This document shows positions 1-64,000 of a DNA stretch of 64,000 bases, in pieces; within the stretch, counting starts at the first letter, position 1, and each line of letters starts with the position of its first letter. The position numbers and the translations under genes were made by a program. Origin of the DNA: Pseudomonadota bacterium. Its GTDB lineage: Bacteria; Desulfobacterota; Desulfarculia; Desulfarculales; Desulfarculaceae. Below the pieces are notes generated by a model, which searched no databases, was not told the origin of the DNA, and saw nothing but the letters and a program-made list of their open reading frames with translations. Location of the stretch: NCBI GenBank assembly GCA_018819925.1, contig JAHJPG010000048.1:1-64000 (forward strand), written 5' to 3'.

Positions 1-353
1 CGGTTGGTGGCCACGGCGGTGCGCCAGCGGCTCCGCAGACGAACGATGGTTTCCCGCGCGCCGGGGTAGAGCCGCAGCAGCTTTATGAACGGCGCGGAAT
101 CCATGGTGCGCCAATGGGCCAAGGCCCGCTCAAAATCCTCTCCCCGGCCAAGCAGGGCCTCCAGGGAGCCGTGCATGGCCTCGCGGTGGATGATCTCGGC
201 GTAGCGCTCGGCAACCGGCTCGCGGCCCAGGTGCTCCAGGATGTGGTTGTAAAAGGCAATGTTGGCCGGCAGGGAGTCGAAGATGACCCCGTCCAGGTCG
301 AACACCACCACTTGCAGGTCCGGCGGAGGGCTGGGGTGCTTGTGTGTAGTCAT
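1..353 (-). CDS. HAD-superfamily hydrolase (phosphoglycolate phosphatase-like), C-terminus cut by window edge
   Basis: Reverse-strand translation MTTHKHPSPPPDLQVVVFDLDGVIFDSLPANIAFYN... has the HAD motif I DLDGVIFDS; ATG at 353; not in the ORF track because it runs off the window. Confidence 0.8.
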   Translation of the reverse strand, partial: MTTHKHPSPPPDLQVVVFDLDGVIFDSLPANIAFYNHILEHLGREPVAERYAEIIHREAMHGSLEALLGRGEDFERALAHWRTMDSAPFIKLLRLYPGARETIVRLRSRWRTAVATN

Positions 354-434
354 GGCTCGCAATGCAAGGCGGGGCCCGCCAGGGGCCCCGCCGTTGGTTC
401 GATTAGATGCTCCAGGCGCCCATGCGCCCCGGGT

Positions 435-596
435 CTAGTGCTCCGGCTCGTGGATGTGGCCGGCCCACAGGTCCAGCATGGTCTTGAGAATGGTCAGGGT
501 CAGGGTGCCGCCAATAACCGAGAGCACCCCGTAGAACAGGCCGAAAAATACGATGTGGCCGATGTCCCATACCCATTCATAAGCAAAGGGGAACAT
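435..596 (-). CDS. 53-aa hydrophobic small membrane protein, last gene of the qrc operon
   Basis: Reverse translation MFPFAYEWVWDIGHIVFFGLFYGVLSVIGGTLTLTILKTMLDLWAGHIHEPEH*; preceded by a strong Shine-Dalgarno (aaggaggctggatATG) directly after the qrcD stop. Below the ORF-track length cutoff. Confidence 0.75.
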   Translation of the reverse strand: MFPFAYEWVWDIGHIVFFGLFYGVLSVIGGTLTLTILKTMLDLWAGHIHEPEH

Positions 597-607
597 ATCC
601 AGCCTCC

Positions 608-1870
608 TTAGTCGTTAAGTTCCGGCTCTTGCGGGAAGATGGGGAGATAACGATAAGCCAGCATGAACACCAGCAGCCCGAAGCCCAGCACCAGGCTGGC
701 GATGCCCCACTCCTGCCAGGAGGGCAGGTAGGCGTAGAACTTCTCAAAGGGCAGCACCGGCAGGGCCAGGGACTGGATGGTGAACACGAAGCGATTCAGG
801 GTTATCCCGATGCAGGCCAGAAGCATGGCCACGAACATCCAGCCGTAGCTGGCCCGCACCTTTTCCTGCACCAGCATAAGGGCCGGCAGCCAGCCGCAGA
901 GGCCCAACTCCACCCACAGCAGCCAATAGCCGTAGGGCGCCTGGTACATCTGGTCCATGGTCAGACCGGCGGCGGGGAGCTTGATATAGGCCCACCACAT
1001 GGTGTCGGCCGACTTGAAGACCATGTAGACCACCAACAGCCATCCGCTGATCTTGCCCATGAGCATCTTGACGTTGTGCTTGGTCAGCTTGCGGCCGGTG
1101 ATCTTCTCGGTGATCATCACCACCATGGTGGTGAAGCTGGGGCCCACCGCTATGGCGCTCATGATGAACAGGAAGAAGGTCCAGGGCCAAATGCCCAGGC
1201 CGCCACGATCGGCGAAGGGCCGTGCGTAGAGCACGCCGAACATACCGCCCAGGGAGCCCTGGTGGAAGAAGCTCAGGAAGGTGCCAGCCGCCGCGAACAC
1301 GATCATGATGGTGTGCAGGTTGTGGCTGAAGGTGCCGAACTCGGGCACCCGGCTGATACGCCGGTTGTCCAGCACCGAAGGCAGCAGCTCTATGGTGAGC
1401 ACGATGGCGTAGGTGGTGATGCAGAACATCACCTCGGTGAGCATGGAGTGCACGTTGGCGTGCCAGAAACCGAACCAACCCCGGATGGGCTGGCCGATGT
1501 CGATGCCCAGCATCAAAATGGCGCCCACATAGCAGATGAAGCCGATAAGCACCGCCGCGTTGACGATGGGCTTAAGCTCGGTTTTGCCTACGATGTAGTT
1601 TAGAAAGCTGGTGAAAAAGGCGCCCGCCCCAAGGCCGATAACCGCCAGGTCCACCACGATCCACACGCCAAAGGCGAAGTAGTCGTTCATATTGGTCTGG
1701 TTGAGGCCCAAGGCCAGGCAAAGCACCGCTCCAACGGTGAAGTAGGCCAGCAGGGTCAGGGGCACTCCCAACCAGAACAGGAAGAATTCGGGCCGGCAGC
1801 GCTTGGTCCCTTTGGGCCACCAGCTCGAATCGTCCGCGTACTTGGGTAGATCGTCAAACCATCTTCTCAT
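608..1870 (-). CDS. qrcD: NrfD/PsrC-family integral membrane quinone-interacting subunit (QrcD-like)
   Basis: 420 aa, multi-TM, NrfD-like composition; third after a multihaem cytochrome, a molybdopterin-like protein and a ferredoxin-like subunit in the QrcABCD order. Confidence 0.82.
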   Translation of the reverse strand: MRRWFDDLPKYADDSSWWPKGTKRCRPEFFLFWLGVPLTLLAYFTVGAVLCLALGLNQTNMNDYFAFGVWIVVDLAVIGLGAGAFFTSFLNYIVGKTELKPIVNAAVLIGFICYVGAILMLGIDIGQPIRGWFGFWHANVHSMLTEVMFCITTYAIVLTIELLPSVLDNRRISRVPEFGTFSHNLHTIMIVFAAAGTFLSFFHQGSLGGMFGVLYARPFADRGGLGIWPWTFFLFIMSAIAVGPSFTTMVVMITEKITGRKLTKHNVKMLMGKISGWLLVVYMVFKSADTMWWAYIKLPAAGLTMDQMYQAPYGYWLLWVELGLCGWLPALMLVQEKVRASYGWMFVAMLLACIGITLNRFVFTIQSLALPVLPFEKFYAYLPSWQEWGIASLVLGFGLLVFMLAYRYLPIFPQEPELND

Positions 1871-1882
1871 TGTCGACCTCGC

Positions 1883-2728
1883 CTATTGCTGGTGACCGCC
1901 CTGGGCGGCGGCCTGGGCAAATTTATTGTGGCGGGTTACATAATTGTCGGCCATTTTGCGCACCCACTCCCGCTTGGACATGTAATACACCTTGGGATTG
2001 GTTTGCAGCTTCTCCAGCAGGCGGAAGGTGTGCTCGCTGGAGATGAGCTTGTGCACCTTGTGCTTGGGGTTCTGCAACTGGCCGAAAGTGATGGCCCCCG
2101 AGGGGCAGGCCTCGGTGCAGGCGGTCTGGTAATCCATCTCGCCGACTTCGCTACCGTCAACCAAGGCCTTGTTGCGGGCGCTTTGGTAACGCTGGTAGCA
2201 GAAGGTGCACTTTTCCACCACGCCGCGCATGCGCGGAGAGACAAATGGGCTCAGGGCCCGGGGGGTTCCCTTGGGCCAGGGCACGTCGTACCAGTTGAAG
2301 TAACGAGCGTGGTAAGGACAGGCCGCGACGCAGTACCGGCAGCCGATGCACCGGGTGGGAATCTGGCTGACGATGCCGGTCTTTTCGTCGTAGTCGGTGG
2401 CCGTGGCCGGGCACACGCTCACGCAGGGGGGATGGGCAGCCTCATCCATGGGGGCTTCCTGGAAGAAAGCCTGTCCCGGGGTGCCCGACTTGCCGCCCTG
2501 GCAGTGCATGCAGGGACGGGGGATGAAGGCCACCTCGGTGTCGGGGAAGGCCTTGCCGTTGTCGATTTGATAAACCCGCAGCCAGGTGATGGAGCGGATT
2601 TTATCAGTCTCGTTGTGCAAGACCCCGATATTGTTTTCGCTCATGCAGGCCACCGAACAAGCCCCGCAGCCGGTGCACTTGTCCAGGTCTATGACCATGC
2701 CGAATCTCATTACATCTTTTCGCCACAT
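1883..2728 (-). CDS. qrcC: 4Fe-4S ferredoxin-type iron-sulfur subunit (QrcC-like)
   Basis: CTGCGACSVAC, CIGCRYCVAACPYHARYFNW, CTFCYQR and CTEACPSGAI cysteine clusters typical of DmsB/PsrB/QrcC; correct operon position. Confidence 0.85.
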   Translation of the reverse strand: MWRKDVMRFGMVIDLDKCTGCGACSVACMSENNIGVLHNETDKIRSITWLRVYQIDNGKAFPDTEVAFIPRPCMHCQGGKSGTPGQAFFQEAPMDEAAHPPCVSVCPATATDYDEKTGIVSQIPTRCIGCRYCVAACPYHARYFNWYDVPWPKGTPRALSPFVSPRMRGVVEKCTFCYQRYQSARNKALVDGSEVGEMDYQTACTEACPSGAITFGQLQNPKHKVHKLISSEHTFRLLEKLQTNPKVYYMSKREWVRKMADNYVTRHNKFAQAAAQGGHQQ

Positions 2729-2739
2729 AGCTACTAACC

Positions 2740-5058
2740 CTACGCCTTCTCGACGCTAACCGCGGTCAGCTCCCAGATGGGCAGTCCACTCATTGGATCG
2801 GTGGTCACTTTGGCCGCGCGGTTGAAGTTCATGCCCTTGCCGGCCACCTGGAAGCCGAAGGCGCTGTGACCCAAGCCAACCGGCGCGTAAACCACCCCGG
2901 GGGCGGCGCCGGCAAATAGGTGAAGCTTGGCGGTCAGGCTCCCTGCCACGGAGTCGACGCGGATCAGATCGCCCTCGGACAGATGGAATTCGTGGGCGGT
3001 CTGGGGGTTCATCTCCACCACCAGTTTGTCCATGTCGGCCAACATGGTGTCGGGCAGCACCTTGACCATGTAGGGGGTAATGGCTTCGCCGCCCCAGGTG
3101 GTCCTCAGGGAAGACACCGCCTGCAAGAGCAGCGGCATGCCCGTGCCCAGGTCGTCGGCCGCGGCCGGGGGCTCCCAGTGGGGGAGGAAGGCCGCTTCCA
3201 CCCCGGCGCCGACCCCCATCTGAGCCACCAGCCTTTCCAGGCCCTGGGGATTGCCGGCCCGGCCGGAGAGCAGCTTGAACAGGCCCATGCTGAAGTACTC
3301 GAACCTGCGGGTGGGGGTCTGGAACTTTACCGGGCCGTAGGCCGGCTTGGGCTGCACCCAGAAGCTCTGTTCGGCCAACTGCTCGAAATCGCCCATGGCC
3401 TCGGTGCGGACCGCCAGGGCCTCCTGCATGTTCTTGTAAGGCAGGGCCGTGGCCACCTTGCCGCCCAGACGCGAAGCCACCGCCAGGAGCACGTCTCCGG
3501 CGTCCTTGGCCTGGGGCACCGCCTTTATCAAGGGCCGGTGCAAACCGTAGCAAGCCACCGGGCTGCCGTAGGGCGAAGTGCTGTCGCCCCAGCCCTCCAG
3601 CCAGTGGGTGGAGGGCAGCACCAGATCGGCCACCGAGGCCGACTCGTCCATGTAGGGGGTCACCGCCACCACGAAGGGGGTTTTGCGGGCCAACTCCTCC
3701 ATCACCCCGGCCTGGGGGCCGTTGTAGACGAAGTTGCCACCCACCATCAGCAGAGTCTTGATGCCGTAGGGCTTGCCCGCCAGGGCCGCCTTGGCCAAGG
3801 CGTCGGGGTTGTTGGAGTCCAGGCCCTGGTTGGGGTCCACCAGCGGCTGGACGTTGCCCTCGAACCTGGTGGCGCCCAGTGACTTGAGCGGCAGGGGCTG
3901 CTGCACCAAGACACCGCCGGGCTTGCCCAGGTTTCCCTTCAGGGCGTTGAGGACCAAAACCGCCATGAAATCGTACATGCGGCCCGGGTCGCCGGAGTTG
4001 CCGGGCCCGCAGACCGCCACCGCCCGTTTGGCCTTGGCAAAGCCCAGGGTCAGCTTGAGAAGCTTCTCCAGGGGCACCCCGGCCATCTGAGCCACCCGCT
4101 CGCGCCGGTAGTTCTTGAGCACAAAGGACTTGAAGCCCTTGAAGTCGCCCTCGTCCCCGAAGCCGAAGGAGGCCCGCACCGCCGCTTGGTCGTACAGCCC
4201 TTCCTGAATCATGATGGAGCACATGGCCAGGGCCAGGGCTCCCTCTGTGCCTGGGCGGCAGGCCAGCCACATGTCGGCCTGGCTGGCGGTGACGCTGGCC
4301 CGGGACTCGATCTGGGCCAGGAAACCCGGATTCTTGGGGAAGCCCCGCCAGGAGGCGAAGGCCTTGCGGGTGGCCACCGGCGAACCGAAGTTCTCCAGCA
4401 GCGGGGTCCCGAAGGAGACCACGTAATCGGCGTTGGCCAGGTCAAAGCCCAGGTCGGTCTGGCCCATCATGGCCAGGCCGGCCAGGGCCAGGGTCTCGCT
4501 GGCGTTGGGGGTGAAGGCCACGTTGGGCGAACCCAGGGCGGCCATCAAACCAAGCAGCAACTGGCCGGTGGTGCTCTCGGGATCGTGGCCCAGGGCCATG
4601 ATCGTTTCGGGCTTGCCTTGTTTGGCGATCTCGGCCAGGTTGCCGGCCAGGATGTCCAGGGCCTCGGGCCAGCTAAGGCGGCTGTAGCGCCCGGTGCCGC
4701 GGTCGCGCAGAAGGGGGGCGGTAACCCGGGTGTCATTATTATAGAGAAGTTGCAGGGCCGAGGCGTCCTGGGGAACCACGCCGCCTTGGCTCAAGGGGTG
4801 CTCGGGGTTGCCCTCCACCCGGATGGCCCGGGTGCCGTCCACCCTGCCCTGCACCAAACGGACCTTGGCGCCGGTTCCGGTCTGGGGGTTGACCACGTTG
4901 GCGAAAGCCACCGCACCGTCCTCGGGAACCGGGACCCAGGACCAGTTCTGGGTCCAGATGGCGGTGTCGTCCATGAGCTTGTACACGAGCGGGCTTGCGT
5001 GCACGCCCAATACTCCGCCCACGGCCAGCTTGATAAATGCTCGTCTATCCCATTGCAT
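2740..5058 (-). CDS. qrcB: Molybdopterin-oxidoreductase-family subunit without N-terminal FeS cysteines (QrcB-like)
   Basis: 772 aa with molybdopterin oxidoreductase fold motifs (VVSFGTPLLENFGSP, VAVCGPGNSGDPGRMYDF); twin-Arg-like N-terminus MQWDRRAFIKLAVGG; no CxxCxxxC at N-terminus, as expected for QrcB. Confidence 0.83.
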   Translation of the reverse strand: MQWDRRAFIKLAVGGVLGVHASPLVYKLMDDTAIWTQNWSWVPVPEDGAVAFANVVNPQTGTGAKVRLVQGRVDGTRAIRVEGNPEHPLSQGGVVPQDASALQLLYNNDTRVTAPLLRDRGTGRYSRLSWPEALDILAGNLAEIAKQGKPETIMALGHDPESTTGQLLLGLMAALGSPNVAFTPNASETLALAGLAMMGQTDLGFDLANADYVVSFGTPLLENFGSPVATRKAFASWRGFPKNPGFLAQIESRASVTASQADMWLACRPGTEGALALAMCSIMIQEGLYDQAAVRASFGFGDEGDFKGFKSFVLKNYRRERVAQMAGVPLEKLLKLTLGFAKAKRAVAVCGPGNSGDPGRMYDFMAVLVLNALKGNLGKPGGVLVQQPLPLKSLGATRFEGNVQPLVDPNQGLDSNNPDALAKAALAGKPYGIKTLLMVGGNFVYNGPQAGVMEELARKTPFVVAVTPYMDESASVADLVLPSTHWLEGWGDSTSPYGSPVACYGLHRPLIKAVPQAKDAGDVLLAVASRLGGKVATALPYKNMQEALAVRTEAMGDFEQLAEQSFWVQPKPAYGPVKFQTPTRRFEYFSMGLFKLLSGRAGNPQGLERLVAQMGVGAGVEAAFLPHWEPPAAADDLGTGMPLLLQAVSSLRTTWGGEAITPYMVKVLPDTMLADMDKLVVEMNPQTAHEFHLSEGDLIRVDSVAGSLTAKLHLFAGAAPGVVYAPVGLGHSAFGFQVAGKGMNFNRAAKVTTDPMSGLPIWELTAVSVEKA

Positions 5059-5088
5059 AAGGGTGTCTCCTTAGCATCCAGCCGACGC

Positions 5089-5703
5089 CTATTTGTGGCA
5101 GACGAAGCAGGCGCGGTTAACGCCGTTTTCATCGTGGCACTTGGCGCAGTCATCCATTTTCATGCGGTGGGGCGGTCCGCTAAGGCCCAGGGGGCCGGTT
5201 CCCCAGATGTCGCGGCTGTAGCCCGTGAGGCGGTTGTACTCATAGGGCCGTAGCTTGGTGGTTTGGCCGTGGTCGCCGTGGCATTTGTTGCATTCCAACC
5301 CGGCGCTGGCCGTATGAGCCGCGTGGGAGAAGAACACGCAGTCGGGTTGGCGGGAGTAAACCTGCCAAGGTATGGGCTTGTCCTTCTTCACGTACTCCAA
5401 GAAGGCCGCCTCGTTGGCCCCGTCGCCCATGGGCGAGTCCGCCTCGTGACACTCCTTGCAGGACTTGATGTCCGGAATGCCGGAAAAGGAGCCGTCTTCG
5501 CGCAGGCTGTGACAGGACTTGCAGCTGTCGCTCACCTGCTCCAAGTGCAGCTTGTGATTGAACTGCAACGGCTGCGCCTTCTCCGCGTAGAGAATGGTGG
5601 GGGTGGCCCAAAATCCAAAGGCCGAACCGATCACCAATCCCACGAAGAGAAGGATCCAGTCCGCACGCGACCGTTGTTTCTTTCCTTGCTGGTGCGATGA
5701 CAT
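5089..5703 (-). CDS. qrcA: Membrane-anchored multihaem cytochrome c (QrcA-like)
   Basis: Five CXXCH motifs (CKSCH, CKECH, CNKCH, CAKCH, CFVCH) plus DCVFFSHAAH; N-terminal hydrophobic anchor; first gene of the qrc-type operon. Confidence 0.83.
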   Translation of the reverse strand: MSSHQQGKKQRSRADWILLFVGLVIGSAFGFWATPTILYAEKAQPLQFNHKLHLEQVSDSCKSCHSLREDGSFSGIPDIKSCKECHEADSPMGDGANEAAFLEYVKKDKPIPWQVYSRQPDCVFFSHAAHTASAGLECNKCHGDHGQTTKLRPYEYNRLTGYSRDIWGTGPLGLSGPPHRMKMDDCAKCHDENGVNRACFVCHK

Positions 5704-5915
5704 ATGATCCTTGCCTCTCGCTACGCTCTATTGCCTCAAACAAAACTTCCGGCCCGGCCGCCGGCCATAAATGCCCGGCGGTGGCCAATACTTATATGGT
5801 TAGGGACAACCACCCTCGAATCGCCCGGATGGATTTGCCCTTTCCGGCACAAGGCCGGGCTAAAAAACAAGTCCGCCTGGGACTGGAGCAAAATAGCAGC
5901 AAAACGCGGGGCCTG

Positions 5916-6383
5916 TCAACAAACATCCCGGCCAAATCCGAGGCCGATTTCTTCCCCTTGGGCCAGGCGGGCAGCCTTGAGGATCACCCGCTTTGTGTCG
6001 GGCGTTAGGTCAAAGCCCTCCAGGCTGTGCAAGGACGACCAGCTGGCCGCGTCCGCGTCATCGGCGGCCACCGGGTCCAGGGGCTGGGCATAACACAAAA
6101 AATCAATGAGCACGTAGTGATACTCCACCCGGCCCTGGGGGTCGCGCAGGATGCGCTCTATCACCTCCACCATGGGCCCCACCCGCACCTGCAAGCCGGT
6201 TTCCTCGGCCACCTCCCGGGCGCAGGCCTGGGCCAAACTCTCCCCCGCCTCCACCGCCCCGCCGGGTATGGACCAAATTCCCTTGGAAGGCTCTGCCCCC
6301 CGTTTGATCAACAGCACCCGGTCCCCGGCCAACACCACCCCGCCCACCCCCACCACGGGGAACTCCGGGTAATGACGTCCCAT
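5916..6383 (-). CDS. Nudix hydrolase
   Basis: Nudix box GGAVEAGESLAQACAREVAEETGL. Confidence 0.9.
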   Translation of the reverse strand: MGRHYPEFPVVGVGGVVLAGDRVLLIKRGAEPSKGIWSIPGGAVEAGESLAQACAREVAEETGLQVRVGPMVEVIERILRDPQGRVEYHYVLIDFLCYAQPLDPVAADDADAASWSSLHSLEGFDLTPDTKRVILKAARLAQGEEIGLGFGRDVC

Positions 6384-6388
6384 TTCAG

Positions 6389-7354
6389 TTAATCCCGGAA
6401 TAAAACCGAGCGGAAATAGTCCAAGGTGGGCGCCAGTCCCTGCTCCAGTTCCACTGCGGGGTTCCAGGCCAGCTTTTCCCGGGCCAAGGAGATGTCGGGC
6501 CGGCGCTGGGTGGGATCGTCGGGAGGCAACGGCTTGAATTCCAAGGGGCTCTGGGAGCCGCTAAATTTCATCACCTTTTCGGCCAACTCCAGCATGGTGA
6601 ACTCCGATGGATTGCCCAGGTTGACTGGCCCGATGAAGTCCTCGGACTCCATCATGGCGATGAGCCCGGCCACCAAGTCGTCCACGTAGCAGAAAGAACG
6701 AGTCTGGGTGCCGTCGCCGTAGATGGTTATGGGCTCTCCCCTGAGGGCCTGCACCGCGAAGTTGCTCACCACCCGGCCGTCGTTGACCGCCATGCGGGGG
6801 CCGTAGGTGTTGAAGATGCGCACTATGCGCACATCCACTTCGTTGCTCCGGTGGTAGTCCATCATCAGGGTTTCGGCCAGGCGCTTGCCCTCGTCGTAGC
6901 AGGAGCGCAGGCCTATGGGATTGACGTTGCCCCAGTAGTCCTCGGTCTGGGGGTGCACCTCGGGGTCGCCGTAGACCTCGCTGGTGGAGGCCTGGAGGAT
7001 GCGCGCGCCCACCCGCTTGGCCAGGCCCAGCATGTTCAGGGTGCCCAATACGTTGGTTTTCACCGTCTTCACCGGGTTGTACTGATAGTGCACCGGGGAG
7101 GCGGGGCAGGCCAGATTGTATATCTGGTCCACCTCCAGCAGGATTGGCTCCACCACGTCGTGACGCACCACCTCGAAACGGGGGTTGCCCAGATGCCGGG
7201 CCACGTTGCTTTTGCTGCCGGTGAAAAAGTTGTCCAGGCAAAGCACCTCTTGACCCCGCTCCAAGAGTGCGTCCACCAAATGCGAACCTATGAAGCCGGC
7301 CCCGCCGGTGACCAGTATACGTTGCAACTGCGCTCCTCCTGCGCCCCGCCGCAT
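6389..7354 (-). CDS. UDP-glucuronate decarboxylase (extended SDR)
   Basis: [64 protein letters not shown]: diagnostic UXS-type sequence. Start may lie slightly inside the ORF. Confidence 0.88.
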
Positions 7355-7490
7355 GGGAGGCGCGATAACTACCCGATGCTGGCCGCATTATCCTTGAGGC
7401 CGGGTGGCAGGTCAAGGCCGCCGACCTTGCCCGTTCCCCAGACTCATGCTAAATATTTAGCTTACACACTTTAAACAGATGAGGTAAGTG

Positions 7491-7694
7491 ATGGCCGGCG
7501 ACACCTGCCGTAATCACCCGGATCGCCCATCGGCCGCCCTGTGTCAAAAATACGGCTACGGCTATTGCCTGGAATGTCTGGAAAACGATCCCCATTGCTC
7601 AGACCCGGATATTTATTGTAAATTTCGGGAGCAATGCGTGGTGCATTTCCACTACAAGGAACAAAAACGGCTGGTAGCCAGGGGGAAGGCATGA
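7491..7694 (+). CDS. Small Cys/His-rich (putative zinc-binding, B-box-like) protein
   Basis: 67 aa with CRNH..C....C..C......C......C....H.H pattern; SD gaggt; stop overlaps the next gene start (ATGA). Confidence 0.6.
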   Translation: MAGDTCRNHPDRPSAALCQKYGYGYCLECLENDPHCSDPDIYCKFREQCVVHFHYKEQKRLVARGKA

Positions 7695-8032
7695 GCAAGC
7701 AAACGTCGTTTTCCGAATTCATCACGGACCTGCCCCAGGCGGCCCTGCCCATGGCCGGAATCACCGGCTATCTGTTGTCCGCTCCCCAGGGCCAAGTGGT
7801 CTTTTTCGAGCTGCCGGCCGGTACCTCGGTGCCTTTGCACAACCACGGAGCCCAGTGGGGAATCGTGGTTTCGGGTGAGCTGGAGCTTACCATCGGCGAC
7901 AAGACCGAAGTCTACCGCGCCGGTGAATCCTACAGCATCCCCGCCGGGGTGGACCACGCGGCCAATGTGCTGGCGCCCACTCAGGTCATCGACGTATTCG
8001 CCGATCCCAACCGCTACGCGGTCAAGGGCTAG
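7691..8032 (+). CDS. Cupin-domain protein
   Basis: HNHGAQWGIVVSGELELTIG...GESYSIPAGVDH cupin motifs; translationally coupled to the upstream small ORF. Confidence 0.85.
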   Translation: MSKQTSFSEFITDLPQAALPMAGITGYLLSAPQGQVVFFELPAGTSVPLHNHGAQWGIVVSGELELTIGDKTEVYRAGESYSIPAGVDHAANVLAPTQVIDVFADPNRYAVKG

Positions 8033-9291
8033 CGGTCGGCTTCCACCACGTAGGGCATTTTCCCGTCGCAGGGGCCGTCGTTCCAGGAGTAGAAGCCGTG
8101 CCAACCCACCTCGCCGCAGTGTTCCTTCCCGTCTGAGTTGTTAGGCTCCCCGCCGGCCCAGTTTGTGTATTTTACGGGTTGTCCGTTTACCCACCACCAG
8201 CGCCCTTCGCTGCCTTGGTCGCTGAAACCAATCCAATAGGTCCTGGTGTTGCTGTGTTTTTTCACCAGGTCGCGGACGAACTTGTTTTCATGGGCATCGC
8301 CAATGCATGCCAGGTAGCCGCCCAGTTTCTGGGCCTCCCGGCGAGCGGTGTTCCAGTCGGTGTCTTTGGTGATTACCCGGTAACGGTGCCCCCGCCAGGA
8401 AACCCAGGGGTCCGGGGGCGGGGGCGGGGGCGCGGCGCTGCATTTGCCCCACACGATGGCGTAGCCGGCATTGCCGGATTGGGCGTTGTGAGACCAACTG
8501 GCCCGGTCGGACACGGTGATCTCGTAAGTGCCCGGCCCGATGGTCAGGTTGGACGGATTGACGATCCAGTTGGCGTTGGGCAGGTAGTAGTTTTGCCAAC
8601 TGCTAAGTCCGGGACGGGCGTTGAAAGACCAGGAACCCGAAGTGCCGTTGACGCCCTGTATGTAGATCTTGCCAGGCACTTTGCCCCGGTAACGGTTGTG
8701 GTGAAAGGTTTGAATCTCGGTGATGGTGCAGCGCCCCGTTAGCCGGAAAACTGTCTTTTTGGTGGGGTTAATGTCAACCCCGTTGCCATTGAAGTTGTTG
8801 AACAGCACCTTGCCCGGATAGCCGCCCTTGGAATAGGTGGAGCAGGCCAGATGGGTAGGCTGGTTATTGAAATGAGCCATGAAGTTCAGGATGTAATCCT
8901 GGTTTTCCAGGCCCGGCAACTTCAGGCACTGCTTGCCCTGGCGGCACCAAAAGCTGAAGCCCCGGATGGAGTCCGGGTTCCACATGAGCCGGACCTCCTG
9001 GCGTTGGTTGTTGTGATAGGTGAGAAGCAGGCGCTGGACGCCACCCGCCTTCTTGTACCAGTACATGTGCTTGATGTTACCGGCAGCTTGGTTCAGCTTC
9101 ACCCGCTGCACCAGGCCGTAGTAATTATTTAGGTAGATCTGCATCTCGCGGCAGGCCGCAGAGGCATTGGATCCATGCCCGGTGGCGAGACCGACAGCGG
9201 CCTGACCGGTGCCCGCCGAGGCAAGGGTAAACAAAAAAGCCGCCAGCCAAAGCAGCAGCGTCAAAGACCGAAAAAACGGCTTGCGAACCAT
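8029..9291 (-). CDS. Secreted protein with C-terminal C-type lectin domain
   Basis: Signal peptide MVRKPFFRSLTLLLWLAAFLFTLASAG; C-terminal W..ARREAQKLGGYLA..., WIGFSDQGSEGRWWWVNGQPVKYTNWAGGEPNN...WNDGPCDGKMPYVVE (EPN and WND calcium/sugar-site motifs). Start moved to the internal ATG at 9291. Confidence 0.85.
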   Translation of the reverse strand: MVRKPFFRSLTLLLWLAAFLFTLASAGTGQAAVGLATGHGSNASAACREMQIYLNNYYGLVQRVKLNQAAGNIKHMYWYKKAGGVQRLLLTYHNNQRQEVRLMWNPDSIRGFSFWCRQGKQCLKLPGLENQDYILNFMAHFNNQPTHLACSTYSKGGYPGKVLFNNFNGNGVDINPTKKTVFRLTGRCTITEIQTFHHNRYRGKVPGKIYIQGVNGTSGSWSFNARPGLSSWQNYYLPNANWIVNPSNLTIGPGTYEITVSDRASWSHNAQSGNAGYAIVWGKCSAAPPPPPPDPWVSWRGHRYRVITKDTDWNTARREAQKLGGYLACIGDAHENKFVRDLVKKHSNTRTYWIGFSDQGSEGRWWWVNGQPVKYTNWAGGEPNNSDGKEHCGEVGWHGFYSWNDGPCDGKMPYVVEADR

Positions 9292-9457
9292 GACAAACTC
9301 TCCGTTAAGTACTATTTCATCCAAGCCAGATGTTTTACCAAAAAACAAAAACCAACCCAAAGTCAACCCAGGATTCGCCGGAGCTCTGGCTCAAAATAAA
9401 AAAACAGCCCGCCTTTTTGGCGGGCCGCCCTTATTTTGCCGCAATGACGGGCCAAGC

Positions 9458-10048
9458 TCAGAACTCGGTTACCTCGCCTCCCCGGATGGCCCGGCGCTCA
9501 CCGGAGTTGAGGTCCAGAGTCACCCCGGGCTCGATGAGCCCTTCCCGGGTATAGCCCCGGTCCTCCCAAAAGCCGCCCAGCATCTTGTCGCCAAAGGTTA
9601 GGCCCGCCAGCCACTTGGCGCTCTTGTATCCCCAAAGCTGGGGAACGAGCATGCGCAAGGGCCCGCCGTAGTCCGGATCCAGAGGCTCGTCCTCCACCCC
9701 CAGCACCAACATCACCCGGGGATGGTCAAGATCGGCCAGGCTCACCGTGGTGGTGTAGCCTCCTCCCTGGCTGGTGAAGGTGGCGTGGCTGGCCCCGGCT
9801 TGCGGTTCCAGCCCAGCCAAAAAATCGCGCCACAAGACCCCTTGCCAGCGCGCCCGCAGGCTGAAGCCCGAAACCGAGGTGAGCCTGGCGTCCACCTCGC
9901 TTTGAGGCATGGCCCTGATTTCGTCCAAGGCGTATTCCCGGGGCCGGGCCGCCATGCCGTCCACCCGGAGCCGCCATTGGCTCTCGGCCAGGATGGGCCG
10001 CCCCCCGGCGCTGAAGGCGGGCATGCGCAGCTTGGACATCAGGCTCAT
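9458..10048 (-). CDS. Sulfite-oxidase-fold (oxidoreductase molybdopterin-binding domain) protein lacking the Mo-ligating Cys
   Basis: SUOX-fold motifs: LTSVSGFSLRARWQGVLWRDFL, YGGPLRMLVPQLWGYKSAKWLAGL; no cysteine in the whole protein. Confidence 0.78.
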   Translation of the reverse strand: MSLMSKLRMPAFSAGGRPILAESQWRLRVDGMAARPREYALDEIRAMPQSEVDARLTSVSGFSLRARWQGVLWRDFLAGLEPQAGASHATFTSQGGGYTTTVSLADLDHPRVMLVLGVEDEPLDPDYGGPLRMLVPQLWGYKSAKWLAGLTFGDKMLGGFWEDRGYTREGLIEPGVTLDLNSGERRAIRGGEVTEF

Positions 10049-10434
10049 CGGACCTCCACCTCCAGGCTTCGGGTCTTGGCCGGCTTCTTGTCCTTTTCCC
10101 AGGGTTGCAGATACAGCAGGCTAATCAAGGCCCGTCCCTGGCCCATGGCCTGGAAGGTCCAGACCTCATGCCCCCCCACTCCCATGCGCCGCTTGCCGTC
10201 CGGCCCCTCGGCCTTGTCCGGCACATAATTGTTGGTGACCAGCTTCACCACCTTGGCATCGGGCGTCTTGGCCAGCATCCACTTGTAGCCGGTGGTGTGG
10301 TTGGCGGCCAGGGTCACCTGGAACACCTGGCCCTGCTCCACTACCAGGGTCTGCACCGGCCCCGCCGCCCAGGCCGGCCCGGCCCAGAGCATCAAGGCCA
10401 ATATGAGCGGTATAAACTTTTGCGTAAGCTGCAA
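10045..10434 (-). CDS. Chagasin-like (I42) protease inhibitor, exported
   Basis: Motifs NHTTGYKW, GVGGHEVWTF, LQPWE; signal-like LTQKFIPLILALMLWAGPAWA; probable TTG start at 10434; overlaps the downstream SUOX-fold gene by 4 nt. Confidence 0.75.
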   Translation of the reverse strand: MQLTQKFIPLILALMLWAGPAWAAGPVQTLVVEQGQVFQVTLAANHTTGYKWMLAKTPDAKVVKLVTNNYVPDKAEGPDGKRRMGVGGHEVWTFQAMGQGRALISLLYLQPWEKDKKPAKTRSLEVEVR

Positions 10435-10439
10435 GGGCT

Positions 10440-10652
10440 CTACTCCGAAAACTTGGGGGTGACAAGTTGGCCGCCGTCTTCCTTTTCGGTCTTCGCCTTT
10501 ATCTCCCGGTAATCGGCGGCGGCGAAACGGCCGCAAAGCTCCCGGACTTTCAAATGCAAGCCGCGCTTGCCTTCCATGGCCAAAGCTTGCTCTTTTGTCC
10601 GGGATTTAGTCTCTAGATGAAAATTGTAAGCCATACCCGCCGCTGACTCCAA
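10440..10652 (-). CDS. Hypothetical small protein (70 aa or less)
   Basis: ORF MESAAGMAYNFHLETKSRTKEQALAMEGKRGLHLK...; ends just before the chagasin-like gene. Probable start at the internal Met (MAYNFHL). Confidence 0.45.
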   Translation of the reverse strand: MESAAGMAYNFHLETKSRTKEQALAMEGKRGLHLKVRELCGRFAAADYREIKAKTEKEDGGQLVTPKFSE

Positions 10653-10705
10653 ATCATTCGGCGTCCCAGGGTTGCCGGCCTGGGCCTACCCGCCTCCATG
10701 GCGCA

Positions 10706-11599
10706 TTAGCCCGCCGCCAAAAGCAAATCCACCAAGTCCTGTTGATGCTGGGGCAGTTCCTTGCCCTTGCGGCTCAAAATGACTATGCGGTCCCGGGGCA
10801 GCAAGTGCTCCAGAGACAAGGCCGCCAGGTTTCGCTTTTTAAGGCCCGGCGGCTCCCCGGCCAGGGAGGCGAAGGCCAAACCCAGTCCCTGCTCCGCCAG
10901 GGCCGCGCTCACCTCGGCGTTGGCCGACTCCATGAACCGGCGGCAACTCAGGCCCTGGCTCCTGAACAAATCATCCAAGGCGCTGCGGTGGGAAGGGACC
11001 GTGGACGGCGGGGGCAGGATAAGGCGGTGCCGGCTGATGCGCTCCAGGCTGGGGGGCTGGGCCTCCTGGGTGAGCGGGTGGCCTTTGGGGACCAGCAGCA
11101 CCGGACGCACCTCTTTCCACGCCATGGCCCGCAGCCCCCGGGGCGCGGCGGTGGCCAGGGCCAGGCCCAGGTCAGCCTCGCCGGAGCGCACCAGCTGCAC
11201 CACCTCGTTTTGGGGACGGTCCCACAGGGTCAACTCCACCTGGGGATGCGCCCGGCCATAGGCGGCGATAAGCGGGGGCAAAAGCTGCATCAGGGTAGTC
11301 AGGGGCGCGGCCAGGCGCAGCCAGCCGCGGGGCATATCTCCCAGGGCGGCCAGGTCCTCCCTGAGGGTTTGCTCCTCCCGGTGGGCCAGATCGCAAAAGG
11401 CCAGCAAGCGCTCGCCGGCCATGGTAAGGCGCGCACCCTTGCGGCCGGAGCGCTCCACCAGGGTGCAGCCCAGTTCCGTCTCCAGGGCCTTGATCTGCTG
11501 GCTAACCGCCGGCTGGGTGCGCAGGGTGGCCTGGGCCGCCTTACTGAAGCTGCCGGTGCGGGCCAATTGTCTGAAGGCGCCGAGCTGCTGCCATTCCAT
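10706..11599 (-). CDS. LysR-family transcriptional regulator
   Basis: N-terminal LysR HTH MEWQQLGAFRQLARTGSFSKAAQATLRTQPAVSQQIKALETELGCTL. Confidence 0.95.
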   Translation of the reverse strand: MEWQQLGAFRQLARTGSFSKAAQATLRTQPAVSQQIKALETELGCTLVERSGRKGARLTMAGERLLAFCDLAHREEQTLREDLAALGDMPRGWLRLAAPLTTLMQLLPPLIAAYGRAHPQVELTLWDRPQNEVVQLVRSGEADLGLALATAAPRGLRAMAWKEVRPVLLVPKGHPLTQEAQPPSLERISRHRLILPPPSTVPSHRSALDDLFRSQGLSCRRFMESANAEVSAALAEQGLGLAFASLAGEPPGLKKRNLAALSLEHLLPRDRIVILSRKGKELPQHQQDLVDLLLAAG

Positions 11600-11688
11600 A
11601 ATTTTTCCTTATGGTTTAATTAAATATTATTAATTTTACTTATTATTTGTCCACCCCTATGGTTGAGAAAAAAGCAAAGGAACTCACC

Positions 11689-12138
11689 ATGCGCGACAGC
11701 CTTAAATCCGGCCTGAGCTTCATTTTTGAATACAAGGTGCCCCCGGAGCGCACCGTGCCCTGCCTGTTGCCCGAGTCCCCGGAATTTCAACAAATGCCCC
11801 GGGTGCTGGCCACCGGCTACATGATAGGCCTGTTCGAATGGGCCTGCATAAAGGCGGTGAACCCGCACCTGGACTGGCCCCGGGAGCAGAGTGTGGGCAT
11901 AGCCGTTCGCCTGAGCCACCTTGCGGCCACCCCGCCGGGGCTCACCGTGACCATCAGCGGTGAGTTGGTCACAATGGAGGGCCGCCGCCTGGAATTCGCC
12001 ATGCAGGGGCACGACGGGGTGGAATTGATCTCCAAGGGCACGCACGGGCGCTACATCATCGATGCCCGGCGCTTCAATGAGAAGGCGGAGGCCAAGCTGG
12101 CCGCCGCCTTGAGGGAGGGTCCTCAGTCCACGGCCTGA
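11689..12138 (+). CDS. Hotdog-fold thioesterase (fluoroacetyl-CoA thioesterase FlK-like)
   Basis: MRDSLKSGLSFIFEYKVPPERTVPCLLPES...ATGYMIGLFEWACIKAV...SVGIAVRLSHLAATPPGLTVTISGELV; SD aaagga upstream of the ATG at 11689. Confidence 0.78.
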   Translation: MRDSLKSGLSFIFEYKVPPERTVPCLLPESPEFQQMPRVLATGYMIGLFEWACIKAVNPHLDWPREQSVGIAVRLSHLAATPPGLTVTISGELVTMEGRRLEFAMQGHDGVELISKGTHGRYIIDARRFNEKAEAKLAAALREGPQSTA

Positions 12139-12617
12139 AACTTGTCATGCACCGCGCCGCACACCGGGCAGCGCTCCGGGGCCTCGCCCGTGGCCAGCCA
12201 GCCGCATATGGAGCAGACCAGGTAGGTGCCGAGGCTTTTCCCCGGGTTCTCCAGCGCACGGGCCAGTTCCGCTTGGCGCTGGGCCACCTGGGCCGATTGA
12301 TCCAGGGCGGTGCCGGCCACCCGTTGGCCCGCCTGGTCGGCCCCGGCCACCAGTTCGGCGTAGCCCTTGAGCAGCCCGGGCAGCATTTCCCCCACGGTCT
12401 CGCCCAGGTTGGCCGGGCCATCGCCCAGCTTGCCCCGCATGAGCATCAAAAAACGCCGGGCGTGGACCTTGAGCGATGCGGCCAGGGCCGCGTAAAAGCC
12501 GGCCTCTCGCGGCCGCTGCCTGCTGCGGGCCTGTTGGGCGAAAAGCTCCAGCCGGGCCTGGGCCAGGCTGGCCAGCAAAAAGGCCTCCCGCAAATGCGCT
12601 TGAGGGGCGGGGCTCAT
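12123..12617 (-). CDS. Rubrerythrin-family protein with C-terminal rubredoxin-like domain
   Basis: C-terminal YLVCSICGWLATGEAPERCPVCGAVHDKFQ; helical ferritin-like N-terminal region. Confidence 0.7.
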   Translation of the reverse strand: MSPAPQAHLREAFLLASLAQARLELFAQQARSRQRPREAGFYAALAASLKVHARRFLMLMRGKLGDGPANLGETVGEMLPGLLKGYAELVAGADQAGQRVAGTALDQSAQVAQRQAELARALENPGKSLGTYLVCSICGWLATGEAPERCPVCGAVHDKFQAVD

Positions 12618-12627
12618 AAGGCTCCTT

Positions 12628-13038
12628 TCAAATATCCTTGAACACCTTGGCCAGGGACTCGCCGGCCACGTGCATTTTCCATTCGTTGAGATAGCCGAAG
12701 GGGGTGGCGCTGACCTCATAGCCCGCGTTGGCCAGGCGCTGGGCGCTTTGGCCGGCCAACTCCCGAGCCAAACTGGGCGTGGCCTTGCTGGCCGAAAGGT
12801 GGCCAAAAGAGTGGAGCACCACCCGCCTGGTGCCGAACTTGCCGGCCAGCCATTTTATGTTTTTGACCATCTTGGCCAGCACCTTGGCCTCGCGGCCCTC
12901 GTCCTCGGCCTCGGCGTGGTAGAACACCACCACCGCGTCCTCGGCTTGGCCGCTTTCGGTCAGGTCCGGGGCCTCGTCCAGCGACTTGGCAAAGGTGCGG
13001 TGCCAAAAGCTGGGGGCGTAGAACATCAGGAGCTTCAC
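12628..13038 (-). CDS. Standalone archaeal-type threonyl-tRNA synthetase editing domain protein
   Basis: MKLLMFYAPSFWHRTF..., VVLHSFGHLS, ATPFGYLNEWKMHVAGESLAKVFKDI match the archaeal ThrRS N-terminal editing domain; no aminoacylation domain. Confidence 0.75.
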   Translation of the reverse strand: MKLLMFYAPSFWHRTFAKSLDEAPDLTESGQAEDAVVVFYHAEAEDEGREAKVLAKMVKNIKWLAGKFGTRRVVLHSFGHLSASKATPSLARELAGQSAQRLANAGYEVSATPFGYLNEWKMHVAGESLAKVFKDI

Positions 13039-13532
13039 GCCCCGCCCTTGGCCCTGCTCTGCTTTTCCCGCACTTTTTCCGCCAGACGAAGGTTGCGCCG
13101 GCTCATGGCCTCGGCGTTGCGCCGGCGCTCGTCGGCGGTTTCCATAATCAGACCCGGGACAGAGGCGGGCCGCTTGTTTTCGTCCAAGGCCACGAAGGTG
13201 AGATAGGCGCTGGCCACGTGGCGGGTCTGGCCTTGGCGGGGGTTTTCCGCCTCCACCCGCACCCCGATCTCCATGGAGCTTTTGCCCACCAGGTTGATGC
13301 CGGCCTTTAAAAACAACAGTTCGCCCACGTAGACTGGATTATGGAAGTCCAGGCGATCGATGCTGGCGGTGACCGCGTTGCCCGCGGCGTGGCGAAGGGC
13401 CACCACCCCGCCGGCGGAGTCGATGTTTTTCATGATGACCCCGCCATGTACGTTGCCGGCGGGATTGGCGTCCGCCGGCTCCATCACCACGGCCATGACC
13501 ACGCTGCTGTCACTGACGCGTTTACTTTTCAT
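13035..13532 (-). CDS. Acyl-CoA thioesterase (hotdog family)
   Basis: DANPAGNVHGGVIMKNIDSAGGVVALRHAAGNAVTASIDRLDFHNPVYVGELLFLKAGINLVGKSSMEIGV. Confidence 0.9.
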   Translation of the reverse strand: MKSKRVSDSSVVMAVVMEPADANPAGNVHGGVIMKNIDSAGGVVALRHAAGNAVTASIDRLDFHNPVYVGELLFLKAGINLVGKSSMEIGVRVEAENPRQGQTRHVASAYLTFVALDENKRPASVPGLIMETADERRRNAEAMSRRNLRLAEKVREKQSRAKGGA

Positions 13533-13622
13533 GACAATCCTCTTTCAGACCTGTCCCGGGAAAAGGTTTTATCATAAGTTTACCGGCATAAAGCGCCTAA
13601 TGGCAAACACGGGTGGAGCAAT

Positions 13623-15038
13623 ATGAACCAACCGCGCAAAACCAAGATAGTGGCCACCATCGGCCCGGCCAGCGACGACCCCCGGGTGCTGGGCAACATC
13701 ATCGCCGCCGGCCTGAACGTGGCCCGCTTGAACTTCTCCCACGGCGACCACGCCAGCCACCAGAAAACCATCGGCCTGGTGCGCCGCCTGGCCCGGGAGC
13801 AAGGCCGCACCGTGGCCATCCTGCAGGATTTGGCCGGACCCAAGATTCGTCTTGGCGAGTTGCCCGAACCCATCCGCCTGGAGGCCGGCCGGGAAGTGGC
13901 CCTGGCCCCGGGCGCCACCGCCGGCCCCGGAGTGTTGCCCGTGGACTATGCCGGACTCTTGGACGACGTGGCCCCGGGCCAGCGCATCCTGTTGGCTGAC
14001 GGCATGGTGGAGTTGGAGGTGGTCCGGGTGGCCGGCGGCCAGGTGCGGGCCATGGTGAAGGTGGGCGGGGAAATCAGCTCCCGCAAGGGAGTGAACCTGC
14101 CCACCAGCGAGTTGGGCATAAGCTCCTTCACCGCCAAGGACCAGCGCGATTTGGAGATGGGCTTGGCCGCCGGAGTGGACCTGGTGGCCCTGTCCTTCGT
14201 GCGCCACGAAAAAGACCTGGCGCCGGTGCGCGAGCGCCTGAACCACGTCGAGGACCCTCCCCTGCTGGTGGCCAAGATCGAAAAACCCCAGGCGGTGGAG
14301 CGGCTGCACGAAATCATGGCCGCGGTGGACGGGGTGATGGTGGCCCGAGGCGATCTGGGGGTGGAGATGCCCCTGGAAGAGGTGCCCCTGATCCAGAAGC
14401 GCATCATCGCCGAGGCCCGGCGGGCGGGCAAGGTGGTGGTCACCGCCACCCAGATGCTGCGCTCCATGATGGACAACCCCCGCCCCACCCGGGCCGAGGC
14501 CGCCGACGTAGCCAACGCGGTGTTGGACGGCACCGACGCGGTGATGCTCTCCGACGAAACGGCCATGGGCGCCTACCCGGTGGAGTCGGTGGCCATGATG
14601 GACCGCCTGTGCCGCGCCACCGAGGACCATGTAAACAGCGAGACCCTGCTCAAAGAAGAACTCAGCCCCCTGCTGCCGGCGATGGCCGCCGCCCTGAGCC
14701 GGGCGGCTTGTTGGCTGGCCCGGGACCTAAAGCCCGCAGCCATCGTGGCCTCCACCACCAGCGGAGGCACCGCCCGTCTCATCAGCCGCTACCGCCCGGA
14801 AGCCACTTTCGTGGGCCTGACCCCCGATCCCTCCACCTGCCGCCAATTGGCCCTGTCCTGGGGGGTGGTGCCGGCCCTGGTGGAGCCCTTCCAAGACACA
14901 GAGCAGATGGCCCAGCGGGCCCGCCGATGGATGCTGGAGAGCGGCTTGGCCCAACCCGGCGAGCACATCATCCTGACCGGCGGCGTGCCGGTGGGCACCC
15001 CGGGGACCACCAACATTCTCAAGGTGCTGGAGTTGTGA
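13623..15038 (+). CDS. pyk: Pyruvate kinase
   Basis: KTKIVATIGPAS, NVARLNFSHG, ILQDLAGPKIRLG, MVARGDLGVEMPLEEVPLIQKRII, VVTATQMLRSMMDNPRPTRAEAADVANAVLDGTDAVMLSDETAMG. Confidence 0.97.
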   Translation: MNQPRKTKIVATIGPASDDPRVLGNIIAAGLNVARLNFSHGDHASHQKTIGLVRRLAREQGRTVAILQDLAGPKIRLGELPEPIRLEAGREVALAPGATAGPGVLPVDYAGLLDDVAPGQRILLADGMVELEVVRVAGGQVRAMVKVGGEISSRKGVNLPTSELGISSFTAKDQRDLEMGLAAGVDLVALSFVRHEKDLAPVRERLNHVEDPPLLVAKIEKPQAVERLHEIMAAVDGVMVARGDLGVEMPLEEVPLIQKRIIAEARRAGKVVVTATQMLRSMMDNPRPTRAEAADVANAVLDGTDAVMLSDETAMGAYPVESVAMMDRLCRATEDHVNSETLLKEELSPLLPAMAAALSRAACWLARDLKPAAIVASTTSGGTARLISRYRPEATFVGLTPDPSTCRQLALSWGVVPALVEPFQDTEQMAQRARRWMLESGLAQPGEHIILTGGVPVGTPGTTNILKVLEL

Positions 15039-15256
15039 GGCCGGGGGCATCCACCGCTTGTAAATTTTCAAGTGATGCACCGGTTATCATCCCCCCTCCC
15101 GCCGAAGGCTTGGTTTTGACTATAGGCGTTCCCGGTGATATGCATTCTTTTGACTGTAATAAATAAAATGGGTTACCCTCTTGCCTATAATCCAAAGATG
15201 GGCTCTATAACTTTTACGCGCGGCAAGCCCACAACGGCTTGGCTGGTAATAATTTG

Positions 15257-18064
15257 ATGGACACCTGGACCAACAACGCCTGGATCGTTTCGCTGGTGAG
15301 CGGGTCCCTGTGCTTCACCGCCGCCATTCAATTGTGGCGTTACCGGGGCTCCTGGCCGGTCAAAAGCCTGCTCATCTTGATGCTGTCCCTTTTCTTGTGG
15401 GCGCTGTGCTACGGTCTGGCCCTCAAGCTGCCGACCCTGGGATACAGGGTTCCGTTCGTTTACGCGGGAATGACGGGGATAGCCGCCATCCCGGCGGCCT
15501 TGGCCATGCTGGCCCTGAGCTACTCCCGGCGTTCATCGCTGCTGAACCGCGGTGGCTTGCCCTGGCTTTTCGTCCTGCCGGCGGTGACCGCTGCCCTAAC
15601 CTGGACCAACGAATATCACCATTTTATTTTTGGTCCATTCAGAATCGCCCAGGGCAGCGGGGTGTTGCTGCCAGCCCTGATGCCGGGGTTTTGGGTCCTG
15701 TACGTCGTGTATCCCTCCCTGGTGATAATTGGATGCATCGCAAGCCTGTTAACCTCGCTAACCCACAAGCAGGGCCTGGAAAAACAGGAGATACGGCTTC
15801 TACTTATCGGCCTGATCGTGCCGCCCCTGGTAGCGATTTATTTCTTCGCTCACCTGATCCACCTGCAGTCGCCCGATCCCACGCCAACCTCGTTCGCCTT
15901 CGCCGCCTTGCTGTCCATCTACGCCATATTCCGTTATCGCTCCCCCCACACCTCTGCCCTCGAATCCTCCAGCAAATACATCGAATTGGATTTCAAAATC
16001 CAAGTGGTGCGGGCCCTGACCGTGGTTTTGATCCCCACGTTCACTTATTTCACGGCAATCAATTTAAACGCCGGATGGTTTTTCGCGGGCGTCATAGACA
16101 TCTTGTTCCTGGTCACCATAATCGTTTTCGCCACTCTGATCGTTAATTCCGCCTCCCCCGAGGCCACCAATCGCTTGTTCAAATTTGCCGTGGCCCTTTC
16201 CGTGGGCCTGCTTTGGGCTCTATGCATTTACTTTTTAAGCCGTGATCTTGGCAGCGGCACCATCTTGTGGTCGCTGACCATACCCTTGTTTTGCCTTCTG
16301 GCCCTGGGCCCTAATTGGGGCCTGGTTATGTCCTTGGCGTATCAGGCCGTATCCGTGGCGGCCAGCTACATCATGGGAAGTTTCGACTCGGTGTATTTCT
16401 CCAGCTTCGGCGTTCGTTACGTCGTGGTCTACCTGATCCTGGCCATCAGCTTGTTCTACTTGGACAAAAAGCGCCTGGAATTTTTGCGAAAAACCACCAG
16501 CCAAAGGGACTCCCTGTTGGATTCGGACCGGCGCTACCGCTGGGCCACGGAATCGGGCGCGGTGGGGGTGTGGGACCTGGACGCCGCCGGGCAAAAAATG
16601 GACCTGGACCAAAACATCTTCAAAATACTGGGCTACGAGTCGTGGTTGCGGATATCCAGCCTCCCGGAGTTGTTGGAACTGTGTCCAGAGTCCAACCGGC
16701 CCCAAGCGCGGCTAGACTGGCGATCCCTGATCGGCGCCGGCATGGAGAGGGCTTCCTTTGAAATGCCCCTGCTGCACCGCCAAGGCGGCACAAGTTGGTT
16801 CTTGATACGCGGCCAGATGGTGGAAGGCGTGGGGGAACACGCAAACTCGATTTTCGGCACTATCACGGACATCACCGAACGCAAGCGTGCCGACGAGGAC
16901 AGGGCCCTTCTGGAAGCCCAACTGAGGCACTCCCAAAAGATGGAAGCGGTGGGCACCCTGGCCGGGGGCATCGCCCATGAGTTCAACAACCTGCTGGCCG
17001 CCATCATGGGCTATGCCGAACTGGCCCAAGACAAAGCCGAGGGGCAGCCTGAGTTGAGCGAAAACCTCGACCAGATCACCATGGCCAGCCGACGGGCCCG
17101 GGACCTCATAAGCCAGTTGCTCACCTTTAGCCGCAAGGACGTCCCCGAAGTCAGGCCCTTGGAGATCAACAACGAGATACTGGCCAGCCAACAGATGCTG
17201 CGCCGGTTGCTTCCCCGCGCGGTGACAATTAAAACCAATTTGGCCCCTGACCTGAAAATGGTCGAGGCGTCGGTGAGCCATGTAAATCAGTTGTTGGTAA
17301 ACTTGGTGAGCAACGCGGCCCACGCCATGCCCGAAGGGGGCACCCTGAGCATATTCACCAAAAACGTCACGGCCGCCGGCCTGCCCTGCTCCACTTGCGG
17401 GGAAACCATGTTCGGGGATTATGTCCGCCTGACGGTGGCGGACACGGGCCATGGCATGGACCAAGAAACCGTGCAAAGAATCTTCGAGCCCTTCTTCACC
17501 ACCAAGGAAGTCGGTTCGGGGACCGGGCTGGGACTGTCGGTGGTGCATGGCATAATCAGGAGCTACCACGGCCACACCATTTGCCAGAGCGAGGAGGGCC
17601 GGGGAACCACCTTCCTGGTGTATTTGCCGGCCTATGTGGCCGGGCTGGACCAGCCCCAGCCAAGCGAGGCCGACAGCGCCCCCTTGCCCGGCGGCAGCGA
17701 AACCATCCTTTTGGTGGACGATGAAAACTTCTTATGCGAGATGGGCCGCCAATCCCTGACTGGCATGGGATACCACGTACTCACCGCCGAGAGCGGCGAA
17801 GCGGCCCTGAGCATCTACAAGAAAAAGGCGAAAAGCATCAGCCTGGTGGTGCTGGACTTGGGCATGCCCGGCATGGGCGGGCAAAAATGCTTGCGCGCCC
17901 TGCGCGAACTCAATCCCCGGGCCAAGGTTGTCGTGCTCAGCGGCTACACCGCCGGCGATCACCAAAAAAAGGCCATGGCCTCGGGGGCCGCCGCTTTCCT
18001 GACCAAACCGGCTCCCAAGGACCAACTTCTGCGCACCGTGCGTGCGGTCTTGGATGGCCAGTAG
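15257..18064 (+). CDS. Hybrid sensor histidine kinase: N-terminal multi-TM sensor, PAS, HisKA/HATPase, receiver domain
   Basis: Multi-TM N-terminus; [26 protein letters not shown]-box; [41 protein letters not shown]-terminal [19 protein letters not shown]...[13 protein letters not shown]. Confidence 0.93.
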
Positions 18065-18101
18065 GCCCGGCTAACATGAGACATCGCGGAAGCGCAACCG
18101 C

Positions 18102-18515
18102 CTAGAGCACGCCCTCGTTCTCATAGACGTTGGCGATGCAGCACAAAAAGCGCCCCACCTGGCTGGCGCTCTGGTTCTTCATGCCGTGGGGCTCCATGGA
18201 AGGGATGTAGATGCTCGAACCGGGCCCGCACACCTGGGTGTCGGTCAGCTCGTCGCTATCGGCGTCATAGCCATGGCACTCGAAGGTGCCCTCCAGGATG
18301 TACATGGTCTGGTGATAGAAGTGGTTGTGGATGGGGATCTCGCCGCCGGGCTGGGCAGTGAAGAGCCTCAGGCCGTACTCCGGCGATCCGTGGCCGTCGT
18401 CGCCGCACTTGGACAGCCAGCGCACGCTGATACCCTTGACCTCGTACATCTTGCCCCGGTAGGGGAACTGCTCAATTTTGATGTCCTGGGCATCCAGGGC
18501 CTTTATCGCCTCCAT
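18102..18515 (-). CDS. Cupin-domain protein
   Basis: PGGEIPIHNHFYHQTMYILEGTFECHG...GPGSSIYIPSMEPHGMKN. Confidence 0.88.
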   Translation of the reverse strand: MEAIKALDAQDIKIEQFPYRGKMYEVKGISVRWLSKCGDDGHGSPEYGLRLFTAQPGGEIPIHNHFYHQTMYILEGTFECHGYDADSDELTDTQVCGPGSSIYIPSMEPHGMKNQSASQVGRFLCCIANVYENEGVL

Positions 18516-18573
18516 GCCGCCTGACTACTCCTCTGTGGATAATTTATGTATGTTTATCGCGCTGGCAGGAGAC

Positions 18574-20444
18574 CTATGCCTCCGGCGCTTGCTCCGGGGC
18601 GGCCTGGGCCTCGAGCGGCGGCGGGGGTGCGGGCAGATCGCCGGCGGCCTCGGCCTTGACCAGCTCGTCGAACTCCTTGCCCTCGATGATCTCTGCGGTG
18701 AGCAGGCGTTGGGCCACGTTCTCCAATAGCTCACGGTGCTTGCCAAGCAGGTTCTCCACCCTCTGCTCGTGATCCTCCATGAAGCGCCTTAGCTCTTCGT
18801 CCAATGCGGCGGCGGTGGCCTCGGAGTATTCCGCCTGAGGCGGGGCGAAAGTGGAGTCCTGGGGGATGAACACCGGCTGGTTGCGGCGGCTGTAGGTCAC
18901 CGGGCCCAGGGTGGTGCCCATGCCGTATTGGGTGATCATGGCCCGCACCAAATCGGTGGCCCGTTGCAGGTCGTTGGCCGCGCCGGTGGAGCCCTCGCCG
19001 AAGACAAGTTGCTCCGCCACCCGGCCCCCCAGCATCACCTGCACCTTGCCTTCCAGCTCGCTGGTGCTCATCAGGTAGCGGTCCTCGGTGGGGCGTTGTT
19101 CGGTGTAGCCCAGGGCGGCAATGCCCCGGGGAATGATGGAAATCTTATGCACCTTGTCGGCATTGGGGGTGAAGGCGGCCACCAGGGCGTGGCCGGTCTC
19201 ATGATAGGCCACCCTCTTTTTCTCCTCGGCGTTGATCACTCGGTTCTTTTTCTCCAGGCCGCCCACGATGCGGTCCACCGCCTCGTCCAGATCGGCCATG
19301 GTCACATCGTCGCGGTTGGCCCGGGCGGCCAGGAGGGCCCCCTCGTTGAGGATGTTCTCCAAATCGGCCCCCGAGAGCCCCGGGGTGCGCTGGGCCAGGG
19401 CCCTGAGGTTCACGTCCTTGGACAACACGATGCGTTTGGCATGCACCTCCAGAATCGCCAGGCGGCCGTTGAGGTCGGGTTTGTCCACCAGCACCTGGCG
19501 GTCGAAACGCCCGGCCCTGAGCAGGGCCGCGTCCAGAATCTCCGGGCGGTTGGTGGCGGCCATGATGATGACCCCCACTCGGGGATCGAAACCGTCCATC
19601 TCCACCAAAAGTTGCTGCAAGGTCTGCTCGCGCTCGTCGTGGCCGCCCATCATGCCCATTCCCCGGGCCTTGCCCAAGGCGTCCAACTCATCGATGAACA
19701 CGATACAGGGGGCCTTTTCCCTGGCCTGCTTGAACAGGTCGCGCACCCGGGCCGCGCCCATGCCCACGAACAGCTCCACGAACTCCGAACCGCTGATGGA
19801 GAAAAAGGGCACTCCGGCCTCGCCAGCCACCGCCCGGGACAGCAAGGTCTTGCCGGTGCCCGGAGGTCCCACCAAAAGCACGCCCTTGGGCATGCGCCCC
19901 CCCAAGCGGCTGAACTTCTCCGGGGTGCGCAAGAATTGGACGATCTCTTCCAGCTCCCCCTTGGCCTCATCCACCCCGGCCACGTCTACAAAGCGGGTGG
20001 GGATGTCCTCTTCGGCAAAGATCTTGGCCTTGTTGCCGGCGAAGTTCATGACCCCCTGGCCCGGGCCCATGCGCTTCATCATGAAGTACCACACCCCCAG
20101 GAACAGGAGGATGGGCACCATCCAGGAAAACAGGCTGCGCAAAAAGGTGGATTCGATCTCGCCGCGAAACTCGACCTCGTGCCCCTGTAGCTCCTTGGCC
20201 AGATCAGGCGAAACCCGCACCGTAGTAAAGTTTATTTCGCTGCCTTGTCGTCGATCATCTTGCCGGTGATGCGGTCCTTGCCGATGGCGATCTCTTTCAC
20301 TTTGTCGGCACGCACCTGATCCAGAAATTTGCTGTAGGGAACCTGCTTGGGGCCGATCTGGCTGGAGATCAGGTTGTTCAGGATCAGCACGAACCAGATG
20401 CCCAGCAGCACGTACCAGATCGAAAATTTGTGGTGTTTTTCCAA
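18574..20444 (-). pseudogene. ftsH: ATP-dependent zinc metalloprotease FtsH, frameshifted near 20232-20245
   Basis: Main frame carries Walker [23 protein letters not shown] region and HETGHALVAAF zinc motif. The FtsH N-terminus ([70 protein letters not shown]) is in another frame (20232..20444) and joins the main frame ([17 protein letters not shown]) only with one added base. Could be an assembly error. Confidence 0.85.
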
Positions 20445-20578
20445 CCGAAACCGTCCCTTTCCCCGGCTGAGGCTTTCGCCACCGGGCCGCCACCCGCAGC
20501 CCCGCCGGGGTCACAGTGAACAACTATTTGTTATCAGGTTACTATCAGGATGAATCTTGGTCAATAGCCGCGCCGATC

Positions 20579-21772
20579 TCAGGCACGGCGGCCCCACGCC
20601 CCGAAGATCGGGTCCGAGTCGAGGTATTCGAGGTAGTGGCGGTCGTCGGCCGGCCGGGGCCAACCCCGCTGGCTCAAAGTGCCCAACTCATCCATGGACC
20701 CGCTTTCGATAAAGTATTCCAGCACCAGGCCCAGCCGCTCGAAGTCGTGCAGTTCCTTCCACAAGCGCACCGCCTTGGGCGGAAAAAAACGGTTGGAAAA
20801 GGTCATGGCCATAACCCCGCCGGGCCGCAGCACCCGAGCCGCTTCCCCAAACACCTCCTGGGGCTGAGTGAGGTATTCCACGCTCACCGTGCAGATCACC
20901 GCGTCGAAGGACTCATCTTCAAAGGGCAGCCGGGGGTCCTGGTTGAGGTCATGCACCTCCGCGCGGCCCACCCGGGGGTTGGCCTCCATCTCTTCCCGGT
21001 TCAGCCCCAAGCCAACCACCTCGGCCAGTTCCAGTCCTGGCGGCAGGTGGCTCTGATAGCTGCTCATCAGGTCCAAGACCCGCGAACCGGGGGAGATCAG
21101 CCGGCCGTAGAGCTGGGCCACGTTGGCGCTGGCCTGGGAGTCCAGATGCCCAACCAAGCGGGGTTTCTCATAAAAAACCGCGTCCGGGTCTTCGTCCTCC
21201 CGCAGCAGGGCGTCGCCGCCCAAAAAGTCGGTGGCCTGGCCTCCGGCCCTGGCCTGCATGCCCGGTCCGGCGCAGAGCCGGGCCATCCAGTCCACCCCTT
21301 GCCCCGTAATCTTTTCCGGCGGCAACTCGGCCTGCTCCACGGTTACTTTCAGCTTGAGCGGATAGCCGGCCAGGGGGTGGTTGAGGTCGGCCATCAGGCC
21401 GTGGCGCTCGGCGGCCAAACAGCGGAACGGCTCGTTGCTGCCGGGCGAAACCCCAGGAACCCCCGAGAGCAGGCGGCGGGGATAGAAGCGCCCCAGGCGG
21501 GGAAAAAAGGAGCCGCCCGCGAACTGCTCCAAGGGCACCTGGCGCACCAGATCCGGGGAGCGGCCGGGCACCGACTCGGCCGGGGTCAGTTCCAACTCCA
21601 CGCTCCGGCCGTCTTCCTGGCCCTTCAAGGCATCCAACAGCCGAGGCGGCAGCATGTCGCCCCAAAGATCCGCCGGAGCGTACATCAGTTCCCGGTGGCC
21701 GGCGTCCGGGCCGTCCCAGGACATCTCCAGAATCAGGCCGGCCGCGCCCCTGGGGTCCACCACGCCGCTCAT
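20579..21772 (-). CDS. SlyD-like FKBP PPIase domain fused to a class I SAM methyltransferase
   Basis: N-terminal LPPRLLDALKGQEDGRSVELELTPAES...FAGGSF...GLMADLNHPLAGYPLKLKVTVEQ (FKBP/SlyD signature); C-terminal VLDLMSSYQSHLP...LPFEDESFDAVICTVSVEYLTQPQEVFGEAARVLRPGGVM (methyltransferase). Confidence 0.8.
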   Translation of the reverse strand: MSGVVDPRGAAGLILEMSWDGPDAGHRELMYAPADLWGDMLPPRLLDALKGQEDGRSVELELTPAESVPGRSPDLVRQVPLEQFAGGSFFPRLGRFYPRRLLSGVPGVSPGSNEPFRCLAAERHGLMADLNHPLAGYPLKLKVTVEQAELPPEKITGQGVDWMARLCAGPGMQARAGGQATDFLGGDALLREDEDPDAVFYEKPRLVGHLDSQASANVAQLYGRLISPGSRVLDLMSSYQSHLPPGLELAEVVGLGLNREEMEANPRVGRAEVHDLNQDPRLPFEDESFDAVICTVSVEYLTQPQEVFGEAARVLRPGGVMAMTFSNRFFPPKAVRLWKELHDFERLGLVLEYFIESGSMDELGTLSQRGWPRPADDRHYLEYLDSDPIFGAWGRRA

Positions 21773-22359
21773 TGGGGCCTCGCCAGTTCCAGGTGCAAAA
21801 ACAGGTTCACCCGATTGCCCACCAGGCCCTTTTGGTAATAGCCTCCGTCGCCCACGTGGTAGTCCAGGCGCTCCAGGGAAAAGCCGCCCTGGAAGCCCAT
21901 TAGCACCTGGGCTTTGTTCCTGGGGTTGGGCTTGGTTCCCAAATGGGTGAAAACGATCTCCACCGGCCGGGTGACGTCCTTCATGGTCAGGCGTCCCCGG
22001 ACCACGTATTCATTGTCGCCCCGCTTGGTGAAGCCCTCACTCGCGAAACGAATCACCGGATAGCGGGTGGCGTCAAAAAAGTCGGCGCTCTTCAGGTGCC
22101 GGTCCCGGGCATCCACCCCGGTGTCGATGCTGTCGACCTGGATGTTCAGTTCCACCCTGCTGTTGGACAAATCCTCGGGGCTGAAGAAAATCTTGCCGTC
22201 GAACTTTTTGAATTGGCCCATCACCGGGGCGAAGACGTGCTTGACGGTGAAGACGATCTGACAGTGGGGCGGGTCAAAGCTCCACTGGGGCGCGGCCAGG
22301 GCAGGGGGGGCCAGGCCCATAATCAAGGCCAGGGCCAGGATAAGGCGCGGGACTTTCAT
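21769..22359 (-). CDS. YceI-family periplasmic protein
   Basis: Signal peptide then WSFDPPHCQIVFTVKHVFAPVMGQFKKFDGKIFF...VDSIDTGVDARDRHLKSADFFDATRYPVIRF. Confidence 0.92.
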   Translation of the reverse strand: MKVPRLILALALIMGLAPPALAAPQWSFDPPHCQIVFTVKHVFAPVMGQFKKFDGKIFFSPEDLSNSRVELNIQVDSIDTGVDARDRHLKSADFFDATRYPVIRFASEGFTKRGDNEYVVRGRLTMKDVTRPVEIVFTHLGTKPNPRNKAQVLMGFQGGFSLERLDYHVGDGGYYQKGLVGNRVNLFLHLELARPQ

Positions 22360-22436
22360 GCCGCCTCCCAACGTGTGAGTTATTTTCATGCCTTAAATTA
22401 TGAGGCCTGCGGCCGGCCGAAACCAGGGTTCAAGAC

Positions 22437-23774
22437 TCAACCGGCCACGGCCCGCACCATGAAGAAGCAGTCTCGGTCGGCCCGGCCCACATAGCCGCCG
22501 GCCAGGCTCACATACCAGGCGGCCAGGGGGGTGGCCCAGTCGGCGGACCACAGGCGCTGGGCCAAGGGGTCCAGCAAAGGCGGCCCGCAAAACCCCTCCG
22601 GCCCCTGGGGAGGCCCCAGCAGGGAGATAAGCTCCTGGGCGGTGGGCAAACGCCAATCACCCCGGCCCCCCAGGCGGCGCAGACTCAGGGCCCGCACATA
22701 GGCCGGGGCCTGCTCCCAGGTCAGGGGTTGGGGCGAGCACCCTCGCTGCCACAGCAGGCCGGTGGCCAAATCGCGCGCCACGCCGGGCTCATACTCTTGC
22801 AAGCGCCGCCGGGGCCATCGCTCGGGCCGCATGAGCAAATCCAAACCAAGGGCCTGGCGGGCCTGGGACAAACGGATGCGCACCGGCTCGCTGCGGGGCA
22901 TCACGACAGACTCCGAAGCGGCCTGAGCCTCGGCGCGGGTTGGCCACCCGGCGCACACCGCCTCGCGCCGCCGCTCCCAATCCCGGGCCAAGCCATCCAG
23001 GGCCCGGGCCATGTCCTGGGCCAAGGCGAAGCGCCGCTCCGGGTCGGGGTCCGTGGCCCGGGCCAGGAAGGCGTCCCAGGCCTGGTCCGCCTGGGGAGCC
23101 AGGGCCGAGGCGGGCGGGCCCTCCTCCCGGGGCAATTGGCCGGTGAGCAGGCGGAACAGGCTCACCCCCAAGGCGTAGAGGTCGGCCCGCTGGTCCGCCT
23201 TGAGGGGGTCGGCCTCCTGCTCCGGGGCGGCGTAGGCTGGAGAGCCCAGCACAAGATTGGCCGGGCCGCTGAAGCTTTCACCCCGGCGGCGGCTCAGGCC
23301 CAGATCGCCCAGGCGCACCCAGCCCTCGTCGCCCAGCAGGAGGTTGGCCGGCTTGAGGTCCCGGTGCACCACCCCGGCTTGGTGCAGGGCGGCCAGACCG
23401 GCCAGGGTCTGCTGGCCATAGGCGATGACCTGCTCCAGGCCCAGGGGACGGCTGGGGTCTTCCAAGCGGGGCCCCTCGCCGGCAAGCTCGGCCAGGCCGA
23501 GGCAGAAATGCTCCATGACGTAGTAGGTGGGGGCCTTTGGATGCACGGCCAGCACCCGCACCAGGTTGGGATGCTTGAGCCGGGCCAGGGTCTGGGCCTC
23601 GCCCAGGAAGCGGGCGAGCAGTTCATCGCGCCCCAGCAGGGCCTCCAATTCGGGGCGGGGCCGGAAAAGCTTCATGGCCCGCACCGGGCCGCCGTCCATG
23701 CGCACCTTGTACACCCGGGATATGCCCCCCCGGCCCAGCAGGCCCAGCACCTGGTATCCGTCTATGAGCTTCAT
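22437..23774 (-). CDS. Serine/threonine protein kinase with C-terminal DUF1566/Lcl-like domain
   Basis: LLGRGGISRVYKV, VVHRDLKPANLLLGDEGWVRLGDLGLSRR, GSPAYAAPEQ; C-terminal DLATGLLWQRGCSPQPLTWEQA...WRLPTAQELISLL. Confidence 0.9.
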   Translation of the reverse strand: MKLIDGYQVLGLLGRGGISRVYKVRMDGGPVRAMKLFRPRPELEALLGRDELLARFLGEAQTLARLKHPNLVRVLAVHPKAPTYYVMEHFCLGLAELAGEGPRLEDPSRPLGLEQVIAYGQQTLAGLAALHQAGVVHRDLKPANLLLGDEGWVRLGDLGLSRRRGESFSGPANLVLGSPAYAAPEQEADPLKADQRADLYALGVSLFRLLTGQLPREEGPPASALAPQADQAWDAFLARATDPDPERRFALAQDMARALDGLARDWERRREAVCAGWPTRAEAQAASESVVMPRSEPVRIRLSQARQALGLDLLMRPERWPRRRLQEYEPGVARDLATGLLWQRGCSPQPLTWEQAPAYVRALSLRRLGGRGDWRLPTAQELISLLGPPQGPEGFCGPPLLDPLAQRLWSADWATPLAAWYVSLAGGYVGRADRDCFFMVRAVAG

Positions 23775-23782
23775 GGCAGGCC

Positions 23783-24511
23783 CTATAGCAAACGGGTGGC
23801 GTTGAACTCGGGCAGGCCCAGGCGGCGAATCTTGTCCACCGTGGTCTGCACTTCATAGGGCACGCAGCGCACCTCCAGGGTGCCGGCCTGTTGATCCACG
23901 ATGACGTACTTGGCCCGGTTGTCGCCGTCCCGGGGCTGGCCCACCGCGCCCACGTTCACCAGGTAGCGGTCGCCCGCCTTGAGTTGGCGCGCCCCCTCGC
24001 CCAGTTTGAGGCGCTCCAGGCCGCCCAGGGCGGGCATGTGGGCCAGGGCCAGCTCGTGGGTGTGGCCCACCAGGCACAGGGGCTCGTCGATGAGGTCCAT
24101 GCGCCTGAGAATCTCTTGCCGGTCCAGCTGGAAGTAATAGGTGCGGGGCGAATCCGGCGGCGCGCCGTGCACCAGGCGGCAGTCGTCCAGCACCAGAAAG
24201 GTGGGCAGAGCGGCCAGCCACTCCAGGGAGGCTGGACTGAGCAGGTCCATGCTCTGCTCCAGGGAGCGCCGGGCGGTGGGGTTGAACCAGGCCAACTCTC
24301 CCCGCTTGCTCAGACCCAACTCGTGATTGCCCACGACGCTGGCCAGGCCCAACTCCCGGGTGAGTTCCACGCAGGCCTCGGGGTCGGGCCCATAGCCCAC
24401 GATGTCGCCCAGAAGAGCGATCCGGTCCGCCCCGGCCGTCTCCACATCGGCCAAAACCGCCGTGTAGGCCTCCAGGTTTCCGTGAATGTCGCTCAAGACC
24501 GCCAAGCGCAT
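23783..24511 (-). CDS. Metallophosphoesterase
   Basis: LSDIHGNLEAYTAVLAD, LLGDIVGYGPDPEAC, VVGNHE, VGHTHEL motifs. Confidence 0.93.
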   Translation of the reverse strand: MRLAVLSDIHGNLEAYTAVLADVETAGADRIALLGDIVGYGPDPEACVELTRELGLASVVGNHELGLSKRGELAWFNPTARRSLEQSMDLLSPASLEWLAALPTFLVLDDCRLVHGAPPDSPRTYYFQLDRQEILRRMDLIDEPLCLVGHTHELALAHMPALGGLERLKLGEGARQLKAGDRYLVNVGAVGQPRDGDNRAKYVIVDQQAGTLEVRCVPYEVQTTVDKIRRLGLPEFNATRLL

Positions 24512-24521
24512 AATTATAAAT

Positions 24522-25385
24522 TTAACACAGCCCGGCGTCCGGCGGGGTCAGATCGACATACGGGGCCTCCAGCGCGCCCAAAACCCGGGCCCTGGGCCCT
24601 TGCGGCGACCAGAGACGGGGATCGCTGGCCTGGAACACGGCCAGGGTGGGGGCGCCCAGGGACGCGGCCAAGTGGGTCACCCCGCTGTCCGCCCCCAGGA
24701 AGAGGGAAGCGCCCATGATACGCCGGGCCAGATCGGCGATGGGCGGGTCGGCCAGGATCTGGTGGGGGACGCCCCCAAGGGCCTGGGCCAGTTGGTCACG
24801 ATAGGCCGGCTCCTCGGCGGGGCCCAGCACCAGGGTGAGCGAGCCTCGCCCTTGGTGCAGGCGGCGGGCCAGTACGGCGCAAAGTTCCGGGGCCAGGCGC
24901 TTGGCCTTGCCCCCGCTACCCGGGGCCAGCATTGCCCCGCTGGAGCGCACCGGAGCCTCCAGGCGGGGCGGCAGGGGGCGGCCCGGGCCACCCAGGCCCA
25001 GCCGCTCCAATTGCTCCACCTGCCAGGCGGCCACTTGCGGGTAGCGCCCCCGGGGCGGGCGGGTGGCCACGGTTTCCACCTGGGGCACGGCGGAGGCCAG
25101 ATTGGCCAAAAGGACGGCATCGGGCGCGGCGGCGAAGACCAGCGCCCGGTCAAAACCGCCCAGCCAACTTTGCAAAGAGGGTTCCATCTCTGAGGCGAAC
25201 AGTGAGGCGAAACGGGCCGCTTCGCGCTCATGCACCCGTTCGGGAAGCAGGATAAGCCGTCCCCACTCACCCCTGCCCCAAAGATGCAGGGGCCCCAGGG
25301 CCGCCAAGCGGCCCAGGGCGGGCCAGGAGAGCACGAAGTCGCCCAAGGCCCCCAGGTGCAGAGCCAGGGTGGAGCCCATCGCCAC
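24522..25385 (-). CDS. Glycosyltransferase family 9 (heptosyltransferase-like)
   Basis: LGALGDFVLSWPAL; LAPGSGGKAKR; MGASLFLGADSGVTHLAASLGAPTLAVFQASDPRLWSPQG. Confidence 0.88.
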   Translation of the reverse strand: MAMGSTLALHLGALGDFVLSWPALGRLAALGPLHLWGRGEWGRLILLPERVHEREAARFASLFASEMEPSLQSWLGGFDRALVFAAAPDAVLLANLASAVPQVETVATRPPRGRYPQVAAWQVEQLERLGLGGPGRPLPPRLEAPVRSSGAMLAPGSGGKAKRLAPELCAVLARRLHQGRGSLTLVLGPAEEPAYRDQLAQALGGVPHQILADPPIADLARRIMGASLFLGADSGVTHLAASLGAPTLAVFQASDPRLWSPQGPRARVLGALEAPYVDLTPPDAGLC

Positions 25386-27380
25386 TTAGCAGACGGGACC
25401 CGCCGGCGGGGCCTTCAAGGCGCCCTCCCCGGCCAGGCGATGAATCTCCAAGGCGGCCCGAACTCCTTCGCTGGTGGCCTGGCCCATGCCCGCCGGGCTC
25501 AGGGCGTCGCCCACCAAAAAGATGGCGCTGACCTTGGGCTCCAGGGCCAGGAATATTTTCTCGTTGGGTTTGGCCCCCATGGCCGAGACAAAGGTGTCCA
25601 CCGGCTCCACATAGGTGAGTTGGCGGCTGCCGTCGGGCCGGGCGTGCAGAAAGCACACCTTGTCCTTGAACAGGCGGCGCACCTTGGCCCGAATGTAGCG
25701 GCGCACCTTGTACCTGCCCAGCTCGCGGCGCAGGTGATAGCGCCGGGCCGGCCCCAGGTCGTTGCCGATGCCCAGGCCCAACTCGATGATGCACACGTCA
25801 TGGCCGCGCTCGGCCAGGTAGTGGGCCACCTCGCTGCCCAGGTTGCCTCCGCCCAGCACCGCCACCTTCTGGCCCACCGGCACCTCGCCGGCCAGCACCT
25901 GGCGGGCGTTGACCAGGGCCGCTTCGTCCGCGCCGGGCAGGTCGGGCAATATGGGTTCGCTGCCCGCCGCCACGATGACCGCGTCCGGCTTGATCTTGCA
26001 AACCTCGCCCACGGTGGCCTTTTTGCCCAGGCGTATATCCACCCCGGGCAGATCGTCCAACGCCTGCCGGTAAAAATCGATCATTCCCATGAACTCGCCC
26101 TTGCCCGGAGGCAAGGAAGCCAAACGCACCTGGCCTCCCAACTCGCCGCTGGATTCGAACAACACCACCCGGTGGCCCAACCGCCCCAGGGTGCAGGCCG
26201 CTTCCATGCCGGCCAGGCCACCGCCCACCACCGCCACGGTGGCCGGATCGCCCGCCGGCTTAAGTTCCTCGGCTTGCTGCTCCAGGCCCACCCAGGGATT
26301 GGACACGCAGCTTATTGGCGCGCCACTGAGCACCTTGTCTATGCAGCCCTGGTTGCAGCCGATGCAGGGGCGGATGCCGGCCCCGTCACCGGCTTCGGCC
26401 CGGGTGAGCCAGGAGGGGTCGGCCAAAAAGGCCCGCCCCACGGCCACTAGGTCCAGGCCTTCGAGGGCGGCCTCGGCTTCGGCCGCGTTGCGGATGCGCC
26501 CCACCCCGGCCACGGGGATGTCCACCGCCTTTTTCACCTGCCGGGCCGCCTTCACATGGGTGCCCGAAGGCATCGGCGTGGGCGGCACCACCATGGAAGG
26601 GGTCTCGTACACCCCGCCGGTGACCGAAATTATGTCCACTCCGGCGGGAACCAGAAGCTTGGCCGTAGCCGCCGCCTCGGACGGGCCCATTCCGCCGGCC
26701 ACGTGGTCGTCGCCGGATAGCCGAAAAGAAATGATCGCCTCTGGGCCGGCCGCCACCCGCACCGCCTGGATCACTTCCACGGCGAAGCGGGCCCGGCGCT
26801 CCAGGTCGCCGCCGTAGGCGTCCTGGCGCTTGTTGGCGTAGGGGGTGAGGAACTCGTGCACCAGGTACTCGTGAGCCCCATGAATTTCCACCCCCACGAA
26901 ACCCGCATTCATGGCCCGCCACGCAGCCCTGGCAAAGGCCTGGACCATGGCCTCGATCTCGATGACGGTCATGGCCCGGGGGGTGGCGTGGGCCGTGGGG
27001 CCACGCAGGGCGCTGGGAGCCAGGGCCTCGCCCACCAGGCGGGGATGGGCGTTGCGCCCGCCGTGGATGAGTTGCAGGATGGGAGCCGTCCCCTGCTCCT
27101 TGATGGCCTTGGCCAGCCTGGTCATGCCTGGGATTAGGGAGTCCTCGTGGGCCATGAAGTTGCGGTCGATGACCTTGCCCGAGGGATGAACGCAGGCCGC
27201 CTCCACCACCAAGAGCCCCGGACGCCCGCCGGCTCGGGCACGATAATAGGCCAGCATGGCGGGGGTCACTTGGCCTTGGCTGTTGGCCAAGTTGCTGCCC
27301 ATGGAAGGCATCATCACCCGGTTGGGCAGCGTGTGGCTGCCAACCTTCACCGAGCTAAACAGTTTCTCAAAGGCGGCCAT
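25386..27380 (-). CDS. NADH:flavin oxidoreductase / 2,4-dienoyl-CoA reductase-like FMN-FeS-FAD enzyme
   Basis: OYE-type TIM barrel (VEIHGAHEYLVHEFLTPYANKRQDAYGGDLERRARFAVE), FeS cysteines CIGCNQGCIDKVL, NAD(P) domain VAVVGGGLAGMEAACTLGRLGHRVVLFES. Confidence 0.92.
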   Translation of the reverse strand: MAAFEKLFSSVKVGSHTLPNRVMMPSMGSNLANSQGQVTPAMLAYYRARAGGRPGLLVVEAACVHPSGKVIDRNFMAHEDSLIPGMTRLAKAIKEQGTAPILQLIHGGRNAHPRLVGEALAPSALRGPTAHATPRAMTVIEIEAMVQAFARAAWRAMNAGFVGVEIHGAHEYLVHEFLTPYANKRQDAYGGDLERRARFAVEVIQAVRVAAGPEAIISFRLSGDDHVAGGMGPSEAAATAKLLVPAGVDIISVTGGVYETPSMVVPPTPMPSGTHVKAARQVKKAVDIPVAGVGRIRNAAEAEAALEGLDLVAVGRAFLADPSWLTRAEAGDGAGIRPCIGCNQGCIDKVLSGAPISCVSNPWVGLEQQAEELKPAGDPATVAVVGGGLAGMEAACTLGRLGHRVVLFESSGELGGQVRLASLPPGKGEFMGMIDFYRQALDDLPGVDIRLGKKATVGEVCKIKPDAVIVAAGSEPILPDLPGADEAALVNARQVLAGEVPVGQKVAVLGGGNLGSEVAHYLAERGHDVCIIELGLGIGNDLGPARRYHLRRELGRYKVRRYIRAKVRRLFKDKVCFLHARPDGSRQLTYVEPVDTFVSAMGAKPNEKIFLALEPKVSAIFLVGDALSPAGMGQATSEGVRAALEIHRLAGEGALKAPPAGPVC

Positions 27381-27473
27381 GTCGTCTCCTGTCCTGCTCG
27401 CACGCAACCAGAATAAAGACCAACGGGCGGCTCAATATCTTAACGCAGGCAGACCGCAATAAAAAAGGGCGTC

Positions 27474-28061
27474 TTATTCTCCGTTGTTGTGATTGTGAAC
27501 CCAGAGGTCGTCGCGCTTTTCAAACCACCAGTCGGTCCAGTCGGTGGTCAGCACCGCCTGGGCCAGTTCCCGGCCGGCCTCGGTGTTCAAGCGCTTGAGG
27601 GCGTAGTGCACCCAGTGCTTGGCGTAGAGGTTGCCCAGGTCCTGCTGCTCTTTCAGCTCGATGATCAAATCGAGCTGATCCGCGTCCCGGGCCAAACGGG
27701 CCTCCGGGGTCTGGCCGTCATGGAATTCCTGGGCCAGCTCCTTGATGCGCGCGGCGGTGGCTGGAGGCAGGTCCCGGGTGGCGTGATCCAGGGCCTTTTC
27801 CTCGTTGGCGGTGCAGTAGCGCTTGTTCATATAGTTCAGATCGCCGGTGCGGGCCTCGGCCAAGTCGTGGTGCAGCAGCAGCAAGGCCACCCTGGTTTCG
27901 TCCACCTCTTCCAACTCCAGGGCCAAGAGATAGCCCAGCAGCGCGGCCCGGAAGCAATGGTCGGCTATGGACTCGCCTCCGCTGCCCAAAAAGGGGTAGC
28001 CGGTGCGGCGCATCTTTTTGAGCATGCCCGCCTCGAACAGCAGCCGCGCCAGGGCCTTCAT
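27474..28061 (-). CDS. HD-domain phosphohydrolase (YfbR/HDDC2-like)
   Basis: GGESIADHCFRAALLGYLL...LLLHHDLAEARTGDLNY...RDADQLDLIIELKEQ. Confidence 0.9.
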   Translation of the reverse strand: MKALARLLFEAGMLKKMRRTGYPFLGSGGESIADHCFRAALLGYLLALELEEVDETRVALLLLHHDLAEARTGDLNYMNKRYCTANEEKALDHATRDLPPATAARIKELAQEFHDGQTPEARLARDADQLDLIIELKEQQDLGNLYAKHWVHYALKRLNTEAGRELAQAVLTTDWTDWWFEKRDDLWVHNHNNGE

Positions 28062-28609
28062 GCGTTCACCTCTGCCGCGCAGGGGCGGCACAGGGTTTTT
28101 CCGTCAACCGTCACCGCGCGGCTGGCCTGGGTGGGCTCGCCGCAGCGGCCGCAGATGATGGACGTCTCTATCACCGCCCGAGGGGGAGGCTCCACCGCCA
28201 CTTCCTCCACCTTGAACAGGCTGTCCAAGGGCGCGTTGAGCAACTCCCGTGCAAAGGCCTCCCGGTCGGTGCCGCCGCCGGGCCGCTGGTGCTTGAGCCG
28301 GTCGCCGATGAAGCTGACCCGCACCGCCCGGTTCTTTCGGCGGTCCATCACCGTAAAGGCCTGCTTGCCGTTGTCTTGCCAAACCAGGTTGCCCTTGCCG
28401 AAGGTGGTGGAGAGCATCTGTTGAAAGGCGTCCACGCTGCAGGAGTTGTTTTCGGCCACGGTTACCAGCTCCTCGTCCTCGGACCTGCCCAGGTCCAGGG
28501 CCTGGGAGGCCGCCTGAACCGCCCGATAACCGATCAATAGGCCGGGGCACAGATGGCCGTGGAAGGCCACCACCGGTTGCAACTGATCGGGCAAAGGTCC
28601 TAAATCCAT
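28058..28609 (-). CDS. FmdE-family protein with C-terminal zinc ribbon
   Basis: VVAFHGHLCPGLLIGYRAVQAA, AENNSCSVDAFQQMLSTTFGKGNL; C-terminal CGRCGEPTQ...CRPC. Confidence 0.9.
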   Translation of the reverse strand: MDLGPLPDQLQPVVAFHGHLCPGLLIGYRAVQAASQALDLGRSEDEELVTVAENNSCSVDAFQQMLSTTFGKGNLVWQDNGKQAFTVMDRRKNRAVRVSFIGDRLKHQRPGGGTDREAFARELLNAPLDSLFKVEEVAVEPPPRAVIETSIICGRCGEPTQASRAVTVDGKTLCRPCAAEVNA

Positions 28610-28647
28610 GGCTTGACGCTCCTTGCTAGCGACCGCCGTCAAGGCGT

Positions 28648-30018
28648 CTAGCGGCCAAAAGTTATAACTTGCTGGGCCCGGCCCCGTTGAAACAGAATGG
28701 CCACCTTGGGCTGGTGGCGGCTGCGCACCAAGTCCAGGTAAAAGGCATCCAAATCGCTCACCGGCTCCCGGCCCATGCGGCGCACCAGATCCCCCGGCTG
28801 CAATCCCGCCCGCTCGGCGGTGGAGCCGGAACGAATCCGGGACACCATAAGGGCCTTGCCCGGCGGCACCCGGTTGCGCTGGGCGGCCAGTTCATCCATG
28901 GGCTCCAGCTCCAGGCCCAGGCGCTGCCACACAAAGCTCTTGGCCCGCTCCATGGGGTAGCGCTCGGCCACCAGGGTGACGCCGCGGCGCCGTCCCTTTT
29001 CCAAAAGCCACAGCTTTACAGCCTGGCCCGGGGCCACCGAGCCCAGGCGAGACTGATAGTCCGCCGTATCCTCCAAGGATACCTCGTCCAAGGCCAGGAC
29101 CACCTCACCCCGCTTGAGCCCGGCCTTGGCGGCGGGACTTTGCTCTACAACCCCCAACACCACCACCCCGGAAGGCGCTTCCAGGCCGAAGTGGCTGGCC
29201 AGGCTGGGAGTGAGGTCTTGCAACTCCAGGCCCAGCCAAGTGGGGGAAACCTTGCCATGGGCCAAAAGATCGTCCATCACCCGCCTGACCCGGTTCACCG
29301 GTATGGCGAAACCGATGCCCTGGGCCCGCTGGAAGATGGCGGTGTTTATGCCCATGACCTCGCCGTCCAGGTTGAGCAGGGGGCCCCCGGAGTTGCCCGG
29401 GTTGATACTGGCGTCGGTCTGGATGAGCCCGCCCATATACTCCCCCGGGCCGGTGGGCACCCGGCGGTTGAGGGCGCTGACCACTCCGGTGGTGACGGTG
29501 TGTTGCAGGCCGAAGGGGTTGCCGATGGCGATGAGGCTCTCGCCGATCATCAGCGATCGCGAATCGCCCAATTTGACCTGGGGCAAGGGGCTGCCCCGTG
29601 GGGTTATCTGCAACACCGCCAGGTCCGAGGAAGGGTCGGCCCCCAACAACTTGGCCTTGAACACCCTGCGGTCGGAAAGCTGCACCCGAATGTCGCCGCC
29701 ACCGTCCACCACGTGGCTGTTGGTGACGATCAGCCCCCGCTTGCCGTCGATTATCACCCCGGAGCCCAGGTTGGTCTGCTCTCTTTCCAGGGGCTGGAAA
29801 AACTCCCGGAAAAAACGGTCCATCATGTCGTCGCCGCTGCGGAAAGGACTAACCCGCACCCGGGCGGTGCTGGAGATGTTGACCACCGCCGGGCCCACGG
29901 CCCGCACCACGGCCACCACCGGGGTGACGCGGCCCATGCGGTCGGCCAGGGCCGGAGACACGGCCAACATGCACAGGCACAGACCAAGGCCCAGGATCAT
30001 GAATAGGTTTTTTTTCAT
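28648..30018 (-). CDS. HtrA/DegP-family S1C serine protease with two PDZ domains
   Basis: LGSGVIIDGKRGLIVTNSHVV, DLAVLQI, TDASINPGNSGGPLLNLDGEVMGINTAIF; two PDZ-like C-terminal regions. Confidence 0.95.
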   Translation of the reverse strand: MKKNLFMILGLGLCLCMLAVSPALADRMGRVTPVVAVVRAVGPAVVNISSTARVRVSPFRSGDDMMDRFFREFFQPLEREQTNLGSGVIIDGKRGLIVTNSHVVDGGGDIRVQLSDRRVFKAKLLGADPSSDLAVLQITPRGSPLPQVKLGDSRSLMIGESLIAIGNPFGLQHTVTTGVVSALNRRVPTGPGEYMGGLIQTDASINPGNSGGPLLNLDGEVMGINTAIFQRAQGIGFAIPVNRVRRVMDDLLAHGKVSPTWLGLELQDLTPSLASHFGLEAPSGVVVLGVVEQSPAAKAGLKRGEVVLALDEVSLEDTADYQSRLGSVAPGQAVKLWLLEKGRRRGVTLVAERYPMERAKSFVWQRLGLELEPMDELAAQRNRVPPGKALMVSRIRSGSTAERAGLQPGDLVRRMGREPVSDLDAFYLDLVRSRHQPKVAILFQRGRAQQVITFGR

Positions 30019-30144
30019 CACCAAGCCAGAAGCATGCGTAAAAATAATAAATAACATCTTTTAAAATTATGCCGCCTCTCCAGCCTTGTCAACGCGGCCC
30101 AGGTTTGACGCCCGGGCTGGGGCCGGGGTAGACTTCACCCCATC

Positions 30145-30909
30145 ATGCGCCTACTTCTCACCAACGACGATGGGGCCTACGCCCCGGGCCTGAAGGCCCT
30201 GCACCAGGCCCTGGCCACCGAGCACGAGGTGTGGGTGGTGGCCCCGGAAACCGAGCAGTCGGCGGTGGGCCACGCCATCACCCTGGCCGATCCCATCAGG
30301 GTGCATCCCCTCACCTCCGAAAGCGGCATGCAGGGCTGGGCGGTTACCGGAACCCCGGCGGACTGCGTGAAGCTGGCCGTGCGCCAGCTTTTGCCCCAGC
30401 CGGTGCAGATGGTGATCTCGGGCATCAACCAAGGGGCCAACGTGGGCGTGAACCTGCTCTATTCGGGGACGGTCAGCGCGGCCACCGAGGGAGCCATCTT
30501 GGGGCTGGGGGCCATCAGCGTTTCCCTGGCCACTCACCACCCGGCCGACTTCAGCTTGGCCGCCAGGGTCACCGCCCGCCTGGTGGCGGCTTGGCCGGGG
30601 CTGTCCGTGCCTCCGGGGGTGTCACTGAACGTCAATGTCCCCGCCTTGGCCCCCGGCCAAGTCAAGGGGGTGCGCTTCACCCGCCAGTCCACCGCCTCCA
30701 TGCGGGAAACCTTTCTGGAGCGCCGCGATCCCAGGGGCCACGTGTATTACTGGCAGGCCGGCGAGGAGATGAGCACCGAGGGCGACGGCCACACCGACTA
30801 CCCCGCCCTGCTGGAGGGCTATGTGACCATCACCCCGGTGGGCCACGATCTTACCCATGACGCGGCCTTGGCGTCACTGGGGCGCCAGAATCCGGACCTG
30901 GGCCTGTGA
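30145..30909 (+). CDS. surE: 5'/3'-nucleotidase SurE
   Basis: MRLLLTNDDGAYAPGLKALHQAL...VVAPETEQSAVGHAITL...VISGINQGANVGVNLLYSGTVSAATEG. Confidence 0.97.
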   Translation: MRLLLTNDDGAYAPGLKALHQALATEHEVWVVAPETEQSAVGHAITLADPIRVHPLTSESGMQGWAVTGTPADCVKLAVRQLLPQPVQMVISGINQGANVGVNLLYSGTVSAATEGAILGLGAISVSLATHHPADFSLAARVTARLVAAWPGLSVPPGVSLNVNVPALAPGQVKGVRFTRQSTASMRETFLERRDPRGHVYYWQAGEEMSTEGDGHTDYPALLEGYVTITPVGHDLTHDAALASLGRQNPDLGL

Positions 30910-30994
30910 ACCCCTTGGGGATTAGGAGCCGGCGCCCCGCGTGGGGCTTTACACACCTAAATCCACGTCAATTTTAGGATATCAGGCGTGGGTA

Positions 30995-31019
30995 ATTATT
31001 CCCCACGGTGGGGGATAAT
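30995..31019. promoter_or_regulatory. 25-bp palindrome, candidate enhancer-binding-protein site
   Basis: attattccccac-g-gtgggggataat: 12-bp arms, one wobble, 1-nt centre; ~140 bp upstream of a sigma-54-type promoter. Confidence 0.5.
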
Positions 31020-31157
31020 GCACCATTAAGCGCCACGCTTGCAATGATTGTGAAATAATTTTCTACCGCGCCTACTGCTCCAGCCCAAACCGTTATGTGC
31101 CTTGATGATCGTGGCTCCCGAAGGGACGCCGGCAAAAACGTCAGATAAAAAATAAAT

Positions 31158-31173
31158 TGGCACGCAATTTGCT
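31158..31173 (+). promoter_or_regulatory. Sigma-54 (-24/-12) promoter
   Basis: TGGCAC-gcaat-TTGCT matches the -24/-12 consensus TGGCAC-N5-TTGCW; 60 nt upstream of the small ORF at 31233. Confidence 0.7.
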
Positions 31174-31232
31174 AATAATAGCGGTCAACGACTAACCATC
31201 GCCTACCCAATAAAGGCGACAGGAGAGATAAA

Positions 31233-31412
31233 ATGCCCGCATACGACTATGTTTGCAGCAACTGTGAAGCCAGCGAGCAACGCATCGGAGGTCTGGACGA
31301 CCACACTGTTATTTGCGACCGGTGCGGCCAGGTGATGCTGCGTCAAGGCGACCTCGACACTCTGCTGGCTTCCTACTCTCAGGTGCAGCAAAAGGCCGAC
31401 GGTCTGGGCTAA
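31233..31412 (+). CDS. 59-aa zinc-ribbon (FmdB-like) protein
   Basis: MPAYDYVCSNCEASEQRIGGLDDHTVICDRCGQVMLRQGDLDTLLASYSQVQQKADGLG*; strong SD aggagagataaaATG; below the ORF-track cutoff. Confidence 0.75.
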   Translation: MPAYDYVCSNCEASEQRIGGLDDHTVICDRCGQVMLRQGDLDTLLASYSQVQQKADGLG

Positions 31413-31463
31413 CGCTTATATCCACCCACCGCCCGAGTCCGAAGCGGTGCCACAGGAACGCTT

Positions 31464-32222
31464 ATGAAGCGGCCGGCACGCCCGGATTTGCGTAGCGGTC
31501 TGCAAGAGGCCTCATCCCGAGGCCTCTTCGTTAATTTAGAGCAGGCGTATCAAGATCTTCCCGCCACCACCTGCGCCCGGCGGGGCGCATGCTGCGGGCT
31601 GTTGCCCCCGGTGTTCACGGTGGAGTTGGCCGCCTGGCTGCACCGCCTGCCCGCAACGCCCTATAAAGAACGCGCGGCCCAGGCCAGGCGCCTAGTGGAG
31701 CACTTTCTGGGCAACGCGGCCCAGCGCCGGGCATGCCCTTGGGCCCTCGCAGAGGCCTGCGCCATTTACCAAGACCGCTTCCTGGGTTGCCGCACCTACG
31801 GCCTTTGGTCGCGGGAGGCATATCAAACCCGCGCCGCCCAAGCCGCCCAGGGGCAGGAAGCCGTGGCCGCCGCTTGGCGCGGCCTGGGGGTGGAGTTGCC
31901 CTCCGAGGTGCTGGCCCCGGCTCCACCCTATTGCCTGCAAGTCAAGCCGCTGACAGGCCCCGTCCCGGATGACGCCTTCATCGAAGGCTTGGAGGAGCGC
32001 GCCCTGGAGTTGAGCCGTGATCTGCCCCAGAGCCTGGGGCGCCTGCACGACTTTGGCGGAGACATCTCCTTTGCCGTGGCCGCCCTGGCCCTGGGCCAAC
32101 CTCAGGCCCTGAGTCTGAAGGTGGCCGTCACCAAAGCCCTGCTGGCCGGCGATAAGGAAGAGGCCGCCGAACTGCTGGCCAAGGCCGGCACCGCCGCCAA
32201 GCGCTGGGCCCAGTCCTTTTAG
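31464..32222 (+). CDS. YkgJ-like cysteine-cluster protein
   Basis: TTCARRGACCGLLPP...RRACPWALAEACAIYQDRFLGCRTYG; start uncertain because the N-terminal codons overlap a hairpin. Confidence 0.7.
   Translation: MKRPARPDLRSGLQEASSRGLFVNLEQAYQDLPATTCARRGACCGLLPPVFTVELAAWLHRLPATPYKERAAQARRLVEHFLGNAAQRRACPWALAEACAIYQDRFLGCRTYGLWSREAYQTRAAQAAQGQEAVAAAWRGLGVELPSEVLAPAPPYCLQVKPLTGPVPDDAFIEGLEERALELSRDLPQSLGRLHDFGGDISFAVAALALGQPQALSLKVAVTKALLAGDKEEAAELLAKAGTAAKRWAQSF
31504..31528 (+). terminator. Hairpin, possible terminator of the 59-aa gene
   Basis: aagaggcct-catcccg-aggcctctt: perfect 9-bp stem, weak T-tract (tcgttaattt). Confidence 0.45.
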
Positions 32223-32284
32223 CCTGTTCTCTATTTAATTAGCTTCAATTAATAATAAGTTAATATATTTTGTTGATGTGGTTT

Positions 32285-33025
32285 CTAGCTTTTTTCCCGC
32301 CGCTTTTCCGCCACTTTCGCCTGCTGTTTGCGGCACCATTCTTCGTAGCGCCCGGCCAGTTCCCGGAAGCGGTCCACGCTCATGGGCGGGCGCTTGATAG
32401 CCGTCAAGGTGCCAGGGCGCACCCTGCCCCCTTGGGCCACCTCAAGGCCCGCTTGAGTGATGAGCGCCAGATGGGGCTCCAAGACCGAGGGCTCCATCTG
32501 GATGGCCAGGGAGCCGGGCACGCACAACTCGGCCAGGCATTGGCCCCCGAAATTGACCGCCTGGGCGCGCACCGTGGCCACCAGGGAGTCGAAAGTAGCC
32601 GGTTCGGGAAAGGAGCAGGTGGAAACCAGCATCACCCGTTTGGGCATGTCCCAGGCCATGGGGTGGCGGGTGAAACCGAGGGCGTCGGCAAACAAAAAGG
32701 GCTGCATGGAGCAGATGCAGCGGTCCATGACCGCCTTTAGTTGGGCGCTCATGGTGTCGGTGTACACCGGGGCGGCCCAAACCAGAATATCGGCCTGTTT
32801 GAGCAGGGGAACCACCACGTCCATGTCGTCGCGCTGGACGCAGTGGCCGGGGTTCAGGTGCATGCAGCTCAGGCAGGCCATGCAAGGAGCTATGTTCAGG
32901 TCCTTGACGTAAAGGGTCTCCACCTGGGCCCCGCCCTGGGTCAGGCCCTGGGCCAAGGCCCCGGCCAGCTTGGCGGTAACCCCCTTGGCCCCCCGGGCGC
33001 TGCCGTTGATAATAAGAACTCGCAT
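32285..33025 (-). CDS. NADPH-dependent FMN reductase / flavodoxin-fold protein
   Basis: MRVLIINGSARGAKGVTAKLAGALAQGL...IAPCMACLSCM...ILVWAAPVYTDTMSAQLKAVMDR. Confidence 0.9.
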   Translation of the reverse strand: MRVLIINGSARGAKGVTAKLAGALAQGLTQGGAQVETLYVKDLNIAPCMACLSCMHLNPGHCVQRDDMDVVVPLLKQADILVWAAPVYTDTMSAQLKAVMDRCICSMQPFLFADALGFTRHPMAWDMPKRVMLVSTCSFPEPATFDSLVATVRAQAVNFGGQCLAELCVPGSLAIQMEPSVLEPHLALITQAGLEVAQGGRVRPGTLTAIKRPPMSVDRFRELAGRYEEWCRKQQAKVAEKRREKS

Positions 33026-33088
33026 GGTCACCTCCCTAGGTGCCGCACAAATTATCATATCTTGCGCCGTTGGAGGCAAAAAGGTGCG

Positions 33089-34690
33089 TCAATCTTTTGA
33101 CGTGCGCAGCCACCAAACGCTGAACACCGTCTGCAGGGCGCTCAACCCCACGAAATACCAGGCCCACAGGGGCAAGCCGGCCAGGGTTTGCCCCACCCTG
33201 CCCCAGGCCCAGAAGTCCTGGGCCGCCACGAATATGCCCCCGAACAAGACCAGTGCCAGCCAACCCCGGCGGCTGAAGCGGGGCAGGCCAAGCCCGCCGG
33301 CCAGGGCCTGCACCGACACATACACCGCCGAAGCCACGGCCATCACTGGCACCGCAGGCAGAAACCCCCCGGTTGGAAGCAACTTGAGGTGGTAGGCCAC
33401 CACCAGCGCCTCCCCGGCCAAAATGGAGGCAATGGCCGCTGACGCCCGGGGCCGCCGGAGGTACAAGCCCAAGAACACGGTGGGGAACAGCGCCGCCAGA
33501 CCGGTGAAGGCGGTCAGGCCCAGTTGCAGAATGGTGGCGTCGGAAAGCAGGGCCACCAGGAGCCCGGCCACGGCCAGCAACACCACGAAGATGCGCCCGA
33601 CCAGGGCGCTTTGGGCCTTGCGCCCCCATAGATAGGGGAACAGGTCCCGGCTGAAGATGGAGCTCAGGGTCAAAAGCTGGGAGTCCATGGTGGACATCAA
33701 GGCGGCCAGGCCGGCGGCCAGTACCAGGGTGCCCATGAAATCGCCGGCCAAATGGGTCATCAACAGGGGCACTATGTTGTCCGCCTCCCTGGCGGCCAGG
33801 CCGGGGAAGGACAAATGCCCCAGCACCCCCAGGGCGACCGGCAGAATGAACACCACCGTGCAGATGGCCGGATAAAAGGCCATGGTGCGCCCCAGGGAAC
33901 GCTGGCTGCGGGCTGAATAAAAACGCTGAAAAAGCTGGGGGAACATGGGGTCGCAGAAGAACCATAGGGTGAGGAAGCTGAACCACACCGCCGGGGTGTA
34001 GACACCACGGGGGCCGGGCCGGCTGAACAGGGCGGGTTCGGCCTGGCGCACCCGGTCAAAGGCCTCTCCCCAGCCTCCGTAGTGGGACACCACCAGGAGC
34101 AAGGCCCCGGCCATGAGCACAAACATCAAGATGCCCTGGAACACATCGGTCCAGGCCACGGCCTTCAGCCCGCCTCGCAGCGTGTAGGCCAAGATGATGG
34201 CCGTGATGAGGCTGGCCCCGGCCCAGGGGGGCAGGCCGAAAAGCTGGCCCAGCACCTTGGCCCCGGCCAGGGGCTGCAAGGCCAAGTAGGGCACGGTGAA
34301 CACCACCATCACCAGAGCGAAAAGCCCGGCCAGGGGGCGGCTGCCATAGGCCTGCTCCACCAGCTCGGCCGGGGTGACCAGTTCATGGGTGCGGCCCCAC
34401 TGCCACACCTTCTTGCCCACCAGCCAGAAAGTCAGGGCCATGAATCCCGTGCCAAAGGCCATGATGGGGAAAAAACTCAACCCGTCGCGGTAGCCCGCCC
34501 CCGAGGCCCCGAACACGGTGAAAGCGCTGAAGTTGGTGGCCGCCATGGTCCCCACCAGCACAAAGGAGCCAAGCCCCCGGCCGGCCAGGAAATAGTCCGC
34601 CGGCCCGTCCTTGAGCCGGCTTTTGGCCAAAAAGCCCAGGGCCAACACCGCCACGAAATACGCTGTCAAAACCAATACTTTGGTCAGCAT
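33089..34690 (-). CDS. Sodium:solute symporter (SSS) family transporter
   Basis: ~13 TM; DYFLAGRGLGSFVLVGTMAATNFSAFTVFGASGAGYRDGLSFFPIMAFGTGFMAL; ALMSTMDSQLLTLSSIFSRDL. Confidence 0.92.
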   Translation of the reverse strand: MLTKVLVLTAYFVAVLALGFLAKSRLKDGPADYFLAGRGLGSFVLVGTMAATNFSAFTVFGASGAGYRDGLSFFPIMAFGTGFMALTFWLVGKKVWQWGRTHELVTPAELVEQAYGSRPLAGLFALVMVVFTVPYLALQPLAGAKVLGQLFGLPPWAGASLITAIILAYTLRGGLKAVAWTDVFQGILMFVLMAGALLLVVSHYGGWGEAFDRVRQAEPALFSRPGPRGVYTPAVWFSFLTLWFFCDPMFPQLFQRFYSARSQRSLGRTMAFYPAICTVVFILPVALGVLGHLSFPGLAAREADNIVPLLMTHLAGDFMGTLVLAAGLAALMSTMDSQLLTLSSIFSRDLFPYLWGRKAQSALVGRIFVVLLAVAGLLVALLSDATILQLGLTAFTGLAALFPTVFLGLYLRRPRASAAIASILAGEALVVAYHLKLLPTGGFLPAVPVMAVASAVYVSVQALAGGLGLPRFSRRGWLALVLFGGIFVAAQDFWAWGRVGQTLAGLPLWAWYFVGLSALQTVFSVWWLRTSKD

Positions 34691-34708
34691 TCCTCGCCGC
34701 TCCACGCC

Positions 34709-34747
34709 AAAAAAAATCGGCCACCCCGGTGCAGACCGGGATGGCCG
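34709..34747 (-). terminator. Intrinsic terminator in the symporter 5' leader (candidate attenuator)
   Basis: Minus strand CGGCCATCCCGGT-CTGC-ACCGGGGTGGCCG-ATTTTTTTT: 13-bp stem with one wobble, 4-nt loop, 8 T; located 19 nt upstream of the symporter ATG. Confidence 0.75.
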
Positions 34748-34843
34748 AAGCCTAGAAACATAATCTGCGGCTCCCTATATAGCCGCTGGCGTCGGCCTTG
34801 GCAAGCCTTTATTGCCGGCGGTGCTTCTTAGCCTGCAATATTG

Positions 34844-34872
34844 TTGACGCCTTGGGGACCCTATGGTAAAAA
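34844..34872 (+). promoter_or_regulatory. Sigma-70-like promoter for tRNA-Asn
   Basis: TTGACG - 17 nt - TAAAAA, 14 nt upstream of the tRNA. Confidence 0.6.
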
Positions 34873-34885
34873 TCGCTCAACGTTT

Positions 34886-34961
34886 TCCCCGGTAGCTCAG
34901 TTGGCAGAGCAGGTGGCTGTTAACCACCGGGCCGTTGGTTCGAGTCCGACCCGGGGAGCCA
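34886..34961 (+). tRNA. tRNA-Asn (anticodon GTT), CCA encoded
   Basis: Cloverleaf tccccggtagctcagttggcagagcaggtggctGTTaaccaccgggccgttggttcgagtccgacccggggagCCA. Confidence 0.96.
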
Positions 34962-34969
34962 GTAAGTAC

Positions 34970-35002
34970 AAGGGGCTAGGCCGCAAGGTCTAGCCCCTTT
35001 TT
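34970..35002 (+). terminator. Intrinsic terminator after tRNA-Asn
   Basis: aaggggctag...ctagccccttttt: perfect 10-bp stem and T-tract. Confidence 0.85.
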
Positions 35003-35064
35003 ATTGCCGGGGAGGCGCATGAGAAGCACGGCGCGACCCCTCCCCTCGGATTCGATTGATGTCA

Positions 35065-35395
35065 TTATGCCCTCATGAACAGCGCAAACCAATTTGGCAA
35101 CAAATACGAATCGTTCGAGTGGATGTTGGCCTCCACCGGGGTGCTGCCGAATCGCGTCTTGCGGCCGGTCTCGATGCCCTCTCGCTTGGCCCCGCCCGTC
35201 AGCACCCGGTTGATGGCCTCTCCATGCCCGGCGTGCCGGTTTCGGGGTTTCTGCCACCACAAGGTCTTGCCATGCCTTTTCCGCTATGCCAGGATGAGCG
35301 TCAATGATCGCGGCCACGACCGCAAGCTCCCGCCAGACAGGGATGGTCGGGCCAGGGTCCGTACAACTTGGGCTGGATTTGCGGCTCCGGCGCAT
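35065..35395 (-). pseudogene. Decayed ISNCY-type transposase remnant
   Basis: Two frames contain pieces: WRELAVVAAIIDAHPGIAEKAWQDL (N-terminal) and EAINRVLTGGAKREGIETGRKTRFGSTPVEANIHSNDSYLL, resembling EAINRLL..A...GIEKG.K.R.D.TVVE.NIH.PTDSSLL of ISNCY transposases; frameshifted and internally deleted. Confidence 0.6.
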
Positions 35396-35626
35396 TGCAG
35401 GTATGCCTTTTAACGTATTATCGGTAAGTTATGCCAAAACCACCTTAACACGAAAACGCCAAAAACCGCAGACCGTTTTGCGCCTGTTTTTAATCAGTTT
35501 GAATTGGATGGAGATTATATGACGGGAACTGGTTATAAATGGGGACGCTGGGCCTTGGGTTTCCATATAGCAAAATCAATGTAAGCCGAAATCTGAATAG
35601 CCTCAAAGGGTTTTCAAAGGTATTGT

Positions 35627-36493
35627 ATGGCTCCCACAACCAAAAGTTACGTCAGCCCTGCAAAAGTTTGTGTGGGCATGCCCGTGTACAACGGGGCCAA
35701 GACTCTGGGCTCTGTCCTGGAAAATATAACCAGCCAATCCTTTAGAAATATCGAAATTATCATCTCGGACAACGGCTCCACGGACCACACGCCAAGCATC
35801 TGTAAAGATTTCGCCGCCCGGGATAACCGCATCCAATATTTAAGACAGGCGCGCACCATTTCGCCCACCGCCAATTTCAACTTTGTGTTGCAAAAAGCAA
35901 GGACACCGTTTTTCATGTGGGCTGCCCACGACGATACCCGCGACCTTGAATTCATAGAGAAATTGTTTAATGCTCTTGAGGCCAATCCAAAGGCCATATT
36001 GGCCTTTGGCGACATCATTGAATATTTGGACGGCACGGGAAAGCCACTGCCCTTGAATTTCCTCAATGCCAACCGCACCCCAGTTCAACGTCTGTATTGG
36101 GCGGCCACCTCCCAACTTCACCACTTATATGGTTTGTGGCGCACCCAAGCCCTTCGACAAATCACCTGGCGCCATGTAAATTGGTGGCATGACACCCCCC
36201 TAATGATGGCGGCGGCGATTTCGGGGGACTTTTTGTACGTCCCGGGGGTGGAGTTTCACTACCTGTACAATAAACGCCCATTCTTCGATTGGGACAGAAA
36301 ACCCGGCATTGCCGGCTTGTTCGATTCCATGTTGCGAGCCACTAAAAGGGGCTTGGATTTGTGCTCCTTGGTGTGGCTTTCCGCCACGACCGTAAGCCGA
36401 GTCGCGGGCATGAGAATGGGAATTTATGCGGGGCTATTCACAATTATCAAGGTGATATCCCAAACGAAAACTTTTGTGGCAAATCGAATCTAA
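35627..36493 (+). CDS. Glycosyltransferase family 2
   Basis: VCVGMPVYNGAKTLGSVLENITSQSFRNIEIIISDNGSTDHTPSICKDFAARDNRIQYLRQ. Confidence 0.93.
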   Translation: MAPTTKSYVSPAKVCVGMPVYNGAKTLGSVLENITSQSFRNIEIIISDNGSTDHTPSICKDFAARDNRIQYLRQARTISPTANFNFVLQKARTPFFMWAAHDDTRDLEFIEKLFNALEANPKAILAFGDIIEYLDGTGKPLPLNFLNANRTPVQRLYWAATSQLHHLYGLWRTQALRQITWRHVNWWHDTPLMMAAAISGDFLYVPGVEFHYLYNKRPFFDWDRKPGIAGLFDSMLRATKRGLDLCSLVWLSATTVSRVAGMRMGIYAGLFTIIKVISQTKTFVANRI

Positions 36494-36560
36494 GGACGTT
36501 GCCTTCGGTTCATTGCCAGTTGTTGACTTGTGTTCGCCGAGAAAAACAAGGAAAAGGCTA

Positions 36561-37328
36561 ATGAAGGCTGTAATTTTGGCCGGTGGATTTGGCACAAGGC
36601 TTTCAGAAGAAACCGAGATACGCCCCAAGCCGATGGTGGAGATAGGCGGCAAGCCGATACTCTGGCACATTATGAAAATATACTCCCACTACGGAGTCAA
36701 TGATTTTATCATTTGCCTGGGCTACAAAGGCTATATCATCAAGGAATTTTTTGTTAACTATTACTGCCACACCAGCGACATCACCGTGAACACCCAGACT
36801 GGCGAAATCGAAGTTCTCCGTCCCGGACAGGATTTCTGGCGAGTGTCCTTAATTGAAACTGGCCTAAACACCATGACCGGCGGCCGCCTGAAACGGGTAC
36901 GCGAATTTGTCGGTGATGAAGACTTTCATATGACCTATGGCGACGGGGTCGGCTCCATAAACCTCGATGAGTTGTTGGCCTTCCACCGCCAAAATGGTCG
37001 TCTGGCCACGGTCACCGCTGTCCACCCCCCTGGCCGTTTCGGAGCCCTTGAAATCGAGCAGGGCCAGGTAAAGCATTTTTCCGAAAAGCCCCGCGGCGAC
37101 GGGGCCTTTATCAACGCCGGATTCTTTGTGCTTTCACCACGGGTCATGGATTACATTGACGGCGATTCCACGGTGTGGGAACGGGAGCCCATGGAGGCCC
37201 TAACCCGCGACGGTCAACTGTCGGCCTTTCACCATGAAGGCTTTTGGCAGCCAATGGACACTTTGCGCGACCGGAACCAATTGGAGAACCTATGGAACTC
37301 GGGAAAGGCGCAATGGAAGCGATGGTAA
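36561..37328 (+). CDS. rfbF: Glucose-1-phosphate cytidylyltransferase
   Basis: MKAVILAGGFGTRLSEETEIRPKPMVEIGGKPILWHIMKIYSHYGVNDFIICLGYKGYIIKEFF. Confidence 0.96.
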   Translation: MKAVILAGGFGTRLSEETEIRPKPMVEIGGKPILWHIMKIYSHYGVNDFIICLGYKGYIIKEFFVNYYCHTSDITVNTQTGEIEVLRPGQDFWRVSLIETGLNTMTGGRLKRVREFVGDEDFHMTYGDGVGSINLDELLAFHRQNGRLATVTAVHPPGRFGALEIEQGQVKHFSEKPRGDGAFINAGFFVLSPRVMDYIDGDSTVWEREPMEALTRDGQLSAFHHEGFWQPMDTLRDRNQLENLWNSGKAQWKRW

Positions 37329-38398
37329 ATCCATCGCCCGGATTCTGGAAGGGGAAACGCGTCCTGGTCACGGGCCATACCGGATTCAAGGGGAGTTGGC
37401 TGGTTCTCTGGCTCTCCCACCTGGGCGCCAGGGTTAGCGGCCTGGCCCTTGATCCGCCATCCGAGCCCAGCCTCTTTGACCTGGCCTGTGGACAAAGCCT
37501 TGAGCACCACGGCATAACCGACATCCGCTATCTGGAGCCGGTGATCGACGCCGTGGCCGAAGCGAAGCCCAAAATCGTGATCCACATGGCCGCGCAAGCC
37601 TTGGTGCGCCCATCCTACCAAGACCCGGTGGCCACCTTTGCCACCAACGTCATGGGCACCGTCCACATGTTTGAGGCGGTGCGCCGGGCCAAGGGCGTGG
37701 AGGCGATGGTCAACGTAACCAGTGACAAGTGCTATGACAACCGCGAATGGTTCTGGGCATATCGTGAGGACGAGCCCATGGGGGGTCACGACCCCTACAG
37801 CTGCTCCAAGGGCTGCGCGGAGTTGATTACCTCGGCCTATCGCAGATCATTCTTTGCGCCTGACAAAAACGCTCCGGCCCTGGCTTCCGCCCGGGCCGGC
37901 AATGTCATCGGCGGCGGCGATTGGGCCCAGGACCGCCTGGTGCCCGATTGCATCAGGTCCTTTTCAGCCGGCCAACCGGTTGAGGTGCGAAGCCCGAGCG
38001 CCACCCGGCCATGGCAGCATGTGTTGGAGCCGCTTTCCGGGTATCTGATTTTGGCGGAACGATTGTGCGGTGGCGGGGATTACGCCCAGGCCTGGAACTT
38101 CGGCCCGGGCGAGGAGGACGCCAAGCCGGTTTCCCATGTGGTGGAACGCCTAAGCGCCATCTGGGGCGGCGGCGCCAGTTGGCACACCAGCAGCGCTCCC
38201 CAGCCCCACGAATCCACCTACCTCAAAGTCGACCCATCCAAAGCGCGCGCCCGTCTGGGTTGGACCGCCCGGCTGAATGTGGACCTGGCCCTTGCCTGGA
38301 CCGCGGAATGGTATAAGCGCCAGTTGGCCGGAGAAGACGCCCGGGAGTTATGCCTGGAACAAATCCGGCAATACGAAGCCATGGGAAGCACCTCATGA
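37313..38398 (+). CDS. rfbG: CDP-glucose 4,6-dehydratase
   Basis: FWKGKRVLVTGHTGFKGSWLVLWLSHLGARVSGLALDPPSEPSLFDLA...VNVTSDKCYDNREWFWAYREDEPMGGHDPYSCSKGCAEL. Confidence 0.96.
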   Translation: MEAMVNPSPGFWKGKRVLVTGHTGFKGSWLVLWLSHLGARVSGLALDPPSEPSLFDLACGQSLEHHGITDIRYLEPVIDAVAEAKPKIVIHMAAQALVRPSYQDPVATFATNVMGTVHMFEAVRRAKGVEAMVNVTSDKCYDNREWFWAYREDEPMGGHDPYSCSKGCAELITSAYRRSFFAPDKNAPALASARAGNVIGGGDWAQDRLVPDCIRSFSAGQPVEVRSPSATRPWQHVLEPLSGYLILAERLCGGGDYAQAWNFGPGEEDAKPVSHVVERLSAIWGGGASWHTSSAPQPHESTYLKVDPSKARARLGWTARLNVDLALAWTAEWYKRQLAGEDARELCLEQIRQYEAMGSTS

Positions 38399-39630
38399 AA
38401 CAGACGCATTGCAGGGCTTGCGGCGCGGCGCTATCGCGCACTTTTGTGGACCTGGGCCTGTCTCCGTTGGCCAATTCCTTTGTGCCCGTTTCCAGGGCGG
38501 ATGAGCCGGAGATTTTTTATCCCCTGCATGTATTCGTCTGCGAGTCATGCTTTTTGGTGCAGTTGGAAGCCCAGGAAGCGCCGGAGAACATCTTCTCTGA
38601 CGAATACGCCTACTTTTCCTCCTACTCTTCCAGTTGGTTGGAGCACGCGGATCGCTACACCCAGGCCATGATCGCCCGCTTCGGCCTGGGCCCCGGCTCC
38701 CATGTAGCGGAGGTGGCGAGCAACGACGGCTATCTCTTGCAGTGGTTCCTGCAGCGCGGCATCCCGGTGACCGGCATAGAGCCAGCCGCCAACTGCGCCA
38801 GCGTAGCCATAGGAAAGGGCATAGAAACCGAGTGCGTGTTTTTCGGCGCCACCACCGCCAACGACATTGCCCAGAGACGGGGCCGTGCCGACCTGGTGGC
38901 GGCCAACAACGTTTTGGCCCATGTACCGGACCTGAAAGATTTTCTGGGCGGTTTTCGGGAAATTCTCAAACCCCAGGGGGTGGCCACCTTCGAGTTCCCT
39001 CATCTGAAGAACTTGATTGCCTTCAATCAGTTCGACACCATCTACCATGAGCATTTCTCCTACCTGGCCCTGCGCCCATTGCAAAGGGTGCTCGAGGAGC
39101 AAGGGCTCAGGATCTTCGATGTCGAGGAGCTTTCCACCCACGGCGGATCGCTGCGGGTCTTTGTTTGCCACCAAAAGGCCGGCTACCAGCAAGAACCGTC
39201 GGTTGAGTTGGTCCTGCGCGGCGAAGAGGCCGCCGGGCTTACCGATTTCGCCTGCTATGACTCCTATGCCCAGCGGGTCGTGGCGGTAAAGGACGCTCTG
39301 TTGGACTTCCTTATCGCGGCCCGCCGGGAGGGCAAGAGCGTTTGCGGCTATGGCGCGCCGGCGAAGGGCAACACCCTGCTCAACTACTGCGGAGTCGGGC
39401 CGGAATACATACCCTTCACAGTTGACCGCAACCCCGGCAAACAGAACACCCTTCTGCCAGGCACGCGCATTCCGGTCCTGGCGGTGGAAGAGATCGCCAG
39501 GCGAAAACCGGACTATATCCTCATCCTGCCGTGGAACCTTCGCGATGAGATAACCAGTCAAATGTCGTTCATACGTGAATGGGGCGGGCGTTTTGTCACC
39601 GCCGTCCCCACCATAGAAGTGTCTCCATGA
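38395..39630 (+). CDS. NDP-hexose C-methyltransferase (TylCIII-like) with N-terminal zinc motif
   Basis: CRACGAALSRTFVDLGLSPLANSFV...CESCFLVQLE; EVASNDGYLLQWF; TIYHEHFSYLAL; GYGAPAKGNTLLNYCGV; start overlaps the rfbG stop. Confidence 0.88.
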   Translation: MKQTHCRACGAALSRTFVDLGLSPLANSFVPVSRADEPEIFYPLHVFVCESCFLVQLEAQEAPENIFSDEYAYFSSYSSSWLEHADRYTQAMIARFGLGPGSHVAEVASNDGYLLQWFLQRGIPVTGIEPAANCASVAIGKGIETECVFFGATTANDIAQRRGRADLVAANNVLAHVPDLKDFLGGFREILKPQGVATFEFPHLKNLIAFNQFDTIYHEHFSYLALRPLQRVLEEQGLRIFDVEELSTHGGSLRVFVCHQKAGYQQEPSVELVLRGEEAAGLTDFACYDSYAQRVVAVKDALLDFLIAARREGKSVCGYGAPAKGNTLLNYCGVGPEYIPFTVDRNPGKQNTLLPGTRIPVLAVEEIARRKPDYILILPWNLRDEITSQMSFIREWGGRFVTAVPTIEVSP

Positions 39631-40157
39631 AGTTCCAGCCTCTTTCCTTGCCTGGCGCGATTTTGGTGGAGATCGCGCCCCTGTCCGATGAGCGCGGCTT
39701 TTTCGCCCGCTCCTTTTGCGAGGAGGAATTCGCCGCCGCCGGGCTGCCCACCCGGTTCCCGCAGATGAACCTATCCAGCAACACGCGCAAGGGGACGGTG
39801 CGCGGCATGCATTTTCAAGCGCCCCCCCATGAAGAGCCGAAATTGGTTCGTTGCATTCGGGGGGCCATACATGACGTGATTATCGACTTGCGGCGGCAAT
39901 CGCCCGCCTACTGCCAAAGCCTGGGGGTGGAGCTAAACGAGGACAACCATGCCGGGCTCTATGTACCGCCAGGGTTTGCCCACGGTTTTCAGACCCTGGC
40001 CGACTCGAGCGTGGTCTTGTACATGATGGGCAATACGTATCATTCGGAATCGGCCAGGGGAGTTAGGTGGAACGATCCCGCCTTTTCCGTAACTTGGCCG
40101 CTTCCCATTTCCGTCATATCCCACCGCGATGCCACCTACCCGGACTTCAAGGTATGA
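39627..40157 (+). CDS. NDP-4-keto-6-deoxyhexose 3,5-epimerase (RmlC-like)
   Basis: DERGFFARSFCEEEF...TRKGTVRGMHFQAPPHEEPKLVRCIRGAIHDVIIDLR...PPGFAHGFQTL. Confidence 0.9.
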   Translation: MKFQPLSLPGAILVEIAPLSDERGFFARSFCEEEFAAAGLPTRFPQMNLSSNTRKGTVRGMHFQAPPHEEPKLVRCIRGAIHDVIIDLRRQSPAYCQSLGVELNEDNHAGLYVPPGFAHGFQTLADSSVVLYMMGNTYHSESARGVRWNDPAFSVTWPLPISVISHRDATYPDFKV

Positions 40158-41077
40158 ACGGAGCCCGCGCAAAAAGGATTCTGGTTACCGGAGCCACCGG
40201 CTTCATTGGCCGCCACTGCATCCCCGCCCTCATTGAAAAGGGTTTCGAGGTTCATGCCCTAAGCTCCAGGGGAGCCCAACTCCCGAACGTAGATAGCCAT
40301 GAAGCCGACCTCATGAATCCCGGTGCAACAGCCGGGCTGTTGAGCGAGTTGACCCCAACCCATTTGCTTCATCTGGCCTGGTACGCCGAACCGGGGCTTT
40401 TCTGGAACTCCCGGGAGAACCTGGCCTGGGTGGCCGCTTCCCTGAACCTGTACCGCGCTTTTGTTGAAAACGGCGGCCGGCGTATGGTGGCGGCGGGAAC
40501 CTGCGCTGAATACGACTGGAATTATTCGGTCTTGGATGAATATGAAACGCCCATCAAGCCGGCGACGCTATATGGCGTGAGCAAGGCCGCCCTGCACAGC
40601 GTCCTTACCCGCGCGGCTGACCTCGATGGTTTGGCCCTTGCGTGGGGCCGGGTGTTTTTTCTTTATGGCCCGGGTGAAAAGCCCGGCCGGTTGGTCAGCG
40701 ACGTGATCCGTGGGCTTTTGCAGGGCCGGACGGTGGAAACCACCTCCGGCCTCCAGAAGCGCGATTTCATGCACGTGGCGGATGTGGCCGGCGCTTTCGC
40801 CGCGTTGTGCGACAGCGACGCGCAAGGATCGTTCAACATCGCCAGCGGTGAGGCCAGACCGCTTCATGAATTGCTCAAAGCCATCGGTGACATCACCGGA
40901 CGCCCGGACCTGCTACGGGTGGGAGCGCGCCCCATGCCCCCGGGTGAGCCCCCATGCCTGGCTGCCGCAACAACCCGCTTAACCCAGGAAGTGGGCTTTT
41001 GTCCGCGCCATGACCTTGAGAGCGGGCTCGGGGACGCCATTCAGTGGTGGCAAACCCACGGACTGCCCGAGGGATAA
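40154..41077 (+). CDS. NAD-dependent epimerase/reductase (SDR), NDP-sugar reductase candidate
   Basis: RILVTGATGFIGRHCIPALIEKGFEVHALSSRG...YGVSKAALHSVL; 4-nt overlap with the previous gene. Confidence 0.88.
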   Translation: MNGARAKRILVTGATGFIGRHCIPALIEKGFEVHALSSRGAQLPNVDSHEADLMNPGATAGLLSELTPTHLLHLAWYAEPGLFWNSRENLAWVAASLNLYRAFVENGGRRMVAAGTCAEYDWNYSVLDEYETPIKPATLYGVSKAALHSVLTRAADLDGLALAWGRVFFLYGPGEKPGRLVSDVIRGLLQGRTVETTSGLQKRDFMHVADVAGAFAALCDSDAQGSFNIASGEARPLHELLKAIGDITGRPDLLRVGARPMPPGEPPCLAAATTRLTQEVGFCPRHDLESGLGDAIQWWQTHGLPEG

Positions 41078-41082
41078 TTCCA

Positions 41083-41958
41083 ATGAAAGCTGCGGTCCTA
41101 TTCTTGGCGCGGGGCGTTGACGGGGGCCTGCCGGCTCTGGATTCGTTTTTGACCTCCTATCAAAGCCATCCCGCCGGGCACGAGCACAAGCTCTATATAA
41201 TTTCCAAAGGGTGGAAGAACCCGGCCCAGTTGGACCTACTTAGACGCCGGGCCCAGGAAGCCAACGCCGAGGTTATCGGTCTGCCCGACGACGGCTATGA
41301 CTGGGGCGCCTATTTTCGCGCGGCGGAACAAGTTCAAGAAGACTGGCTGTGCTTCCTCAACACCCATAGCCGTATTGAGCGGGATGGCTGGCTGGACATT
41401 CTGGTTGGAGCGGCCAGCCGGCCAGGGGTTGGCGTGGTGGGGTGTACCGGGTCATGGGGAACCATCCTGCCCACGTGGCGCTTCATTTGGCCCATTTGCT
41501 CCGACATCTTTCGAAACAAGGGTGTTTTAAAAGGAACCTATGGTTTGATAGGCTCCTTGCTGGTGTTTCCCCCGCGCTACCTTAGGTCTGTCGGGCATTT
41601 TTCAGATTTCCCCAACCCCCATGTGCGTTCCAATGCATTCCTAACCGCCCGGCGGCTCATCCTGGCCTTTGCCAAGGCCAATGCCATACCTCAAGAGAAA
41701 AAGGATGCCTTCAGGCTGGAGAGCGGCCGGTCAAGCTTCACCCGCTTCGTGGAAAAGCAGGGCCTCCAGGCGTTGGTGGCGGGCGCTGATGGCCGCGTGT
41801 TTAGCCCAAAGCAATGGCGGGAGAGCCAAACCTTTCGCATCCCCGGGCAGGCGAACCTGATTATTTCGGACAACCAAACCAGGGGTTACGACACCGGCAG
41901 CCGGGGAGTGCGCCGCATAATGGAGCTTTCGGCCTGGGGCAAGTTTTACAGCCGCTAG
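41083..41958 (+). CDS. Glycosyltransferase-like protein, uncharacterised family
   Basis: Nucleotide-diphospho-sugar transferase-like N-terminus; CFLNTHSRI, FPNPHVRSNAFLTARR, DNQTRGYD motifs shared with 43639..44703. Confidence 0.6.
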   Translation: MKAAVLFLARGVDGGLPALDSFLTSYQSHPAGHEHKLYIISKGWKNPAQLDLLRRRAQEANAEVIGLPDDGYDWGAYFRAAEQVQEDWLCFLNTHSRIERDGWLDILVGAASRPGVGVVGCTGSWGTILPTWRFIWPICSDIFRNKGVLKGTYGLIGSLLVFPPRYLRSVGHFSDFPNPHVRSNAFLTARRLILAFAKANAIPQEKKDAFRLESGRSSFTRFVEKQGLQALVAGADGRVFSPKQWRESQTFRIPGQANLIISDNQTRGYDTGSRGVRRIMELSAWGKFYSR

Positions 41959-42150
41959 GGTCATGCACCGGATGAAAATATCGGCAAACCAGCCGATGAA
42001 ATAGAGGGGAATCGCTCTAGCAAAAGTTGTGGGGGCTGGCACCATCGCGGTAAAAACATTCCGTATTAAATATTTCAGTCTCTTAAAAATTGATCATGGC
42101 AGCATGGAAACCATACGCGCGTTTTTTTAATTGGCACAAGAACCGTCGTT

Positions 42151-43575
42151 TCACTTACGGACAACAGGCGCCGATTCCACGCATTGCTCTGGGTTTCGAT
42201 AGGGCCCCAGCCGCAACCGCAGCAAATCCTTTTTTAGCTTAACCACAAATTCGGGGTTGGGATGAATGAATTTGTCCAAATCAGTGGTTTTTGCGCTTGG
42301 CAAATAAGCCGTTCTCAGTATTTTGTTGAATTCATGCGCCTCAACATAGACATGAGTGGCACGGATATAGGTAATTCCGCTCAAGAGAACGAAAAGTGCG
42401 ATAGCCAGGGCAGGCAAAGCGGAGTTCCACTTAGGACTTTTACGAGCAAGCGCGGTATCGCCCAGCCAGCCCTCGGCAAACCCCGCTGTCAGATAATAAA
42501 TTTGGCCGAGTAAAAGATATACGCCGAACATTGTATAGCGGCTGGAGTTGGCGTTGGAAATCCCGTATTCATCAAAGGCGCTCCTGCCCCAAGCAGTGAC
42601 TAGCGACGAAACAACGGCGAAGAGGGTAAACCCGACCAAAATCAAAGCGGCGGGGTGGCTATGCCGCAATCGCCCTTTGCCGTGCCAAATGAGCAAGACG
42701 GTGGAAAAAACAACCAAACATCCGCACAGCCCGCTAAAAACCGTGGAAAGGGGAATGTCAAATTGACGCTTAAATGGAAACCAAATAATACCGGCTAGAG
42801 GCATGCCCAGGTAAGCCAACGAAAACCATACCAGGCTGGCAATCCCCGGGTGCGTGTTTCCACCGGTGGGGGGAAGGCCCGGCAGATACATAAAAATGAG
42901 CACCACAAAGTTAATAATCCAGAAAATGGTCCAGCGGCCAGGCATCAAAACATTACGCCTGGTAATTTGCAAGGTGAGGATAACCGCAAAAAACGCAATC
43001 ACCCCATAGGTCAGGGTATAGGCTGCCAACCAACAAGCCAGCGCGCCAATCAAGTTGCCGGTCCACCGGTGCGGATTCAAAAAAACCGCCAGCATTCCAA
43101 GCGCGATGAACAGGTTGGCGGCGTTGAACTGAAACATCATGGACCACCAGTGGTTGTTGTGGCCGGTGGGGGAAAAGATTAGCAACGAAACCACCAACAG
43201 AGAAGCCGGCAACACCATGGGCCCGCCGGATTTGGCGATGCGGCGCAGCGCCCAAAAGTGACAGGCGGACACGCCCAAAATCGCCAAATATAAATACACG
43301 TATTCCGAGCGTAAATCCCAATCGGTGAACCTCGCATTGACCAACATTACGGCGCGGTAGACCAGCGGGCGCGTATGGTTGTGCGGGGCCCAGAGGCTGG
43401 ATATCTCGAATTTCCCGTCGTAAGAGGCGGCGACCCATTTTATAAGTTCGGTGTGGTCCCAAAAGGGAACCGTAATGACAGAATACTGAATGGCAAAAAA
43501 GACATAAAGCGCGGGGAGAAGCCCTAGAAAGAATAGCGCGGCCCTACATACTGCGATAGTTTTTTGTGTATGCAA
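42151..43575 (-). CDS. Multi-spanning membrane protein, possible GT-C-type glycosyltransferase
   Basis: 474 aa, ~10-12 TM; conserved-looking early soluble loop with acidic/His residues (PFWDHTELIKW...WAPHNHTRPLVYR). Confidence 0.6.
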   Translation of the reverse strand: MHTQKTIAVCRAALFFLGLLPALYVFFAIQYSVITVPFWDHTELIKWVAASYDGKFEISSLWAPHNHTRPLVYRAVMLVNARFTDWDLRSEYVYLYLAILGVSACHFWALRRIAKSGGPMVLPASLLVVSLLIFSPTGHNNHWWSMMFQFNAANLFIALGMLAVFLNPHRWTGNLIGALACWLAAYTLTYGVIAFFAVILTLQITRRNVLMPGRWTIFWIINFVVLIFMYLPGLPPTGGNTHPGIASLVWFSLAYLGMPLAGIIWFPFKRQFDIPLSTVFSGLCGCLVVFSTVLLIWHGKGRLRHSHPAALILVGFTLFAVVSSLVTAWGRSAFDEYGISNANSSRYTMFGVYLLLGQIYYLTAGFAEGWLGDTALARKSPKWNSALPALAIALFVLLSGITYIRATHVYVEAHEFNKILRTAYLPSAKTTDLDKFIHPNPEFVVKLKKDLLRLRLGPYRNPEQCVESAPVVRK

Positions 43576-43638
43576 TATGTTTATCCGCAGCTTGGCCTCG
43601 ATTGACTAATTGCGTATCCGCACTTAACAAAATAGTTT

Positions 43639-44703
43639 TCACTTCCACGCAACATCAAAGGGAATGCCAAACACTGAAACATAGGCTGGCGCATCTCCCA
43701 ATGCGCTTCCCCAAGTCATGTAGGCCAACACATTTCTTTGTAAAGGATTCATCCCAACAAATCCTTTGGTTTGATTATCCGCGACCATCAATTTTTCCTG
43801 TTTGCCAAGTCTAAATGTCTCACTTTGCGGCCATTGCTCAACATCATAAACATTGCCATCACTGTTTACAATTACTGCTCTCAATCCTTTATTCAATATG
43901 GAACTAGTCAAACCTTCGGGACCGCTTTCAAACAAGTAAGATTGGTTTTTGGTCATCCTGAAGTTATTATTTAAAAAACAGGCCAAATGCTTACGTCTAA
44001 CCATAAAACAGTTTGTTCTAATGCTCGGATTTGGAAAAGGCGGATAACCTTCTATAAACGAGAACACTCCATTGGCAGCAGTCAACTCTTTCCAGTATTC
44101 TTCAAACAACGTATTGTATTTGTCATGGTATTTGATCCGAGGGGCATAGTTGGGCAGATAACTATATATGAAGCGCCTCGCAGACTTTTGTTGCAACCAA
44201 AATGCTGCATGCTCATCAAATATAGTTTTGTAATGTAAATATAACCTATAATTGTATTTCAATGCTCCTTGGGAGCATAACCACACGGCCTTGCTAATCA
44301 ATTTATATGAGTTAAACAAAGACTCATATGATGCGGAAGCACCGGCGATGCCAATCCCATCCTTAGCCAGTGCGTCATGGAGAAAGTATAGCCACTGGTT
44401 GCAGTTGATCTCACTGAATGTGTTCAAAAAACAAAAAACGTCGATATCGGAAAATTTTTCAGCTGCGATCAGATATGCGTCGATATCGGTCATATCGTCA
44501 TCAACACTCACCCAACGGTCTTCCATGTTTTCGAACAGCCGCCTTGATGCCTCCATTTCTACCGGAGCGAATCCCTTATAAATGGTGATGAACTCGTGAT
44601 CCATGCCCGGATCGGCCTTTTTGTACGAGCGGATAAAGTTCTCTACGGGAGCAACGCCCTCGGCGCTCCTGTTTAAATATGTCACCGCGACTTTGTGAGC
44701 CAT
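43639..44703 (-). CDS. Glycosyltransferase-like protein, paralogue of 41083..41958
   Basis: MAHKVAVTYLNRSAEGVAPVENFIRSYKKADPGMDHEF...CFLNTFSEI...FPNPSIRTNCFMVRR...QWPQSETFRLGKQEKLMVADNQTKGF. Confidence 0.6.
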   Translation of the reverse strand: MAHKVAVTYLNRSAEGVAPVENFIRSYKKADPGMDHEFITIYKGFAPVEMEASRRLFENMEDRWVSVDDDMTDIDAYLIAAEKFSDIDVFCFLNTFSEINCNQWLYFLHDALAKDGIGIAGASASYESLFNSYKLISKAVWLCSQGALKYNYRLYLHYKTIFDEHAAFWLQQKSARRFIYSYLPNYAPRIKYHDKYNTLFEEYWKELTAANGVFSFIEGYPPFPNPSIRTNCFMVRRKHLACFLNNNFRMTKNQSYLFESGPEGLTSSILNKGLRAVIVNSDGNVYDVEQWPQSETFRLGKQEKLMVADNQTKGFVGMNPLQRNVLAYMTWGSALGDAPAYVSVFGIPFDVAWK

Positions 44704-44752
44704 AGTCCGAATGTCACCTATGTGCAGTTGACACCAGCAATCGTTTCGTGAG

Positions 44753-47700
44753 TCATTTGAAAACGTATGGGCAATGCAACCCGTAGCGGGAAAGCGCCGA
44801 GGATCCGCCATTTATATTTTGCCTAGGCCTGCGATCGGCCTGTGATATCGGAGGCCAGGGGCTGGTTGATCGGGCAACAACCAAAGGTGAAAAAACGACA
44901 CCCCATTGGGCTGCAACCAGTCTTTCGCAGGTGTCCAAAACCCATGCGCATAAAGAAGAAAGATCCTCAGGCGGCTGGACGCCGACTTCCTCCAAGGCCC
45001 GTAGGCGGAAAAAGGCAAGAGAAGGCCCGGTGCTGATTACGCTCTGGGCCTTGAGCGCCAAGGCGTAGGGCCCGGGATAAGTCTCCCCGCGTCCCATCCA
45101 CGGGCTCTCCACCCCCCCGGCCCCATTGTTCACAAAACAGCTCTCAACAACCAGACCGTTCTCGTCTATTATTCGGCCGCCTACCGCGCCGATGTGCGGG
45201 TGCAAACCAAACAACCGCGCCGCTTCGTTAAAGACGCCCCCCGCCTCCATTGAAGCGCTCCCAGCATTCGCCACGATGAATTCCCCCCTCGGTGGGCCTT
45301 CATGCTCGCCGCCGGCCATGTAATCGCCAATCCATACAAACTCTGACAGGTCAATTTCCGGCCGCGAGATATAGAGTTCTTTCGCTCCCCGGTCTATCGG
45401 CCAAGTTTCGATCGCATAAAGTTCGGGGTTGGCGGCCCGGTCTATCTGTCCTTGCAGGACATGCCGTACCGAGTCCAGGGATCTGGGGTCACCCTCGGGC
45501 TTGTTGGTGGTGGAGCCGGAGTGTTGCCGCCAGTGATAGAGAATCTCGGGGCAGTGCTCGATCCGTCCTCCGGCGTTGGCGATCCGCGTTACGCTGTCCC
45601 AGTCCTGACACCAGTTGGCGCCGGGGTCTGAGTACAGTTCCCGCTCCAAGGCGGAGCTTCGTTTTATGGCCAGCAAATGCCAGATGTAAGAGCTGTCAAG
45701 GTTCAGCACGGGATCAAAGACGGAGCGCAGATATGGAGCTGCCGGTTTTCCCTGAGCCAGCAAATCCTCATCGGAAAAAATCATATCTGGTTCATTAAGG
45801 CGCTGGATTTCGCGCGCCAGTATCTGGATGGCGTCCGGGGTGAGTAAATCATCGGCGTCCACCGGCACTACGTATTGCCCCACCGCGCTTTCCAACCCTC
45901 GCCGCAGGGCCCCGATTATGCCCAATGATTGCGTTTCCACGATCAGAGTGGCGCCCCACTCGTCCTGGGATTTGGCCCCAATGTGCTCCAAGTGCCCCTC
46001 TGTAACGGGGCCGTTGACCACTATGACCCATTGCGCGGGGCTAAGGGTTTGGTTGACTATGGATTCTGCCAAGTCATCCAGCAAGGCGAGGTCGCTTTTC
46101 TCGTAAACAGCCGTCAGAATCGATATACTGGCGGGGTCACGGGGCATGGGGTATCGCCCTGCCCTGCGTATGATTTCCCGGTCAAACCAATCTTTGTACT
46201 CCAAGGCGCCTTGCTGGAGGCCAGCCAAGTGCCGCTCCCGCTGGGCTTGGCTGACTGGGGCGTAGGACGTTCCCGCTTCAAGGCCCAGCCTGGGAGAGAG
46301 CAGATGCTCCTCGGGCAACAGGCGCCAAAAACGAGACAGGAAGCCCGCTCTGGCGTCTGGTGCCGCTGTGTCTTCAGGTGTCTTTTGGGCGGAGGCGCTC
46401 ATGAATGGAGAAAACACCACGCGCTGTCCCGCCTCTCTGGCCAGCCCACCAAGCCAGGGGCCCAGCATGTTCAGCGGCGCCTTCTCCTCCGCCAGTTGAC
46501 TTAAGACGCTTTTCAGGAAATCACCCCGGACCACGCAGTGTCCGCTGGACACGGCCGACACCGAATGAGGTTTCCACATCTGCGCAAAATATCCCGGGTC
46601 CGATAGCGTCCGGCCGCGATCCGGGCAGTCGAAGCCTTGCCCGAACCCGAAGATGGCTGGGCCGCCGATCACCTCATCGCCGTCATGCAAAGCGCCGCCC
46701 ACCATCGCCGCGTCGGGAAACAACTCGAGCAGGCCCATGGCGTCCCAGAGCCACTCGTCATCATCGGGCCGCACTCCATCCCAAATGAGATGCACGAGTT
46801 CGGCGTCGCTTTGGTTCACAATCTCGGCCAGGCGCGTTACGCCTTCTTCCGGCTTTATGGAAACGACCTTTTGCCGCTGGCTTTCATCGCCCCGGAGACC
46901 GGCCGGGTTGCCGCCAATGGCGACCGAAAGCGAGGGCGCCGGGCTATTTCGCCTCCGCCTGAACCACCAATCCACGCTCTTGTTGAAGAACCTGCTGTAA
47001 ACCAATTCAAGTTGCGGTGCGTCGGCATGCTCCAAAAATCGCTGCAAAACCGTGCGGTGCGAATCCGAGATAAATGACTTTGAGTCTATGTTTTCCGCCG
47101 TGGACTGGTCATGCATCCGCCAGCTATAAAGCACTTCAGGCACGTGAACTGGAGTATCTCCCGCCATTATGAACCTGAAAAAGCTATCCCAGTCGTGACA
47201 GCCTTCGGCCCCTGCGTCTTTGTAGAGGCCGAGTTCCAACCCCTTTTGGCGGTCAATGGCGCAAAGGTGCGCGATGTAGCAGGAGTGCGCGAACAAAACT
47301 GGGTCCCAATCCGGCTTGAAGTAAGGCTGGATAAACTGCTTGCCTGTTAGTTTGTCCTCGTCGGTGTAGAGCAAGGGTGGGTATCCGGCTTCATGCAGGG
47401 TGCGGGTGATGACATGAACGCAATCAGGCTCGACAAGATCGTCGGAGTCCAGGGGCAAGATGTAGCGCCCCGTGGCGCGTTCCAGACAATGCCGCATCCC
47501 TCCAATTATGCCCAGATTCGCATCCACCCTTTGCAAACGCACGCAGGGATTCTTGGCGATATCATTCAAGGCTTCCCTGGTTTCCGGGCGCGTGGAGCCA
47601 TTGTCCAGAATCAGCCATTCAAAATTGGCCCCGCCGTCCTGCATAAAAAGGGAACTGGCCAGGTCAGCGAGGTATTGAGGTTCCGTGTCATAGGCGGATG

Positions 47701-50305
47701 TAACAAAGCTGAGGAGCCCCGGCTCTTGCCAATACCGGCCGTCTCTGCGGCGTGCGCCCAAGCGTTGCTTGCGAAACCGTTCGTAATCGGACTGCGGCTT
47801 GGCTGGCAATCCCTGGCTTTTTATCTGGACGCGCCGCGATGGCCTGCTGCGCAGCAAATCGATCCGTTGTCTGAGCTTCGGGATAAGCCCTGCCAGGCTT
47901 TGGTTCCAGTCGGCCGGCAGGTTGACGGCGCCGGTGGGGTCATAACTGGCAAAGCCCGCGTTGATGCGGCCAACCGCCTTTTCCAAGACATCAGCCACGC
48001 TATCGGAGTTGGGTTCCGCCACCATGATATTTGGCGACAGTTCATGTAGCCGCTCGGCGGTTTTCACCGAGAAGCTGTTGGTGACGGCCAGTTTGCCGGA
48101 CGCGGCCATCTCCAGCGGGGGGTAGCTGGGATGCGGCGAAAGCATCAGTGAAAGCAACAGGTCTGCGGTCCGAACCCGTTGAGCATAGGCATCTAAATCC
48201 ATCCAAGCGAGCGGCTTGAGGAAAACGCCCTTGCCCAGGTTGATGGGCGTGAAGTTTTCACCCATCCCCCAAATCTCCCAGCCTTCCTTGTCTAGAAAGC
48301 CTGCGGCGACGGCCCTACGCAGGGCGAACAGCCCTATCTCAAAAAGGTTTCGCCGGCCGGAATTGGGGCGCGCATAGAAAAGTAGGGTGCGCTTTTTGCG
48401 GTTAACGCGGTCCTGCGCTTTTCCTGGGTCGGGAAAATAACGCTGACGGTCAATGGCCGGATCAAAGGTTAAGGCGTCTTGCGCAAAGGCCGGCTGGGCA
48501 TAGCAACCGCACCCCTCCTTCACCAGATGATCCAGCAACAACTTGGTGTTTATGATTGGGATATGGGGCAGCCCGTAGGTTTCCAGCGCCTTGGCTTGGA
48601 AAGTAGAGCCCTCGTGCAGGATCGGCTCAAAATCTTGTATCAGGTAAATAAATTGTTCGTGGTTGGTCTGGCGCACGGCGTACTTGGCTACCTGAGCCGT
48701 CCACCATGCGGTGGCCATGAACAGATCGTTGGCTCCGATGACGACCGGCTTGGAGCGGTCCGTTCCATCGACCAAGGCTATCCGCTCCCGGTCGATCCGC
48801 CTTCCGAACAACCCTTCTATATGCGGGTAAAGCTCGCTTTTTTCGCCAACGGCCGGGGCATCGCAAGCTATCAGCCTCACCCACTCCCCGTTGGTCACCA
48901 GATTGGCTGCCAGTAAAAGCGCCGTATTGGGACCGCCCGACATGTGTTTGAGCCGCAAGCTGGGTAGGAGCACATTGATGTGCGGCCGTAGGGCGTGCCG
49001 TGGTGACAAGTCGAGGTTGAGGGGCTGGCTTAGGTGTAAGCCGGGCACTCCCGCCTCGGCCTTTATGTAGGCGTCTTGTATGTCCTGATTCGCTTGCCCC
49101 ATGGCGTCAAAGCCAAAATTAAGCAAATCCGAATTTTGGAGTTCCTCAGGGGTTATCAGGCCAAGCTTGATAAGCGCCTTTCCCGTAACAGGACCAAAGC
49201 GTGTCTGCTTGAGTCGTTGTCTGTAAAAAACATGCCCCGCTGAGATAATTTTTTGGCGAATCTTTTTTGTGAGAGCAAAAGTATCGGCCGGTTGCTTTTT
49301 TTTCTTTGACGTTGACAAACCCTGGGGGGAGTTCTTTATCCTTTGCAACTGGTTTGCAATGGATCGCAACGGTTTGGTGATCTTCCATGAACTTGAGTGC
49401 AGCACGGCCCACAAGGCGCGCTCGGTACTGGCCAGCCCGGTTTTTAACTCAGCCATCTCCTTGAGTAAAAGCAACAGTTCTTCGCTTGGCGGCATGCTGC
49501 GCGTAGTCCACTCATTGCTCCTCTGGTCAATGGGCGCGCCGATGCAGGATTCCGCGTTGTTAAAGGACAAAACCTCCGGCACGACCATTTCCACCGATCC
49601 GGCAATGACCCGTTTGCCAAGCCGGTTGCGCTCCGGAGGGGCCTTGCGGATGACGCACATGGAGTTGATGAACTCAATGGAGTGGATTCTGTTGAGGTCG
49701 TCTTCATGCATGCGGAAACCATACTCTGAGTTAAATCCCCTCAGAATATCGCCGGGAGCTTTGTCGACCCCCCAATGCTCATGGCCAATTACGTCGGCAA
49801 GGCGCTTAAAAAAGGTGATGGATGAATAAGGGTGATACAAGCCGCCTTCAAATTCCCGCCAGTAGCTGCAATGAAGGTCCTCCACCACAAAGAGGCCCCC
49901 ATCGGCCAACAGGGGAAAGTAGCGGGCGAAAGAGTTTACAATGTCGCGAGAAAGATGGGAGCCATCGTCAATTATCAGATCTAATTCCCGCGACAGCGCC
50001 GCTATTTGGGCTTGCGCCGAATCGGAGTTTGCATCGCCCACCACCAAGGCTATTCGAGAGTCTTGGTAGCTCAACCTCCCGCAGTCACTGTTGATATCGC
50101 AACCAATAATTTTTTGGGCGTTGGCAAAGTATTTTAACCATATATCCAGGGACCCGCCGTTTTGAACGCCTATTTCCAGCATCCTGACGGGCAGGTGCCG
50201 ATATTCGGAAAGAATCCGGTTGTATTCAAAAAGGTAGATTGACCATTTGTCCGAAACCTTACCCTCATGCTCGGCGTAGAGTTGCTCCAGCGTCTTATCA
50301 GCCAT
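44753..50305 (-). CDS. 1850-aa fused enzyme: N-terminal SAM methyltransferase, helical linker, WsaF-like glycosyltransferase, two GT2 domains
   Basis: VRMLEIGVQNGGSLDIWLKYF...LIIDDGSHLSRDIV (sugar O-methyltransferase-like); INVLLPSLRLKHMSGGPNTALLLA...YLIQDFEP...YARPNSGRRNLFEIG (WsaF-like); FVTSAYDTEPQYL...LILDNGSTRP...LPLDSDDLVEPD and SILTAVYEKSDLALLDDLAESIVNQTL...VPVDADDLLTPD (two GT2 domains). Confidence 0.9.
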   Translation of the reverse strand: MADKTLEQLYAEHEGKVSDKWSIYLFEYNRILSEYRHLPVRMLEIGVQNGGSLDIWLKYFANAQKIIGCDINSDCGRLSYQDSRIALVVGDANSDSAQAQIAALSRELDLIIDDGSHLSRDIVNSFARYFPLLADGGLFVVEDLHCSYWREFEGGLYHPYSSITFFKRLADVIGHEHWGVDKAPGDILRGFNSEYGFRMHEDDLNRIHSIEFINSMCVIRKAPPERNRLGKRVIAGSVEMVVPEVLSFNNAESCIGAPIDQRSNEWTTRSMPPSEELLLLLKEMAELKTGLASTERALWAVLHSSSWKITKPLRSIANQLQRIKNSPQGLSTSKKKKQPADTFALTKKIRQKIISAGHVFYRQRLKQTRFGPVTGKALIKLGLITPEELQNSDLLNFGFDAMGQANQDIQDAYIKAEAGVPGLHLSQPLNLDLSPRHALRPHINVLLPSLRLKHMSGGPNTALLLAANLVTNGEWVRLIACDAPAVGEKSELYPHIEGLFGRRIDRERIALVDGTDRSKPVVIGANDLFMATAWWTAQVAKYAVRQTNHEQFIYLIQDFEPILHEGSTFQAKALETYGLPHIPIINTKLLLDHLVKEGCGCYAQPAFAQDALTFDPAIDRQRYFPDPGKAQDRVNRKKRTLLFYARPNSGRRNLFEIGLFALRRAVAAGFLDKEGWEIWGMGENFTPINLGKGVFLKPLAWMDLDAYAQRVRTADLLLSLMLSPHPSYPPLEMAASGKLAVTNSFSVKTAERLHELSPNIMVAEPNSDSVADVLEKAVGRINAGFASYDPTGAVNLPADWNQSLAGLIPKLRQRIDLLRSRPSRRVQIKSQGLPAKPQSDYERFRKQRLGARRRDGRYWQEPGLLSFVTSAYDTEPQYLADLASSLFMQDGGANFEWLILDNGSTRPETREALNDIAKNPCVRLQRVDANLGIIGGMRHCLERATGRYILPLDSDDLVEPDCVHVITRTLHEAGYPPLLYTDEDKLTGKQFIQPYFKPDWDPVLFAHSCYIAHLCAIDRQKGLELGLYKDAGAEGCHDWDSFFRFIMAGDTPVHVPEVLYSWRMHDQSTAENIDSKSFISDSHRTVLQRFLEHADAPQLELVYSRFFNKSVDWWFRRRRNSPAPSLSVAIGGNPAGLRGDESQRQKVVSIKPEEGVTRLAEIVNQSDAELVHLIWDGVRPDDDEWLWDAMGLLELFPDAAMVGGALHDGDEVIGGPAIFGFGQGFDCPDRGRTLSDPGYFAQMWKPHSVSAVSSGHCVVRGDFLKSVLSQLAEEKAPLNMLGPWLGGLAREAGQRVVFSPFMSASAQKTPEDTAAPDARAGFLSRFWRLLPEEHLLSPRLGLEAGTSYAPVSQAQRERHLAGLQQGALEYKDWFDREIIRRAGRYPMPRDPASISILTAVYEKSDLALLDDLAESIVNQTLSPAQWVIVVNGPVTEGHLEHIGAKSQDEWGATLIVETQSLGIIGALRRGLESAVGQYVVPVDADDLLTPDAIQILAREIQRLNEPDMIFSDEDLLAQGKPAAPYLRSVFDPVLNLDSSYIWHLLAIKRSSALERELYSDPGANWCQDWDSVTRIANAGGRIEHCPEILYHWRQHSGSTTNKPEGDPRSLDSVRHVLQGQIDRAANPELYAIETWPIDRGAKELYISRPEIDLSEFVWIGDYMAGGEHEGPPRGEFIVANAGSASMEAGGVFNEAARLFGLHPHIGAVGGRIIDENGLVVESCFVNNGAGGVESPWMGRGETYPGPYALALKAQSVISTGPSLAFFRLRALEEVGVQPPEDLSSLCAWVLDTCERLVAAQWGVVFSPLVVARSTSPWPPISQADRRPRQNINGGSSALSRYGLHCPYVFK

Positions 50306-51662
50306 TGAGCACCCGGATTACAACTTGTTCAAACGAAACCCCCACCAGTCCCCACCTGACCTCGCTTGAAGACACATCGATGATCAAGGCGTCGTGGAGC
50401 CAATGGTGCTGCACGTTATCGTGAAGATCGCCATCGGCCACGGAGGCCATTACCGCGTATTGCCCATTTGGCAGCATGGGCAGCCGGAAGACAAACTCGC
50501 CGACGAATTCCTCCCCGGCCCTTACGGGGCACGGATTAAGGCTGGTGAACGGCAGCGTGTTTTCGCCGAACAAATCTTGACCCAAGCGATCCCTCACCAA
50601 AAAGCCCAGTATGGGACTTTCCAGGGTTTCGTTAGCCTTTACGCGAATCGCCATGCGAACCCTCTCGCCGCCGGTGAAAACACCATCCGAGCCGGGCGAA
50701 AGCTTTTTTAGGGAAACGGACACGATTTCCGCCGCGCCCGTCTTCCAACCCTTGGCGCTGGCGCCGTTCTCTTCCACCGTTGCCCTGACGCCATAGTCAA
50801 TTACCAGCTTTTCCATTCCTTCTTGACCAGGCTGGGACCCTTCTTCCGTTGAGGAGTTGTCTTCCGATGAAAGCGCATGCAACTCAACATTATGGCCATA
50901 AAGTTCCTGCAAGGTGTACTTAAGGTAACTTTCCACCACATCTTTGGAGGCGCCTATTTTCTTTATCTCACCATTGTCCAACCAAATGGTCTTTTCGCAC
51001 AGATTCTGAACCGCCCTGGTATCGTGGCTAACAAATATAAGAGTTCCCTTTTCCCGGAACGAGCGGATGAAACGCATGCATTTTTGGGTAAAAATGGCGT
51101 CTCCCACCGACAAGGCTTCATCCACCACTAGAACATCCGCGTCAACGTGCGCTATTACCGAAAAGGCAAGCCTTATGTACATGCCGCTGGAATATATTTT
51201 AACCGGCTGCTCCATGAAACGGCCGATATCGGCGAATGCCGCGATTTTGTCGAAACGCTCGTCCACCTGTTTTTTGCTCAGGCCAAGCACCGCGGCGTTC
51301 ATGTACACATTTTCCCGGCCTGTGAATTCGGGGTTGAACCCGGATCCAAGCTCCAGCAAGGCAGCCACTCGGCCGTTGGTTTCCACCTCGCCGGCCGTGG
51401 GAGCCAAAGTGCCGCAGATTATTTGCAGCAGGGTGGATTTACCCGAACCGTTGCGCCCGATGATGCCGATGGTCTCCCCTCTTTTAACTTCAAAAGAGAC
51501 ATCATTGAGGGCCCAGAATTCTTGAAAATATCGCTTGGGAGGACGATTAAGCAGTTTGCGGAGCCCGGAGGAAACGAACTGTTTCAGCCGGTCACGCGGG
51601 TTTTTGAAGATATGGTAGCATTTGCCGATGCTTTGGACGCTTACGGCCACTTCAGAGGACAT
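50298..51662 (-). CDS. wzt: ABC transporter ATPase for polysaccharide export with C-terminal carbohydrate-binding extension
   Basis: GRNGSGKSTLLQIICGTLAPTAGEV, YSSGMYIRLAFSVIAHVDADVLVVDEALSVGD; ~170-aa beta-rich C-terminal extension. Confidence 0.93.
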   Translation of the reverse strand: MSSEVAVSVQSIGKCYHIFKNPRDRLKQFVSSGLRKLLNRPPKRYFQEFWALNDVSFEVKRGETIGIIGRNGSGKSTLLQIICGTLAPTAGEVETNGRVAALLELGSGFNPEFTGRENVYMNAAVLGLSKKQVDERFDKIAAFADIGRFMEQPVKIYSSGMYIRLAFSVIAHVDADVLVVDEALSVGDAIFTQKCMRFIRSFREKGTLIFVSHDTRAVQNLCEKTIWLDNGEIKKIGASKDVVESYLKYTLQELYGHNVELHALSSEDNSSTEEGSQPGQEGMEKLVIDYGVRATVEENGASAKGWKTGAAEIVSVSLKKLSPGSDGVFTGGERVRMAIRVKANETLESPILGFLVRDRLGQDLFGENTLPFTSLNPCPVRAGEEFVGEFVFRLPMLPNGQYAVMASVADGDLHDNVQHHWLHDALIIDVSSSEVRWGLVGVSFEQVVIRVLNG

Positions 51663-52479
51663 CGGCGAAACCCTTCCTTGTTTTCTGGAACCAGGCAAAT
51701 CCCGCCCATGCCACGGCTATGGCCACCAAGCTATAGGCGCCCAACCCCAGCCAGTTTGGCATTTCGCCCCATATGAGCACCGCTCTCGCCTGTTCGATGA
51801 TGAACGAAAGCGGGTTGGCCAAAATCCAAGGGCGGTAGGCCTCCGGCAAGGCGCTGACGGGATAGAAAACCGGAGCAAGAAATAGCATGACCATGGTGAC
51901 CACCCCCATCACCTGCCCCACATCTCGCAGGAACACTCCCACCGACGCTATTATCCAAGAGATTCCCATGATCAACACCAAAAACGGCAAAAACACCACA
52001 GGTATCAACAGTGCCGTCCAATGCACAGAGCCGTTTATGATCAGCGAAGCCAGCAACAAGACAAAGACGCTGATGGCGCAGTGGAAAAGCGCGGTTCCGA
52101 TGGGAACCAGGGGCAGTATCTCCAGGGGGAACACCACTTTTTTGACGTAGTTGACATTGCCCAGGATTATGGTTGGCGCCCGGTTGAGCACTTCGGCCAA
52201 AAATCCATGAACTATAAGGCCCACAAACAGCACCATGGCGAACACGGTTTTGTCCTCTCCGCCAACGCCCCAGCGCGCCTTGAACACCACCGAAAAAATG
52301 AACGTGTATACACCCAGCAGGATAATGGGGATGACAAATGACCAAGCGAGCCCCATGAATGACCCTCGATAGCGCTGCGCCACCTCCCGCTTGGTCATTA
52401 GCGCTATAAGTTGCCTGTAGCGCCACAAGTTTTGGAGCATTGCCGAGATGCGGGTTGGTTGAGCAGCGTTGGGATTCAT
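51652..52479 (-). CDS. wzm: ABC-2 type polysaccharide export permease
   Basis: ALMTKREVAQRYRGSFMGLAWSFVIPIILLGVYTFIFSVVF...NRAPTIILGNVNYVKKVVFPLEILPLV. Confidence 0.95.
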   Translation of the reverse strand: MNPNAAQPTRISAMLQNLWRYRQLIALMTKREVAQRYRGSFMGLAWSFVIPIILLGVYTFIFSVVFKARWGVGGEDKTVFAMVLFVGLIVHGFLAEVLNRAPTIILGNVNYVKKVVFPLEILPLVPIGTALFHCAISVFVLLLASLIINGSVHWTALLIPVVFLPFLVLIMGISWIIASVGVFLRDVGQVMGVVTMVMLFLAPVFYPVSALPEAYRPWILANPLSFIIEQARAVLIWGEMPNWLGLGAYSLVAIAVAWAGFAWFQKTRKGFADVL

Positions 52480-53024
52480 GCAAACACCTCGGCGTCCACC
52501 AACTTCATTCCTCTGGTGTCCTTGGGTGAAAGAATGGGCGTTTCGCCGAGGGGCCATTTGATGGCTAGGTCCGGATCATCCCAGCGGATGCAGCGTTCAA
52601 ACTCTGGTGCATAATAATCGGTCGTCTTGTACAACATTTCGGCCCAATCGGATAGCACATAAAAGCCGTGGGCAAAACCTGCCGGCACCCAGACCTGTTT
52701 CTTGTTCACGGCCGAAAGTATCGTATGGACCCAATTGCCGAAAGTAGGCGACCCCTTGCGAATATCCACCGCCACATCGAATACCTCACCCACCGCCACC
52801 CGCACCAGTTTTCCCTGCGCCTTGGGAGGCAGCTGGTAGTGCAGGCCACGCAATACGCCGCGCGGAGACCTGGAGTGGTTATCCTGTACAATGGTAATGG
52901 CAGACCCAATGGCTTCATTGAACTGATTCTGGTTGAAGCTTTCATAAAAAAACCCGCGCTCATCCGGGAACACCTTGGGTTCGATAAGCACCACATCAGG
53001 GATGGCAAGGCGAGTAACCATCAT
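52476..53024 (-). CDS. rfbC: dTDP-4-dehydrorhamnose 3,5-epimerase
   Basis: EPKVFPDERGFFYESFNQNQFNEAIG...NHSRSPRGVLRGLHYQLPPKAQGKLVRV...PAGFAHGFYVLSD. Confidence 0.97.
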   Translation of the reverse strand: MMVTRLAIPDVVLIEPKVFPDERGFFYESFNQNQFNEAIGSAITIVQDNHSRSPRGVLRGLHYQLPPKAQGKLVRVAVGEVFDVAVDIRKGSPTFGNWVHTILSAVNKKQVWVPAGFAHGFYVLSDWAEMLYKTTDYYAPEFERCIRWDDPDLAIKWPLGETPILSPKDTRGMKLVDAEVFA

Positions 53025-53025
53025 T

Positions 53026-53907
53026 TTAAAAGGTAACATCCCTCAGCAGACGTAGCAGGTATTGGCTATAGCCATTATTGGCCAGAGATGCGCCAAGTCG
53101 TTCCAGTTGGGCCGAGTCAATCCAATTTTGTCTCCAGGCGATTTCCTCTGGACAAGCCACTTTCAATCCTTGGCGCTTTTCCAGCGTGGCGATGAACTGC
53201 CCCGCCTCCAGCATAGACTGGTGGGTGCCAGTATCCAGCCAGGCATAGCCACGGCCCATGGTTTGAACCGAGAGTTGCCCCTGCTTCAAATAAAGGCGAT
53301 TGAGATCGGTAATCTCCAGCTCGCCGCGGGCTGAAGGTTTGAGCGATTTTGCCATTTCCACCACGCGGCGGTCATAAAAATATAGGCCCGTCACGGCGTA
53401 GTTTGATTTCGGCTTTTTCGGCTTTTCTTCCAGCGAAAGGACCTTGCCCGTCTGGTCGAACTCGGCCACGCCATAGCGCTCTGGGTCGAGCACGCGATAG
53501 ACAAAAATCGTTGCTCCATTGCCTTTTTCCATCGCATCGGCGAGCAAGCGCTGAAAGTCGTGGCCATAGAAGATATTGTCGCCGAGAACCAGGGCTGAGA
53601 GATCGTCGCCAATGAATGACTCGCCGATTATGAAGGCCTGCGCAAGACCTCCGGGGCTTGGCTGCACGGCATACTGCAGATTCAATCCCCATTGGCTGCC
53701 ATCGCCTAGGAGCTGTTCAAAGCGCGGCGTGTCCTGCGGCGTGGAGATGATCAGGATGTCCCGGATGTTGGCCAGCATGAGCGTGCTAAGCGGGTAGTAG
53801 ATCATCGGCTTGTCGAACACTGGCAACAACTGCTTGGAAACGACTAGTGTGGCCGGATACAGCCGGGTGCCTGCGCCGCCAGCGAGGATAATGCCCTTGC
53901 GTTTCAT
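53026..53907 (-). CDS. rfbA: Glucose-1-phosphate thymidylyltransferase
   Basis: [74 protein letters not shown]. Confidence 0.97.
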
Positions 53908-54809
53908 ATCGATCCTACATAAACAAGTTCGGAAACCATCCGTTTAACATGGACGGGCCAAAGGGGCAAGGCCACACCAAAAGCGTCGCATATCTTTTTG
54001 GTGTCAAGCCGCGAGTTTAGGGGGCGTTTGGCTGGCAGGGGATACTCAGAGGTTGGAATCGGCGTCACCCCCTCCGGACCAAGGCGGATTATCGCTCCGT
54101 AGCGCACGGCTTCGGCAATAATCAGGCGGGCGTAGCGTTGCCAGTTGGTTTGCCCGCTGGCAGTCAAATGATAGGTGCCGCTGGCCCGTTTGGCCAAAGC
54201 ATGGCAGTGGGTCAGCCGATACATGCAAAGGGCAGTTATATCCGCTACTAATTCAGCGCTGGTGGGAGCGCCGACCTGGTCACTCACCACGTTGATGGAA
54301 TCCCGCTCTTTGGCAAGCCGCAGAATGGTTTTGACAAAATTTTCACCGCGTGCGGCGTAGACCCAGCTGGTGCGCAGGATCAGATGCTTGCATCCCGCGG
54401 CTCGAATGGCCTCTTCTCCATCCCGTTTGGTGCGGCCATATACGCTCAGAGGCGCAGTCGGATCGCTTTCCGTGTAGGGCCCGTCCTTGGCCCCGTCAAA
54501 GACATAATCGGTGGAGTAATGAACGAGCCAGGCCTTGATGCCTCGCACCTCCTGCGCCAAGCGGCCAACGGACTCGTTATTTATGCGCCGGGCAAGTTCG
54601 GGTTCCGACTCCGCCCGGTCTACTGCGGTGTAGGCGGCCGCGTTGATCACTATTTCGGGAGTGTGGCGCCGCACCAAGACACACGCGGCATCCGGATCAG
54701 CAAAATCAGCCTCGGCCCGGCCGCAAGCGATCACTTCTCCCAGCGGGGCCAGCGCACGCTGTAATTCCCAGCCAAGCTGGCCATCTTTACCAAATAATAA
54801 TATCTTCAT
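53904..54809 (-). CDS. rfbD: dTDP-4-dehydrorhamnose reductase
   Basis: [39 protein letters not shown]...[14 protein letters not shown]...[10 protein letters not shown]. Confidence 0.97.
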
Positions 54810-55867
54810 GCGATATAGTGCTTTTCAATCCATTCCAGATAGGCGCCGCTGGTGACCTCGGCCACCCATTTCTGGTTAGCCAGATACCAGCGCACGGTTT
54901 TGCGGATGCCTGTTGTGAAGCTTTCGGTTGGCTCCCAGCCAATTTCACGTCCGATCTTGCCATGATCTATGGCATAGCGCCGGTCGTGGCCGGGGCGATC
55001 CTTGACAAAGGCAATCTGCTCTTTGTAGCTACCGCCGCCGGCTTTAGGATTTTCTTTGTCAAGAATATCGCAAATGGTGCGCACCACTTCCAGGTTGGCT
55101 TTTTCGGCTGCTCCCCCGATGTTATAGGTTTCACCAACGCGACCGTATTTCAGAACCATTTGGATGGCAGTGCAGTGATCTTTAACGTAAAGCCAGTCGC
55201 GAATCTGCTGTCCGTCGCCGTATATTGGCAACGGCGTGCCTGCCAAGGCGTTGTGAATGGACAGTGGAATTAATTTTTCAGGAAACTGGTATGGCCCGTA
55301 GTTGTTAGAGCAATTGGTGATGAGCGCGGGCAGACCATAGGTGTGGTGGTAGGCATGCACCAAGTGGTCGGATGATGCCTTGCTCGCGGAATATGGGCTG
55401 TTTGGATTGTAGCGATTGTCTTCCCGGAATGGCGGGGCATCAACGCCTAGGGAGCCATAGACCTCATCGGTTGACACGTGGAGGAAACGGAACGAGGTTT
55501 TTTCGCTGTCCGCCAGGCCTTTCCAGTAGGTCCGCATGGCCTCCAGTAAGCGGAAAGTGCCAACGATATTGGTCTGGATGAAATCTTCGGGCCCGTGGAT
55601 GGAGCGATCTACGTGGGATTCGGCCGCGAAATTTACTACTGCGCGAACCTTATGATCCGCCAACAGTTTAAGGATTACGGTGTAATCACTAATGTCTAAT
55701 TTGACGAAAGTATGACGTTGATCGATAGCCAAGCTTGCCAAATTATAAAGGTTGCCAGCGTAGGTAAGCTTGTCTATATTCAATACCGGCTCGTCACAAA
55801 GTGACAGCCACTCGAGTATGAAATTGGAACCGATAAACCCAGCCCCGCCGGTTACTAGGATGCACAC
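54806..55867 (-). CDS. rfbB: dTDP-glucose 4,6-dehydratase
   Basis: [19 protein letters not shown]...LTYAGNLYNL...VNFAAESHVDRSIHGPEDFIQTNIVGTFRLLEA...HVSTDEVYGSL; GTG at 55867 is the likely start. Confidence 0.96.
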   Translation of the reverse strand: MCILVTGGAGFIGSNFILEWLSLCDEPVLNIDKLTYAGNLYNLASLAIDQRHTFVKLDISDYTVILKLLADHKVRAVVNFAAESHVDRSIHGPEDFIQTNIVGTFRLLEAMRTYWKGLADSEKTSFRFLHVSTDEVYGSLGVDAPPFREDNRYNPNSPYSASKASSDHLVHAYHHTYGLPALITNCSNNYGPYQFPEKLIPLSIHNALAGTPLPIYGDGQQIRDWLYVKDHCTAIQMVLKYGRVGETYNIGGAAEKANLEVVRTICDILDKENPKAGGGSYKEQIAFVKDRPGHDRRYAIDHGKIGREIGWEPTESFTTGIRKTVRWYLANQKWVAEVTSGAYLEWIEKHYIA

Positions 55868-56058
55868 GTAATCGTCCCCCAATACGTTGGCAGCGTCTTA
55901 ATCCACATTATGCGGCAACTGTGCTGCTTCACTTCTTTCCTTTCTGGCGCTCCCGTTGAACCGTGATGCTTCGTTGGGCGGCATCCAAAGGTGCATCTTC
56001 GACGTTACCTGTGTTCTTGGCGTACTCGTGGCACCATGATTAGCCGATCCATTTGTGC

Positions 56059-56865
56059 CTATACCTTGGGTTGATCACCATGGATTATGGCGATCTTTTG
56101 GCCCTCGGTCTTGGTTCGAAGCCTCCCTGGAGCCTGGTGAGACAGCTGGTGGACACAAGCAAGACGCCCCGCCCAGACCAGGCACCCCAGGGCCAGAAGC
56201 AGTTCGGCCGGCTCCTGGTCCCGCCAGATTATGACCCGGCCTATGGCGAACCCGTCCCCTCCGAACACCGCCGCCAGCAACACGTGGCCCCAGACGAAGT
56301 AGGAATAGACAAGGAACACCGGCAGGAAATAAAAGGTCAGGGGCCAGGGCGGGGTAAAGCAAGCCAACAGGGAGCGGGCCACGGGCGGCAGCCCCGGGCG
56401 GGTCAATATCTTGCCCACCACCAGCCAGCCCAGAGACAGGCCCAATCCCACCAGCATGTACATGACCTGCAAACAGCTCTGCACGGGCTTGAGGTTGTGC
56501 AGCGTCATCTCATGCTGGACGTTGTACTGGACGAAAAATGCCGGCGCCTGGAAGCCCAACAGCCGCTCGCCCCAGCTTATCTCTTCCACGGCAACCACCA
56601 GCAGGACCAGACCCAACATTAAGGCCGCCCCGGCGTGGCGGGCCAAACCCGCCCGCCTAAATCCGACGGCGGCCCACAGGCTCATGCCGCCCGCCGCCAG
56701 GTAAAAGTAAAATTGCAGGTTTTCCAGCAAGCTGTCTTCTTGAATAAGGTTGTGGTAGGCTTGGGGGGCGTAAATCTTGACTCCCACCATGACCAGGGAC
56801 AGCACCACGGGCAAAGAAAAAATAGTGACCAACCAGGATCGGTTGGCCTCATCCCACTGCAACAT
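56059..56865 (-). CDS. Uncharacterised multi-TM membrane protein with EEISWGER motif
   Basis: 268 aa, ~7 TM, VVAVEEISWGERLLGFQAPAFFVQYNVQHEMTLHN resembles an uncharacterised family seen near polysaccharide loci. Confidence 0.7.
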   Translation of the reverse strand: MLQWDEANRSWLVTIFSLPVVLSLVMVGVKIYAPQAYHNLIQEDSLLENLQFYFYLAAGGMSLWAAVGFRRAGLARHAGAALMLGLVLLVVAVEEISWGERLLGFQAPAFFVQYNVQHEMTLHNLKPVQSCLQVMYMLVGLGLSLGWLVVGKILTRPGLPPVARSLLACFTPPWPLTFYFLPVFLVYSYFVWGHVLLAAVFGGDGFAIGRVIIWRDQEPAELLLALGCLVWAGRLACVHQLSHQAPGRLRTKTEGQKIAIIHGDQPKV

Positions 56866-57430
56866 GGATATCCGTCCACATTATGCGGCAGCCGCCGCGT
56901 TTGGCCTCTGTTTAGGCCTGTTTGAGCCCCCGGTGCATGCTGCCGCTTGGCTGGGCAACATCCAGGGGTTTCGCCGATCAAACGTGCATCTTCTTTCAGC
57001 CAGCGCCAACACCTCATGAAAACGATGAGCAATTGGAAACGAAGAAGCAACAGGCATCCACTACCCCGCAAATATCAGCACGGTATCCGGTGCCAGAAGC
57101 CGTTGTTCGCCTATCTTACCGCATAATCATGGTTAAGAGGACCGGGCAATAAATGATCTCCCCCCGTTTTTGTGGACACGTGGTCAACTAGTCATTTTAA
57201 TCATCCCAGGTCCGAGTGATGAACAAGTCTCGGTCCCGGGCAGTTGAACAAGACAAGGCCAAGGCAATTTAAACAAATTATATCAGACGCTTCTACCCGT
57301 ATTTAACTTTGCTTAACACAAGATCAATTCGGCCACCCGGGCCCTTCAAATCCCCCAGCGCCAGCAGATTTATTTCCCTGGTCAACCCTGTATCCGGGTA
57401 CAAAACGCCGCCCCAACCGATCAGAACCAG

Positions 57431-57540
57431 AAGGCGTCCTTGCCGGGAAACCCTGGCGCCCCAAAATAGTTGCCCCTAAAGAAACACTATTCTTCAATTT
57501 GTCCCCTGGGGAAACCAAAGGCCGGAGCGGTATTCGAGGT
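57431..57540. repeat. Imperfect ~110-bp direct repeat, copy 1
   Basis: aaggcgtcc...aaaatagttgcccctaaagaaacactattcttcaatttgtcccctggggaaac...gagcggtatt; matches 57838..57945. Confidence 0.7.
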
Positions 57541-57597
57541 GTTCCGCCTTGCTGGCTTCGCTGGCTTCTCTTTAACCGGCCTCCCGGGGACTTTGGC

Positions 57598-57710
57598 ATG
57601 AACGGCCTTATATGCCTCGCCAACGGCATCGACACGATCAAAGGATACGTGGGCCGTTTCGCCTCCTGGATCACCGCCCTTTTGGCGGCGGTGTTATCGG
57701 TTGCCTGCCT
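57598..57710 (+). pseudogene. Possible TRAP transporter small subunit (DctQ) N-terminal remnant
   Basis: MNGLICLANGIDTIKGYVGRFASWITALLAAVLSV resembles a DctQ N-terminus and first TM; similarity ends after ~36 codons. Confidence 0.4.
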
Positions 57711-57837
57711 TCCTTCTCCCCGGCTGCCACCTGATGGTCATCACCTCCCTTGGCTTTGCGGAAAACTCCTTTGCCGTCTTGGAGGGCTCTCCCGGACCCG
57801 GGAGCATCCCCCCGCGCTTCATAGTCACAGGTCCGGG

Positions 57838-57945
57838 AAGGCGTCCCCGCCTGTAATTCCTGCTTCTAAAAATAGTTGACCCAAAAGAAACATCTGTTCT
57901 AATTTATCCCCTAGGGAAACTAGAGTCGGGGCGGTATTTGGGATC
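57838..57945. repeat. Imperfect ~110-bp direct repeat, copy 2
   Basis: aaggcgtcc...aaaatagttgacccaaaagaaacatctgttctaatttatcccctagggaaac...gggcggtattt; immediately upstream of the dctP gene. Confidence 0.7.
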
Positions 57946-58043
57946 TACTGCTTTGTCCGCCAACATTTCCTGCGGGGTATCCGTCCACTCAACCCATTGC
58001 GTCACGCTTGAGGTCAAGTGACCAGATTAGGAGAGGTGAAGGC

Positions 58044-59150
58044 ATGAAGAGGAGGGAGTTTCTGAAAAAGGCCGGCGCCGGCACGGTGGCGGCTGCCGCG
58101 GCTGGCGCGATAGGCGCTCCGGCGGTTCACGCCAAAAAGACCATAAAATGGAAGATGGTCACCACCTGGCCGCCCAAGCTTTCCTACCTGCAGGATGCAG
58201 CGGAATACATGGCCAAAAAGGTGGAGTTGATGAGCGACGGCCGATTCAAGATCAAGGTCTTCGCCGCCGGCGAGCTGGTGCCCGCCCTACAGACCTTTGA
58301 AGCGGTCAGCCAGGGAGGCACGATTAACGCCGGCTCCAGCGTGGCCTATTATCAGGCGGGCAAGACCGCTGCTGCCCAGTGGTTCGCGGCGGTGCCCTTT
58401 GGCCTGGACTCGTTGGGAATGGCGGCCTGGTTCAAGTTCGGGGGGGGACAGGAACTGTGGGAAGAGACTTACGCCCCCTTCAACGTGTTGCCCCGTCCCG
58501 GCGGCAGCACCGGCGTGCAGATGGGCGGCTGGTTCAACAAGAAAATCGAGACCATCGATGACTTCAAGGGCCTGAAGATGCGCATTCCCGGCCTTGGCGG
58601 CAAGGTGCTGGCCAAGGCCGGCGCCACCGTGGTGCTTACCCCGGGCGGCGAGATATTCACCAACCTGGAGCGCGGGGTCATTGACGCCACCGAGTGGGTG
58701 GGTCCGCTACACGATGAGATCATGGGCTTTTACAAAGTGGCCAAGTACTACTACTATCCCGGCTGGCACGAGCCGGGAGCATTTGTGGAGTACATTTTCA
58801 ACAAGAAGGCATATGAGGAGTTGCCCAAGGAACTCCAGGCCATTCTGGACGCCGCCTGCTCCCAGGCCTCGGAGTGGACCACTGCCGGGTTCAACGCGGG
58901 CAACAGCAAGGCGCTGGAAAGTCTGATTTACAAACACAACGTCAAGTTGATGCGCTTCCCGGACCCGGTGTTGGAAAAGCTCAAGGTCTATTCCAAGGAG
59001 GTCTTGAACGAAATCGCCGCCAAGGATCCCCAGGCCAAAAAGGTCAACGACAGCTTCCAGAAATTCAAGAAGGTGGTGGGAACCTGGGGCGAGGTATCGG
59101 AAAAGCCCTATTACAACTCAATAGCCGACAAATATCCCCTGAAGAAATAA
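58044..59150 (+). CDS. TRAP transporter substrate-binding protein (DctP/TakP type), Tat signal
   Basis: Tat signal MKRREFLKKAGAGTVAAAAAGAIGAPAVHA; KWKMVTTWPPKLSYLQDAAEYMAKKVELMSDGRFKIKVFAAGELVPALQTFEAVSQG...GVIDATEWVGPLHD. Confidence 0.94.
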   Translation: MKRREFLKKAGAGTVAAAAAGAIGAPAVHAKKTIKWKMVTTWPPKLSYLQDAAEYMAKKVELMSDGRFKIKVFAAGELVPALQTFEAVSQGGTINAGSSVAYYQAGKTAAAQWFAAVPFGLDSLGMAAWFKFGGGQELWEETYAPFNVLPRPGGSTGVQMGGWFNKKIETIDDFKGLKMRIPGLGGKVLAKAGATVVLTPGGEIFTNLERGVIDATEWVGPLHDEIMGFYKVAKYYYYPGWHEPGAFVEYIFNKKAYEELPKELQAILDAACSQASEWTTAGFNAGNSKALESLIYKHNVKLMRFPDPVLEKLKVYSKEVLNEIAAKDPQAKKVNDSFQKFKKVVGTWGEVSEKPYYNSIADKYPLKK

Positions 59151-59363
59151 GGCCCCCACGGGCTTTTCAAGGGTTTGGCCCGGGACGGGACGGCAAGGCA
59201 TGAGAGCCTCGCGCCCCGTCCTGGGCCGTAACAGGCTACCGGTTCCCACGCAACGGTTCTAAAACCTATGTTAAAGTTTTGGCTGACGTAGGGCTGGCCC
59301 ATTTAACCCGCACTGATGTTTGGACCAGATTCCTTTGCCGGCCTGGTCCCCTGGGACTTGACG

Positions 59364-59930
59364 ATGATAGAGCAAACCATCGCCGATAATATCCGCTCCC
59401 TCCGCAAAGCCAGGAAAATGACCCTGCGGCGGATGGAGGAACTTAGCGGCCTGAGCAAGGGCTATCTCTCCAAGGTTGAGCGCGGCCTGAAGTTTCCGCC
59501 GTTCTCCACGCTTAACCAGATAGCCATTGCCCTGCAGGTCGATATGGCCTTTTTGTTGAAGGACAACCTGCCGGCCAGCGCCGACAGCCGCATCTGCCTG
59601 ACCAAAAAGGGCCAGGGCCAGATGGCGCGCACCGAAGAGGCCTCGCGCGGTTACAGCTTCGAAATGCTGACCACGGACAAGCCCGGCAAAAACATGGTCC
59701 CATACGTTATAGAGGTAGCCCCCAACGAGGAGCAGATATTCCAGCACGAGGGGGAGGAGTTCCTCTATGTGCTGCAGGGCCGCATGGATTTCTTCTACGA
59801 TGGCAAGACCTACGCCATGGAGGAGGGGGACAGCGTTTATTTCGACTCCGGCGTCCCCCACAGCGGAAAGAGCAATGGCCAGGGCAAGACCAGGCTGCTT
59901 GCCATAATGTACAACTACAAGCGGCTCTAG
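59364..59930 (+). CDS. XRE-family HTH regulator with C-terminal cupin
   Basis: IADNIRSLRKARKMTLRRMEELSGLSKGYLSKVERG; HEGEEFLYVLQGRMDFFYDGKTYAMEEGDSVYFDSGVPHSG. Confidence 0.94.
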   Translation: MIEQTIADNIRSLRKARKMTLRRMEELSGLSKGYLSKVERGLKFPPFSTLNQIAIALQVDMAFLLKDNLPASADSRICLTKKGQGQMARTEEASRGYSFEMLTTDKPGKNMVPYVIEVAPNEEQIFQHEGEEFLYVLQGRMDFFYDGKTYAMEEGDSVYFDSGVPHSGKSNGQGKTRLLAIMYNYKRL

Positions 59931-60008
59931 GCCGGGCCGGAAGGCCGGCATACCCGCTGTTGAATCTACCGGCCGCTCCGCGCCCGCGGACCGGCTGCGG
60001 AGAGATAT

Positions 60009-61991
60009 ATGCCATCCTATAAAGCCAGCCAGGGCGAGGTGCTCTGGAAACCCAGCCAAACCACACGGGAAAACGCCAACCTTTCCGCCTACATCAAGTG
60101 GCTAAAATCCGAAAAGGGCCTGGACTTCGAAGGCTACCATGATTTGTGGCACTGGTCGGCGAACCAGGTAGAGGAGTTCTGGGCCTCGCTTTGGCAATAC
60201 TTCGAACTGCTGCACTCCCAGCCCTATGATCGGGTATTGAACCAGCGCGTCATGCCCGGCGCCCGCTGGTTTTTAGGGGCCGAGATCAATTACGCCCAGC
60301 AGGTTTTCAGCCAAGCGAACGATAAGCGCCCGGCGTTCCTGTTCCAGTCCGAGGCCTGTGAACTTAGCCAGATGTCTTGGGCCGAGCTGCGTGACAGCGT
60401 GGCCGCGGTGGCGGCGTTTTTGCGCCGGGTTGGGGTGGAGTCCGGGGACCGGGTGGCGGCGTTCATACCCAATACGCCCGAGGCCCTGATCGGCTTTTTG
60501 GCCTGCGCCAGCCTGGGGGCCGTGTGGTCCAGCTGCTCGCCGGATTTCGCGGGGCGCAGCGTGTTGGACCGTTTTTCCCAGATCGAGCCCAAAGTGCTGC
60601 TGGCCATCGACGGCTATGTGTATGGCGGAAAGGCCTTTGACACCAAGGAAACGGTGGCCCAACTCAAATCTCAGCTTCCCACCGTTGAACAGGTGGTGGT
60701 GGTGCCCAGCCGGGACCACGACTTCGGCGGCGAGAGCATGCCGGGCATTACCCCCTGGAGCCGGGTCCTTGAGGAAAAGGGCGAGTTGATCTTTGAGCAG
60801 GTGCCCTTCAACCACCCCATGTGGGTGGTCTACTCCTCGGGCACCACGGGCCGGCCCAAGGGGCTGGTGCATAGCCAGGGCGGCATCATGCTGGAGTTCA
60901 TGAAGTTCCACACCTTCCACCTGGACCTGCACCCCGGCGACTCCTTCTTCTGGTTCAGCACCACCGGTTGGGTTATGTGGAACATCGTGGCGGGCAGCCT
61001 CTTGGTGGGCGCGGTGCCGGTTCTGTTCGACGGCAACCCGGCCTATCCGGACCTGACCACCCTGTGGCGCATGGCCGAAAAGGCCAAATTGAAATTCTTC
61101 GGCACCAGCGCGGCCTTTATCGGCGCATGCATGCAGGCCGGCCTGCGGCCGGCCGAGCAGTTCGGCCTAGGCAGCCTCAAGGCGATGGGCTCCACCGGTT
61201 CGCCCCTTTCCCCGGAAGGCTTCAAGTGGGTGTATCAGGAGGTGGGACAAGACTTGATCCTGGGCTCCACCAGCGGCGGCACCGACATATGCAGCGGCTT
61301 CCTGGGGGCCTGCCCCCTCTTGCCGGTGCGGGCCGGCGAGTTGCAGTGCCGCTGCCTGGGCGTGAAAGCCGAGGCCTGGGACGAAAACGGCCAGGCCCTG
61401 GTGGACCAGGTGGGTGAGTTGGTCATCAGCCAGCCCATGCCCTCCATGCCCATCCACCTCTGGCAAGACGAGGGCGACCAACGCTATTTGGAAAGCTATT
61501 TTCAGGTCTATCCTGGCGCCTGGTGCCACGGCGACTGGGTGAAGATCACCGCCCAGGGCGGCGCCGTGATATTGGGGCGCTCGGACTCCACCCTCAATCG
61601 CCAGGGCGTGCGCATGGGCAGCAGCGATTTCTACCGGGTGCTGGATGACATGGAGGAGGTCGCGGACAGCCTGATCCTGGGCTACACCGACACCGGTGGC
61701 GAGTACCACATGCCCCTGTTCGTGGTCCTGGCGCCGGGGTTGGCGCTGGACGACGGCCTGAAGAAAAAGATCAACTCCACCCTGCGCGGCGCGCTGTCGC
61801 CCAGGCACGTGCCGGACGGCATTTTTGCCATAGGCCAGGTGCCCACCACCTTGAATGGCAAAAAGATGGAGGTGCCCATCATCAAAATATTGTCCGGCAT
61901 TGCCACGGAAAAGGCGATCAACGTTGACTCCATGAGCAACCCCGAATCAATAAACTATTTCTTGAAATTCGCCCAGGAGCCCCCCTGGTAG
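60009..61991 (+). CDS. Acetoacetate-CoA ligase (acetoacetyl-CoA synthetase)
   Basis: FWASLWQYFELLHSQPYDRVLNQRVMPGARWFLGAEINYAQ; MWVVYSSGTTGRPKGLVHSQGGIMLE; GGTDICSGF; LNRQGVRMGSSDFYRVLDDMEEVADSLILGY. Confidence 0.93.
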   Translation: MPSYKASQGEVLWKPSQTTRENANLSAYIKWLKSEKGLDFEGYHDLWHWSANQVEEFWASLWQYFELLHSQPYDRVLNQRVMPGARWFLGAEINYAQQVFSQANDKRPAFLFQSEACELSQMSWAELRDSVAAVAAFLRRVGVESGDRVAAFIPNTPEALIGFLACASLGAVWSSCSPDFAGRSVLDRFSQIEPKVLLAIDGYVYGGKAFDTKETVAQLKSQLPTVEQVVVVPSRDHDFGGESMPGITPWSRVLEEKGELIFEQVPFNHPMWVVYSSGTTGRPKGLVHSQGGIMLEFMKFHTFHLDLHPGDSFFWFSTTGWVMWNIVAGSLLVGAVPVLFDGNPAYPDLTTLWRMAEKAKLKFFGTSAAFIGACMQAGLRPAEQFGLGSLKAMGSTGSPLSPEGFKWVYQEVGQDLILGSTSGGTDICSGFLGACPLLPVRAGELQCRCLGVKAEAWDENGQALVDQVGELVISQPMPSMPIHLWQDEGDQRYLESYFQVYPGAWCHGDWVKITAQGGAVILGRSDSTLNRQGVRMGSSDFYRVLDDMEEVADSLILGYTDTGGEYHMPLFVVLAPGLALDDGLKKKINSTLRGALSPRHVPDGIFAIGQVPTTLNGKKMEVPIIKILSGIATEKAINVDSMSNPESINYFLKFAQEPPW

Positions 61992-62104
61992 GGAGGGGGT
62001 TGTTCAGGCCGAATCCAGCCCGAGGGCCCGCGTCATCAGGCGGAACAGGCCGCCGGCTATGGCATGACCTTCCGGGTTTAATTACCGGCCGGCACGGCTG
62101 TCAT

Positions 62105-62157
62105 CTCCCAAGGCCATTCATGCAGCCACATCTTTATGTGCTGAATGGCCTTGGGAG
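62105..62157. repeat. Long perfect inverted repeat (16-bp arms), strong hairpin
   Basis: ctcccaaggccattca-tgcagccacatctttatgtgc-tgaatggccttgggag; inner cacat/atgtg stem. Confidence 0.8.
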
Positions 62158-62165
62158 CAAAGCTG

Positions 62166-62225
62166 CCGCCAGCCACCGATGGCAGGCATAACTGCGGGAC
62201 AGTTACGCCCGGTTATAGCTGGCGG
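62166..62225. repeat. Second nested hairpin downstream of 62105..62157
   Basis: Outer arms ccgccagc/gctggcgg; inner ggcataactg-cggga-cagttacgcc. Confidence 0.55.
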
Positions 62226-62342
62226 TTGGTTTGGCGGCCATTGATCCGCGGCGCTTTTCTGCCTTGCGGCCAGTCTGCTCGAGGGATGCGCATTCCTTCC
62301 CCGCCTAGAAGAGCCCTAAGCCACACAGCCGAATTACGCCCC

Positions 62343-62698
62343 TAGCCTGCCAACCAGATGCCCTGGGGAAGAGGCACTCCCAAAAACTGCTTAAAGACAA
62401 AGTAAAACGCAGTGACCACCACTGCGGTGAGCAGGGCGGAGGTGAGGATGTTGCGTGTCGTGAAGCGTTGGTCCGCCAAATACAGGTTGAAGCAGAAGTA
62501 AAATGCGTAGCTGGAGGCCAGGAAACCGGCCAGGGGAAGGAAGATCAGATAGAGCAGGAGGATTCAAACTCCGACAAGCACGTTATCGCGCTCCACCACC
62601 GACTCGAAGAAGCGTATACGTTCGGGCTTGATGAATCCCTTGATCGTGATGATCGCCCCCAGAATCACCATTGCCACCACGACGTAATCTATGAACAC
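62343..62698 (-). pseudogene. TctB-like subunit of a tripartite tricarboxylate transporter, with in-frame TGA
   Basis: VFIDYVVVAMVILGAIITIKGFIKPERIRFFESVVERDNVLVGV*ILLLYLIFLPLAGFLASSYAFYFCFNLYLADQRFTTRNILTSALLTAVVVTAFYFVFKQFLGVPLPQGIWLAG*: the frame continues through one TGA. Confidence 0.65.
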
Positions 62699-62712
62699 CC
62701 CGCCGAGCTTGC

Positions 62713-62930
62713 TCAGATGGCGGGCGCGAGATAACGCGAGGGTCTGTTGATTATGCGGGCGAAGACGAAGCTGCCGAATGAGCCGATGATCGTCGCCAGG
62801 AAAGCCGCCACCAGCAAGGCCATGATAAAAGCGAAGGTAACCGAGGCATGTTCGCTGAACAATTCGGCCCCCGGCTTCATGCCGTGCAGCATCAGGGCCC
62901 CCAGGATAATCGCCACCGGCGGCGGGCGGA
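62713..62930 (-). pseudogene. Internal fragment of TctA (TTT transporter large subunit)
   Basis: RPPPVAIILGALMLHGMKPGAELFSEHASVTFAFIMALLVAAFLATIIGSFGSFVFARIINRPSRYLAPAI* matches the TctA mid-region; both ends missing. Confidence 0.65.
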
Positions 62931-62944
62931 GAAGGTCGTGAAGG

Positions 62945-63217
62945 ATGAATTATTGGCAACGGTTGCGACTTTTCACCGCGACGGCATGTCTATATTATGG
63001 CTTCCGGCCACCCAGCAATAAGCATATCCGCCACATGGAAGACCGCTTGAGCGGCCTTGATTACCATGAATTCACCAGGCAGTTTGAGGATGCCGGGGGT
63101 AAGTGGCTGCAAATTGACCAAGGGGCGTTTCCCACTTACGACGGCATCCATATGGGCTACAAAACCGCCATCCATTTTTCGCGGTATCTGGCCTGGCGAA
63201 TGCGCGACAAGGCTTGA
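62945..63217 (+). CDS. Hypothetical 90-aa protein resembling the C-terminal end of an SGNH-type hydrolase; possible fragment
   Basis: WLQIDQGAFPTYDGIHMGYKTAIHFSRYLAWRM resembles a catalytic D-x-x-H block; N-terminal domain absent. Confidence 0.4.
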   Translation: MNYWQRLRLFTATACLYYGFRPPSNKHIRHMEDRLSGLDYHEFTRQFEDAGGKWLQIDQGAFPTYDGIHMGYKTAIHFSRYLAWRMRDKA

Positions 63218-63304
63218 AATATATAAATCGCTAAATCTATCCGAAACCCCACGCCGATCATCATCACCATAAATGGCAAGAAGGCTTGGGGCTGCGGCCC
63301 AAGG

Positions 63305-64000
63305 CTAGTGGCGAACCATCAAGGCCCTTACCGCCTCGTCCAGGCCGTCCAGGGTCAGGGGGAACATGGGGAAGACCTTGGCAACGGTGGAGATGGTCGG
63401 ATGCATCCAGGCCCGCTGGGGCATGGGGTTGAGCCACACGCAGTAGCGGAAATGGTCGGCGATGCGTTGCAGCCAATCCAGGCCGGCTATTTCGTTGTGG
63501 TAGTAGTAGTCGATGGCCCCGCCAACGCTCACCAACTCCGAGGGCGACATGAAGGCGTCGCCGACGATTATCACCTTGTAATCGCCCCCCAGGTTTTTTA
63601 TCAGGCTGCCGGTGGGAACGTCCTCGGAATTGTAGATGTCCTTGTAAACGTCCTGATAAATGCAGTTGTGGAAGTAGTAAGCCTTCAGGTCGCGGAAGTG
63701 GCTCATCTGGTGGGCGGCGGAAAATAGGCGGTCCACCAAGCGGGCATAGGGATTCATGGAGCCGCCCGAATCCATGAGCAACAGCACCCGCACCGTGTTC
63801 TTGCGCTCGCGGGTGAACACCAGCTCGATCTCGCCGCCCTCCTTGCAGGTCTTGTCGATGGTGGCCTCGATGTCCAGTTGGTCCTCGGGGCCTTCCTTGG
63901 CAAAGCGCCGCAGCTTCTTGAGGGCCAGCTTCACCTGGCGCACGTCCAGGGTGACGTCGGTGCGATAGTTCTTGAAGCGCCGCGCCGCGGCGATCTGCAC
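63305..64000 (-). CDS. VWA-domain (CoxE-like) protein, N-terminus beyond window
   Basis: VRVLLLMDSGGSMNPYARLVDRLFSAAHQMSHFRDLKAYYFHNCIYQDVY: MIDAS-like DSGGSM; ORF open to window end. Confidence 0.85.
   Translation of the reverse strand: MQIAAARRFKNYRTDVTLDVRQVKLALKKLRRFAKEGPEDQLDIEATIDKTCKEGGEIELVFTRERKNTVRVLLLMDSGGSMNPYARLVDRLFSAAHQMSHFRDLKAYYFHNCIYQDVYKDIYNSEDVPTGSLIKNLGGDYKVIIVGDAFMSPSELVSVGGAIDYYYHNEIAGLDWLQRIADHFRYCVWLNPMPQRAWMHPTISTVAKVFPMFPLTLDGLDEAVRALMVRH

Follow-up and report, generated by a model that had tools for sequence, protein, structure and literature searches.

Small zinc ribbons of the FmdB type abound, and hardly any function is known for them. In Mycobacterium tuberculosis, Ruc (Rv0991c), with cysteines 8, 11, 29 and 32 and one zinc, is an oxidation-activated, redox-regulated chaperone, and its chaperone activity requires a long disordered C-terminal tail (PMC7448276). 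Zrd of Pseudomonas aeruginosa is a zinc-ribbon ORF missed by annotation, which was found via the site of its regulator and is induced by Zn and Cd (PMC12301328). In Desulfovibrio, where one-target sigma54 regulons are described, most activators control one to four operons via conserved upstream sites, and the main text of that study mentions neither a TGGGG/CCCC site nor an FmdB target (PMC4641369). The type of control described below is well known; the regulon and its target appear undescribed in the literature covered by our search, which was not exhaustive.

The window analysed here, a 64-kb stretch of DNA, belongs to a Desulfarculaceae-type genome of 4.03 Mb in 145 contigs. It harbours the ORF of an FmdB-type zinc-ribbon microprotein of 59 aa (31233-31412, forward strand, ATG to TAA), preceded on the same strand by the Shine-Dalgarno sequence GGAGA (31222-31226), which is invariant in 8 congeners. 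An ORF of this length with two CxxC pairs and a Shine-Dalgarno sequence had been predicted in an earlier note made from the DNA letters, and both were found at these positions. The gene can easily be missed by gene annotation. Similar to Ruc as it is described, the microprotein is built of one small zinc ribbon followed by a C-terminal tail, and its cysteines stand at positions 8, 11, 28 and 31 (C8xxC11 and C28xxC31). The tail of Ruc is long and disordered, whereas that of the microprotein is short and predicted to be helical; the predicted fold consists of three strands and a C-terminal helix at residues 41-55, with a mean pLDDT of 69.8 and low confidence at residues 52-59. Ruc is also co-regulated with chaperone genes in M. 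tuberculosis, whereas sigma54 control in a sulfate-reducer-type lineage is predicted for the microprotein. Zrd differs by its MerR-family regulator CadR and by the possession of two ribbons instead of one.

The four cysteines are invariant in 22 aligned sequences, which display the two CxxC pairs of FmdB proteins. Within the genus dN/dS is about 0.06-0.15, synonymous changes far exceeding amino-acid changes, and this substitution pattern indicates that the ORF is under purifying selection. The microprotein scored 30.6 bits against TIGR02605 (cut-off 31.3) and 30.8 bits against PF09723, Zn_ribbon_8 (cut-off 34.4), just below both curated cut-offs. Therefore, it is described here as FmdB-type and not filed as a member of either model; all 22 aligned members match TIGR02605. 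The N-terminal MPxYxYxCxxC...CxxC ribbon is common to the microprotein and the FmdB-type proteins of PF09723 and TIGR02605, whereas the core GIDDHTVIC or GLDDHTAIC, an LLASY or PYF motif conserved at the C-terminus and the sigma54 promoter set the microprotein and its relatives apart. They form a distinct, divergent FmdB-type zinc-ribbon subfamily. A structure search returned no match at E <= 0.001, and a PDB sequence search gave nothing significant. In the viral contigs searched, only remote FmdB-type matches were detected.

Upstream of the ORF, a -24/-12 element of the sigma-54 class (TGGCAC-N5-TTGC, with the GG-N10-GC core) is present as TGGCACGCAATTTGCT at 31158-31173 on the forward strand, 75 bp before the ORF start, with a predicted transcription start near 31184. 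The region yielded no sigma-70-like promoter. TGGCACGCAATTTGCT is the sole exact TGGCAC-N5-TTGCW in the window. The whole genome contains twelve exact copies against two of a reversed control pattern; an exact match is thus more probably real than spurious. Sigma54-like words also arise by chance, as seen from five window matches with one mismatch where 3.6 are expected, and the element could in principle be a fortuitous match before an ordinary small ORF. This explanation is refuted by positional conservation across families, and we regard its probability as negligible. The -24/-12 matrix was scored 40-90 bp before the ATG in 38 members from the Desulfarculaceae, other families of the class and two further families of the phylum, leaving aside L067, a copy without the element, and L073, whose locus is cut by a contig end. 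The element was found in 38 out of 38 loci, 43-79 bp before the ATG, with a score of at least 11.4 each, a level reached by shuffled sequences at a rate of 1.4% per sequence. The near-ideal promoter proposed in the earlier note at 31158 is in agreement with these results, and the conservation of promoter and ORF in relatives, which the note had named as a check, proved strongly positive. These comparisons strongly support the view that the microprotein gene is real, deeply conserved and under sigma54 control.

Further upstream, two putative activator sites of the form TGGGG-N7-CCCCA are arranged in tandem. Site 1, TGGGTAATTATTCCCCA, occupies 30989-31005, 169 bp upstream of the -24 element, and the more degenerate site 2, TGGGGGATAATGCACCA, occupies 31009-31025, 149 bp upstream of the -24 element and 20 bp from site 1. 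The 25-bp palindrome ATTATTCCCCACGGTGGGGGATAAT (30995-31019), about 140 bp upstream of the promoter according to the earlier note and interpreted there as the activator site, is real and had no chance matches in 100 shuffles with up to three mismatches. It is, however, composed of the right half of site 1 and the left half of site 2. Since the gap between the sites differs between genera, the palindrome is a junction effect and not a conserved register; the unit conserved in the upstream alignment is TGGGG-N7-CCCCA, in two tandem copies in the genus. Inverted repeats at this distance, about 100-200 bp upstream, correspond to the enhancer arrangement of sigma-54 promoters.

Site 1 is kept in 18 out of 18 Desulfarculaceae loci, its distance to the -24 element being 155-171 bp (168-171 bp within the genus), and in site 2 of the 8 congeners GGG, TGC and CCAT are invariant. 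A TTGTGAA block (31048-31054, forward strand) is found in 15 out of the 18 family loci, in those at 59-62 bp from the start of site 1, and is invariant among the congeners. Nearly all invariant intergenic runs in these 8 congeners correspond to the sites, the TTGTGAA block, the -24/-12 element and the Shine-Dalgarno sequence. The pattern alone is not rare, with four one-mismatch occurrences in the window against 10.8 expected, and the significance of the sites derives from their conservation and position. Most of the loci behind the site matrix are these same Desulfarculaceae loci, and L027 and L079 also entered it, so the scores of these loci are not independent; independent support comes from the fixed position, the invariant columns and clear sites in distant families (L079, TGGGGAAATTCTCCCCA, and L027, TGGGGAATTTCGCCCCA, from two such families; also L075). 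In several class-level and f12 or f56 loci that retain the -24/-12 element, a clear site was not found.

The exact site pattern, which misses one-mismatch sites such as those of the window itself, has 11 separate occurrences in ten Desulfarculaceae genomes. Five of them are upstream of the microprotein gene and one is close behind it, while the remaining ones are mostly within coding sequence. A narrow regulon is only indicated by this distribution. In L093 a second perfect site, TGGGGCATTTTGCCCCA (1501-1517; G008:C1:366174-366190), follows the microprotein gene at a distance of about 320 bp, without an adjoining sigma54 promoter. L095 possesses a perfect site (1501-1517; G021:C86:3767-3783) 3' of a microprotein gene that has the -24/-12 element and no upstream site; this downstream site may be due to chance, as it is inside a long ORF.

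The nearest named loci belong to Desulfarculaceae MAGs, Desulfarculus sp. and Desulfocarbo indianensis. A protein search in 60 relatives revealed the gene in each of the seven congeners included, in most Desulfarculaceae and in other families of the class. The profile search in 395 genomes of the phylum detected true members in 27 genomes, of which 10 belong to the family of the source genome, 12 to f12 and 5 to f56, and six genomes had general FmdB-like matches only. Second copies without a -24/-12 element are present in f12 and f56 genomes (L136, L144, L145, L149, L153 and L168). Six paralogs without sigma54 promoter (L136, L145, L149, L164, L165 and L166) are situated less than 6 kb from feoB, several of them also near a DUF2325 gene; Pfam confirmed FeoB beside L165 and DUF2325 beside L145. 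Neither the paralogs beside feoB nor the general FmdB proteins have the promoter, and the site is missing from almost all of them. Typically, a genome would thus possess one sigma54-driven copy, and the paralogs, several of them beside feoB, would lack sigma54 drive. Their gene neighbourhood suggests that the feoB-linked paralogs are an iron-related branch of the microprotein family.

This linkage of the six paralogs to feoB favours a role in metal homeostasis, in which metal stress would induce the microprotein and the protein would bind iron or zinc as a buffer or sensor, comparable in role to the CadR-controlled Zrd or the ZraR system. The zinc-ribbon ORF Zrd, induced by Zn and Cd, provides a precedent (PMC12301328), and the ORF downstream of the microprotein (31464-32222, forward strand, 252 aa) resembles the zinc/iron-chelating CxxCxxCC family by a weak match below the Pfam cut-off. 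However, the sigma54-driven copies are not near metal genes. Their neighbours are surE, which lies upstream in the window (30145-30909, forward strand; recognised by sequence and, in the window, also by Pfam) and is conserved in the class, and in the f12 and f56 loci a divergent pyruvate kinase gene recognised by sequence. Moreover, a protein with one Cys4 site only would be a poor metallothionein. Metal homeostasis is therefore a possible role, on the unlikely side.

Regarding the activator, the source genome has 45 PF00158 matches in 4 Mb, and by this count its sigma54 network is rich. The activators of this genome were compared with those of three genomes possessing the microprotein gene (G009, G399 and G137) and one lacking it (G041). 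Only the orphan NtrC-type response regulator G000:C56:5038-6399, of receiver (REC)-AAA+-Fis architecture, had a reciprocal best hit in all three and was missing from G041. G012, the Desulfarculaceae genome without the microprotein gene, also lacks its ortholog. With the ortholog line drawn at a bit-score gap near 480, plus four truncated copies, orthologs were present in 25 out of 27 genomes with the microprotein gene and in 24 out of 368 without it (Fisher p 8e-24, a value that overstates independence because the positives are essentially three clades). The two gene-bearing genomes without an ortholog are G220 and G365. The HTH helix GIDRKTLR is invariant in the 29 regulator orthologs compared and unique among the 43 EBP frames read in the genome. 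From this pattern of presence and absence, G000:C56:5038-6399 is likely the activator of the microprotein gene.

The regulator gene is not adjacent to its presumed target, and no activator gene was found within the 1.5-8 kb flank of the microprotein loci scanned. Such an unlinked target would also fit the binding of another of the roughly 45 sigma54 activators, one conserved in genomes with and without the gene. L104, L105, L106 and L109 are conserved in all microprotein genomes compared, but they are also present in G041. Against such an activator stands the distribution of G000:C56:5038-6399 in the positive genomes, G041 and G012, and we consider the involvement of another activator a possibility that falls clearly short of an even chance. 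The runner-up activator, G000:C139 (L108), initially had a good profile and occurs in 22 of the 27 genomes that possess the gene and in 55 of the 368 that do not; it was rejected as it is absent from the gene-bearing G002, G009, G013 and G015. Among the NCBIfam models, ZraR was one of the better-scoring for the candidate regulator, which would suit a metal role, yet the score is far below its cut-off.

No strong activator site was found at the gene of the candidate regulator itself. Autoregulation was likewise discarded, since none of the 30 activator loci scanned in the genome carries a strong site. The regulator is present and the microprotein not detected in 24 genomes, including G318, G209, G075, G112, G147, G175 and G202. 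In seven regulator loci from genomes without the microprotein, neither a microprotein nor a clear site adjoins the regulator gene.

Taken with the conservation of promoter, sites and ORF in relatives, which supports the sigma-54-regulated product expected in the earlier note, an RpoN/NtrC-type switch driving a redox- or metal-switched microprotein, with G000:C56:5038-6399 as the probable activator, is in our judgement the probable arrangement. In this switch the regulator would be phosphorylated in response to a signal, bind the tandem pair of TGGGG-N7-CCCCA sites located roughly 150-170 bp upstream, and loop to RNA polymerase-sigma54 at the -24/-12 element. RpoN-dependent transcription would then start near 31184 and cover the microprotein gene and perhaps also the CxxCxxCC gene that follows. 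The orphan REC-AAA+-Fis protein is the most likely regulator for these steps. The product is predicted to bind one metal ion via C8, C11, C28 and C31 and carries a short, conserved, predicted-helical C-terminus. Our best guess for its function, which we rank first, is a stress- or signal-induced, redox- or metal-switched small effector, for example a Ruc-like holdase; among similar proteins, Ruc is the best studied.

Many proteins that bind RNA polymerase contain zinc ribbons. The microprotein could accordingly act on the transcription machinery and give feedback in the switch, for example if it stabilised or modulated sigma-54 or RNA polymerase. The Helicobacter protein FlgZ (HP0958), which has a zinc-ribbon domain, is reported to protect RpoN from turnover (PMC3372290). 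However, the microprotein has no sequence link to FlgZ (DUF164), the structure search provided no connection either, and the gene is absent from many activator-rich relatives such as G041, with 37 PF00158 matches. We therefore hold such an action to be improbable. Returning to the small effector, we tentatively propose that a dedicated orphan sigma54 regulator with a single microprotein effector, a redox- or metal-switched chaperone or modulator, may represent an old, nearly one-gene output across Desulfobacterota families. With the deeply conserved sigma54 switch, expression of this FmdB-type subfamily can be approached through its dependence on a signal, through a candidate regulator and through a short binding site, which makes the role of the subfamily directly testable in a cultured relative. 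Regulatory conservation can also expose real microproteins missed by ORF length filters.

The extent of the transcript may differ between relatives. The earlier note had described a lone microprotein with a downstream hairpin. A strong, perfect hairpin indeed exists at 31504-31528 on the forward strand (folding z -2.6), but it is inside the first approximately 20 codons of the downstream ORF, has a poor T-run and is imperfect in all but the closest relatives; its function as a terminator is doubtful. The gap between the microprotein and this ORF is 51 nt and shows no more stable folding than shuffles do (z -0.4). A CxxCxxCC-like homolog follows the microprotein in 8 out of 13 loci examined, which leaves the description as lone uncertain for part of the family, and to judge by this gene order both genes may share a transcript. 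In G008 a strong hairpin with seven T is present behind the microprotein gene, and the gene is therefore probably transcribed there as a single-gene transcript.
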